Assembly: GCA_944325025.1 (NCBI GenBank) | Contig: CALUYN010000017.1 | Coordinates: 1 to 35,562, forward strand | Length of the DNA: 35,562 nucleotides | Origin: Candidatus Gastranaerophilales bacterium | GTDB lineage: Bacteria > Cyanobacteriota > Vampirovibrionia > Gastranaerophilales > Gastranaerophilaceae | Reading direction: 5' to 3' | Part shown: positions 1 through 35,562 of the stretch, in pieces | Position numbering within the stretch: the stretch's first letter is position 1 | How the letters are laid out: each line of letters opens with the position of its first letter | The notes under the pieces: model-generated | Database searches by the model: none | The model's input: only the letters and a program-made list of their open reading frames with translations | Told to the model about the DNA's origin: nothing | Program-made: the position numbers and the translations under genes

Positions 1-143
1 ATTTTGACTACAACTTTATCAAAACCGTTAATGTCTTTGCAGAATACTAATTGTCTTAATTTCCCTAAAGTTATAAAACTATACTTTTTAGGGAAGTCAA
101 CTAGTAAAATTAAATTGGGTGGGGTAAATGTTTTGTTGTTCAT
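1..143 (-). CDS. Excisionase-like helix-turn-helix DNA-binding protein (partial, N-terminus only)
   Basis: An open frame starts at ATG (143-141 on the minus strand), preceded by AAAGGAAAAC as a ribosome site, and runs off the window with no stop for 47 codons. The visible residues include DFPKKYSFITLGKLRQLVF followed by NGFDKVVVK. This is the pattern of short excisionase/MerR-like HTH proteins, in which a 'NGF' turn precedes a recognition segment and a wing. Such proteins direct excision or transcription of integrated elements. The family call is from recognition by eye. The gene lies downstream of the unknown 329-1360 gene on the same strand, and both sit on the element side of a broken tRNA. 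The C-terminus is not in the window, so the wing cannot be checked. Confidence 0.55.
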   Translation of the reverse strand, partial: MNNKTFTPPNLILLVDFPKKYSFITLGKLRQLVFCKDINGFDKVVVK

Positions 144-328
144 TTTTTGTTTTCCTTTCGTTGTTGGTGTGCTTACATATTCATTAAAACACAACTTTGT
201 AAAAAACGTGCTTTTTACTATTTTTTAAAATTTAAAACAAAAAGTAGTGATAATCCCCCAAAATGTGGTCATGTTATTATCAAAATTTACAAATTAGAAC
301 ATCATAAAACCACATGTTTTGAACATTA

Positions 329-1360
329 TTACCCATAAATGCGTGATATGAAACGATTTAAAATTTCCACTTCTTTCCGCCGTTGATCATCTGTATTATT
401 TCTTAACATTTGCTTGTCAAGTATATACATTTTATATTTTAAATATTCATATCGTTCTTCTTTAGTTGCAAGACTTTTCAATGAACGCCTTACACTTTTA
501 ACCTCTCGTTTAGATAGTTTAGCAAACCTGTTAATGATACTATTACAATTTGAACAACAACGATGTATGTTATCTTGCTTCACAGGATCGCACAAAAAAC
601 ACGTTTGGGTATTAACATTTTCTAGCAATTCGTATATGTCTCTTATAGTTTTACTGTATTTATTATATTTTTGTCTTGCAGTAAGCTTACTCGTTGGATT
701 TGCCTCTGTAATAATTGGACTTTTTTCAATTTTTTGAATTTTTTTACTTAAAACACCATAATTCACCTGAATCTCTTTATTATCTAGAATTGCAGTTACA
801 ATACCAAAATTTTTATCTATGATATCTATATTAATACTGGTAATAGTTGAAAATTCATAGTTTTCACTAAATAATTTATTAAAATGTTTAATACTACCTA
901 ATCTTAGCATGCTACATACAATATTGTTGTCTTTTTTTTCATAGATTATTAGATAATTATTTGTAAATAAAAAATTTAAAATATTTTTAATTAGTTTTTT
1001 ATCATAATCTTTAGGTAAAATTATTTCTTGCTCTAGATATTTTTTGGGCAATTTTTGAATTAAACAGTACACAGCAAATGTATATTCTAAAATATTTATA
1101 AATGTCCTTTTCATCCTTTTTGTATCATAAGTAACATTGTAAATATCGAAAAAATTCATACATAAGCAGTCAACAAAATCTAAAGGTTTATTTAATGTTC
1201 TTCTTTTTTTAGCTAAGTTTTCTTTAGCCTCTTTGGTACAATTTCGCTCTTTCTTTTTATCTATAGTTTGAATTACTTCACTAAAATTAAAATTATTATA
1301 ATTTTTTATAATGTAGCTAAAAAATTTTAATTTATTATATTCAAAATTGTCGATACGCAT
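329..1360 (-). CDS. Hypothetical protein with C-terminal Cys cluster, probably element-borne
   Basis: This 343-residue protein is very rich in Lys, Asn and Ile and has no signal peptide or membrane segment. I do not recognise its family. A middle portion (about residues 105-150) has alternating helix and strand character resembling a winged helix (YDKKLIKNILNFLFTNNYLI, then a charged turn). Near residues 254-273 is a Cys/His cluster, CFLC followed by HRCCSNC, that could bind zinc. It is followed by a strongly basic helical tail (residues 275-343, RSLKSLATKEERYEYLKYKM). A DNA- or RNA-binding role is plausible but unproven. An inverted repeat lies just upstream of the start. Base composition is more AT-rich than in the housekeeping genes, consistent with an integrated element whose edge is the tRNA fragment at 1626-1663. 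Confidence 0.7.
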   Translation of the reverse strand: MRIDNFEYNKLKFFSYIIKNYNNFNFSEVIQTIDKKKERNCTKEAKENLAKKRRTLNKPLDFVDCLCMNFFDIYNVTYDTKRMKRTFINILEYTFAVYCLIQKLPKKYLEQEIILPKDYDKKLIKNILNFLFTNNYLIIYEKKDNNIVCSMLRLGSIKHFNKLFSENYEFSTITSINIDIIDKNFGIVTAILDNKEIQVNYGVLSKKIQKIEKSPIITEANPTSKLTARQKYNKYSKTIRDIYELLENVNTQTCFLCDPVKQDNIHRCCSNCNSIINRFAKLSKREVKSVRRSLKSLATKEERYEYLKYKMYILDKQMLRNNTDDQRRKEVEILNRFISRIYG

Positions 1361-1368
1361 AAAAAATC

Positions 1369-1404
1369 CCCTTTTGAGAGCATATCAAATATTTCACAAA
1401 AGGG
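1369..1404. repeat. 8-bp inverted repeat upstream of the 329-1360 gene
   Basis: CCCTTTTG (1369-1376) and CAAAAGGG (1397-1404) form perfect arms around a 20-nt AT-rich spacer. The repeat ends 9 nt before the minus-strand start codon, so it could be an operator or a leader hairpin. It is seen in the sequence; the function is inference. Confidence 0.4.
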
Positions 1405-1625
1405 CTAGTTTGTTATATAAATCTTAAATTTTTAAATATTAATACCTTGAATATTTCTACATTTCAGCCTCAAAAAATGTTGGCAAAATGTTGGTAAAAA
1501 TGCTGAAAATGTATAAAAAAACATGAAAAAAGGTAACATTTGCATTTCTATAAAATTAAGTAATAATAAGCATTTCAGTATCATGCTCTTTCATTAATTG
1601 TTACCTGTTGTTGCGGTAAAGAATA

Positions 1626-1663
1626 ATGAGAATCTGCTATCCTAACCCCTAGACGATGCCGCT
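1626..1663 (-). pseudogene. 5' half of a tRNA-Glu (anticodon CTC), broken after the anticodon loop
   Basis: Read on the minus strand from 1663, the sequence has a 7-nt acceptor strand (AGCGGCA), then TCGTCTAG, a D loop containing GGGGTTAGGATA, and the anticodon strand GCAGA with loop TTCTCAT. This is the standard first half of a bacterial tRNA-Glu. The 3' anticodon strand should read TCTGC but reads TATTC. No T arm (GGTTCRA) or complementary acceptor strand (TGCCGCT) follows. The break therefore falls in or right after the anticodon loop, a common crossover zone for tRNA-specific tyrosine integrases. The flanking excisionase-like gene supports an integration junction. Confidence 0.6.
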
Positions 1664-1854
1664 AAGTAACTTTATTCTAGCACTGAAAATTGATTTGTTC
1701 AAGCAATTTAAGATAATTATATATCGGAAATTTGAATAAAACTTCAAAAAACTATTACCGCACCTGCTATAAAAATGAATGAATTTTTTCTATCCTCCCG
1801 GAGAATTTATAAAAAAGAAACAGAAAAATAACATATTATAAAAAGGAGGAAATT

Positions 1855-2826
1855 ATGAGCGAACCGTCATCAAAACACCCGTATTTAGATAATATTGCAA
1901 TAAATTTTTTAGAAAACCTTGATAAAGATACCAAACCGCTTTATGAAATTGACCCTGAAGATGCACGAGAATTTTTAACTTTTGTACAAGAAAAAGGGTA
2001 TAAAGATATAGAAGCACAGGTTGAAGATATTTCTTTTTCTGACGAAATTGCAGGGGAAATCAGCGTAAGACTAGTTCGTCCAAAATTCTATGCAGGGGAA
2101 CAGCTTCCTCTAATCATATACTGCCATGGCGGCGGTTGGGTAATGGGTGATGCAGATGACTTTGATATGACAATAAAAACTATAACAAACCACACAAATT
2201 CAGCTTTAGCGTTTGTAAATTATTCAAGAGCACCTGAATTTCAATACCCCGCAGCCTTAAATCAAATTTATGCAGCTTTGGAACATTTTTACAACAACGG
2301 GAATGAATACAACATAAATTCTGAACGTATTGCAATTATGGGCGACAGTGCAGGCGGGAATATGGCTGCTGCAACCGCAATAAGAACAAAATTAGAAAAC
2401 GGCCCCGAACTTGCTTTTCAGGTTCTTGTTTACCCTGTTACAGATGCAGAGATGAAAACAAATTCTTACAAAGAATTTAAAAACGGCCCATGGCTCAGCA
2501 AAAAAGCTATGGAATACTTTTGGGACTGTTATCTGCCTGACAAAGACAAAAGAAGCGGGATTTATGTGTCGCCTTTAAAAGCTGACATTGAATATCTAAA
2601 AGGAATTGCACCGGCTCTTATCATAACAGCTGAAAATGATGTTCTAAGAGATGAAGGTGAAGCTTACGCAAGAAGGCTAATTGAAGCAGGAGTTGACACA
2701 GGCTGTGTCAGAATAAATAACACATTCCATGATTTTCTGCTTCTCAACGGTTTGAGGGAAAGCAGAGGAGTAAAATCCGCTTATAAACTGATTTGCAAAA
2801 CATTAAAACATGTAATGTACAATTAA
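1855..2826 (+). CDS. Alpha/beta hydrolase, hormone-sensitive-lipase (GDXG) family esterase
   Basis: This 323-residue cytosolic enzyme should hydrolyse carboxyl esters of short or medium acyl chains. The HSL-family oxyanion motif HGGGW is at residues 91-95. The nucleophile elbow GDSAGG is at 163-168 with Ser165 catalytic. Asp262 (in ENDVLRDEG) and His292 (in TFHDF) complete the triad. Length and motif spacing are normal for the family. The start is fixed by AAAGGAGGAAATT just upstream. It is a single-gene unit: the stop codon lies inside a hairpin terminator shared with the convergent dehydrogenase. The substrate cannot be read from the sequence. Confidence 0.93.
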   Translation: MSEPSSKHPYLDNIAINFLENLDKDTKPLYEIDPEDAREFLTFVQEKGYKDIEAQVEDISFSDEIAGEISVRLVRPKFYAGEQLPLIIYCHGGGWVMGDADDFDMTIKTITNHTNSALAFVNYSRAPEFQYPAALNQIYAALEHFYNNGNEYNINSERIAIMGDSAGGNMAAATAIRTKLENGPELAFQVLVYPVTDAEMKTNSYKEFKNGPWLSKKAMEYFWDCYLPDKDKRSGIYVSPLKADIEYLKGIAPALIITAENDVLRDEGEAYARRLIEAGVDTGCVRINNTFHDFLLLNGLRESRGVKSAYKLICKTLKHVMYN

Positions 2827-2852
2827 GAGGGGATTTCTCCTCTTAATTTTTT
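2821..2852. terminator. Bidirectional terminator between esterase and alcohol dehydrogenase
   Basis: AATTAAGAGG (2821-2830) pairs with CCTCTTAATT (2839-2848) and is followed by a T run. It serves two convergent genes; the esterase stop codon lies in the left arm. Confidence 0.8.
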
Positions 2853-3877
2853 ATCGCAATTTTTAAGCACCCGTCTGATTTACTTTCGAAAAATTTGTAA
2901 GCTTCAACAATATCATCAAGTTTATATCGGTGAGTAATCAAAAAATCCGTATTTATTTTATTTTCTGATATAAGTTTAACAAGCTGAGCACATTTTGAGG
3001 CGTCAACTCCGCCAGTTTTAAAAATCAAATTTTTCCCGTACATCTCAGGCAGAGGCAGAATTTGATTTTCTTCATACATTGCAACAACAGCAACAATTGC
3101 GTTTGGACGTGCGATTTTATAAGCAAGTTCAAACGTATTTTTTGCGCCTGCGGCTTCTATTACGCAATCCGCACCACGCCCTTGAGTTAAATCTTTTATA
3201 ATTTTGCAAACATCGTCTTTTAGAGGATTGATAAAATAATCGGCGAGATTTTCACGTTTTGCAATCTCTAATCTTGTTTCATCAATATCTATTGCGACAA
3301 TTTTTGAAGCTCCTTGAAGCTTTGCGCTGAGCATAGAACAAAGTCCTACAGGCCCCGCTCCAATAACGGCGGCAATGTCATCCCGCTTTATCTCGCAAAG
3401 TTCTGCTCCCCACCATCCGCTTGACAAAATATCTCCGACAAACAATGCGTTTTCAAAGCTCACATTATCAGGGAGTTTTGTCAAACCAGTGTCAGCGTAA
3501 GGCACTCTGACATATTGCGCATGACATCCGTCAATTCGGCATCCGAGCTCCCATCCGCCTTTTTCACAGTTATTTACAAACCCCCTTTTACAAAACCAGC
3601 ATTCTCCGCAAAAAGTTTCACAATTCGCACTCACTCTGTCGCCGGGTTTTAAATTTTTTACGGCAGAACCGACACTTACTATAGTGCCGACAAACTCATG
3701 CCCTAGAACAACATCTTTATTCGCCCTTGGAACAAAACCCCTTAAAATATGCAAATCACTTGTGCAAATTGAGGATAATTCAACTTTTACAACAGCATCT
3801 CTGTCTGATTGCAAAACAGGCATTGGCTTTTCTACAAGCTCAATTTTACCGTCACCTTTATACACCAAAGCTTTCAT
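2843..3877 (-). CDS. Zinc-dependent medium-chain alcohol/polyol dehydrogenase
   Basis: A 344-residue medium-chain dehydrogenase/reductase that oxidises an alcohol or polyol with NAD(P). The GroES-like N-terminal half carries catalytic-zinc residues Cys38 and the GHE motif at 59-61. The structural-zinc cysteines are at 90, 93, 96 and 104. The Rossmann motif GAGPVG is at 173-178, with an acidic strand end (VAIDID) suggesting NAD preference. The sequence VGDILSSGWWGAEL resembles the sorbitol/threonine/secondary-alcohol dehydrogenase branch. Substrate identity is not evident. It is transcribed alone; a second, more divergent relative is at 29992. Confidence 0.9.
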   Translation of the reverse strand: MKALVYKGDGKIELVEKPMPVLQSDRDAVVKVELSSICTSDLHILRGFVPRANKDVVLGHEFVGTIVSVGSAVKNLKPGDRVSANCETFCGECWFCKRGFVNNCEKGGWELGCRIDGCHAQYVRVPYADTGLTKLPDNVSFENALFVGDILSSGWWGAELCEIKRDDIAAVIGAGPVGLCSMLSAKLQGASKIVAIDIDETRLEIAKRENLADYFINPLKDDVCKIIKDLTQGRGADCVIEAAGAKNTFELAYKIARPNAIVAVVAMYEENQILPLPEMYGKNLIFKTGGVDASKCAQLVKLISENKINTDFLITHRYKLDDIVEAYKFFESKSDGCLKIAIKN

Positions 3878-3892
3878 ATAAAGATAATATCA

Positions 3893-3921
3893 TAAAAAAA
3901 GCTCCTTAAAAAAGGAGCTCA
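3893..3921 (-). terminator. Rho-independent terminator (minus strand) after the 4-TM protein gene
   Basis: AGCTCCTT (3900-3907) and AAGGAGCT (3912-3919) form an 8-bp stem with a 4-nt loop. Read on the minus strand it is followed by seven Ts. It separates the 3926-4276 gene from the dehydrogenase. Confidence 0.8.
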
Positions 3922-3925
3922 TTTG

Positions 3926-4276
3926 TTAATCTTTGCCGTCATTTAAGGTAATCATATTTATAATAAGCCCCAAGAATGATAGAACAACAGACCCCAAAAA
4001 CGCCGCCAAAAATCCATCGACATAAAATCCCGGAGCAATATAGCCGGCGAGCATAAATAAAAGCGCGTTAACAACAAGTCCAAATAACCCCAGTGTTAAA
4101 AGATTTATAGGCAGTGTAATAAACACAATCAACGGTCTTATAAATATGTTAATAAGCGCCATAATAACCGTTACAAGCATTGCACTTTGAAAATTTTCTA
4201 CAAAAATTCCCGGCACAAGCCATGCGACAAATAGTATTGCCAGAGTATAAAATATCCATCTTATCAGTAATACCAT
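3926..4276 (-). CDS. Phage-holin-family (DUF-type) four-helix membrane protein
   Basis: A 116-residue, very hydrophobic inner-membrane protein with four predicted membrane segments. It matches the pattern of the 'phage holin family, 4 TM' group (PF04020-like) by the motif FVENFQSAMLVTVIMALIN-IFIRPLIVFITLPIN and the closing segment SFLGLIINMI. Members are widespread chromosomal proteins of unknown role; the name does not imply a prophage. I chose ATG at 4276 because GAAAGGAAAA lies 9 nt upstream; the frame is open to 4351 but the added residues are not conserved-looking. It is divergent from the 4416 gene. Confidence 0.8.
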   Translation of the reverse strand: MVLLIRWIFYTLAILFVAWLVPGIFVENFQSAMLVTVIMALINIFIRPLIVFITLPINLLTLGLFGLVVNALLFMLAGYIAPGFYVDGFLAAFLGSVVLSFLGLIINMITLNDGKD

Positions 4277-4353
4277 ACCACTTTTTCCTTTCTCATATAC
4301 AAGTTTAAAATTTCTCAAAGAAAATTTCATTATGCTAAAGTGCAATAACAAAC

Positions 4354-4382
4354 TTGCTAATCCTAAGCATTAAGTGTATAAT
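4354..4382 (+). promoter_or_regulatory. Predicted sigma-70-type promoter for the 4416 gene
   Basis: TTGCTA (4354-4359), a 17-nt spacer and TATAAT (4377-4382), about 34 nt before the start codon. Confidence 0.6.
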
Positions 4383-4415
4383 AATGCGGTAACGAAAATA
4401 GGAAGGGAACTTTAT

Positions 4416-4766
4416 ATGAAAGACAATATTTTAATAGTACTTGCAGTTGTTATCATTGCATCAATGTGGATACAATTTACACAGCAAAACGCAAATGACA
4501 GATACAAAGTTATCACAGGCAGCAACATGATGACTATATTGCTAGACAAAAAAACAGGTGTAACTTGGAGAAACTGCATCTGCGATACAAAATCAAATAT
4601 TCCGGGCTGCTGGGAAAGAATGTATACACTGAATATAGAAGATTATAGCAAACCGCAGGGCGAAGTTGTTATTACAAAAAAATTGAGAAAAGATCTCGAA
4701 AAACAGGCTAAACAAGCTCCTGTACCTGCAACTCAAACTCAGGCTCCGGCACAGGAACAAAAATAA
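4416..4766 (+). CDS. Small membrane-anchored hypothetical protein
   Basis: This 116-residue protein is not a family I recognise. It begins with a single hydrophobic segment (residues 4-20, ILIVLAVVIIASMWI) acting as a membrane anchor. A short extracytoplasmic domain follows, with a Cys-containing patch (WRNCICDTK and GCWERM), and the tail is rich in Pro, Ala and Gln (QAPVPATQTQAPAQEQK). The segment TILLDKKTGVTWRNC resembles the 'DTKTGKVW' motif found in many small exported bacterial proteins. ATG 4416 is preferred over an earlier in-frame ATG because GGAAGGGA is correctly spaced before it. It has its own promoter and terminator. Confidence 0.75.
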   Translation: MKDNILIVLAVVIIASMWIQFTQQNANDRYKVITGSNMMTILLDKKTGVTWRNCICDTKSNIPGCWERMYTLNIEDYSKPQGEVVITKKLRKDLEKQAKQAPVPATQTQAPAQEQK

Positions 4767-4771
4767 CAGAT

Positions 4772-4808
4772 AAAAAATTCCCTCTCCGAAACAGAGAGGG
4801 AATTTTTT
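4772..4808. terminator. Bidirectional terminator
   Basis: AAATTCCCTCTC and GAGAGGGAATTT form a long stem with loop CGAAACA. It is flanked by A and T runs, so it can end both the 4416 gene and the convergent parvulin gene. Confidence 0.85.
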
Positions 4809-4819
4809 TATCTTACAAA

Positions 4820-5167
4820 TTATTTTTTATCCAACACTTTAATCAAATGCCATCCAAATTGTGTGTAAACAGGTTTTGAAACTTCACCCACGGGAGTAGA
4901 AAATGCTGCTCTTTCAAATTCCGGCACCATCTGGCCATGTCCGAAATACCCCAAGTCTCCGCCGTTTTGACCTGACGGACAGATTGAATAAGCTCTTGCA
5001 TAATATTCAAAATCCCCGCCTTCGTCAATCGCTTTTTTAATCTGCTGTGCTTCTGCCGCTGTTTTTACAAGAATATGCTCGGCATGCACAGACTGATATT
5101 CCTCAGCTGACACAACCCCGCTCAACAGCATAACAAATACAAACAATTTACATAAATTTTTTATCAT
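4820..5167 (-). CDS. Exported parvulin-type peptidyl-prolyl isomerase
   Basis: This 115-residue protein catalyses cis-trans isomerisation of prolyl bonds outside the cytoplasm. A signal peptide (residues 1-21, ending VVSA) precedes a complete single rotamase domain with the diagnostic blocks HAEHILVK, GGDLGYFGHGQMVPEFE, and FGWHLIKVL. It lacks the long SurA/PrsA flanking chaperone regions, so it is a minimal parvulin. ATG 5167 is chosen because TAGGATGG is well spaced before it; an ATG 9 nt earlier overlaps that ribosome site. It follows the diguanylate cyclase by about 36 nt on the same strand and may be co-transcribed. Confidence 0.9.
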   Translation of the reverse strand: MIKNLCKLFVFVMLLSGVVSAEEYQSVHAEHILVKTAAEAQQIKKAIDEGGDFEYYARAYSICPSGQNGGDLGYFGHGQMVPEFERAAFSTPVGEVSKPVYTQFGWHLIKVLDKK

Positions 5168-5203
5168 AAACACCATCCTATATTATTTTAAACAATATTC
5201 CTA

Positions 5204-5860
5204 TTACCCGAATGTCCTAACCCTGTTGCGTCCTTCTTCTTTTGCCTGATAAAGCGCCTTATCCGCATTATCAAACATCTGGCACACTTCATTTACGTCT
5301 TTATTAGAAGAAATTCCCGCACTTATTGTAACATTCAATTCAACACCTTTAAATTTGAATTTGTTATCTTCAACAGCTCTTCTCAATCTCTCAACAGGGA
5401 TTATTGCAGAATTTCCGTCTGTTTCTGTCAATAAAATCACAAACTCTTCCCCGCCGTAACGAAAAATTATATCGGTCTGACGGAAGTTTTCTGCCATCAG
5501 CCAGCTCAACTCTCTCAAGACGTAATCCCCGCAGGAATGCCCGTATGTATCATTAATTTTTTTGAACCAGTCAATGTCAACAACTACAAGGGATAACTGA
5601 GAATTGTAACGCTTTGCCCTTGCAAACTCACGCGCAAATGTAGTTTCAAAATATCTTCTGTTATAAAGGTTAGTCAATGCATCCGTAATTGACAACTGTT
5701 TAGTCTGCGTGTACATAAAATTTATTTTTCTTATTACATCAAACTTGTTGTCATCAGGAATATCAAAACTTTCAATGATACTTTGAATATTTTGTTGAAT
5801 TTCGTCTAAAACATCTGAAGGTAAATCAAAATTTATATCTGTCATATTACTATTTTCCAT
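5204..5860 (-). CDS. GGDEF-domain diguanylate cyclase
   Basis: A 218-residue soluble enzyme expected to make cyclic di-GMP from two GTP. The N-terminal 50 residues are a short helical region of no known type. The GGDEF domain spans about 55-218, opening with DALTNLYNRRYF, with the metal site DIDWFKKIND. The catalytic loop is GGEEF (136-140). An intact inhibitory I-site, RQTD, lies five residues upstream (127-130), so product inhibition is likely. No sensor domain or membrane segment is present. A second ATG five codons in (5845) is also plausible given the promoter position. An HD-GYP protein that could degrade the product is at 18283. Confidence 0.93.
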   Translation of the reverse strand: MENSNMTDINFDLPSDVLDEIQQNIQSIIESFDIPDDNKFDVIRKINFMYTQTKQLSITDALTNLYNRRYFETTFAREFARAKRYNSQLSLVVVDIDWFKKINDTYGHSCGDYVLRELSWLMAENFRQTDIIFRYGGEEFVILLTETDGNSAIIPVERLRRAVEDNKFKFKGVELNVTISAGISSNKDVNEVCQMFDNADKALYQAKEEGRNRVRTFG

Positions 5861-5867
5861 AACCTTT

Positions 5868-5895
5868 TTTATAATAGCAGAAATATTGCTGACAA
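5868..5895 (-). promoter_or_regulatory. Predicted promoter for the diguanylate cyclase
   Basis: On the minus strand: TTGTCA (5895-5890), a 16-nt spacer, TATAAA (5873-5868). The predicted transcript starts very near the first ATG, which favours the internal ATG or a nearly leaderless message. Confidence 0.45.
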
Positions 5896-5925
5896 TCCAT
5901 TTTTTTGTTAAATTTAATATTAATT

Positions 5926-6507
5926 ATGAAACCGTCTGCTCAAGAAATGCTAAAAAAATATTCAAAAGACATAGCTCATGCAAATGAGGTAAAACGGCTT
6001 GCATTAATTATTTTTGACGAAGCATCTTTAAAAATTCATGAAATGACAGGGCTTGAAAAAGAATATCTTGAAGCTGCCTCTCTTTTGCATGACATAGGAT
6101 ATTTTATAGAAGCAAAAAGCCACAATAAACATTCTATGGAAATGATTATAAAAGAGGGGCTTTATAGTTTTGACGATAGGGAAGCAAAAATTATCGGCTG
6201 TGTTGCAAGATATCATAGAGGCGGTCTGCCTGACAAAGAATCTCATGAAATTTACGGCTCTCTTGAAAAAAAAGACCGAAAAACCGTAAAACGCTTAGGC
6301 GGAATTTTAAAACTCGCTGACGGACTTTGCAAAGACCATTCAAACCAGTTTAAAAATATAGAAATCAACTATGATAATAAAAACAGTATTGCAAAATTCA
6401 TTCTTTACCCGCAAAACAACAAACCTGATATAAAAACTGCAATTCGTAAACGCGACCTGTTTGAAATCGGTTTTAAATGCCAGAGTGTTTTATTATTCGG
6501 AGAATAA
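5926..6507 (+). CDS. HD-domain protein related to the Ppx/GppA C-terminal domain
   Basis: A 193-residue stand-alone HD domain. The metal-binding pattern is visible as H20 (IAHANEV), LLHDIGYF, HNKHSMEMI, and VARYHRGGLP followed by LKLADGL. These blocks match the C-terminal HD part of exopolyphosphatase/guanosine-pentaphosphate phosphatase proteins, without the N-terminal ASKHA half. Expected activity is phosphohydrolysis of a nucleotide or phosphate ester; the substrate is unknown. ATG 5926 is used; a TTG seven codons earlier is in frame but has no ribosome site. It is divergent from the diguanylate cyclase. Confidence 0.8.
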   Translation: MKPSAQEMLKKYSKDIAHANEVKRLALIIFDEASLKIHEMTGLEKEYLEAASLLHDIGYFIEAKSHNKHSMEMIIKEGLYSFDDREAKIIGCVARYHRGGLPDKESHEIYGSLEKKDRKTVKRLGGILKLADGLCKDHSNQFKNIEINYDNKNSIAKFILYPQNNKPDIKTAIRKRDLFEIGFKCQSVLLFGE

Positions 6508-6642
6508 CATATTGTAAATTTTTTGTTACAAATTTCTTAAAATTGTAACATTTCTTCATGAAAAATACTTTATATATGTGTAAGGGAAAAAATATGAAAG
6601 GATTACGGCAATCTAAAAAAAGTCGGACAAATGTACAAAGAG

Positions 6643-6667
6643 ATTCCGAAACAAGTTCGGAATGACA
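6643..6667. repeat. Dispersed palindromic repeat (family A: ATTCCGAA...TTCGGAATGACA)
   Basis: ATTCCGAA-ACAAG-TTCGGAAT is a near-perfect palindrome followed by GACA. The same core recurs at 13714-13741 and 33645-33669, with a related GTCATCCTGAA...TTCAGGAT form at 13671-13713, 32456 and 33533-33626. It lies in a 225-bp gap upstream of the 6733 gene. Confidence 0.7.
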
Positions 6668-6732
6668 ATACCAAAAGAATGCATAAGTTCATCAAAGGCA
6701 ATATTTAGATAGTCGTAAGCAATGGTAAAAAA

Positions 6733-7017
6733 ATGTCATTCGATGTAAATGTTTTGAGCACAAAACCGGTCATCAAAGCAGCAGCATCCATGCAAAATGA
6801 CGGCGGCGGCGGTAATCTCGGTTACATGGCTCAAGGCAGACGGGAAGAAAAACAGGAAAAGAAATATTTAGATGAAAGTATCTTCACATCCAAACCTGAA
6901 GTTGATACCTTCGGCTTTGAAAAAGAAGAACCGGAAATGCCTGATGAAAAATTCTCTATTTCAAAACTTATCGCTGAATTGATTTTAAAATTAAAAAAAG
7001 CTTTTATCAAAAAATAA
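6733..7017 (+). CDS. Small hypothetical protein
   Basis: A 94-residue protein that I do not recognise. It opens with MSFDVNVLSTKPVIKAA, has a run of four glycines (about 25-28), a charged middle rich in Glu and Lys, and an amphipathic C-terminal helix ending in KLKKAFIKK. There is no signal peptide. The ribosome site is weak. Its stop codon region overlaps the convergent XRE regulator by 11 nt. Composition looks coding, but conservation should be confirmed by comparison with relatives. Confidence 0.6.
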   Translation: MSFDVNVLSTKPVIKAAASMQNDGGGGNLGYMAQGRREEKQEKKYLDESIFTSKPEVDTFGFEKEEPEMPDEKFSISKLIAELILKLKKAFIKK

Positions 7018-7330
7018 AAGAGTTCATACTTTTTGTAATTTCATAAAGCAGCTTTAAATTTTTATCATCCAACAATTTTATTGACTCAATAATTTTGCTT
7101 TCTAGTTCGTTTCTCGAAAAATTATCATCGAATTTTAAAAACTCCGAACTGTCAATATTTAATGCTGCAGCAAGCTTTTCTATCAAATCACATGATGGGA
7201 AACTTTTTGCATTCTCCAAAAACGAAATATATCGAAAATCAACTCCAACAAGTTCTGCAAGTTTTTCCTGCGTTAATTTTCTTGATTTCCGCAATTTTTT
7301 AAGATTTTTAGCAAACCTCTGTTTTATCAT
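7007..7330 (-). CDS. XRE-family transcriptional regulator
   Basis: A 107-residue DNA-binding protein. The helix-turn-helix covers residues 5-65, with LRKSRKLTQEKLAELVGVD as the first helices and YISFLENAKSFPSCDLIEKLAAAL as recognition and stabilising helices. The C-terminal 40 residues are helical and probably dimerise. It is a close match in form to small Cro/CI-type regulators. It reads away from the glycosyltransferase operon starting at 7479, with a 148-bp divergent spacer containing that operon's promoter, so it may regulate it; this is inference from position. Confidence 0.88.
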   Translation of the reverse strand: MIKQRFAKNLKKLRKSRKLTQEKLAELVGVDFRYISFLENAKSFPSCDLIEKLAAALNIDSSEFLKFDDNFSRNELESKIIESIKLLDDKNLKLLYEITKSMNSFIF

Positions 7331-7395
7331 ATAACCTCATATACAGTTTATAAATTAAATCCATAAAATATTACTAATAATTTTCAGGAATTATA

Positions 7396-7424
7396 TTGAC
7401 ATTTTTCTAATTAATTTATAGAAT
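7396..7424 (+). promoter_or_regulatory. Predicted promoter for the glycosyltransferase operon
   Basis: TTGACA (7396-7401), a 17-nt spacer and TAGAAT (7419-7424), about 55 nt before the first glycosyltransferase. The -35 is a perfect consensus, one of only two seen in the window. Confidence 0.65.
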
Positions 7425-7478
7425 TTCATGTAATTATTTAGAATAATTGGATAAAAATTCAGTATAGAGATTAGCGAA

Positions 7479-8336
7479 ATGTCAAAAGTCAGTGTTATTA
7501 TTCCTGTTTACAACGTTGAAAAGTTTCTGAAAAAATGTTTGGAAAGTTTAATCAATCAAACATTAAGGGATATTGAAATTATCTGTATCAATGACGGCTC
7601 AACAGATAATTGTTTGTCTATACTCAACTCCTATGCAAAGGATGATAACAGAATAATTGTGCTAAATCAGGCAAATCAAGGGCAATCATGTGCAAGAAAT
7701 GCGGGGTTAGCAATCGCAAAAGGTGAATATATCGGATTTGTAGATTCTGATGACTGGATAGATTTAGATTTTTATGAAAAACTCTATACGGCAGCGAAAA
7801 AATATAATTCAGATATCGCAGCAGCAGGAATTAAAAGACTGCGTCCTTACAAATGGAAATATCACCTCAAAATAGCAAATGAAGAATATACAGAAAACAC
7901 AGACAAAAAATTCTTGCTTTGTGATGTGCCTGACAAATGTTATGTATGGAATAAGATTTATAAAACATCAGAGCTAAAAAAATACAATATTACTTTTGAA
8001 CCTCATGTATTTTTTGAGGACAGATGTTTTACTGCAGAAACTCTTATTAAGCTCAAAGGTCTTGTAACAGTTCCAGATACTTATTACAACTACTGGACTA
8101 ATAACAAATCCACAGTAAAAACCAAATCGCCTAAAAAGTCAAAAGATTCAGAATATACCTACAACAAAATGATGCAATATTTAAAGGATAATAATATTAA
8201 CCTTGACCATTACTTTTTAGACTTAAAAAAAATAAAATTTTTAGGACTTACAATATTAAAAATCAAAACATTTAAAACAAAAAAACAGTATCTTTTGTTT
8301 AACTGTATAAAGTTTGAAATAAAACTCCAGCTTTAA
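7479..8336 (+). CDS. Family 2 glycosyltransferase
   Basis: A 285-residue inverting GT-A glycosyltransferase that transfers a sugar from a nucleotide sugar, probably to a surface glycan. The N-terminal nucleotide-binding half shows SVIIPVYNVEKFL, CINDGSTDN and GEYIGFVDSDDW (the DxD-like metal site). The C-terminal half includes VWNKIYK and FEDRCFTAE, common in EpsJ/CpsI-type enzymes. There is no membrane segment. It is the first of three glycosyltransferase genes in one direction and is clearly paralogous to the second. The acceptor and donor are unknown. Confidence 0.92.
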   Translation: MSKVSVIIPVYNVEKFLKKCLESLINQTLRDIEIICINDGSTDNCLSILNSYAKDDNRIIVLNQANQGQSCARNAGLAIAKGEYIGFVDSDDWIDLDFYEKLYTAAKKYNSDIAAAGIKRLRPYKWKYHLKIANEEYTENTDKKFLLCDVPDKCYVWNKIYKTSELKKYNITFEPHVFFEDRCFTAETLIKLKGLVTVPDTYYNYWTNNKSTVKTKSPKKSKDSEYTYNKMMQYLKDNNINLDHYFLDLKKIKFLGLTILKIKTFKTKKQYLLFNCIKFEIKLQL

Positions 8337-8370
8337 CAAAAATAAAATTTATGATATACTTGCCTCTGTG

Positions 8371-9249
8371 ATGACAAAAGTAAGTGTGATAGTTCCTGTT
8401 TATAATACTGGCAAGTATCTTGAAAGATGTCTTGATACTCTGCTTAACCAAACGCTTTCTGATATTGAAATTATCTGCATTAATGACGGTTCAACCGACA
8501 ATTCATTAGAAATTTTAGATAAAATCAGCAAGTCTGCCCCCCCCCCGAAGCTCCGCATTATCACAACTAAAAATCAAGGCCTATCCTGTGCGAGGAATAC
8601 CGGTATGAGTATTGCACAGGGTGAATACATCGGTTTTGTGGATTCTGATGACTGGGTTGATTTAGACTTTTTTGAAAAGCTTTACAACGCTGCAAAAAAA
8701 TACGACTGCGATATTGCCTGCGCTGATTTTATAAGACAGCATCCGAAAAAACAAAAAATCAGGCTTAATATTACAGAGGAAAAAGTTTACACAAAACCAG
8801 AAGACAAATACCTCGCCTGCAAAACCTATAGAGAAGGCTGCGTCTGGAATAAAATATACAGAACAACATTTTTAAAAGGAATAAACCTTGAATTTATCCC
8901 TAAAATGTATTACGAGGACAGGGATTTTACTGCACGGGCATTGTATTATTCAAACAAACTCGTAACCGTTCCCGGTACTTACTATTATTATTTTGTCAAT
9001 GAAAAATCCATTGTTAAAAAAGGCGGGAACAAACTTCAGGATGAACACTATATTCTTGCCCGCCGGCAGGTGCTTGATTTTATCAAAGAAAAAAATATAA
9101 ACGTTCCTGACGGACTTTACAGAGCCGAGAAATCAAGGTTTAAAATATTTGGCAAAACTCTGTTTTCCATCCGCGAGAGTATTAACACCGAATACATATT
9201 ATTATTCGGGAAAATCAACATTTTTAAGTATAAAAAGAGGGCAAAATGA
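8371..9249 (+). CDS. Family 2 glycosyltransferase with an internal C10 tract
   Basis: A 292-residue paralogue of the preceding gene, with SVIVPVYNTGKYL, CINDGSTDN, GEYIGFVDSDDW, VWNKIY and YEDRDFTAR. A run of ten cytosines at 8537-8546 encodes part of Ala-Pro-Pro-Pro in the loop between two beta strands of the nucleotide-binding domain; the sister gene has no such run. With ten Cs the frame is open. With nine it would stop after about 79 codons, and with eleven after about 67. This suggests a slippage-controlled, phase-variable gene. GTG at 8368 is an alternative start. The last four bases overlap the GT8 gene (ATGA). Confidence 0.92.
   Translation: MTKVSVIVPVYNTGKYLERCLDTLLNQTLSDIEIICINDGSTDNSLEILDKISKSAPPPKLRIITTKNQGLSCARNTGMSIAQGEYIGFVDSDDWVDLDFFEKLYNAAKKYDCDIACADFIRQHPKKQKIRLNITEEKVYTKPEDKYLACKTYREGCVWNKIYRTTFLKGINLEFIPKMYYEDRDFTARALYYSNKLVTVPGTYYYYFVNEKSIVKKGGNKLQDEHYILARRQVLDFIKEKNINVPDGLYRAEKSRFKIFGKTLFSIRESINTEYILLFGKINIFKYKKRAK
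8537..8546 (+). repeat. C10 homopolymer tract inside a glycosyltransferase
   Basis: Ten consecutive cytosines in an otherwise AT-rich coding region. See the finding on phase variation. Confidence 0.9.
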
Positions 9250-10154
9250 CAAAAATTAATGTATGCATTTCCTGCGATGAAAATTATGCAAAATACGCCT
9301 CCGTTGTAATCGCATCTATATTGTATAATGCGCAAGATGAGGATTTTTTGCATTTTTATGTTTTGGACGGCGATATTTCATCCGAAAGTAAATCGAAAAT
9401 TTTAAGCCTCACAAAAATTAAACCCTGCGAAATTGATTTTATAAAAGTTGACGAAACAAAGCTTGAAATTTATAAACAGATAAATACTCATGAATATATC
9501 ACGCTGCCTACTTATTACAGGCTGATATTATCAGAACTTTTGCCTGATGTGGATAAAATAATTTATCTTGACTGCGATACTGTTGTCAACACCTCGTTAA
9601 AAGATTTATTTGAAACAGATTTGGCAGAAAACATTATAGCAGGTGTCTTAGATGCCAGAGTAAAACATAAAAAGAAATGGAAAAACTCCAAATATATTAA
9701 TGCAGGAATGGTTGTTTTCGATCTTGACAAAATACGTAAGGAAGATATTGAACAAAAATTTGTACAATTCACAAAAAATAATCCTGAAAAAATTGAAACA
9801 GGAGATCAGGATATTATAAATTACACGCTTGAAGGTAGAATAAAAATCCTGCCCGATGAATGGAATGTACAGGTAAGCGGATTTGCAAGCAGAACATCTT
9901 TCACAAAACGTCCGAAAATTATACATTATATAGGCTATTACAAACCATGGGTATTCGGCTCCTGTACATTTTTTAAAGATTTGTATTTTAAATATCTACA
10001 GCTGACTCCATGGGCTTTAACAGAAGAACAACAAAAACACTGGTATGATGAAAACAAAAAAGCTAGCCGTAAAAATTTTTGGAAAAAACGTCCGCTGTGT
10101 TTTCTCAACCCTAAATACTGGTATGCATTTTATTGTTCATATATTAAACAATAA
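9246..10154 (+). CDS. Family 8 glycosyltransferase (LPS glucosyl/galactosyltransferase type)
   Basis: A 302-residue retaining GT-A enzyme. It begins NVCISCDENYAKYASVVIAS, has the metal-binding DCD at residues 109-111 (IIYLDCDTVV), YINAGMVVFDL, a DQDIIN block and HYIGYYKPW. These are the standard GT8 blocks of WaaJ/RfaI-type and related galactosyltransferases. It overlaps the preceding gene by 4 nt, so translation is coupled. Together with the two GT2 genes it forms a small glycan-building unit. Sugar donor and acceptor are not evident. Confidence 0.93.
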   Translation: MTKINVCISCDENYAKYASVVIASILYNAQDEDFLHFYVLDGDISSESKSKILSLTKIKPCEIDFIKVDETKLEIYKQINTHEYITLPTYYRLILSELLPDVDKIIYLDCDTVVNTSLKDLFETDLAENIIAGVLDARVKHKKKWKNSKYINAGMVVFDLDKIRKEDIEQKFVQFTKNNPEKIETGDQDIINYTLEGRIKILPDEWNVQVSGFASRTSFTKRPKIIHYIGYYKPWVFGSCTFFKDLYFKYLQLTPWALTEEQQKHWYDENKKASRKNFWKKRPLCFLNPKYWYAFYCSYIKQ

Positions 10155-10180
10155 ATTAAATTTTATGGTATTATTTTTAT

Positions 10181-11449
10181 ATGGATAGAAAAATTAAAAT
10201 TGGATTGATAGGCCTCGGAACAGTAGGCTCAGGAGTTTTCAAAACTCTAAGAAACTTTGATAACGTAGAAGTTGTAAAAATTGCAGTTAAAAATATTAAC
10301 AAAAAACGCGATATAGAAGGTCTGGACAATTCCATTCTGACAGATAACGCTTATGACGTAGTGAACAACCCTGAAATCGACATTGTTGCAGAACTCGTCG
10401 GCGGAATTGAACCTGCGTTTGATTTGATTTCAACCGCAATAAAAAACGGCAAACATATTGTAACCGCTAACAAAGAACTTCTTGCCAAACGCGGAGAAGA
10501 TATCTTTAAACTTGCCGAACAATATAACAGAGTAATTCTCTACGAAGCCGCAATTGCAGGCGGAATTCCTATTATCATGCCTGTTAAAACAATTCTTGCA
10601 GGCAACAAAATCACTCACATTGAGGCAATTCTGAACGGTACAACAAACTACATTCTGACAAAAATGGATGTACAAAAAGCTTCGTATACAGATGTACTAA
10701 AAGAGGCACAGGAACTCGGATACGCAGAAGCTGACCCGACAGGAGATGTAGAAGGCTTTGATGCAGCTTACAAAATTGCAACTCTTGCCTCAATCACCTT
10801 CCATAAACGAATTGATATCCAAAAAGTTTACAGAGAAGGTATTACAAAAATCCGTGCTAAAGATATGGAAGCTGCAAACGATTTAGGATACAAAATTAAG
10901 CTTATTGCATCAGCAAATATTGATGAAAACGGGGATGCAGATGTAAGGGTTCATCCAATGCTTGTATCAAAAAAATCAACTCTTGCACATATAGATTATG
11001 TAACCAATGCAGTTATGCTAAAAGGCCATCCTGTCGGGAGCATAACCCTTTCAGGCCCGGGAGCCGGAGAATTTCCGACAGCAAGCTCCGTTGTTGGCGA
11101 TATCTTAGCAATAGCTGCAGAAATAGGTAAATCAGATTATATATTACCTATGATGAGATGTAAGCATAATTCAGCCGCGCACATGCTTGATATCTCAGAA
11201 ACCATAAATAAATATTACATTTCAATCCACGCGAAAAACAACAAAGGCGTTATAGGCAAAATCGGAACAATCTGCGCAGATAACGACATCAGCCTTGCAA
11301 GTATCGTCCAACGCTGCGTTTCTGAAGATAATACAGCAGATATTACGGTCATAACCGAACTTGTAAAAGAAAAAAATATGCAAAACGCAATAAAATTGAT
11401 TGAACAAGACGGAAATACGGTTGAAAATCTGATAAGAGTGCAGGTTTAG
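10181..11449 (+). CDS. hom: Homoserine dehydrogenase
   Basis: A 422-residue cytosolic enzyme that reduces aspartate semialdehyde to homoserine on the route to threonine and methionine. The N-terminal Rossmann motif GLGTVG is at 11-16. The catalytic and substrate region is visible as VTANKELLAKRG, AAIAGGIPII, NGTTNYILTKM, and EADPTGDVEGFDAAYK. A C-terminal ACT domain (about 350-422, ISIHAKNNKGVIGKIG) suggests allosteric control by an amino acid, usually threonine. Length is typical of the monofunctional enzyme; no aspartokinase is fused. It starts 27 nt after the GT8 gene with no clear ribosome site, so it may be the last gene of that operon or start separately. Confidence 0.97.
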   Translation: MDRKIKIGLIGLGTVGSGVFKTLRNFDNVEVVKIAVKNINKKRDIEGLDNSILTDNAYDVVNNPEIDIVAELVGGIEPAFDLISTAIKNGKHIVTANKELLAKRGEDIFKLAEQYNRVILYEAAIAGGIPIIMPVKTILAGNKITHIEAILNGTTNYILTKMDVQKASYTDVLKEAQELGYAEADPTGDVEGFDAAYKIATLASITFHKRIDIQKVYREGITKIRAKDMEAANDLGYKIKLIASANIDENGDADVRVHPMLVSKKSTLAHIDYVTNAVMLKGHPVGSITLSGPGAGEFPTASSVVGDILAIAAEIGKSDYILPMMRCKHNSAAHMLDISETINKYYISIHAKNNKGVIGKIGTICADNDISLASIVQRCVSEDNTADITVITELVKEKNMQNAIKLIEQDGNTVENLIRVQV

Positions 11450-11478
11450 ATAATTATAAAACCAATTTACGAAAACAA

Positions 11479-11508
11479 CTAACCCCTAAAATCAGTTTTA
11501 GGGGTTAG
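11479..11508. terminator. 13-bp hairpin between convergent hom and EF-hand genes
   Basis: CTAACCCCTAAAA (11479-11491) and TTTTAGGGGTTAG (11496-11508) are perfectly complementary with loop TCAG. No long T run follows on the plus strand; on the minus strand TTGTTTT follows. It is likely a bidirectional terminator. Confidence 0.65.
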
Positions 11509-11529
11509 CTCAATATTATATCGGATTAT

Positions 11530-12258
11530 TTAAATTTCTTCTCCGTCTTTTGTTTTGTCAGGAGTGGATACAGCCTGTTCTACTGGAGTATTAGGAAGAG
11601 CTTCGGTATTTGGATGGTCTGGATTAATTGCTCGTCCGTCTGCGTTTTTTTCAGGAGTGGACATCTTAGTTGGTGGCGTATTTACAGTGTCAGTTGGTGG
11701 TTTTTGCATTTCTTTTGCTTCTTTTGCTTCTTTTGCAGCATTTAAACGCGCCTCAAACATACTCCTAAACTCATCAATATTCATTGATACATCATCTCCC
11801 GCAAATCGTTTGAATTCTTCAAACTTAGCATCGAGATAATCCGCAATATTGTCATAACCTGCAGGAAGCTCACCGCTGTTCATATATTCAGCAACAATAC
11901 TATCAGTATATTCCTTTGCAGAAACTTTCAGGTCGCCATCTGTATCTAGCGCTTTAAAATTTTCCACTATGGCATCTTTTTGGGAATTTTCGCTTACTTG
12001 CCCCGCTAGAGGTTCATTGTTAACTTCTTTTCCAGTATCGTTTACTTGGGCTAAAGATTGACCTGATTCTACTATCAAACCTTGGATATACATTTTATCC
12101 TCATCAGATAGCTTTTTCCCATTAAGCATACCACTATTAAAAATAGAAGTTAATCGAGATAGTTCGTTTTGAGTATCAACCTTTATTGCGTCCCCACCCA
12201 GAGCAGCAATTGCTTTAATTGCACTTTGTAAATTGTTTGGTCCATCAACTTGTGACAT
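11530..12258 (-). CDS. EF-hand calcium-binding protein
   Basis: A 242-residue protein with no signal peptide or membrane segment. Residues 105-116 form a canonical EF-hand loop, DTDGDLKVSAKE, with acidic ligands at positions 1, 3, 5 and 12. A weaker second site follows (GDDVSMNIDEF). The tail (about 170-242) is disordered and rich in Pro, Thr, Lys and Asn. ATG 12258 is chosen because AAGGAGATTATT is ideally placed; the frame extends 11 codons upstream without a ribosome site. Calcium-dependent binding is expected, but the partner is unknown. It stands alone on its strand, with hom convergent. Confidence 0.8.
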   Translation of the reverse strand: MSQVDGPNNLQSAIKAIAALGGDAIKVDTQNELSRLTSIFNSGMLNGKKLSDEDKMYIQGLIVESGQSLAQVNDTGKEVNNEPLAGQVSENSQKDAIVENFKALDTDGDLKVSAKEYTDSIVAEYMNSGELPAGYDNIADYLDAKFEEFKRFAGDDVSMNIDEFRSMFEARLNAAKEAKEAKEMQKPPTDTVNTPPTKMSTPEKNADGRAINPDHPNTEALPNTPVEQAVSTPDKTKDGEEI

Positions 12259-12575
12259 AATAATCTCCTTTTCTCTTAATACTTCACTCATGTTTAATTA
12301 AAAATAACTTATGCTTTTATAAAGTATTTTTACCGGAAACAATTGCCCTATCGCTATCCTATCCTAACCAATCCTATGAAGAGTATATCAAGAGTTTCAG
12401 GCGTTTTAAATTCGTTTTTACATTTCGTTACATTTGAAATCCACACAGTTATGATTGGTGGGAACGCTTTGCTTATCCCACCCTACTATTCTATCGTTTA
12501 GGATTTAGGAGAGGGAAAATTTACTCCCTTCTCCTTGCGAAGGAGAAGGGGCGGGGACGAGGTCGATTAATCCAT
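12259..12575. other. Intergenic stretch with two palindromic repeats, no gene
   Basis: I see no coding frame. Two hairpin-forming repeats are present: GGTGGG (12457-12462) with CCCACC (12477-12482), and CCCTTCTCCTT (12526-12536) with AAGGAGAAGGG (12540-12550). The latter continues into a GC-rich tail (GGCGGGGACGAGGTC). These look unlike the AT-rich flanks and belong to dispersed repeat types. Confidence 0.6.
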
Positions 12576-12610
12576 AAAAAAATTCCCGCTCAAGTCAAGC
12601 GGGAATTTTT
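12576..12610. terminator. Terminator after the GGGtGRT gene
   Basis: AAAAATTCCCGCT and AGCGGGAATTTTT form a 13-bp stem with loop CAAGTCA, followed by T/A runs on both strands. Confidence 0.85.
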
Positions 12611-12630
12611 ATTTTTGTATGTATAATTTA

Positions 12631-13635
12631 CTATTTGCGAAGCGCACCGTCAACTGCTACTGCAACAGCTACTGTTGCACCTACCATCGGATTGTTGCCC
12701 ATACCGATGATACCCATCATTTCTACGTGCGCAGGAACTGATGAAGAACCTGCAAATTGAGCATCTCCGTGCATTCTTCCCATAGTATCTGTCATACCGT
12801 AAGAAGCAGGGCCTGCTGCAACGTTATCAGGGTGCAATGTTCTTCCTGTACCGCCGCCTGATGCTACTGAGAAGTATTTTCTGCCGTTTTCCCAGCACCA
12901 TTTTTTGTAAGTACCTGCTACAGGGTGTTGGAAACGTGTCGGGTTAGTTGAGTTACCTGTAATAGAAACGTCAACACCTTCTTTAATCATAATTGCAACG
13001 CCTTCTGATACATCATCAGCACCGTAGCATCTGATTTCGCCTCTTTCGCCTTCTGAAAATCTCTGTTCCTTAACTACTTTTAACTCACCTGTTTTGTAAT
13101 CATATTTTGTTTCAACAGATGTAAAGCCGTTAATTCTAGAGATTAAGTAAGCAGCGTCTTTACCTAAACCGTTCAAGATAACTCTCAAAGGATTTTTTCT
13201 TACTTTATTAGCGTTTCTTGCAATACCTATAGCACCTTCAGCAGCTGCGAAAGATTCGTGGCCTGCTAAGAAGCAGAAGCATTGAGTTTCTTCTCTCAAA
13301 AGCATTGCAGCCAAATTACCGTGGCCTAAGCCAACTTTTCTTGTGTCGCCTACAGAACCAGGTACACAAAAAGCTTGCAAGCCTTCACCAATTAAACTTG
13401 CAGCTTCAGCAGCGTCTTTAGCCTGTTTTTTAAGTGCAATAGCAGCACCTAAAGTATAAGCCCAAACAGCGTTTTCAAACGCGATAGGCTGAATTCCTTT
13501 AACAATAGCTTCAACGTCAATACCGTTTGATTTGCAGAGTTCCTGAGCTTCTTCTAAAGATTTGAAGCCGTATTCAGGTAACAATTTATTCAATTTAGCC
13601 TGACGTCTGTCTTGTCCTTCAAATTTTACTGTCAT
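12631..13635 (-). CDS. GGGtGRT-family protein (partner of a NifU-like scaffold)
   Basis: A 334-residue protein of the family named after its motif, seen here as GGGTGRT at residues 260-266 (SVASGGGTGRTLHPDN). Other blocks are CVPGSVGDTRKVGLGHGNLAA, CFLAGHESFAAAEGA, and a Gly/Ala/Val-rich C-terminus (MGIIGMGNNPMVGATVAVAV). The biochemical function is unsettled. Its genes usually sit next to an IscU/NifU-like protein in anaerobes, as here, so a role in iron-sulfur or metal handling is inferred. Conserved Cys90, Cys120 and Cys121 could be relevant. It is the second gene of the pair, separated from the first by a 110-nt spacer filled with palindromic repeats. Confidence 0.9.
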   Translation of the reverse strand: MTVKFEGQDRRQAKLNKLLPEYGFKSLEEAQELCKSNGIDVEAIVKGIQPIAFENAVWAYTLGAAIALKKQAKDAAEAASLIGEGLQAFCVPGSVGDTRKVGLGHGNLAAMLLREETQCFCFLAGHESFAAAEGAIGIARNANKVRKNPLRVILNGLGKDAAYLISRINGFTSVETKYDYKTGELKVVKEQRFSEGERGEIRCYGADDVSEGVAIMIKEGVDVSITGNSTNPTRFQHPVAGTYKKWCWENGRKYFSVASGGGTGRTLHPDNVAAGPASYGMTDTMGRMHGDAQFAGSSSVPAHVEMMGIIGMGNNPMVGATVAVAVAVDGALRK

Positions 13636-13670
13636 TTTATTTTCCTCTTAATTTTTATATTTTATTACTG

Positions 13671-13741
13671 AGATCCTGAAACACGGAGGTCAATCCGACA
13701 TTCAGGATGACATGTCATTCCGAATTTATTTCGGAATCTCC
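13671..13741. repeat. Two back-to-back palindromic repeats inside the GGGtGRT/NifU-like gene pair
   Basis: Copy one pairs GATCCTGAA with TTCAGGATGACA (13672-13713). Copy two pairs TCATTCCGAA with TTCGGAAT (13714-13741). Both belong to the dispersed family A/B repeats seen at 6643, 32456 and 33533-33669. They fill most of the spacer between the two genes and could affect the level of the downstream message. Confidence 0.75.
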
Positions 13742-13745
13742 TTTA

Positions 13746-14450
13746 CTATTCCACTCTCGGATCAATCTTCTTCACAGCTTCAGCAAATCTGCCGTAAGTG
13801 CTTGTGAATTTTTCAAGAGCTTCTTTCGGGTCAACGCCTTTTTTAACAGCGTCCATAAATTTGCCCATGTGAACAAATTTGTATCCAATGATTTCGTCAT
13901 TTTTATCAAGACCGAGTTCAAGAACGTATCCTTCAGCTAGTTCAAGATATCTCGGGCCTTTTTGTTTAGTTGAATAAATTGTACCAACCTGTGAGCGAAG
14001 TCCTTTTCCTAAATCTTCAAGACCTGCACCAACCGGTAATCCGTTGTCTGAGAAAGCTGTTTGAGTTCTGCCGTAAACGATTTGGAGGAACAATTCTCTC
14101 ATAGCAACGTTGATAGCGTCGCAAACAAGGTCTGTATTCAAGGCTTCAAGGATTGTTTTACCTGGAAGGATTTCACCTGCCATAGCAGCAGAGTGAGTCA
14201 TACCTGAACAGCCTATAGTTTCAACAAGTGCTTCTTGAATGATACCGTCTTTAACGTTAAGAGTTAATTTACAGGTACCTTGCTGCGGAGCACAGCATCC
14301 GCATCCGTGAGTCAAGCCTGAAATTTCTTTAATTTCTTTAACTTTAGTCCAATCACCTTCTTGAGGGATAGGAGCAGGCTCGCCTTTAACGCCGCGTTTT
14401 ACGCAGCACATTTCTTCTACTTCTTTTGTGATTTGTATACGATCCAACAT
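13746..14450 (-). CDS. Iron-sulfur cluster assembly scaffold-like protein (IscU/NifU-type)
   Basis: A 234-residue cytosolic protein with an IscU-like core. Cys residues stand at 50, 52, 53 and 60 (THGCGCCAPQQGTC), Cys81 in ETIGCSGMTHSAAMAGEILP, which corresponds to the IscU central Cys block, and Cys110 in DLVCDAIN. It is longer than classical IscU (about 130 residues), with an extra C-terminal region (about 150-234). This form is the usual neighbour of GGGtGRT proteins. The start is set by AAGGGAG about 8 nt upstream. It is likely transcribed with the GGGtGRT gene and presumably acts in cluster assembly or delivery; no cysteine desulfurase is nearby. Confidence 0.88.
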   Translation of the reverse strand: MLDRIQITKEVEEMCCVKRGVKGEPAPIPQEGDWTKVKEIKEISGLTHGCGCCAPQQGTCKLTLNVKDGIIQEALVETIGCSGMTHSAAMAGEILPGKTILEALNTDLVCDAINVAMRELFLQIVYGRTQTAFSDNGLPVGAGLEDLGKGLRSQVGTIYSTKQKGPRYLELAEGYVLELGLDKNDEIIGYKFVHMGKFMDAVKKGVDPKEALEKFTSTYGRFAEAVKKIDPRVE

Positions 14451-14526
14451 TTTCTATACTCCCTTCGGTTATATACAAGTCTATTGTACCTGCTGAAAGG
14501 AGCCAGTCAAGATAAACAAATAAGTC

Positions 14527-14736
14527 TTATTTTTTAGAAGTCAAAATTCTCACAGCTTCTTTGTAATAATTCTCAATCGCCTGTTTAATTATTTTAATAT
14601 CACAATAGTTAACATTTTCATCGGAAGCTTTTTTTACTACCTGAAAAGATTTTTTTTCACAAATGCCGACATGTTTGTTTGTATGATTAACCTTTTTAGG
14701 TACAAAACCGTTAAAAGATACTTTATTTACTGACAT
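14527..14736 (-). CDS. Small protein with N-terminal VSFNGF motif
   Basis: A 69-residue basic protein that I do not recognise. It starts MSVNKVSFNGFVPKK and has no signal peptide or membrane segment. The short V/I-S-F-x-G motif also appears at the N-terminus of the 26691 protein and is a pattern I associate with Gastranaerophilales proteins. The ribosome site AAAAGGAATGGTCT is good. It is monocistronic between the signalling operon and the NifU-like gene. The function is unknown. Confidence 0.65.
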   Translation of the reverse strand: MSVNKVSFNGFVPKKVNHTNKHVGICEKKSFQVVKKASDENVNYCDIKIIKQAIENYYKEAVRILTSKK

Positions 14737-14911
14737 AGACCATTCCTTTTCTTAACTTTTCTGTAACATAAATATTAAATCAAAAAATATAAAATTTTGC
14801 GTTATTACCCCGATACCGTATACTGAAAAACAAGCTAATAAAGCTGTACTCAAATAGTTTAGGCACAACTTTACAATTCTTTACAGGTAAATACAAATGT
14901 TATAAATTATT

Positions 14912-15445
14912 TTACCAGTCTGATGATACCATATCATCTTCTTCATCCTGGAGCGCAGACAAATCTCTATGTCCTGTGCTGTCAAAGTCTTCCGGAAGCA
15001 TATCATCATCAGGCCATACTGTATCGTCGTCAAACCTGCTTGAATTCAAATTTTGGCTTGCTGATAAGTCAGAATTTGATAAATCAGTTTCCGACAAAAT
15101 ACATCCTGCCATGTCAGAGTCAGAAAAATTGCAATATGTCATAGACGCATAACTGCAATCAGCACCTGTCAGCAATGCATCAGTAAAATCGCATTCCAAA
15201 ACTCTTGCGCGGGTAAAATCTACAGATGTTAAATCTGCGTTTGTAAAATTAACAAGAGATAAATTGCAATCAGCAAATGAACTTGAATTTAAATCCGCAT
15301 CGGAAAAATCAATTTCAGATAAGTTTATACCGGAAAAATCAACCTCGGATAAATCAACTTCTTCCTGTTCAACTTTCCATTCATTAAATTTTTCGGGGTT
15401 TTTTCTTAATAATTCAATTAATTCTTCCTTTGTGTAATCAATCAT
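14912..15445 (-). CDS. Pentapeptide-repeat protein
   Basis: A 177-residue protein with a right-handed beta-helix of pentapeptide repeats from about residue 31 to 138. It reads A(D/N)L/F-type units such as DLSEV DFSGI NLSEI DFSDA DLNSS. The first 28 residues are a helical cap (TKEELIELLRKNPEKFNEW), and the last 35 are strongly acidic (DDDTVWPDDDMLPEDF). No signal peptide. Such proteins act as DNA mimics or binding scaffolds, and the acidic surface fits either role. It is the last gene of the signalling operon, 26 nt after the second response regulator, so it may be an output or partner of that system. Confidence 0.88.
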   Translation of the reverse strand: MIDYTKEELIELLRKNPEKFNEWKVEQEEVDLSEVDFSGINLSEIDFSDADLNSSSFADCNLSLVNFTNADLTSVDFTRARVLECDFTDALLTGADCSYASMTYCNFSDSDMAGCILSETDLSNSDLSASQNLNSSRFDDDTVWPDDDMLPEDFDSTGHRDLSALQDEEDDMVSSDW

Positions 15446-15471
15446 GATTTATAAATTCTCCTTATTTTTTC

Positions 15472-16083
15472 TTATTTTACTAAATCTGTCTGCATAGCAA
15501 CAAGCACTGCCTGAGTTCTGTTTTCTACCTTTAATTTTTTATATATACTGTTCAAATGTGTCTTTATCGTAACCTCTTTCACAAACATTTTGTCTGCTAT
15601 CTGTTTATTACTTGCCCCTTTTGATATCATTTGTAACACTTCTTTTTCTTTTGAGGTTAAAATATCGGCAGACAGGGCATTTTCTCCAGTCCAGGCTGTT
15701 TTAGCATTTCTTTTAGAACGTCTTAAAACAGCTTCCATTCTGGCTAAAAGGTTGGGTAAAATAAAGGGTTTTACAATGTAATCGTCTGCCCCGATTTTCA
15801 AACCGAAAATCATTTTTCTGTCATCGCTCACAGATGAAAGCATTATAACAGGCAGGTCTTTTGTTTTTTCTGAGGATCGGATAGCTTTTAAAGTTTCCCA
15901 TCCATCCATATTAGGCATAATATCATCAAGAAGAACAATGTCAAATTTATTACTTTTAGAAAGTGCTTTCAATGCTTGAACACCGTCGCCGGCTGCTGTT
16001 ACTTCATACCCGTAAAACGGCAGAGCATCTTTTAAATATTTGGAATTATCATCAACGAGTAAAACACTTGTTAATTCAGACAT
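15472..16083 (-). CDS. Response regulator, REC plus LuxR-type HTH
   Basis: A 203-residue two-domain regulator. The receiver has acidic pocket Asp11/Asp12, phospho-acceptor Asp54 (LLDDIMP), Ser82/83 and Lys105 (IVKPF). The LuxR/GerE helix-turn-helix covers about 137-198 (LTSKEKEVLQMISKGASNKQIADKM). The receiver resembles OmpR-type receivers (GADDYIVKPF, LLARMEAVLRR) while the DNA-binding domain is LuxR-type, an uncommon pairing. AAAGGACG precedes the start. It lies 23 nt after the other regulator gene. No histidine kinase is encoded in the window, so its phosphodonor is unknown. Confidence 0.92.
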   Translation of the reverse strand: MSELTSVLLVDDNSKYLKDALPFYGYEVTAAGDGVQALKALSKSNKFDIVLLDDIMPNMDGWETLKAIRSSEKTKDLPVIMLSSVSDDRKMIFGLKIGADDYIVKPFILPNLLARMEAVLRRSKRNAKTAWTGENALSADILTSKEKEVLQMISKGASNKQIADKMFVKEVTIKTHLNSIYKKLKVENRTQAVLVAMQTDLVK

Positions 16084-16106
16084 CGTCCTTTTATTCCTTT
16101 AAATTA

Positions 16107-16754
16107 TTAAACAATTTTATTTTTCAATGCTTTTAACGCTGCCTGAAGTCTGTCATCAACTTCCAGTTTTTGTAATATATTGGCAACGTGGGCTTTTGTT
16201 GTATTAATACTTATAACAAGCATCTGAGCAATTTCCATGTTGCTGTAACCTTCTGTCATAAGTTTTAAAATCTGGGCTTCACGCGAGGTAAGATCGTAAT
16301 CTTTTCTGTTAGTTTCAGTATCAAATGCAGGAGAATTTGTACTAGCTTTCAAAACAATATGAGCAATACTAGGATCAAACCATGCAGCTCCGTCTGCAAC
16401 TGACTGCACAACCTGAACAAGACGCTGAGGGTTAATTTCTTTTGAGCAATAAGCATTAGCTCCTGCTTTCAAACTGTTCAGGACTTCTTTTTCGTCATTA
16501 TGGGAGGTAAGAATTACGATTTTTACATCTTTATTTGACGAACGGATTTGTTTAGTTGCTTCAATACCGTTCATATTCGGCAAACCCAAATCCATAATTA
16601 TTACATCAATATTATTGTTATTGAAAATTTCTATAGCGGCCTCGGCAGAGTCAGCTTCGTAAATATTTTCCACGTAATCAACATTCTCAAAAGTGGTTTT
16701 CAAACCAAATCTTGTTAATTCATGATCTTCTACTATAAGAATATTTTTTTTCAT
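16107..16754 (-). CDS. NarL/FixJ-family response regulator
   Basis: A 215-residue regulator with a receiver domain (Glu9/Asp10, phospho-acceptor Asp55 in IIMDLGLPNMNG, Thr82, Lys104) and a LuxR-type helix-turn-helix at about 147-210 (LTSREAQILKLMTEGYSNMEIAQML, then TTKAHVANILQKL). All receiver catalytic residues are present, so it should be phosphorylated. It overlaps the upstream TPR gene by 4 nt (ATGA) with GAGGAA as ribosome site, so it is translationally coupled to it. This links the exported TPR protein and the cytoplasmic regulators in one operon. Confidence 0.94.
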   Translation of the reverse strand: MKKNILIVEDHELTRFGLKTTFENVDYVENIYEADSAEAAIEIFNNNNIDVIIMDLGLPNMNGIEATKQIRSSNKDVKIVILTSHNDEKEVLNSLKAGANAYCSKEINPQRLVQVVQSVADGAAWFDPSIAHIVLKASTNSPAFDTETNRKDYDLTSREAQILKLMTEGYSNMEIAQMLVISINTTKAHVANILQKLEVDDRLQAALKALKNKIV

Positions 16755-18286
16755 AAGCTTAATTCCTCTTTCGCAGGCAGGTAATCAGGATTAATTGAAA
16801 GGGATTTTTTAAAATATTGAACTGCATTTTGTTTCATCCCCTGATTTTTTGCAATCAATCCTTGATAATAATAATATCTAAAATCATTTTCGTCAATATA
16901 GTGTGCAACACCAAGATACTTATTTGCGTCTTGATAATTCTGCCTGTCTATTGCAACGCGGCCTAAATCAATCCACGCATCTTTATAGTTCATATTAATT
17001 GCAATAGCTTTTTTTAAGTACGCAAGTTCTTTGGACTTATCTTTCAATGCTATTTTGTAATAAGCAATATACGCATCTGAATATTTTTTCAAAACTTTTT
17101 CATATATCTCAAGTGCTTTTTTTTCTTTACCTAACTGTTCATAAGTTTGAGCAATTTTAACAGAGCAAATCCATGAATTTTTGTCATTATCTTCTGCTTT
17201 ATTATAATACTTCAAAGCCGCCTTAAAGTCGCCGTTTCTATAACTTAAATCGCCGAGAACAAGTAATGCAACAGGATTGTTTCCGTCAAGTTTTTCAGCT
17301 TTCACTGCAGTGTCCAGAGCTTTCTCGTAATCCTGCATATCAAAATATACACGTGACATTATCGCATATACGGCTTTGTTATGTTTTTTCTTAGATGTAA
17401 CAGCTCCCTGCAAAGTTCTTATTGACTTTGCAAGTTCGCCTTCATAGTAATAGTAATACCCGAGATGATACATTTTTTGTGCGTAATCTTTTTCTGACTT
17501 ATACAAAACATATTGTTCAAGAGAATTTGCTTTTCTTATAAAATCTGTTGTATAAAATTTTTGTGATTTCAGATATTCAACCATTTTGAGGGCATTTTTA
17601 GGCTTTTTTCCCTGCGATAAAATTTCCGCTTTCAACTTTTTATAATTTATATTTTGAGGATTTTGCCTAATTGCTTCATCTATATAAATTTCAGCGTTTG
17701 CTATATTACTTGATTTTAAATATCCAAGAGCTGCAATATAATTTGCATAATCGGATTGTGCAAGCAATGAGGTATTTTTTACGAGTTCCTCTGTAGCTTC
17801 ACGGCTCTGGTCATTATAAATTATGTTCGAAAAAACTTCCCCAAGATACATTTCATCATCGGGTTTTAGTTTTTTTGCAGGGAAATAGTAGCTTTTTATA
17901 TCATCAATCAAAAAATCAGAAATTGTTTTGTCGTCAATCTTTGAAGCCGCTGTCTCAGAAAGGTTAAAAAATCCTATATCCGCCATTCTTTCAGCCATTT
18001 GCATATAACCGTAATCATTCGGCTCCATTGTTTCTATTAAAACTCTAAAATTTCTGTAAGCTGATTTTACATTACTCTGCATAAATCTTTCAAACGCAAT
18101 TACATACTGATTGTGAATGCTGTTATGAGTCAGAGTTGCTTTTTTAACAGGCAGGGCAATTGTATTGACAGGTGCTGAATTTTCCTCAAAAGGATTGGCA
18201 GGCTTAATACTGTCAAATCCGACGGCCAAAACCGGATTTGCAAGAAAATAAGTTATTACAGCTGTAAATACTATCTTACGTATCAA
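16751..18286 (-). CDS. Exported TPR-repeat protein
   Basis: A 511-residue protein with a signal peptide (residues 1-21, ending NPVLA) followed by many tetratricopeptide repeats. Clear ones lie from about 255 to the C-terminus, e.g. AVYAIMSRVYFDMQDYEKALD, NPVALLVLGDLSYRNGDFKAA and the closing AVQYFKKSLSINPDYLPA. It should act as a protein-binding scaffold in the periplasm. The start is TTG (18286-18284), supported by GGTGAGGAG six bases upstream and a TTGA overlap with the stop codon of the HD-GYP gene. No catalytic domain is seen. Its operon position suggests it belongs to the same signalling circuit. Confidence 0.88.
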   Translation of the reverse strand: MIRKIVFTAVITYFLANPVLAVGFDSIKPANPFEENSAPVNTIALPVKKATLTHNSIHNQYVIAFERFMQSNVKSAYRNFRVLIETMEPNDYGYMQMAERMADIGFFNLSETAASKIDDKTISDFLIDDIKSYYFPAKKLKPDDEMYLGEVFSNIIYNDQSREATEELVKNTSLLAQSDYANYIAALGYLKSSNIANAEIYIDEAIRQNPQNINYKKLKAEILSQGKKPKNALKMVEYLKSQKFYTTDFIRKANSLEQYVLYKSEKDYAQKMYHLGYYYYYEGELAKSIRTLQGAVTSKKKHNKAVYAIMSRVYFDMQDYEKALDTAVKAEKLDGNNPVALLVLGDLSYRNGDFKAALKYYNKAEDNDKNSWICSVKIAQTYEQLGKEKKALEIYEKVLKKYSDAYIAYYKIALKDKSKELAYLKKAIAINMNYKDAWIDLGRVAIDRQNYQDANKYLGVAHYIDENDFRYYYYQGLIAKNQGMKQNAVQYFKKSLSINPDYLPAKEELSL

Positions 18287-20025
18287 TTATGCTCCTCACC
18301 CTCTGTTACATTACCGGAATAATAGAAATTAAATAATTCCGCAATATGCTTTTGATTATCATCAGCATTCTCATTTACAATAAAATCATGGATATCCTTC
18401 AAGTTGTAGCGGCTCAATGTTTCTCTATCCTCTTCTTTAAAACAGTGATGATTTTCTGTTAAAAATACTTTGATAATTTTATCCGCCGGAATTTTCAAAA
18501 ATACATCAACAAGATTTCCGTCAAAGTGCTTGTTTTTACCCTCAAGCAGAATATCTATAACATTTTGAATAGGCATCTTATCACGGTAGTGGCGGCGTGA
18601 TGTTATTGCGTCAAAAACGTCTGCAACTGCAAGAATTCTTCCGCCGTACGGGATATCTTCACCTTTTAGCTGTCTGTAATAACCTGTGCCGTCGTATTTT
18701 TCATGATGTGAGCAGGCTATTTCGGTTATCATTTTAAAATCATTTGACATATAAATTTTGTCAAGAATATTATGAGTTATTTGCACATGCTCCTGAATAT
18801 GCTTGTATTCTTCCGGAGTCAACTTGCCTTCTTTTTGCAAAACCGTATCTCTGATACCGATTTTGCCGATATCATGAAGAATTGCAGCACGCTCAACAAG
18901 TTCTTTAAACTTTTCATCACAGCCAAGTTCTTCAACAATCAGCATTGAGTAGAGTTTTACCCTGCTTGAGTGGCCTGCTGTAATCTTATCACGGGCATCT
19001 ATAGATGCTGCAAGGGTATTAATAAAGCTTTCAAAAAGTTCTTTTTGCTCTTTATAAAGTTCTTTCTGCTGTTCAAAAAGCTGAGCATTTTCTAAAGCAA
19101 TAGATGCACTGCCGCCGATTGCGACAAGCAAATCCTCATCGCCTTTTGTAAACACTCCGCCTTTTTTATTCAAAACCTGAAATGCGCCGATGATTTCTTT
19201 ATTGTTGTTTTTGATAGGCAGACAAAGAATAGTTTTTGTTTTATACCCTGTTTCTTTATCCACATCAGGGTTAAATCTCGGATCATTGTATGCATCAGGG
19301 ATATTAAGAGGTTCGCCTGTTTTCACAACATAACCCGCAAGCCCCTTGTCTGCCGGAAATCTTATTTCCTGACTGTCCATTCCCAAAGCTACCTTGCTCC
19401 AGAGTTCATCTTTTTCTTTATCAAGTAAAAATACCGTACATCTGTCTGCCTGAATTGCAATACGGGTTTCTTCTGCAATAACTTTCAGCAAAACATCAAT
19501 ATCTGTAACCGCACTAATTGAACGGCCTATTTTTACAAGAGAAACAAGCGGATCACTGGCTACGGGAGTTGAAAAATCAAGTCCGCTTTTAATCTGTTTT
19601 ATTCTTGTCAAAACATAACCCATCAAAGAAAGCTCATCCCCGCTTTCCATTGAAATATTTTTTGCATTATTATAATGCAGTAATGCAAGATCATTTGCTC
19701 CCTCTCCAAAATAAACTGTACCCTGAGCAAATTCATTAACAAGTTTTGCGGTTCCGCTTTTTGAATACTGAGCCATATAATCAGCATCAGCTAAAAATTT
19801 TAAACACTCATTATAATTTGATTTATCAAGAAGATACTTTGCCATTCCTAAAAAGCTCAATGCTATAGAAATACCTTCCTCTGAATTTTGTTCGCCATAA
19901 ACATTTTTAGCTTCGGCAAAAACCTTCAAAGCCTCTTCATAATTTTTGTCCTCTAAAAGAGATAAGCCTTTTTTAATTATTTCCTTGTCGCACTCACTCA
20001 TTTTCTTAAATCCATTAACTACCAT
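18283..20025 (-). CDS. TPR-GAF-HD-GYP protein, probable c-di-GMP phosphodiesterase
   Basis: A 580-residue cytoplasmic protein. An N-terminal helical TPR-like region spans about 15-150. A GAF sensor domain spans about 165-315 (DRCTVFLLDKEKDELWS, LCLPIKNNNKEIIGAFQV). A coiled linker precedes an HD-GYP domain (about 335-520) with HDIGKIG (384-390), HHEKYDGTGYY (440-450) and ADVFDAITSRRHY. The canonical HHExxDGxGYP motif has Tyr in place of Pro, so activity may differ from standard enzymes. It would hydrolyse cyclic di-GMP in response to a GAF ligand. An internal ATG eight codons in (20001) has better ribosome-site spacing (GGA at 9 nt). It is the first gene of the five-gene operon. Confidence 0.92.
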   Translation of the reverse strand: MVVNGFKKMSECDKEIIKKGLSLLEDKNYEEALKVFAEAKNVYGEQNSEEGISIALSFLGMAKYLLDKSNYNECLKFLADADYMAQYSKSGTAKLVNEFAQGTVYFGEGANDLALLHYNNAKNISMESGDELSLMGYVLTRIKQIKSGLDFSTPVASDPLVSLVKIGRSISAVTDIDVLLKVIAEETRIAIQADRCTVFLLDKEKDELWSKVALGMDSQEIRFPADKGLAGYVVKTGEPLNIPDAYNDPRFNPDVDKETGYKTKTILCLPIKNNNKEIIGAFQVLNKKGGVFTKGDEDLLVAIGGSASIALENAQLFEQQKELYKEQKELFESFINTLAASIDARDKITAGHSSRVKLYSMLIVEELGCDEKFKELVERAAILHDIGKIGIRDTVLQKEGKLTPEEYKHIQEHVQITHNILDKIYMSNDFKMITEIACSHHEKYDGTGYYRQLKGEDIPYGGRILAVADVFDAITSRRHYRDKMPIQNVIDILLEGKNKHFDGNLVDVFLKIPADKIIKVFLTENHHCFKEEDRETLSRYNLKDIHDFIVNENADDNQKHIAELFNFYYSGNVTEGEEHN

Positions 20026-20100
20026 ATAATTTACAACTCTATGTTTTTATTGTACAATATTTTTTAGAATATTACAAATGTTTTTTATAGAAGGTTAATG

Positions 20101-20787
20101 ATGAACAAAGTCACAATACTTATTCCGGTTTATAATGAGGCTGCAACTCTTGATAAAATTCTGAAAAAAGTAGAGGAAGCAAATTTTTGCGGACTGGAAA
20201 AAGAAATAATCCTGATAGATGATTATTCTACAGATGGAACACGGGATTTATATTCCAAATATCCATATAAAGTTCTTTATCACGACTATAATCAGGGTAA
20301 AGGCGCAGCGTTGAGAACCGGTTTTAAAGAAGCTACGGGTGATATTATAGTAATTCAGGATGCAGATTTGGAATATGACCCTGTTGATTATGAACCGTTA
20401 ATACAGCTTATACTTGATGGGAAAGCTGATGTTTGCTACGGTTCAAGGCTTTCGGGCGGCAAGCCGTCACGTTCATTTATGTTCCATCATCTTTTAGGGA
20501 ATAAATTTTTGTCGCTTTTAACGAATATTCTTTACGGTTCGACATTAACAGATATGGAAACATGCTATAAAGCTTTCAGAGCAGAATTTATTAAAGGGAT
20601 TGAAATTAAATCCAACAGATTTGATTTTGAGCCTGAAATTACCGCAAAAGTATTAAAACGTGGAGCAAGACTGTATGAACTGCCGGTTTCATACTACGGA
20701 AGAGAATTTGCTGAAGGCAAAAAAATCACATGGAAAGACGGAGTTCATGCAATTATTGCACTGGTCAAATACAGGTTTGTAGATTAA
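20101..20787 (+). CDS. Family 2 glycosyltransferase, dolichyl-phosphate-mannose synthase-like
   Basis: A 228-residue GT-A enzyme of the DPM1-like branch that transfers a sugar to a polyprenyl phosphate. The motifs are ILIPVYNEAATL, LIDDYSTDGTRD, NQGKGAALRTGF, the DxD site DADLEYDP, and the SNRFDFEPEITAKVLKRG block typical of DPM1-like proteins. It has no C-terminal membrane helices. The first of two tandem ATGs (20098) is only 3 nt from AAGG, so the second is used. It is followed 18 nt later by an M48-like gene. Its product could feed surface glycan assembly, but no acceptor enzyme is in the window. Confidence 0.92.
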   Translation: MNKVTILIPVYNEAATLDKILKKVEEANFCGLEKEIILIDDYSTDGTRDLYSKYPYKVLYHDYNQGKGAALRTGFKEATGDIIVIQDADLEYDPVDYEPLIQLILDGKADVCYGSRLSGGKPSRSFMFHHLLGNKFLSLLTNILYGSTLTDMETCYKAFRAEFIKGIEIKSNRFDFEPEITAKVLKRGARLYELPVSYYGREFAEGKKITWKDGVHAIIALVKYRFVD

Positions 20788-20805
20788 AAATATAGGGAGA
20801 AAAAA

Positions 20806-21642
20806 ATGAAAAAGATTATCTTATCATTATTTTTAGCAGCATCACTTGCAGCACCTTCGTTGGCTGCAACATGGAGTGCTGTTGACAGAGTTCCAACAGT
20901 AGGGAAACAGGTGCTTTCTAAAAATGATCTGCCATCAAATACAAAGTTTGTTGTAACAGATACTGAAGTCGGCAACAGTACGTCAAATGCAAATAATGAA
21001 TTATATATAAGCAAAACAAATCTTCAATACACCGGCAACGATAACGAAGTTGCAGCAGTAATTTCTCAAGAAGTCGGAGCACTTGTAAATGCAAATGCCT
21101 CAAGAAAAAAACTTGTATCAAATCTGACATCAGCCATAGCAGGCAGTTTTGTTGACACAGGACTTGAAACAACAGCACTTGCTGCAAATGAACTTGCACT
21201 TAACAATTTGTCTGAAAAAGATCAGCAGGCAGCAGATATTACCGGAGTTGATTTAATGATTCAGGCAGGATATAACCCGCTTGCAATGATTGTAGTCTTA
21301 GGCAAAATGCCTGGAAGTACACTAGACCTTTTAAAAGGGCAGCCAAATAACTTTAAGAGAACAATGTATATATATGATTACCTGGCTTATAACTACCCGT
21401 CAAAAGTAAAAGCAGGTTATAACTGTAAAGAATACAGAACTTTCCTTGCATTTATTCAGCCTGATTTAGATGAAAGAAATGCAGATGCAAAAAAACTTGC
21501 AAAATGGGAAAAAGAACAGGCAAAATTGAAAAAAGAAAGAGCAAAACAAATCGCAAAATACAAAGCAACAGGCGGCCTTAACGGTTGGGATGCATCTTAT
21601 ATAATCTTGAAAAACTTATCAGAAAATGCAGAAACAAAATAA
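20806..21642 (+). CDS. Exported M48-like pseudopeptidase (zinc ligands lost)
   Basis: A 278-residue exported protein with a clear signal peptide (residues 1-20, ending SLA). Its core aligns by eye with M48 zinc peptidases: NEVAAVISQEVGALVNA stands where the family has NE(L/V)AAVI-HExxH-xxx, and AADITGVDLMIQAGYNP where it has EADxxGxxYMxxAGYDP. Both zinc histidines are replaced (Gln88 and Ala92) while Glu89 remains, and the third ligand Glu is Ala142. It should therefore fold like an M48 protein without cleaving peptide bonds. The C-terminus (about 225-260) is a Lys/Glu/Ala-rich helix. GGGAGAAAA gives a good ribosome site. It is probably co-transcribed with the glycosyltransferase upstream. 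Confidence 0.8.
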   Translation: MKKIILSLFLAASLAAPSLAATWSAVDRVPTVGKQVLSKNDLPSNTKFVVTDTEVGNSTSNANNELYISKTNLQYTGNDNEVAAVISQEVGALVNANASRKKLVSNLTSAIAGSFVDTGLETTALAANELALNNLSEKDQQAADITGVDLMIQAGYNPLAMIVVLGKMPGSTLDLLKGQPNNFKRTMYIYDYLAYNYPSKVKAGYNCKEYRTFLAFIQPDLDERNADAKKLAKWEKEQAKLKKERAKQIAKYKATGGLNGWDASYIILKNLSENAETK

Positions 21643-21643
21643 A

Positions 21644-21754
21644 CCAGAAGTTCAGAGGACAAGAGGGCAGGAAGGCAAGCCGGATACATAAGTTATTCTG
21701 GAGCGGAGCACAGAGAACAGCCTGACCTCCTGACTTCTGGGCTTTTGAACTTCT
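21644..21754. repeat. Imperfect inverted-repeat element, about 110 bp
   Basis: CCAGAAGT (21644-21651) and ACTTCTGG (21733-21740), plus AGAAGTTCA (21646-21654) and TGAACTTCT (21746-21754), form inverted arms around a GC-richer centre. It occupies the gap between the M48-like gene and the first zinc-ribbon gene and looks like a small non-coding mobile repeat. Confidence 0.5.
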
Positions 21755-21771
21755 AAATAAAGGAGAAAGAA

Positions 21772-22296
21772 ATGGCGGATACAACAAAAATCCTTAACTG
21801 CCCTGCATGCGGCAAAGAAATGACAAAGATTTTTATGGCAAGTGAAGGTGTAAACCTTGATGTTTGTCTTGACGGCTGCGGCGGAATATTATTTGACAAC
21901 AGAGAATTAAAAAAATTTGATGAACAATCAGAAAATATTGATGAATTAAAACAGGCAATGCAAGGAAAAAATTTCGAAAAAACAGACGAAAATCAAATAA
22001 GAATTTGTCCGGTTTGCGGTGCAAACATGGTCAAAAATTCAGTAAGTGTAAAAGGTGACGTAATAATTGATGAATGTTACAGCTGCGGAGCAAAATTCTT
22101 TGATCACGGCGAATTGACAAAAATGCGCGAAGAATATCCGACAGAAGAGGACAGGCGTCAGGCACTGCTTACAGAAACATATAACGAAATAGGGGCTAAA
22201 ATAGATGATTTAGAACTTAAAAATAATATGAATTTAGCAAAACGCTCAAAATTTTTAAAAGCAATGGATAAATTATTTTATAAGGATGTTTCATGA
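21772..22296 (+). CDS. Double zinc-ribbon (zf-TFIIB-type) protein
   Basis: A 174-residue protein with two zinc ribbons of the zf-TFIIB (PF13453-like) type. Ribbon one uses Cys10, Cys13, Cys32, Cys36 (CPACGKEM and CLDGCGGILFDNREL). Ribbon two uses Cys79, Cys82, Cys102, Cys105 (CPVCGANM and CYSCGAKFFDHGEL). The second half of ribbon one has CxxxC instead of the usual CxxC. The C-terminus is helical and charged. AAGGAGAAAGAA is a strong ribosome site. Its stop overlaps the start of a paralogue (ATGA), indicating tandem duplication and coupled translation. The family's function is not established. Confidence 0.88.
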   Translation: MADTTKILNCPACGKEMTKIFMASEGVNLDVCLDGCGGILFDNRELKKFDEQSENIDELKQAMQGKNFEKTDENQIRICPVCGANMVKNSVSVKGDVIIDECYSCGAKFFDHGELTKMREEYPTEEDRRQALLTETYNEIGAKIDDLELKNNMNLAKRSKFLKAMDKLFYKDVS

Positions 22297-22829
22297 CAGA
22301 TACAAACGAAAAATTAATATGCCCTGCTTGCGGACAAAAAATGGAAAAAGTTTTTATTCCGGACAAAGGAATAAATGTTGATATTTGCGCCAATAACTGC
22401 GGCGGAATATTCTTCGATAATAAAGAATTACAGCAGTGCGGAGCGTCAGATAATTCTGCGGAAGAAATCAGGAAAATTGTTGAAAATAAAAACTTCATGC
22501 CGGTTGATGAAACCCAAACAAGAATTTGTCCGGTATGTAATAAACCTATGGTGAAAACAAAAACTTTCGGAGTACAAATAGATACATGCTACACCTGCGG
22601 CGGAATTTTCCTTGACAATAATGAATTTGATAAAATACTTGAACATATACAAAAAAAATTCAATAAAAGACCCGAGCAGATTAACCCTAACCCTCAAGAA
22701 CGCATAAATCTCCATGAGTTTTGCCAGGATGCACTTGATGAGGACAGAAAATTTAAAATGTTTTCAGCAGCTGTAGATTTATTGGCACGGAGCTGCAGAC
22801 GCCGATATTTTAGACGTCACTTCTTCTAA
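22293..22829 (+). CDS. Double zinc-ribbon (zf-TFIIB-type) protein, tandem paralogue
   Basis: A 178-residue sister of the preceding protein with the same two-ribbon layout: Cys10, Cys13, Cys32, Cys36, then Cys79, Cys82, Cys99, Cys102 (CYTCGGIFLDNNEF). It also has CxxxC in ribbon one. The last 12 residues are strongly basic (SCRRRYFRRHFF), unlike the paralogue; this end overlaps the 3' end of the convergent phosphohexomutase gene by 20 nt, so the tail may be read-through sequence gained after loss of an earlier stop. Joint action with the upstream protein is likely from coupling. The role is unknown. Confidence 0.87.
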   Translation: MTDTNEKLICPACGQKMEKVFIPDKGINVDICANNCGGIFFDNKELQQCGASDNSAEEIRKIVENKNFMPVDETQTRICPVCNKPMVKTKTFGVQIDTCYTCGGIFLDNNEFDKILEHIQKKFNKRPEQINPNPQERINLHEFCQDALDEDRKFKMFSAAVDLLARSCRRRYFRRHFF

Positions 22830-24183
22830 GCTTATCCAATTTTTCTAAGCTGTCGCTTTCAAAATAAACCCTTAAAAGCGGCTCGGTACCGCTTGGACGG
22901 ACAAGTATCCAGCTTGTGTTATCGTCAAAGTACAGCTTAACACCATCTTTTGTATCAATATTTTTGACCTTAAAACCGCCTATTGAAGTTTTATGTTTAT
23001 AATCTTCAAGAAGCGGTTTTATTTCATCAAAATTTTCAAGATGTTTATCAATTCTGTCATTGTAAAATCTGCACCCGACAAAATCATATAATTCTTTTTG
23101 CAGCTCAATAAGAGATTTATTTTCATAAGCCATAGCTTCCAGAATCAAGAGATTTGCAAGTATTCCGTCTTTTTCCGGAATATGTCCCTGAATACTTAAT
23201 CCGCCGGATTCTTCTCCTCCTATAATCGGGTTAAATTTTCTCATGGCCTCCCCGACATGCTTAAATCCGACCGCTGTTTCAATAACTTCAACTCCAAGCT
23301 TTTCTGCGATTTTGTTTAAAAGCAGACTCGCTCCGACTGTCTTTACAAGCGAACCTTTAAGTCCTTTATTCTTTGTCAAATGTATTAAAAGGATTGCTAT
23401 AATTTCGTTTGGCGAAACATACTCGCCGTTTTCATTTATGACACCAAACCTGTCCGAATCCCCGTCATTTGCAAAACCTACGGAATTTGGCGTTGCTTTA
23501 ACCTTTTCAATCAATGCTTTTAAGAATTTCGGTTTAGGTTCAGGCATTCCGCCGCCAAAATTTATATCATGGAACATATGAAGGCTTTCAAATTTTATTC
23601 CGTGAATTTCCAGAAGTTTATCAAAATATCCTATACTTGCGGCATAAAGCCCGTCAAAAATAATATTTTTATCAAGAGTTTTAATTTTTTCAAAATCAAT
23701 TAGTTTTTCAATATGTTTAAAATAATCAGGTTTAAAATTATACCTTTCAACACTGCCTTTTCCTGTTTCGCGGAAAGGCACATGCAAATTCAGCATAAGT
23801 TCATCAGTAATCTCTGATGTTGCAGGCCCTGCGTAATCCGGAATAAATTTTATCCCGAGATATTCCGGAGGGTTGTGCGAAGCTGTGAACATAACAGCAC
23901 AAGCATTAAGATGTTTTGCGCTGTATGCAAGAACAGGCGTCGGCAGCACTTTATCGCTCAATAAAACATTAAACCCGTATCCGGCAAGCTGTTCAGCTGT
24001 TTGCATAGCAAATTCTTCAGCCATATTTCTGGGGTCAAAACCCACAATTATTCTTTTGTGCAGACCAAAGTTGTCAAAGACATATTTGCCTATAGCCTTT
24101 GTAACCCGCTCAACATTTTCTTCATTAAAATCTTTTCCTACAACAGCTCTCCAACCGTCTGTTCCAAATTTTATATTACTCAT
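22810..24183 (-). CDS. Phosphoglucomutase/phosphomannomutase family protein
   Basis: A 457-residue alpha-D-phosphohexomutase that moves phosphate between C1 and C6 of hexose phosphates, supplying sugar 1-phosphates for nucleotide-sugar synthesis. All four family sites are visible: catalytic serine 102 in TASHNP (100-105), the metal loop DGDSDRFG, the sugar-binding GGEESGGLS, and the phosphate-binding RPSGTEP near the C-terminus. The N-terminal KFGTDGWRA is standard. Specificity for glucose or mannose cannot be decided by eye, and the sequence is not of the GlmM type. GAGG sits 4 nt before the ATG. Its 3' end overlaps the zinc-ribbon gene. Confidence 0.94.
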   Translation of the reverse strand: MSNIKFGTDGWRAVVGKDFNEENVERVTKAIGKYVFDNFGLHKRIIVGFDPRNMAEEFAMQTAEQLAGYGFNVLLSDKVLPTPVLAYSAKHLNACAVMFTASHNPPEYLGIKFIPDYAGPATSEITDELMLNLHVPFRETGKGSVERYNFKPDYFKHIEKLIDFEKIKTLDKNIIFDGLYAASIGYFDKLLEIHGIKFESLHMFHDINFGGGMPEPKPKFLKALIEKVKATPNSVGFANDGDSDRFGVINENGEYVSPNEIIAILLIHLTKNKGLKGSLVKTVGASLLLNKIAEKLGVEVIETAVGFKHVGEAMRKFNPIIGGEESGGLSIQGHIPEKDGILANLLILEAMAYENKSLIELQKELYDFVGCRFYNDRIDKHLENFDEIKPLLEDYKHKTSIGGFKVKNIDTKDGVKLYFDDNTSWILVRPSGTEPLLRVYFESDSLEKLDKLRRSDV

Positions 24184-24184
24184 A

Positions 24185-24213
24185 TTGCCTCGCTATTTTC
24201 TCTTTGCTATAAT
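24185..24213 (+). promoter_or_regulatory. Predicted extended -10 promoter for pheA
   Basis: TTGCCT (24185-24190), a 17-nt spacer and TGCTATAAT (the -10 at 24208-24213). It lies in the leader of the divergent phosphohexomutase gene. Confidence 0.65.
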
Positions 24214-24243
24214 CATCATATTAAAAATAAGGAGTAATCGCAA

Positions 24244-25116
24244 ATGTTAAATTTTGAAACAGTAAAATCCATAGCATATCTTGGGCCTCAGGCATCTTTC
24301 ACGGAAATGGCAAAGGATTATTTTTGCGACAAATTTAACATAAACGCTTACCCGACATCTTTGACTACAATAAGACAGGTTGTTGAATACGTTGATGACA
24401 ACCCCGACACTCTCGGAGTTTTAGCTGTAGAAAATTCGATTGAAGGCACTGTTAGAGAATCTCTGGATAATCTTATGATGACAAAAAATCCTAACATAAG
24501 AATACTATCAGAGTATTACATGCCAATTCATCACTGTCTGCTTGCCAGAACTACCGAATTTTCATCAATTACAGGCGTAATTTCACATCCGCAGGCGCTT
24601 GCACAGTGCCAGAATTTTATCCATAATGAAATGCCTTTTAATGTAAATATTATTGAAGCCCCGAGTACTGCAGAAGCTGCAAAAAGCCTGCAGAATTACA
24701 ACCTTACGTATGGTTCAATCGGAAGCAGAAAAACAGCAGAAACATATAATTTGAACGTTTTAAAAGAAAACATTAACGATGATAAGTCAAACCAGACAAG
24801 ATTTATTCTTATCGGCGATTTTGAAACTGATGAAACAGGCAACGACAAAACATCTCTTGCTTTTTCAACGGAAAATAAACCGGGCGCTCTTTTAAATATT
24901 CTTGAAATCTTTATGAAAAACAACATAAATCTTTCATACATTGCATCACGCCCGTCAAAACAGCAGTTTGGAGATTACATATTCATTGTCAATTTTGACG
25001 GACATATCCACGAACCCAAAATAATGGGTACAATACAAGAAATTAAAGAAAAAATAACTTTTATGAGGTTTCTCGGCTCATATAAAAAAAGCAAGGCTAT
25101 TGTTCTTCAGCAGTAA
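24244..25116 (+). CDS. pheA: Prephenate dehydratase
   Basis: A 290-residue monofunctional enzyme converting prephenate to phenylpyruvate for phenylalanine synthesis. The catalytic domain (about 8-195) shows AYLGPQASFTEMA, VLAVENSIEGTVRESLD, SHPQALAQC, and QTRFILIGDF, which contains the TRF catalytic motif. The C-terminal ACT domain (about 205-285) reads SLAFSTENKPGALLNIL and IASRPSKQ, where ESRP is usual; Glu is replaced by Ala, so phenylalanine feedback may be altered. No chorismate mutase domain is fused. AAGGAG precedes the ATG. The 3' end overlaps acpS by 20 nt, convergent. Confidence 0.96.
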   Translation: MLNFETVKSIAYLGPQASFTEMAKDYFCDKFNINAYPTSLTTIRQVVEYVDDNPDTLGVLAVENSIEGTVRESLDNLMMTKNPNIRILSEYYMPIHHCLLARTTEFSSITGVISHPQALAQCQNFIHNEMPFNVNIIEAPSTAEAAKSLQNYNLTYGSIGSRKTAETYNLNVLKENINDDKSNQTRFILIGDFETDETGNDKTSLAFSTENKPGALLNILEIFMKNNINLSYIASRPSKQQFGDYIFIVNFDGHIHEPKIMGTIQEIKEKITFMRFLGSYKKSKAIVLQQ

Positions 25117-25441
25117 CAAATGCAATTGCTTTTGATCTGTCGTGCGACAGACTCAATTGAAAGTTTATATTTTTATCAAGTTTTTTCAAAATACGTATCT
25201 GAGGGCATTTATTTTCGTTATGAAAAACCTCAATTTCATTAAACTGAACACCTGTAATATTTAAAGCTGTCAGAGCTTTTATAACAGCTTCTTTTGCACA
25301 AAAACGCGCAGCAAAATGACTTTCAGGCTTTGAGAATTTACAACAGTATTCCTGCTCCAAATCCGTAAAAATTCTATCAATAAATTCCTCTGATTTATCT
25401 TTAAACCTTGAAATATCTTCTATATCAACACCTACTGCCAT
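25097..25441 (-). CDS. acpS: Holo-[acyl-carrier-protein] synthase
   Basis: A 114-residue enzyme that transfers 4'-phosphopantetheine from CoA to acyl carrier protein. It begins GVDIEDISRF with magnesium ligand Asp6, and FAARFCAKEAVIKAL gives the second metal ligand Glu51. The C-terminal block SLSHDRSKAIAFV is diagnostic. Length is normal. The start lacks a clear ribosome site and is preceded by a T run. It is convergent with pheA. The residues between are of usual composition, so the gene appears intact. Confidence 0.93.
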   Translation of the reverse strand: MAVGVDIEDISRFKDKSEEFIDRIFTDLEQEYCCKFSKPESHFAARFCAKEAVIKALTALNITGVQFNEIEVFHNENKCPQIRILKKLDKNINFQLSLSHDRSKAIAFVTAEEQ

Positions 25442-25461
25442 AAAAAAATATTACCATAAGA

Positions 25462-25491
25462 TTGACGGATTTTGCAAACACGTGGTATAAT
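25462..25491 (+). promoter_or_regulatory. Predicted strong promoter of the tail-fibre cassette
   Basis: TTGACG (25462-25467), an 18-nt spacer and TGGTATAAT (the -10 at 25486-25491) with an extended -10. It lies 63 nt before the tail-fibre start, so the cassette does not depend on upstream phage genes. Confidence 0.7.
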
Positions 25492-25553
25492 TAGTTATTC
25501 AAACGCCTTTTTAAAATATACATATTTCATTAAATTAGTCGGAAAGGACTTTT

Positions 25554-26231
25554 ATGACTAATTCAATGATACCGTATTCTTTTATCCCCGGTACCAAGGC
25601 AAAAGCAAGTGAAGTCAATGCAAACTTTATTGCCTTAGCTGACAAAATTGATGCAAATAAATTAGCATGCGATGAAGATGTAGCACAGGTCAATGAAACA
25701 CTTGCCACAAAAGCTGATAAAACTGAATTAATAAATGAACATACAGTTACAGAATCAGGTACAAATTTAAACGATTACAAAACCCCAGGAACGTATATAT
25801 TTTCATCCCTTTATAAACCTACAAATATTCCAAAAGGATCATCAGGAGTGCTTATCGTCACAGGCGATGATGCCTCAACTATAAAACAAATCTGGTATTG
25901 CGACGGTACAAACCCTGAAATATTTACACGAAATTTTACAAATTCAGCCTGGGAAAGCTGGGCTTCCATAACAGGATTAAAAAAAATCAGCAACCCGGGT
26001 TATTTAAAATTTCCAAACGGACTAATAGTACAGTGGGGCGGACAAGCATCATCTTCAATAACCTATCCGCTAGCTTTTTCATCATTAGCCTGCCCTGTTT
26101 TTTGCAAAAACGGCTGGGCTACTGATCGTGCAAAGAGTGATACAGGACTAAGCCACCAGTCATTAACAGGATTTGATATCGGAAGTATGGGTGTGTTTTA
26201 TAACATGAACTGGGTAGCTTTCGGATACTAA
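25554..26231 (+). CDS. Phage tail-fibre-like protein (knob and gp53-like tip)
   Basis: A 225-residue protein. The N-terminal 50 residues (FIPGTKAKASEVNANFIALADKI) match the attachment segment seen in phage fibre proteins. The middle (about 60-140, NLNDYKTPGTYI, IKQIWYCDGTNPEIFTRNF) matches the pyocin-knob-type domain. The C-terminus (about 145-225, NPGYLKFPNGLIVQWGG to the final NWVAFGY) is like the gp53-type tip domain that contacts host surface sugars. GGAAAGGAC gives a good ribosome site. A tail-fibre assembly gene follows 10 nt later. No capsid, tail or lysis gene surrounds it, so it is an isolated cassette. Confidence 0.88.
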   Translation: MTNSMIPYSFIPGTKAKASEVNANFIALADKIDANKLACDEDVAQVNETLATKADKTELINEHTVTESGTNLNDYKTPGTYIFSSLYKPTNIPKGSSGVLIVTGDDASTIKQIWYCDGTNPEIFTRNFTNSAWESWASITGLKKISNPGYLKFPNGLIVQWGGQASSSITYPLAFSSLACPVFCKNGWATDRAKSDTGLSHQSLTGFDIGSMGVFYNMNWVAFGY

Positions 26232-26241
26232 GGAGGACTAA

Positions 26242-26652
26242 ATGAAATATTACGGAACGAAAAATAATCAAGATTACGGGTTTTATGAAGAAAACTTTGA
26301 AAATGCAATAGAAATAACGGATGAATACTGGATAAATTTGCTAAATGAACAAAACAACGGCAAAATAATAATTCTATATAACAACAATGTAATTGCCGCC
26401 GACAAAACACAGTATTCTAAAGAAAATGGTGTATGGAAAAAATTAACCGATGAAGAGTCAAGCGTAAAACAGTTAAAAATCCAAAATGCCATCAGGATAA
26501 AGGAAATTCAGGATGAGTTGGATGAAATAGATAAAAAAAGAATACGGGCGCTTGCCGAACCTTCTTTAAAAGATGAAGACACAACCTGGCTTGAATATTA
26601 CAATTCACAAATAACAGAATTGCGTACGGAACTAAATTCAATTACAGATTAA
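26242..26652 (+). CDS. Tail-fibre assembly chaperone-like protein
   Basis: A 136-residue cytoplasmic protein. It starts MKYYGTKNNQDYGFYEENF, continues EITDEYWINLLNEQNNGKII, the typical 'I-x-x-E-x-W-x-x-L' block of phage tail-fibre assembly proteins, and ends in a helical region (about 75-136) that probably forms a coiled coil. Such proteins help fold and trimerise the fibre encoded next door. AAGGAGGAC is a very strong ribosome site, 10 nt after the fibre gene. Together with the fibre gene it forms a two-gene unit closed by a strong terminator. Confidence 0.82.
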   Translation: MKYYGTKNNQDYGFYEENFENAIEITDEYWINLLNEQNNGKIIILYNNNVIAADKTQYSKENGVWKKLTDEESSVKQLKIQNAIRIKEIQDELDEIDKKRIRALAEPSLKDEDTTWLEYYNSQITELRTELNSITD

Positions 26653-26656
26653 AAAT

Positions 26657-26691
26657 AAAAAAGACCGGTAAAAATTATACCGGTCTTTTTT
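26657..26691. terminator. Bidirectional terminator of the tail-fibre cassette
   Basis: AAAAGACCGGTA and TACCGGTCTTTT form a 12-bp stem flanked by A and T runs. It also closes the convergent 26691-27251 gene. Confidence 0.88.
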
Positions 26692-27251
26692 CACTTAATA
26701 CCAAAATATTGATTCATTATATTTTGAATAAAAGAGTTAACCCGTTTTGCACCCATTCTTGCAACATTTCTGTTTAGAAAATAATCAAGCGACTGTTCAG
26801 AATTTTGCGACTCTTGCATTTCCGATACTTTTTTCCCAAATACAAGCAATTCGTCCGCTGCACACTCCTTATAAGTTTCGTTAACTACCATCTGTTCATC
26901 AGTCAAACCTGCAATTTTTCTTGTAAGTTTCGCAATATATGAAAACATAGGCAGATGTTCGTCATCAACCTTTATCGGCTTACCGTTTATTAAAAGGGTA
27001 TCATAATCATTAAAAGTTGCGCATTCAATATTCAAAATATCTTTTGATTCAGGATGCTGATAACCGTATTGTGTCCTTGGAATTTTTTTTAATACGTCCA
27101 AAAATTCCGTTAAATCTTTCCCGTTATAATCATCGCTTAAAACCATAGAAAGACTTCTTGATTTCATTGCAACAACTGGAGATAAACGTTTATATTTTAT
27201 ATATCCTATATTTCTTATACCAGTAAAACTAATATTATTTATCCTGTCCAT
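26691..27251 (-). CDS. Hypothetical protein with N-terminal ISFTG motif
   Basis: A 186-residue protein that I do not recognise. It starts MDRINNISFTGIRNIGYIKY; the ISFTG core parallels VSFNGF in the 14527 protein. The body is mixed and soluble-looking, with no signal peptide or membrane segment. Its C-terminal 60 residues are helical (RKIAGLTDEQMVVNETYK, SLDYFLNRNVARMGAKRVN). ATG 27251 is preferred to an upstream in-frame start, because the added 40 residues are hydrophobic low-complexity sequence overlapping the tyrS promoter. It is divergent from tyrS. The function is unknown. Confidence 0.7.
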   Translation of the reverse strand: MDRINNISFTGIRNIGYIKYKRLSPVVAMKSRSLSMVLSDDYNGKDLTEFLDVLKKIPRTQYGYQHPESKDILNIECATFNDYDTLLINGKPIKVDDEHLPMFSYIAKLTRKIAGLTDEQMVVNETYKECAADELLVFGKKVSEMQESQNSEQSLDYFLNRNVARMGAKRVNSFIQNIMNQYFGIK

Positions 27252-27287
27252 AATCTTTTTAAAACCCGTAAAAATTTTTTTTGCGCG

Positions 27288-27296
27288 TGATATAAT
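27288..27296 (+). promoter_or_regulatory. Predicted extended -10 element for tyrS
   Basis: TGATATAAT with the -10 hexamer at 27291-27296; no good -35 is present. It is about 34 nt before the tyrS start. Confidence 0.5.
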
Positions 27297-27329
27297 ATTT
27301 TTACAGAATTTAAGATTGGAGATATGGAA

Positions 27330-28550
27330 ATGACAGAAATAAGAGAGGAATTTATAGAACAGGCAAAACATTTGACGCGTAACGCAGAAGTATTGCCCGG
27401 CGGCATTGAAGAATTAGCAGCAAAATTACAGTATTCTCATGATACAAACACGCCTTTGAGAATAAAACTCGGAATGGATCCGACACGTCCTGACCTGCAT
27501 CTGGGGCATACCGTTGTTATGAGAAAATTAAAAGAATTTCAAAACCTCGGACATAAAATTGTCTTAATCGTTGGGGGTGCAACCGCAATGGTAGGCGATC
27601 CCTCCGGCAAATCAGAAACCCGTCCCGCATTAACTAAAGAACAGGTTGAAGCAAATGCTAAAACTTATTTTGAACAGATGTCAAAAGTTCTTGATGTTTC
27701 GCAAGCCGAAGTTGTTAACAATGCTGACTGGCTCCATAAAATGAATTTTACTGACCTTCTAAAACTTGCTTCTCAGGTAACAGTTGCACAGATGATGACA
27801 CGCGACGATTTTGCAAAACGTTACGCAGAAGGAAAACCAATCGCAATCCACGAATTTTTCTATCCTTTAATGCAGGCTTATGATTCTGTTGAAATTGATT
27901 CGGATATAGAACTTGGCGGAACAGATCAAAGATTTAACACGCTTTTAGGCCGTGATATTCAAGCAGCTTACGGCAAAAAATATCCGCAGCTTGTAATGCT
28001 TTTGCCGCTTCTTGAAGGCACAGACGGCGTTGTAAAAATGTCAAAAACTTATCCTGAACACTGTATTTCTCTTACAGACAGTGAAGTTGATATGTTCGGC
28101 AAATTAATGAGTATCCCTGATAATATGATTTCAAGATACTTCAGCCTGCTCACTGATGCGACCAAAGAAGAACTTGAAACAATAGATAAACAAATAGCAG
28201 AAGGCTCTGTCAACCCGCGCGATATCAAAATGAAACTTGCATACACAATCACAGCGGAATATCATGGAGAAGACGGCGCAAAACGCGGACAGGATGCATT
28301 TATCAATGTAGTTTCAAATAAAGGAATTCCTGATGATATAGAAGAAGTTTCAGGGATGAACGGCAAGGGAATACTTGATGCACTTGTAGAACTTAAATTC
28401 ACCACAAGCAAAGGGGAAGCAAAACGCTTAATCCAAGGCGGCGGTGTAAAAGTTGACGGAGAAAAAATTACCGACACGGCTTATGTACTAAACTTTACAG
28501 AAAGTGTAGTATTGCAGGCAGGAAAACGTAAGTTTGCAAAATTGATCTAA
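27330..28550 (+). CDS. tyrS: Tyrosine-tRNA ligase (TyrZ-like type)
   Basis: A 406-residue class I aminoacyl-tRNA synthetase that charges tRNA-Tyr. The Rossmann core has HLGH at 57-60 (LGMDPTRPDLHLGHTVV), GDPSGKSETRP, the tyrosine/ATP site GGTDQRFN, and KMSKT at 236-240 in place of KMSKS. A C-terminal S4 RNA-binding domain closes the protein (TSKGEAKRLIQGGGVKVDG). Length and the GGDPSGK-type blocks fit the TyrZ-like branch. ATG 27330 has GGAG at 8 nt; ATG 27324 is in frame but only 2 nt from it. The stop codon is directly followed by the repeat flanking the S23 gene. Confidence 0.96.
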   Translation: MTEIREEFIEQAKHLTRNAEVLPGGIEELAAKLQYSHDTNTPLRIKLGMDPTRPDLHLGHTVVMRKLKEFQNLGHKIVLIVGGATAMVGDPSGKSETRPALTKEQVEANAKTYFEQMSKVLDVSQAEVVNNADWLHKMNFTDLLKLASQVTVAQMMTRDDFAKRYAEGKPIAIHEFFYPLMQAYDSVEIDSDIELGGTDQRFNTLLGRDIQAAYGKKYPQLVMLLPLLEGTDGVVKMSKTYPEHCISLTDSEVDMFGKLMSIPDNMISRYFSLLTDATKEELETIDKQIAEGSVNPRDIKMKLAYTITAEYHGEDGAKRGQDAFINVVSNKGIPDDIEEVSGMNGKGILDALVELKFTTSKGEAKRLIQGGGVKVDGEKITDTAYVLNFTESVVLQAGKRKFAKLI

Positions 28551-28571
28551 GTGAAGAGTGAAACGTGAAGA
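28551..28571 (+). repeat. Left inverted-repeat arm flanking the S23 gene
   Basis: GTGAAGAGTGAAACGTGAAG starts at the base after the tyrS stop codon. The reverse complement of 28941-28960 differs from it at one position, and an identical direct copy is at 29641-29660. Confidence 0.85.
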
Positions 28572-28587
28572 GTGAAGGGAAAATTTA

Positions 28588-28935
28588 ATGGATCATAAAA
28601 ACCTAGAAGCTTGGAAAGAAGCAACTAAATTTATTACAGAAATATACAGAATAACTCAAAACTTTCCTCAACATGAATTATACGGACTTACTAACCAGAT
28701 AAGAAGAAGTGCAGTGTCGATACCTGCAAACATATCAGAAGGCTGTGCAAGACAATCAGATAAAGAAACTATTCAATTTCTTTATATTTCAATCGGTTCA
28801 ATTGCTGAATTGGAAACTGAATTGTTAATTGCACAAAATTTGGGATATACTTCAAATATTGATGAAATAATGGAAAAATTAATTAAGATTAGAAGTTTAA
28901 TTCTTGGTCTTATTAAATATCTTAAAAATAAATAA
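28588..28935 (+). CDS. S23/four-helix-bundle protein (23S rRNA intervening-sequence type)
   Basis: A 115-residue all-helical protein. It has the family pattern DHKNLEAWKEATKFITEIYR, NQIRRSAVSIPANISEG, FLYISIGSIAELETELLIA, and a final helix. Members were first found inside intervening sequences of 23S rRNA genes and are related to the bAvd protein of diversity-generating retroelements; their biochemical function is unclear. Here the gene lies between tyrS and cysE, not in rRNA. It is flanked at 17 and 5 nt by a near-perfect 20-bp inverted repeat, so the whole locus (28551-28960) looks like a small mobile unit. Confidence 0.92.
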   Translation: MDHKNLEAWKEATKFITEIYRITQNFPQHELYGLTNQIRRSAVSIPANISEGCARQSDKETIQFLYISIGSIAELETELLIAQNLGYTSNIDEIMEKLIKIRSLILGLIKYLKNK

Positions 28936-28940
28936 AATCG

Positions 28941-28960
28941 CTTCACGCTTCACTCTTCAC
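28941..28960 (-). repeat. Right inverted-repeat arm flanking the S23 gene
   Basis: Read on the minus strand it is GTGAAGAGTGAAGCGTGAAG, one mismatch from the left arm. Confidence 0.85.
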
Positions 28961-28988
28961 TAAATCTTAATCAAAAGGCCAACAAATT

Positions 28989-29651
28989 ATGTTTAAAATC
29001 TTAAAACGCGGAATAACAAAAGTAAAAGAAGATATTCAGGTAATCTACGACAAAGACCCTGCAGCAGAAAATCTGCTTGAGGTAATACTTTGTTACCCGG
29101 GGCTTCATGCGCTGATTGCATACCGCTTTGCACACAGGCTCTATAAATGGCATATTCCACTAATCCCGCGTGTAATATCTTATATAACAAGGATTATTAC
29201 AGGGATTGAAATTCACCCTGCAGCAAAAATCGGCAGAAGATTTTTTATCGACCACGGCGAAGGCGTTGTAATAGGCGCCACAACCGAAATAGGAGATGAT
29301 GTCCTGATTTATCAGCAGGTAACACTCGGCGGCACCGGCAAAGAACACGGCAAACGCCACCCGACACTAGGCCACGGAGTAATTGTCGGCGCCGGAGCAA
29401 AAGTTCTCGGAAATATCACTCTCGGAGATTATGTAAGAGTCGGCGCAGGCTCCGTTGTTGTGGAAGATGTTCCTGAATATTCTACAGTAGTCGGGGTGCC
29501 CGGTAGAGTTGTACATAGAAAAATTAAAGATAAAAACGGCGTTCTTATGCACAACAGAATTCCCGACCCTGTAAAATGCGAATTGAACAGACTTAAATAT
29601 GAAGTTATGGAGTTAAAAGAAAAAATAGAAAAAGTAAAGCGTGAAGAGTGA
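28989..29651 (+). CDS. cysE: Serine O-acetyltransferase
   Basis: A 220-residue enzyme that acetylates serine with acetyl-CoA, the first step to cysteine. The N-terminal helical part (DIQVIYDKDPAAENLLEVIL) precedes a left-handed beta helix of hexapeptide repeats. The catalytic region is IDHGEGVVIGAT with His89, and GGTGKEHGKRHPTLG forms the serine/CoA loop. It is shorter than the E. coli enzyme and of the compact type. The last codons and the TGA stop lie in a repeat identical to the left arm at 28551, so the original C-terminal tail has probably been replaced by repeat sequence. Confidence 0.95.
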   Translation: MFKILKRGITKVKEDIQVIYDKDPAAENLLEVILCYPGLHALIAYRFAHRLYKWHIPLIPRVISYITRIITGIEIHPAAKIGRRFFIDHGEGVVIGATTEIGDDVLIYQQVTLGGTGKEHGKRHPTLGHGVIVGAGAKVLGNITLGDYVRVGAGSVVVEDVPEYSTVVGVPGRVVHRKIKDKNGVLMHNRIPDPVKCELNRLKYEVMELKEKIEKVKREE

Positions 29652-29660
29652 AACGTGAAG
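29641..29660 (+). repeat. Third copy of the S23-associated repeat, overlapping the cysE stop
   Basis: It is identical over 20 nt to 28551-28570 and supplies the final codons and stop of cysE. Confidence 0.85.
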
Positions 29661-29708
29661 GGTAATTCCATCATTGTTAATTCTTCTCTTTACTGGAAAG
29701 GGTAAAAT

Positions 29709-29912
29709 ATGTATCACGTTTACACATTAAAAAATCATTCAGAATTTTCAAAAACATTAGTATGCGAAACAAAAGATTATGATGAAGCACTGCAAAAAGC
29801 AGAAAAAGCAGTTGAAGGCAAAGAAGGTTATTCTTACGTAGTAGAAGAAACCGACGGATCTATGAACAGCTACGGCGAACTTCTTACAACAGTCGTTGCA
29901 GAAGGAGAATAG
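29709..29912 (+). CDS. Small hypothetical protein
   Basis: A 67-residue acidic protein (MYHVYTLKNHSEFSKTLVC to the closing VVAEGE). I do not recognise it. It looks like a compact alpha-beta fold with one helix (DYDEALQKAEKAVEG), and has no signal or membrane segment. GGAAAGGG is a good ribosome site. It stands between cysE and the second alcohol dehydrogenase and may be transcribed with either. Confidence 0.65.
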   Translation: MYHVYTLKNHSEFSKTLVCETKDYDEALQKAEKAVEGKEGYSYVVEETDGSMNSYGELLTTVVAEGE

Positions 29913-29991
29913 CACGGGTGAGCTTTATTTTGGACTGAAAGCCCAACCTAACCGTCTATGATAAAAATTTTATGTTAAGGAGAGAAAAAAA

Positions 29992-30957
29992 ATGAAAGCT
30001 GTAGTATTTGATGAAGGATTGAAACTTGTAAATGATTATAAAAAGCCTGTTCCGCAAAAGGGTGAAGCACTGGTGCGCGTAACTCTAGCCGGAATTTGCA
30101 ACACAGATTACGAAATAACAAAAGGCTATATGGGTTATAAAGGTATCTTAGGACACGAAGCAGTCGGCGTTGTAGAAGAAATTAATGACGAAGACCAGTC
30201 ACTCCTTGGCAAACGTGTAGTTCCTGAAATCAGCTACGGCTGCAAAAAGCCTGACTGCCCTTACTGCGCAGAAAAGCTTTACCGCCACTGCCCTGACCGT
30301 CACACTTTAGGCATCTGGAGAAAAGACGGTGTATTTGCAGAATACTTTACAATGCCTTTGGAAGTTCTTTTTGAAGTCCCGGATAGTGTACCAGATGAGC
30401 AGGCAGTATTTGTCGAACCGCTTGCTGCAGCCTGTGAAATCACGGAACAATTACACATTAAACCGTTTCAAAAAGTTATAATTCTCGGCGACGGCAAGTT
30501 GGGGCTTATCACAGCACTTTGTCTTAACGCACAGAACTATGATGTCACTTTAGTCGGCAAACACCAGAATAAACTTGATATTGCGCGTGCTCAAGGGGTT
30601 AAAACAAAACTTTTAAATGATTTAAAAATTGAAAAAATTTATGATGTTGTAGTCGAAGCTACAGGCTCTGTTTCAGGTTTTGAAACCTCGCTTGCGCTCA
30701 CGAAACCCCGCGGAGTTCTTGTTTTAAAAAGCACTGTTGCGGCTTCAAAAGAATTCAACCTTGCACCTATCGTCATTGATGAAATTACGGTTCTCGGCTC
30801 TCGCTGCGGACAATTCGGCCCTGCATTAAGGCTTTTAAAATCAGGAAAAGTTGATTTTTCGCCTCTTATTTCTGCAACATACAAGGCAGATAATGCAATA
30901 GAGGCTTTTGAAAAAAACAAGGAAAAAGAAACTTTAAAAGTTTTAATTAAATTCTAA
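29992..30957 (+). CDS. Zinc-dependent medium-chain dehydrogenase
   Basis: A 321-residue medium-chain dehydrogenase/reductase. Cys36 and GHE (54-56) belong to the catalytic zinc site. Cys84, Cys89, Cys92 and Cys100 form the structural-zinc lobe, with wider spacing between the first two than the usual CxxC. The nucleotide fold has GDGKLG at 166-171. Low similarity to the 2843 enzyme indicates different substrates. Two Cys/His motifs and overall length fit the alcohol/glucose dehydrogenase-like group, but the substrate is unknown. AAGGAGAG precedes the start. It ends in a repeat-rich spacer. Confidence 0.9.
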   Translation: MKAVVFDEGLKLVNDYKKPVPQKGEALVRVTLAGICNTDYEITKGYMGYKGILGHEAVGVVEEINDEDQSLLGKRVVPEISYGCKKPDCPYCAEKLYRHCPDRHTLGIWRKDGVFAEYFTMPLEVLFEVPDSVPDEQAVFVEPLAAACEITEQLHIKPFQKVIILGDGKLGLITALCLNAQNYDVTLVGKHQNKLDIARAQGVKTKLLNDLKIEKIYDVVVEATGSVSGFETSLALTKPRGVLVLKSTVAASKEFNLAPIVIDEITVLGSRCGQFGPALRLLKSGKVDFSPLISATYKADNAIEAFEKNKEKETLKVLIKF

Positions 30958-30969
30958 CATAAAATTAAT

Positions 30970-31156
30970 TACAGCCACTTAATGAAACAATAACAAGACA
31001 CGTTTTGTTTGAGCGCAGCGAGTTAACGTATCTTTAGTTGAATTTTAGTGGCTGTATGTAATCGCGTGTTTTTCTTTCTTTTCAATATTTCTTTCTTTTT
31101 ACATCGCAATAAAAAGAAAGAAATATTGTGCAGGGTACGGGACTGCATAAGTCCCG
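30970..31156. repeat. Cluster of three inverted repeats upstream of the LptF/G gene
   Basis: TACAGCCACT (30970-30979) with AGTGGCTGTA (31047-31056) encloses 67 nt. CAATATTTCTTTCTTTTT (31083-31100) with its perfect 18-bp complement (31111-31128) has a 10-nt loop. CGGGACT (31138-31144) pairs with AGTCCCG (31150-31156). They occupy the space between the dehydrogenase and the permease; I see no gene there. Confidence 0.7.
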
Positions 31157-31206
31157 AAATAAAATTTTATTTGCCTAATCAATTTGTTTCAATTATCATT
31201 ATTACT

Positions 31207-32337
31207 ATGGGAACTGAAGTAGTTGAAAAAGAATTCTCAGGGAAAATAACCCTGCTTGATAAATATATCTTAAGACAAATTATTGAAATGTTTATCATGG
31301 GTGTTTGCGTGTTTACATCAATCATATTTGCATCAGACACGTTTATTACCTTAATTAAACAGATTTCTCTATTCGGAATTCCTTTCAAAGTGGCTTTGAT
31401 GATGATTATCTTAAACTTGCCGCAGGTAATCGTTATGACAATTCCTATGGGGGTTTTGCTTGCAACTGTTATGACACTGAACGGTTTGAGCTTAAAATCT
31501 GAAATCACCGTTATGAGAGCCTGCGGAATTGGTTTAAATAGAATTGCAAAACCGATATTTATTTTCGCACTCGTTATGTCAATTTGCAGCTTTATAATCA
31601 ACGAAAGTATTGTTCCTGTAATGACAAAACAGTCTAAAGACCTTGCTTTATGGTCGTTAGGGCAAAAAAATATTCCTGAAGGGAAACAAAACTTTGTATT
31701 CAAAGAACTGACAGACGGCAACAGTTTGAAACGGCTTTTTTACGTTGGCTTTTGTGAAAATAAGGTTTTGCATAACATTACTGTTCTTGACACTGCAAAA
31801 CAAGGCACAATTCAAGTTCTACAGGCAGATGAAGGCAAAACATCCCCCGAAGGTTGGGAATTTGAAAAGGGTGCTGTCTATACTGTGGGAGATGACGGCA
31901 AAATCCTTAACACAACACTGTTTGACAGATCAATTGTAAAATTTGGGCTTGATATGTCAAAAGAATTAAACAAAAACGTTGCAAAGGAAATGAACTTTAC
32001 TCAATTAATAAATTATATACGTCACAATCATATTAGCGATGAGCAAAAAAACGTAATTCATATAGAACTTTATGACAAACTTGCTCTGCCATTAACTACT
32101 ATCGCACTTGTGTTAATTGGCGTACCGCTTGCCATAACTCCGCCAAGAGTACGTTATAACAGAGGATTCTTATTCAGCATCCTGATAATTTTTGCTTATT
32201 ATCTAATACGTGCACTCTCAATTTCATTTGGAGAAGCAGGAACTTTGCAGCCATTTTTGGCAGCCTGGATGCCTAACATAGTCTTAACCATTGTAGGTGC
32301 AATACTTTATTACAAAAAAGTTTACACAATCGAATAG
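31207..32337 (+). CDS. LptF/LptG-family permease
   Basis: A 376-residue inner-membrane protein of the YjgP/YjgQ family, the membrane part of the ABC exporter that moves lipopolysaccharide to the outer membrane. It shows the family layout: an N-terminal segment LLDKYILRQIIEMFIMGV, three early membrane helices, a large periplasmic domain (about 130-270), and three C-terminal helices (LALPLTTIALVLIGVPLAIT and following). Which of LptF or LptG it represents cannot be decided. Upstream in-frame sequence is open but lies in repeats, so ATG 31207 is used although no ribosome site is clear. Its stop codon lies in a repeat. Confidence 0.9.
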   Translation: MGTEVVEKEFSGKITLLDKYILRQIIEMFIMGVCVFTSIIFASDTFITLIKQISLFGIPFKVALMMIILNLPQVIVMTIPMGVLLATVMTLNGLSLKSEITVMRACGIGLNRIAKPIFIFALVMSICSFIINESIVPVMTKQSKDLALWSLGQKNIPEGKQNFVFKELTDGNSLKRLFYVGFCENKVLHNITVLDTAKQGTIQVLQADEGKTSPEGWEFEKGAVYTVGDDGKILNTTLFDRSIVKFGLDMSKELNKNVAKEMNFTQLINYIRHNHISDEQKNVIHIELYDKLALPLTTIALVLIGVPLAITPPRVRYNRGFLFSILIIFAYYLIRALSISFGEAGTLQPFLAAWMPNIVLTIVGAILYYKKVYTIE

Positions 32338-32351
32338 GAGCGTAGCCGCTC
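32334..32351. repeat. ATAGGAGCGTAGCCGCTC hairpin repeat, copy 1
   Basis: Contains GAGCG-TAGC-CGCTC, a 5-bp hairpin; it begins at the stop codon of the permease gene. Copy 2 is at 32538-32555. Confidence 0.7.
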
Positions 32352-32455
32352 CACCCAACACAGCTTACGACCTTGCATGAAGCGCTTATAACGGGTACTC
32401 AAATATTTTATTAATATTCTTAATATCGCTTTGTTTGATAAATGCACTCGGGTAC

Positions 32456-32482
32456 GTCATCCTGAACTTGTTTCAGGATCTC
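32456..32482. repeat. Dispersed palindromic repeat (family B: GTCATCCTGAA...TTCAGGAT)
   Basis: GTCATCCTGAACTTGTTTCAGGATCTC type sequence (central 20-nt palindrome ATCCTGAACTTGTTTCAGGA). Related copies are at 13671, 33533 and 33599. Confidence 0.75.
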
Positions 32483-32537
32483 AAAACTTATCCCTCGCAT
32501 CTCTCTTGCTTTACATAAATTTATAGTATAAACTAAA

Positions 32538-32555
32538 ATAGGAGCGTAGCCGCTC
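32538..32555. repeat. ATAGGAGCGTAGCCGCTC hairpin repeat, copy 2
   Basis: Identical to copy 1; 204 bp separate the two starts, with a family B repeat between them and no gene. Confidence 0.7.
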
Positions 32556-32608
32556 AACTAGTTACAAACTAACAAAAAATTTATTTACATGTTTTTAGAT
32601 AAAACAAA

Positions 32609-33190
32609 ATGAACAATAACTTATTTCAAACAAATTTTAATAAAAGATTAAACGATTATGATTTAAATATTTTAAATGATAACTCTTTTAAAGACCTTGA
32701 TGACAAAACCTTAAAACTTGAATGTCTTATTGCTGAAAAAGAAGAAGCTCTTGATGCATTAAACACAAAAATAAAGGGAGCAGAGTTACTCGGCAAACTG
32801 CTTGATGTTATGGATTTAAAAATCCGTGCAAAACAAATAGAAAACGAGCTTGTTCAACTTAAAGAAGAATATTCAAAACGTAATATAACAGAAAAACTTA
32901 CAGATGTTATAACACCTAAAAAACAAAAACCGAAATTATCGCCGATACACAGACTTGCACGTTTTGTTTCAAGAAAAATTATCGCGCGCATGTCAAAAAA
33001 ATTTAAATCAATTCTTGACTTAAGCGATTCTTTAGACACTCTTGAAAGCATAAATGAAAATGTAGACGAGCTTATTGCGATGAAAGTGCCCTACGGCGAA
33101 ACAAAAGCAAATTACGAAAAACTGACCAACTATCTTTACCACGCAAACAGAATTCATTCCCAGATTAATAAGAAGATGCAAAAGCTGTAA
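32609..33190 (+). CDS. Coiled-coil hypothetical protein
   Basis: A 193-residue protein that I do not recognise, dominated by helices with heptad character (about 35-90, LKLECLIAEKEEALDALNTK and neighbours; about 135-190). A basic stretch lies at 95-125 (KKQKPKLSPIHRLARFVSRK). No signal peptide or membrane segment. No clear ribosome site is visible before the ATG. It follows a repeat-rich spacer after the permease gene and stands alone. Structural or nucleic-acid-binding roles are both possible. Confidence 0.65.
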   Translation: MNNNLFQTNFNKRLNDYDLNILNDNSFKDLDDKTLKLECLIAEKEEALDALNTKIKGAELLGKLLDVMDLKIRAKQIENELVQLKEEYSKRNITEKLTDVITPKKQKPKLSPIHRLARFVSRKIIARMSKKFKSILDLSDSLDTLESINENVDELIAMKVPYGETKANYEKLTNYLYHANRIHSQINKKMQKL

Positions 33191-33202
33191 ATTTTAATAA
33201 TA

Positions 33203-33231
33203 TTGCGTTATTTTAGAATTTATTATATAAT
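33203..33231 (+). promoter_or_regulatory. Predicted promoter of the hydrophobic peptide gene
   Basis: TTGCGT (33203-33208), a 17-nt spacer and a perfect TATAAT (33226-33231), giving a leader of about 70 nt. Confidence 0.6.
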
Positions 33232-33254
33232 TTATTTTGTAGGATAAGCTCACG

Positions 33255-33303
33255 CTTTCCGCCGACACACACGATTAGTGAAGAAATTGGTCGGAAAGGA
33301 GGG
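33255..33303 (+). promoter_or_regulatory. Structured leader next to the peptide ribosome site
   Basis: CTTTCC (33255-33260) can pair with GGAAAG (33293-33298), extended by GAC/GTC or alternatively CCGAC/GTCGG. The right arm runs into the ribosome site AAGGAGGG (33296-33303), so folding would limit access to it. Confidence 0.5.
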
Positions 33304-33307
33304 CACT

Positions 33308-33373
33308 ATGATTAGACTAATAATAATGCTATTACTGGCATTTGCAATAGCAGTAATAGCATCTAAAGTCTAA
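33308..33373 (+). CDS. 21-residue hydrophobic peptide, candidate type I toxin
   Basis: A 22-codon frame encodes MIRLIIMLLLAFAIAV followed by IASKV. It is a single membrane-spanning helix with one Arg near the start and one Lys near the end. The very strong ribosome site GGAAAGGAGGG is 5 nt before the ATG. Size and pattern resemble the short Ibs peptides of type I toxin-antitoxin systems (which start MMRLVIIL). It has its own promoter, a structured leader and a 3' hairpin. A strong promoter on the other strand faces it. The gene is too small for ordinary ORF calling. Another possibility is a small membrane regulator; no homologue search could be run. Confidence 0.6.
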   Translation: MIRLIIMLLLAFAIAVIASKV

Positions 33374-33374
33374 A

Positions 33375-33435
33375 TGTAGGAGTGAAGATGAGCCTTTAAG
33401 AAAAACACCACTTATTCTTATTGGCTCTTCCTACA
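33375..33435. ncRNA. Hairpin at the 3' end of the peptide transcript / 5' end of the opposing RNA
   Basis: TGTAGGA (33375-33381) pairs with TCCTACA (33429-33435), and GAGCC (33390-33394) with GGCTC (33423-33427), with a bulge between. A further TAAGAA/TTCTTA pairing is possible inside. On the minus strand it would be the first stem of an antisense RNA starting near 33434. Confidence 0.45.
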
Positions 33436-33440
33436 GATAT

Positions 33441-33469
33441 ATTATTTACGATTTTTTACAATTTGTCAA
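33441..33469 (-). promoter_or_regulatory. Predicted antisense promoter opposing the peptide gene
   Basis: On the minus strand: TTGACA (33469-33464), a 17-nt spacer and AATAAT (33446-33441). The -35 is a perfect consensus. Transcription would run leftward from about 33434 across the peptide frame. Confidence 0.6.
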
Positions 33470-33487
33470 GTGTCAAAACACGGTATT

Positions 33488-33710
33488 TATATCGCAGTTT
33501 ATACTAAATATGGGGAAAAAGCGTCACCCAGAACTTATTTCAGGGTCTAAATAATATGAGATTCCGCACTTCGTAAGGACAGGTTCACTCAAAATTTTTG
33601 TCATCCTGAAATAAGTTCTGGATGACAAAAATTTTGGTTCGCTTTGTCAAACAAGTTCGGAATGACAGTATGCCCGTGTTTTGAATATATTTAGTGTAAA
33701 CTGCGATATA
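33488..33710. mobile_element. MITE-like palindromic element, about 223 bp
   Basis: Outer arms of 24 bp (TATATCGCAGTTTATACTAA... at 33488-33511 and its complement at 33687-33710) differ at one position. Inside is a 16-bp perfect inverted repeat (33591-33606 with 33620-33635, AAAATTTTTGTCATCC) and family A/B palindromes (33533-33550, 33599-33626, 33645-33669). There is no coding frame. It looks like a miniature element into which, or from which, the dispersed repeats derive. Confidence 0.65.
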
Positions 33711-33761
33711 AGTCCCCAAAACACCGCTTGCGAAACTGTTATTTTTGTCATAAAATTTTCC

Positions 33762-33767
33762 TATAAT
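33762..33767 (+). promoter_or_regulatory. Predicted -10 element for gatA
   Basis: TATAAT, 27 nt before the start codon; no good -35 at standard spacing. Confidence 0.4.
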
Positions 33768-33793
33768 AAAATGAATAGCTTTAAGGAGATATT

Positions 33794-35257
33794 ATGAACG
33801 AGCTTTTGAAAAAATCAGCAGCAGAACAAAGCAAAGCTTTAAAAAATAAAGAAATTTCAGCCGTGGAACTAACAAATGCTGCATTTGACAGGATTGAAGA
33901 AGTTGACGGGGAATTAGGTGCGTTTAATTCTTTGACAAAAGAAACCGCACTTGAAACTGCTAAAAAAGTCGATGAAAAAATCGCAAAAGGGGAAGAATTG
34001 CCGCTTTTGGCAGGTGTTCCGCTTGCACTCAAAGACAATATGAATTTGAAAGGTTCAAAAACAACTGCATCTTCAAAAATTCTGGAAAACTTTGTTTCTC
34101 CGTTTAATGCTACAATAAGCGAAAAGCTCTTGAATAATTTAGTTCCGATTGTCGGAAAAGCCAACCTTGATGAATTTGCAATGGGATCATCAAACGAAAA
34201 CTCGGCTTTCAAAAAAGTTCATAACCCGTGGGATTTAAAAAAAGTTCCGGGTGGTTCATCAGGCGGTTCTGCAGCTTCCGTTGCAGCATGCGAAGCTACT
34301 CTTGCACTCGGTTCTGATACCGGCGGTTCTATCAGACTTCCTGCATCTTTCTGCGGCATTGTCGGGATGAAACCAACTTACGGACGTGTATCCAGATACG
34401 GTCTAATTGCATTTGCATCATCACTAGATCAAATTGGGCCTTTTGCAAGAACTGTTGAGGATGCAGCAAATTTACTTGAAGTTATCTCTGGACATGACCC
34501 AAAAGACAGTACATCTTTAAATCTGCCTGTAGAACATTACGCAGCACATCTAAATGATGATATAAAAGGTATGAAAGTCGGCGTTATAAAAGAACTTATG
34601 ACTGATGCTTTGTCAGAAGATGTTCAAAAAGCCGTTCAAAAAGCAATTGAAGACTATAAAAAATTAGGATGTGAAATTGTTGAGATTTCATTACCTAACT
34701 TGAAACACTCAATCGGAATTTACTATATTCTCGCAACAGCAGAATGCTCATCAAACTTAGCACGTTTTGACGGTGTAAAATACGGTTATCGAACACCTGA
34801 TGCCAAAAATCTTCTTGAAATGTATACAAAAACTCGTGCAGAAGGATTCGGACCTGAAGTTAAACGTCGTATAATGCTTGGAACTTACGCACTATCATCT
34901 GGTTACTATGATGCTTATTACAAAAAAGCTCAACAAATGAGAGCATTAGTAACTCAAGATTTTGTAGAAGCATTCAAAAAAGCTGATATTTTAATCTCTC
35001 CAACTTGTCCAAATACTGCATTTGAACTTGGAGCAAAAGCATCAGATCCTCTTGCAATGTATTTGACAGATATTGCAACAATTTCTGCTAACCTTGCCGG
35101 AATTCCGGGATTGAGCGTTCCTGCCGGATTTGACAAAGACGGTATGCCGATAGGTTTACAGATTTTAGCTCCGCAATTGCAGGAAAGCAGATTGTTCAAC
35201 GCGGCTCACAAGTTTGAAAGAGCTAACGATTATTATCTAAAGTTGGCAAAAATATAG
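33794..35257 (+). CDS. gatA: Asp/Glu-tRNA amidotransferase subunit A
   Basis: A 487-residue amidase that releases ammonia from glutamine for conversion of Glu-tRNA-Gln (and Asp-tRNA-Asn) to the amidated forms, working with GatB and GatC. The amidase-signature triad is in place: Lys80 (PLALKDN), Ser155 (PGGSSGGSAA) and Ser179 (GSDTGGSIRLP). KPTYGRVSRYGLIAFASSLDQ is the family hallmark that separates GatA from other amidases. TTAAGGAGATATT is a strong ribosome site. Neither gatB nor gatC is nearby in the window. Next downstream is a HI0074-like gene. Confidence 0.97.
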   Translation: MNELLKKSAAEQSKALKNKEISAVELTNAAFDRIEEVDGELGAFNSLTKETALETAKKVDEKIAKGEELPLLAGVPLALKDNMNLKGSKTTASSKILENFVSPFNATISEKLLNNLVPIVGKANLDEFAMGSSNENSAFKKVHNPWDLKKVPGGSSGGSAASVAACEATLALGSDTGGSIRLPASFCGIVGMKPTYGRVSRYGLIAFASSLDQIGPFARTVEDAANLLEVISGHDPKDSTSLNLPVEHYAAHLNDDIKGMKVGVIKELMTDALSEDVQKAVQKAIEDYKKLGCEIVEISLPNLKHSIGIYYILATAECSSNLARFDGVKYGYRTPDAKNLLEMYTKTRAEGFGPEVKRRIMLGTYALSSGYYDAYYKKAQQMRALVTQDFVEAFKKADILISPTCPNTAFELGAKASDPLAMYLTDIATISANLAGIPGLSVPAGFDKDGMPIGLQILAPQLQESRLFNAAHKFERANDYYLKLAKI

Positions 35258-35310
35258 CAAACCTGCCTCTCTTGCACAGGGAAAGGAAGAACAAAACGGT
35301 GGAGGGATAT

Positions 35311-35562
35311 ATGCTTAACACCGAATATCTTGAAAAAGATATTGCAATACTTGAGAAATCTTATACTTGTATAAAATCGGCAGAAGAAGGTTCCATTGAC
35401 TATGAAATGTACAGGAATTCGCTTGTAAAAAGTTTTGAAATGACGCTTGAACAAAGCGGAAAACTTTTAAGAAAAAAACTGACTCCCTATTTTGCAAGTA
35501 AAAAAGCTGTAGATTTGTTAACTTTCAAAGATTTATTCAGAGAAGCTTTGAAACATTCATTA
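35311..35562 (+). CDS. HI0074/HepT-like nucleotidyltransferase substrate-binding protein (partial)
   Basis: The frame starts at ATG 35311, with GGTGGAGGGATAT as ribosome site, and is open to the end of the window (84 codons). The all-helical sequence matches the HI0074 family: ILEKSYTCIKSAEEG, SLVKSFEMTLEQSGKLLRKKL and KDLFREALKHS. These proteins pair with small MNT-type nucleotidyltransferases, either as substrate-binding subunits or as HepT-like toxins. The partner gene would be expected just beyond the window. The C-terminus is missing, so toxin motifs (RX4-6H) cannot be examined. Confidence 0.8.
   Translation, partial: MLNTEYLEKDIAILEKSYTCIKSAEEGSIDYEMYRNSLVKSFEMTLEQSGKLLRKKLTPYFASKKAVDLLTFKDLFREALKHSL

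Follow-up and report, generated by a model that had tools for sequence, protein, structure and literature searches.

The Ibs/Sib modules of Escherichia coli combine a very short hydrophobic peptide with an opposing RNA, are present in multiple copies, and have an antisense RNA that covers the ribosome site of the toxin. Type I modules were previously known only from Proteobacteria, Firmicutes and Tenericutes, according to a 2025 study that offered the first candidate from Cyanobacteria, the MsoT1/MsoA1 module of Microcystis aeruginosa (PMC12390103). In Bacillus subtilis, BsrG/SR4, TxpA/RatA and YonT/SR6 each have a toxin mRNA and an antisense RNA that overlap at their 3′ ends, and the SR4 terminator loop makes contact with a toxin mRNA hairpin (PMC6562991, PMC12390103, PMC5848175). 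In the AapA/IsoA systems of Helicobacter pylori the toxin is a 30-residue membrane peptide, the fold of the full-length mRNA prevents its translation, and several module-specific loci can occur in a single genome (PMC8322730, PMC6733600); for the full-length AapA1 transcript, translation has to await processing at the 3′ end (PMC8322730), and control by IsoA3 has been reported to be module-specific (PMC6733600). A literature search, which left most subscription journals outside its reach, found no type I toxin-antitoxin work on Melainabacteria or Vampirovibrio; for Gastranaerophilales together with toxin-antitoxin, the portion of the literature covered yielded only works on a Fusobacterium phage and on coral microbiomes.

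The locus described here lies near the end of a 35,562-nt contig of a Candidatus Gastranaerophilales bacterium, analysed in its whole length and called the window (contig C17 of a 1.76-Mb, 43-contig genome). What a first-pass annotation had observed at 33203-33469 is real, and richer than first described. The two facing promoters, the Shine-Dalgarno sequence and the 21-residue frame at 33308-33373 that it listed are all present as read from the sequence, and its hairpin at the 3′ end exists and doubles, on the opposite strand, as the 5′ hairpin of the predicted antisense RNA. The features are the following:

33191..33480, no strand assigned: whole cassette, about 285 bp, outer bounds approximate; missing at the same site in several congeners
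33203-33208 and 33226-33231, plus strand: predicted promoter of the peptide mRNA, TTGCGT-N17-TATAAT, read from the sequence
33238..33244, plus strand: 5′ end motif TGTAGGA, able in the fold to pair with TCCTACA at 33429-33435
33255..33299, plus strand: stem-loop abutting the ribosome site and pairing it in the fold of the window; the loop holds the conserved CACACACAATT
33295..33303, plus strand: Shine-Dalgarno AAAGGAGGG, from the sequence
33308..33373, plus strand: membrane-peptide frame of 21 amino acids, MIRLIIMLLLAFAIAVIASKV, putative toxin; ATG at 33308, stop at 33371-33373
33326..33362, minus strand: in-frame hairpin, predicted intrinsic terminator of the antisense RNA (terminator-like by scan), then TTATTATT (33325-33318)
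33375..33435, plus strand: 3′ hairpin of the mRNA and, on the opposite strand, 5′ hairpin of the antisense RNA, from folds of both strands
33318..33435, minus strand: antisense RNA of about 115-118 nt (putative antitoxin), predicted from promoter and terminator positions
33441..33470, minus strand: predicted antitoxin promoter CTTGACAAATTGTAAAAAATCGTAAATAAT, TTGACA-N17-AATAAT at 33469-33441

The opposing promoter agrees with the consensus at 11 of 12 positions and is the sole exact TTGACA-N16-18-WATAAT in the window (0.20 expected; at least one in 19 of 100 shuffles); its −10 box starts 67 nt past the stop codon of the frame. Conservation is weaker at the peptide mRNA's promoter than at the opposing one; the stretch TTTTAATAATATTGCRTT is also found upstream of several other copies. 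A scan for terminators found no clear one for the rightward mRNA at the locus. Leader-peptide attenuation was set aside, there being no longer frame on the mRNA strand before the opposing promoter. To the left the cassette adjoins a gene of 193 residues (32609-33190), whose best Pfam/NCBIfam match, at E 0.046, is below the cut-off, and to the right an amidase-family gene begins at 33794 (Pfam Amidase, E 1e-155), which we take to be gatA. The sequence next to the cassette, 33482-33716, is a palindromic MITE-like repeat with 30-nt arms, 90% complementary, and inner inverted repeats; a stretch resembling it sits in L202 where other congeners hold the cassette. By DNA similarity the genome contains one copy of the cassette. 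Rfam gave no match over the whole window at gathering score and, over the locus at E ≤ 5, four matches of which none is credible (best E 0.24); the phage and plasmid collections gave no cassette match at E ≤ 0.01.

The first-pass annotation had named the locus Ibs/Sib-like. The cassette resembles Ibs/Sib in its very short hydrophobic peptide, its opposing RNA and its multiple copies, but the predicted antisense RNA ends inside the frame, its terminator (33326-33362) lying downstream of the start codon, so that the ribosome site would not be covered. Both family models fail as well: Ibs_toxin (PF13956) gave no match at E ≤ 1 in the own genome (in the control, 9 of 14 genomes matched, E. coli included, above the cut-off in one), and SIB_RNA (RF00113) gave none at the locus and a 16.9-bit match elsewhere in the genome, under the 56-bit cut-off (control, 2 of 14 genomes including E. 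coli). The likeness of MIRLIIML to the Ibs letters MMRLVIIL, as quoted in that annotation, is probably just one of hydrophobic composition. Judged from its sequence, the cassette is not an Ibs/Sib member. What holds of the proposal is the type I toxin-antitoxin-like layout outside Enterobacteria, with a small membrane peptide, a paired ribosome site and a conserved opposing promoter.

That layout comprises, as far as sequence can tell, a gene for a small hydrophobic peptide with its own promoter and ribosome site, and a gene for an antisense RNA with its own promoter and terminator that overlaps the toxin mRNA. The positions and strands of the promoters predict converging genes with a 3′ overlap, as in the TxpA/BsrG group, although the toxin sequence relationship that goes with that group was not found, as judged by Pfam/NCBIfam models alone. 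An overlap of this kind is described for BsrG/SR4, TxpA/RatA and YonT/SR6 (PMC6562991, PMC12390103, PMC5848175); here the predicted antitoxin terminator hairpin lies within the toxin frame. With AapA/IsoA the cassette shares a small membrane peptide, a predicted 5′-3′ pairing of the mRNA and several loci per genome; it differs in that the −10 box of the IsoA3 promoter is inside the toxin frame (PMC8322730, PMC6733600), whereas here the promoter follows the frame and the terminator falls within it. As predicted for MsoA1, the antisense RNA here would form two hairpins and bind the coding region at its 3′ end together with the 3′ UTR. The study of that module lists ten putative toxins of 39-81 residues and two predicted spans for MsoT1 (PMC12390103), against 21-30 residues and one hydrophobic run in the cassettes. 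The cassette family is, moreover, often multi-copy and divided into several classes, and is set apart from MsoT1 by the published description of the latter. By analogy, the closest systems would be the Firmicutes 3′-overlapping ones and AapA/IsoA in mechanism, and MsoT1/MsoA1 in host.

A DNA search of 59 genomes, the home genome included, found similar DNA in 18 at E ≤ 0.001, in three of them (G001, G042 and G046) through matches of 26-35 nt alone. From the 30 loci obtained (L002-L031), L017, L018 and L019 were left out as short matches and L030 as the place of L027 on the other strand; 26 copies were kept, that of the window included, all from the home genus. All 26 copies retain the start codon, the ribosome site and an intact hydrophobic frame of 21-27 residues, and over the same span frame +1 is free of stops in none and frame +2 in one. 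The frame of L031 is read from GTG, a shorter reading of 24 residues being also present. GGAGG is retained in 24 of the 26 copies, the other two having AAGCAGG or AAGGATGG. The opposing promoter is near invariant in these copies, though the query ended at 33450, inside the promoter.

An exact-pattern scan of the named genomes with this promoter gave at least 116 stretches, including at least 48 modules and at least 45 poly-C leaders, the rest being other sites. For a wider set all sources were pooled, and a relaxed promoter and a Shine-Dalgarno-led hydrophobic frame at the right distance were required; this yielded 88 matches, 71 of them unique, in which the frame, on which the set was selected, starts 116-154 nt from the opposing promoter. 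Since the set was fished with the promoter, its conservation there is partly by construction, and the 71 elements are mutually related, so that counts over them are not independent. The peptides have 21-30 residues and one hydrophobic run and fall into several classes with one layout: class A (MxDKIIMLLLAF..., 29 aligned), class B (MDNFNISLLLIF...LNR, 15 of 71), and others with ...TEKALWLIL..., MTKEIIKTVITVIITV... or ...IKALVILELLAKLIL.... The peptide of the window has no Pfam or NCBIfam match at E ≤ 10, and nine peptides compared with the same collections gave no relevant match at that threshold. The promoter pattern matched three viral contigs, among them L150, which carries a class A module. 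L043, L048, L095 and L142 each hold two or three modules, not all of one class, spaced about 300-1100 bp from each other on a single strand. A possible phage origin was considered at L043, where one neighbour has a match to a tail-fibre C-terminal domain and the next to nothing but a PHROG without assigned function; the third neighbour is a tyrosyl-tRNA synthetase, so that the site is chromosomal. At L061, L133, L148 and L149, the last two being viral contigs, the promoter motif precedes other short RNA-like stretches with terminator-like hairpins, in which no peptide frame was noticed.

The rightward RNA, folded from 33233, reaches −69.8 kcal/mol (z −7.1) and the opposite-strand RNA a z of −5.3; in neither case was any of 200 shuffles as good. 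The leader had been said to fold against the ribosome site, and this is true for the window, where the Shine-Dalgarno sequence has a mean unpaired probability of 0.25, compared with 0.60 when the leader is shuffled (none of 30 as low). Over the 71 elements the values are 0.28 and 0.38, the real leader being lower in 48, and in 13 at most one of 30 shuffled leaders was as low. Therefore, hiding of the ribosome site, which the folding model makes clear in the window's copy, is put forward for the family as a tendency and not as a proven trait. TGTAGGG or a variant of it opens the leader, about 70 nt ahead of the start codon (about 90 in class B). This is the motif that starts the antisense RNA, and the leader is thereby complementary to the 3′ end of the mRNA. 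Of 70 leaders, 43 carry the antisense 5′ motif of their own element at p ≤ 0.05 and 27 miss this level; the longest match averages 6.2 nt in the own element, 5.0 nt in the leaders of other elements and 4.2 nt in shuffled leaders. These matches predict a long-range pairing between the 5′ and 3′ ends of the mRNA.

Inside the frame lies a perfect 12-bp inverted repeat, 33326-33337 with 33351-33362, that was absent from the first-pass annotation. The predicted antisense RNA, running from about 33435 to 33318, would stop there, with the base of the hairpin at codon 7 and the tail reaching about codon 4; the tail of the window's terminator, TTATTATT, contains no clean U run. The best antisense hairpin falls within the frame in 66 of the 71 elements, and a T-rich stretch follows on the opposite strand in nearly all; in the five exceptions the higher-scoring hairpin is another one, near the antisense 5′ end. 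Compared with 300 synonymous recodings of each frame, drawn from pooled codon usage, the real antisense strand had the better fold in 58 of 71 elements at p ≤ 0.05 and in 46 at p ≤ 0.01. All 56 elements outside class B exceed synonymous recoding; the 13 that show no such excess all belong to class B, in which the terminator takes in no more of the frame than its last codons and otherwise lies past the stop. Hence, the DNA appears to be under constraint both as a hairpin and as a frame.

Covariation was evaluated in the 29 sequences of class A (alignment A2) over three helices, the stem just upstream of the Shine-Dalgarno sequence, the in-frame hairpin and the 3′ closing stem, against shuffles that ignore relatedness. 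The mixed-class alignment A1 gives only three pairs with RNAalifold because the classes share no hairpin sequence, hence the use of A2. In class A 92.1% of cells are paired, and changes on both sides number 66, the shuffle mean being 23.2 (none of 500 as high); they affect 11 of 24 pairs (shuffle mean 7.8), and slid structures give 4-7 both-side cells. In the first helix, where 89.6% of cells are paired, each of the five pairs shows a both-side change in at least one sequence; in the second, the in-frame hairpin, 7 of 12 pairs are invariant and three have both-side changes; in the third 94.6% of cells are paired and three of seven pairs have both-side changes. The measure of further pair types was no higher than in shuffles in class A (495 of 500 as high). 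With regard to coding, codons 2-18 of class B (14 sequences), where the first 18 codons are mostly outside the terminator, give pS 0.37 and pN 0.135 (pN/pS about 0.36). In class A (27 sequences) pS is 0.27 and pN 0.21, and over codons 2-6 pN (0.25) exceeds pS (0.16), which counts against a simple coding argument there and indicates that, by this measure, coding constraint is weak; the in-frame hairpin may hold down silent change in this class. The strength of the fold (z −7.1), the strong covariation and the weak class A codon statistics speak for a structured non-coding RNA, with the hydrophobic frame as a by-product of AT-rich hairpins. This reading is, nevertheless, highly unlikely in our estimation: start codon, ribosome site and stop are kept in 26 of 26 copies, a stretch of 21-30 hydrophobic residues is encoded at this position even in classes whose hairpin sequences are unrelated (a property on which the set was selected), and the class B pN/pS of about 0.36 comes from codons mostly free of the hairpin.

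The distribution of the cassette was followed with model R1, which is nearly sequence-only because it was built with three pairs. Among its weak matches, at about 40-50 bits, there are probably sites that have the promoter alone, poly-C leaders for example, and reliance was therefore placed on matches of at least 60 bits or E ≤ 1e-8. Among the matches listed for the genus, 25 of 34 genomes, the home genome included, have one of at least 60 bits (counted by hand); the tally at E ≤ 0.001, weak matches included, is 29 of 34. In a non-exhaustive first look at order and phylum, whose listings give no number for the out-of-family genomes searched, the order had matches at E ≤ 1e-8 in 85 of 241 genomes (84 of the home family and one of another; 22 of 50 genera sampled) and the phylum in 58 of 292, all 58 of the home family (15 of 115 genera). 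A genome may hold up to nine copies at E ≤ 1e-8. As the strong matches are nearly all in one family, the cassette looks like a family-level accessory element.

Gain or loss at a single site can be examined, since the 193-residue gene is present in all 34 genomes of the genus, home included, and 30 of these loci were fetched. Downstream of the gene an intact cassette is found in eight (the window included) and a clean cassette-free junction to the gatA-like start in 11 (by eye); three (L206, L212 and L218) have a reverse-strand HTH_3 gene (Pfam), five other sequence or a contig end, and in three the junction could not be placed. The eight filled sites encode six distinct peptides of two classes with no broken frame, and loss of the frame with the flanks kept, which the first-pass annotation had regarded as evidence against its reading, was therefore not seen. 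Comparison of the window with L010 in 60-nt steps gives 88-100% identity in the nearest flanks and 60-68% in the core; part of the 193-residue gene, at 62-73%, is as diverged as the core, and so the whole neighbourhood is a mosaic.

Inverted ends, multiple copies and presence or absence at one site are also traits of a MITE-like transposable sequence, which would end in the inverted TGTAGGG/CCCTACA and have no toxin function. We regard this as scarcely credible, for the conservation runs past the inverted ends through the opposing promoter, the copies belong to different peptide classes and, where they match that of the window, are 69-95% identical to it, unlike those of a recently spread MITE, and inspection of the empty sites by eye revealed no obvious target duplication. 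Toxicity, on the other hand, cannot be read from sequence, and the evidence for peptide and antisense RNA fits equally a non-toxic small membrane protein under antisense control, for example a regulator of a membrane complex. The patchy presence (25 of 34 genomes of the genus), the up to nine copies and the clean empty sites are easier to reconcile with an accessory or selfish module than with a housekeeping regulator, and this alternative appears improbable, though the least so of the three. The best reading is that Gastranaerophilales carry a family of type I toxin-antitoxin-like modules that is apparently new and often multi-copy, and the cassette is quite probably a type I toxin-antitoxin module composed of a membrane toxin, a self-folded mRNA and an antisense antitoxin, gained and lost as a unit.

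Where several modules reside in one genome, the question of cross-control arises. Mean pairwise identity across the mixed alignment is lowest in the antisense loop region, at 0.32, and highest in the promoter, at 0.81, the latter value owing in part to the way the set was assembled. In genome G029 two class A copies, L007 and L022, share 92% of the terminator and 49% of the 5′ hairpin, and among the 21 pairs formed by seven modules there the 5′ hairpins are 36-58% identical in 20; the remaining pair, L031/L110, of another class, has 5′ hairpins 77% identical, which speaks against strict specificity. Since most of the co-resident antisense 5′ hairpins compared have diverged, each RNA probably controls mainly its own mRNA, in keeping with the module-specific control reported for IsoA3 (PMC6733600). 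Small genes of two clusters occur within 500 bp of 14 of 48 modules among the matches listed, of 0 of 45 poly-C control sites and of 6% of random positions, an enrichment biased upward because both profiles were built from module neighbours. Modules with such neighbours are L034, L051, L058, L064, L102, L107, L120, L122, L124, L125, L130, L137 and L142. One cluster is HTH_3 (Pfam, both members tested) and the other has no Pfam match above cut-off (0 of 2); a third component of the module is not claimed.

The frames, promoters and hairpins, their conservation and covariation, and the presence or absence of the cassette at one site are observed in the sequences; from these we infer transcription, toxicity, duplex fate, specificity and cassette movement, and propose the following model. 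A rightward mRNA starting at about 33238 would encode a 21-residue single-span membrane peptide able to arrest or depolarise the cell. The full-length mRNA would be silenced by its own fold, the 5′ end pairing with the 3′ end and the ribosome site being held, in the window's copy, in a stem. A strong leftward promoter would produce a short antisense RNA of two hairpins, the terminator hairpin being written inside the toxin frame, and this RNA would be complementary to the 3′ region of the mRNA and to the frame, of which only the first four to six codons would be left uncovered. The duplex would then be cleaved, in the manner of RNase III, or the mRNA locked shut; should antisense transcription fail, processed mRNA would be translated. 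Gain and loss would concern the module as an entire cassette of about 285 bp.

The cassette shares its antitoxin promoter motif, CTTGACAAA-N7-AAATCGTAAATAAT, with the poly-C leaders that stand before pilin-like genes, and one dedicated regulator could thus link these two unrelated systems. In the own genome, at up to three mismatches, the motif has seven sites (L151-L157; the reversed control none), of which one is the cassette and six are poly-C leaders. Leader frames of this kind (MFNREALRVPPPP..., MNREDAFRIAPPP...) lie downstream of the promoter motif at L032, L039, L078, L094, L112, L136, L146 and others, and in the own genome at L151 and L153-L157. Their tract counts 8-11 C, most often 10 (44 of 51 sites). 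In 40 of the 51 the loose pattern F[TS]LAEV, a pilin-type signal, occurs no more than 700 nt further on, and the leader frame reaches it in four as the sequences stand, the start codons having been picked mechanically and some being doubtful. L094, with 11 C, is open into the pilin-type signal and the near-identical L112 and L146, with 10 C, stop early; from this difference slipped-strand phase variation is suspected, and the poly-C leaders look like a means of phase variation of pilin-like genes.

A wider proposal, which we advance tentatively and hold to be possible rather than probable, is that Gastranaerophilaceae maintain type I modules as a large and diversifying repertoire, with a single stretch in each module being read, under opposing constraints, forward as toxin and backward as antitoxin terminator, that these modules act as largely independent switches, and that one regulator links antitoxin supply to a phase-variable surface programme. 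If the multi-copy family holds, the range of type I systems would be widened to the non-photosynthetic gut relatives of cyanobacteria, and the family would offer naturally varied modules, with empty sites, for antitoxin specificity, toxin/terminator dual coding and the gain and loss of cassettes.
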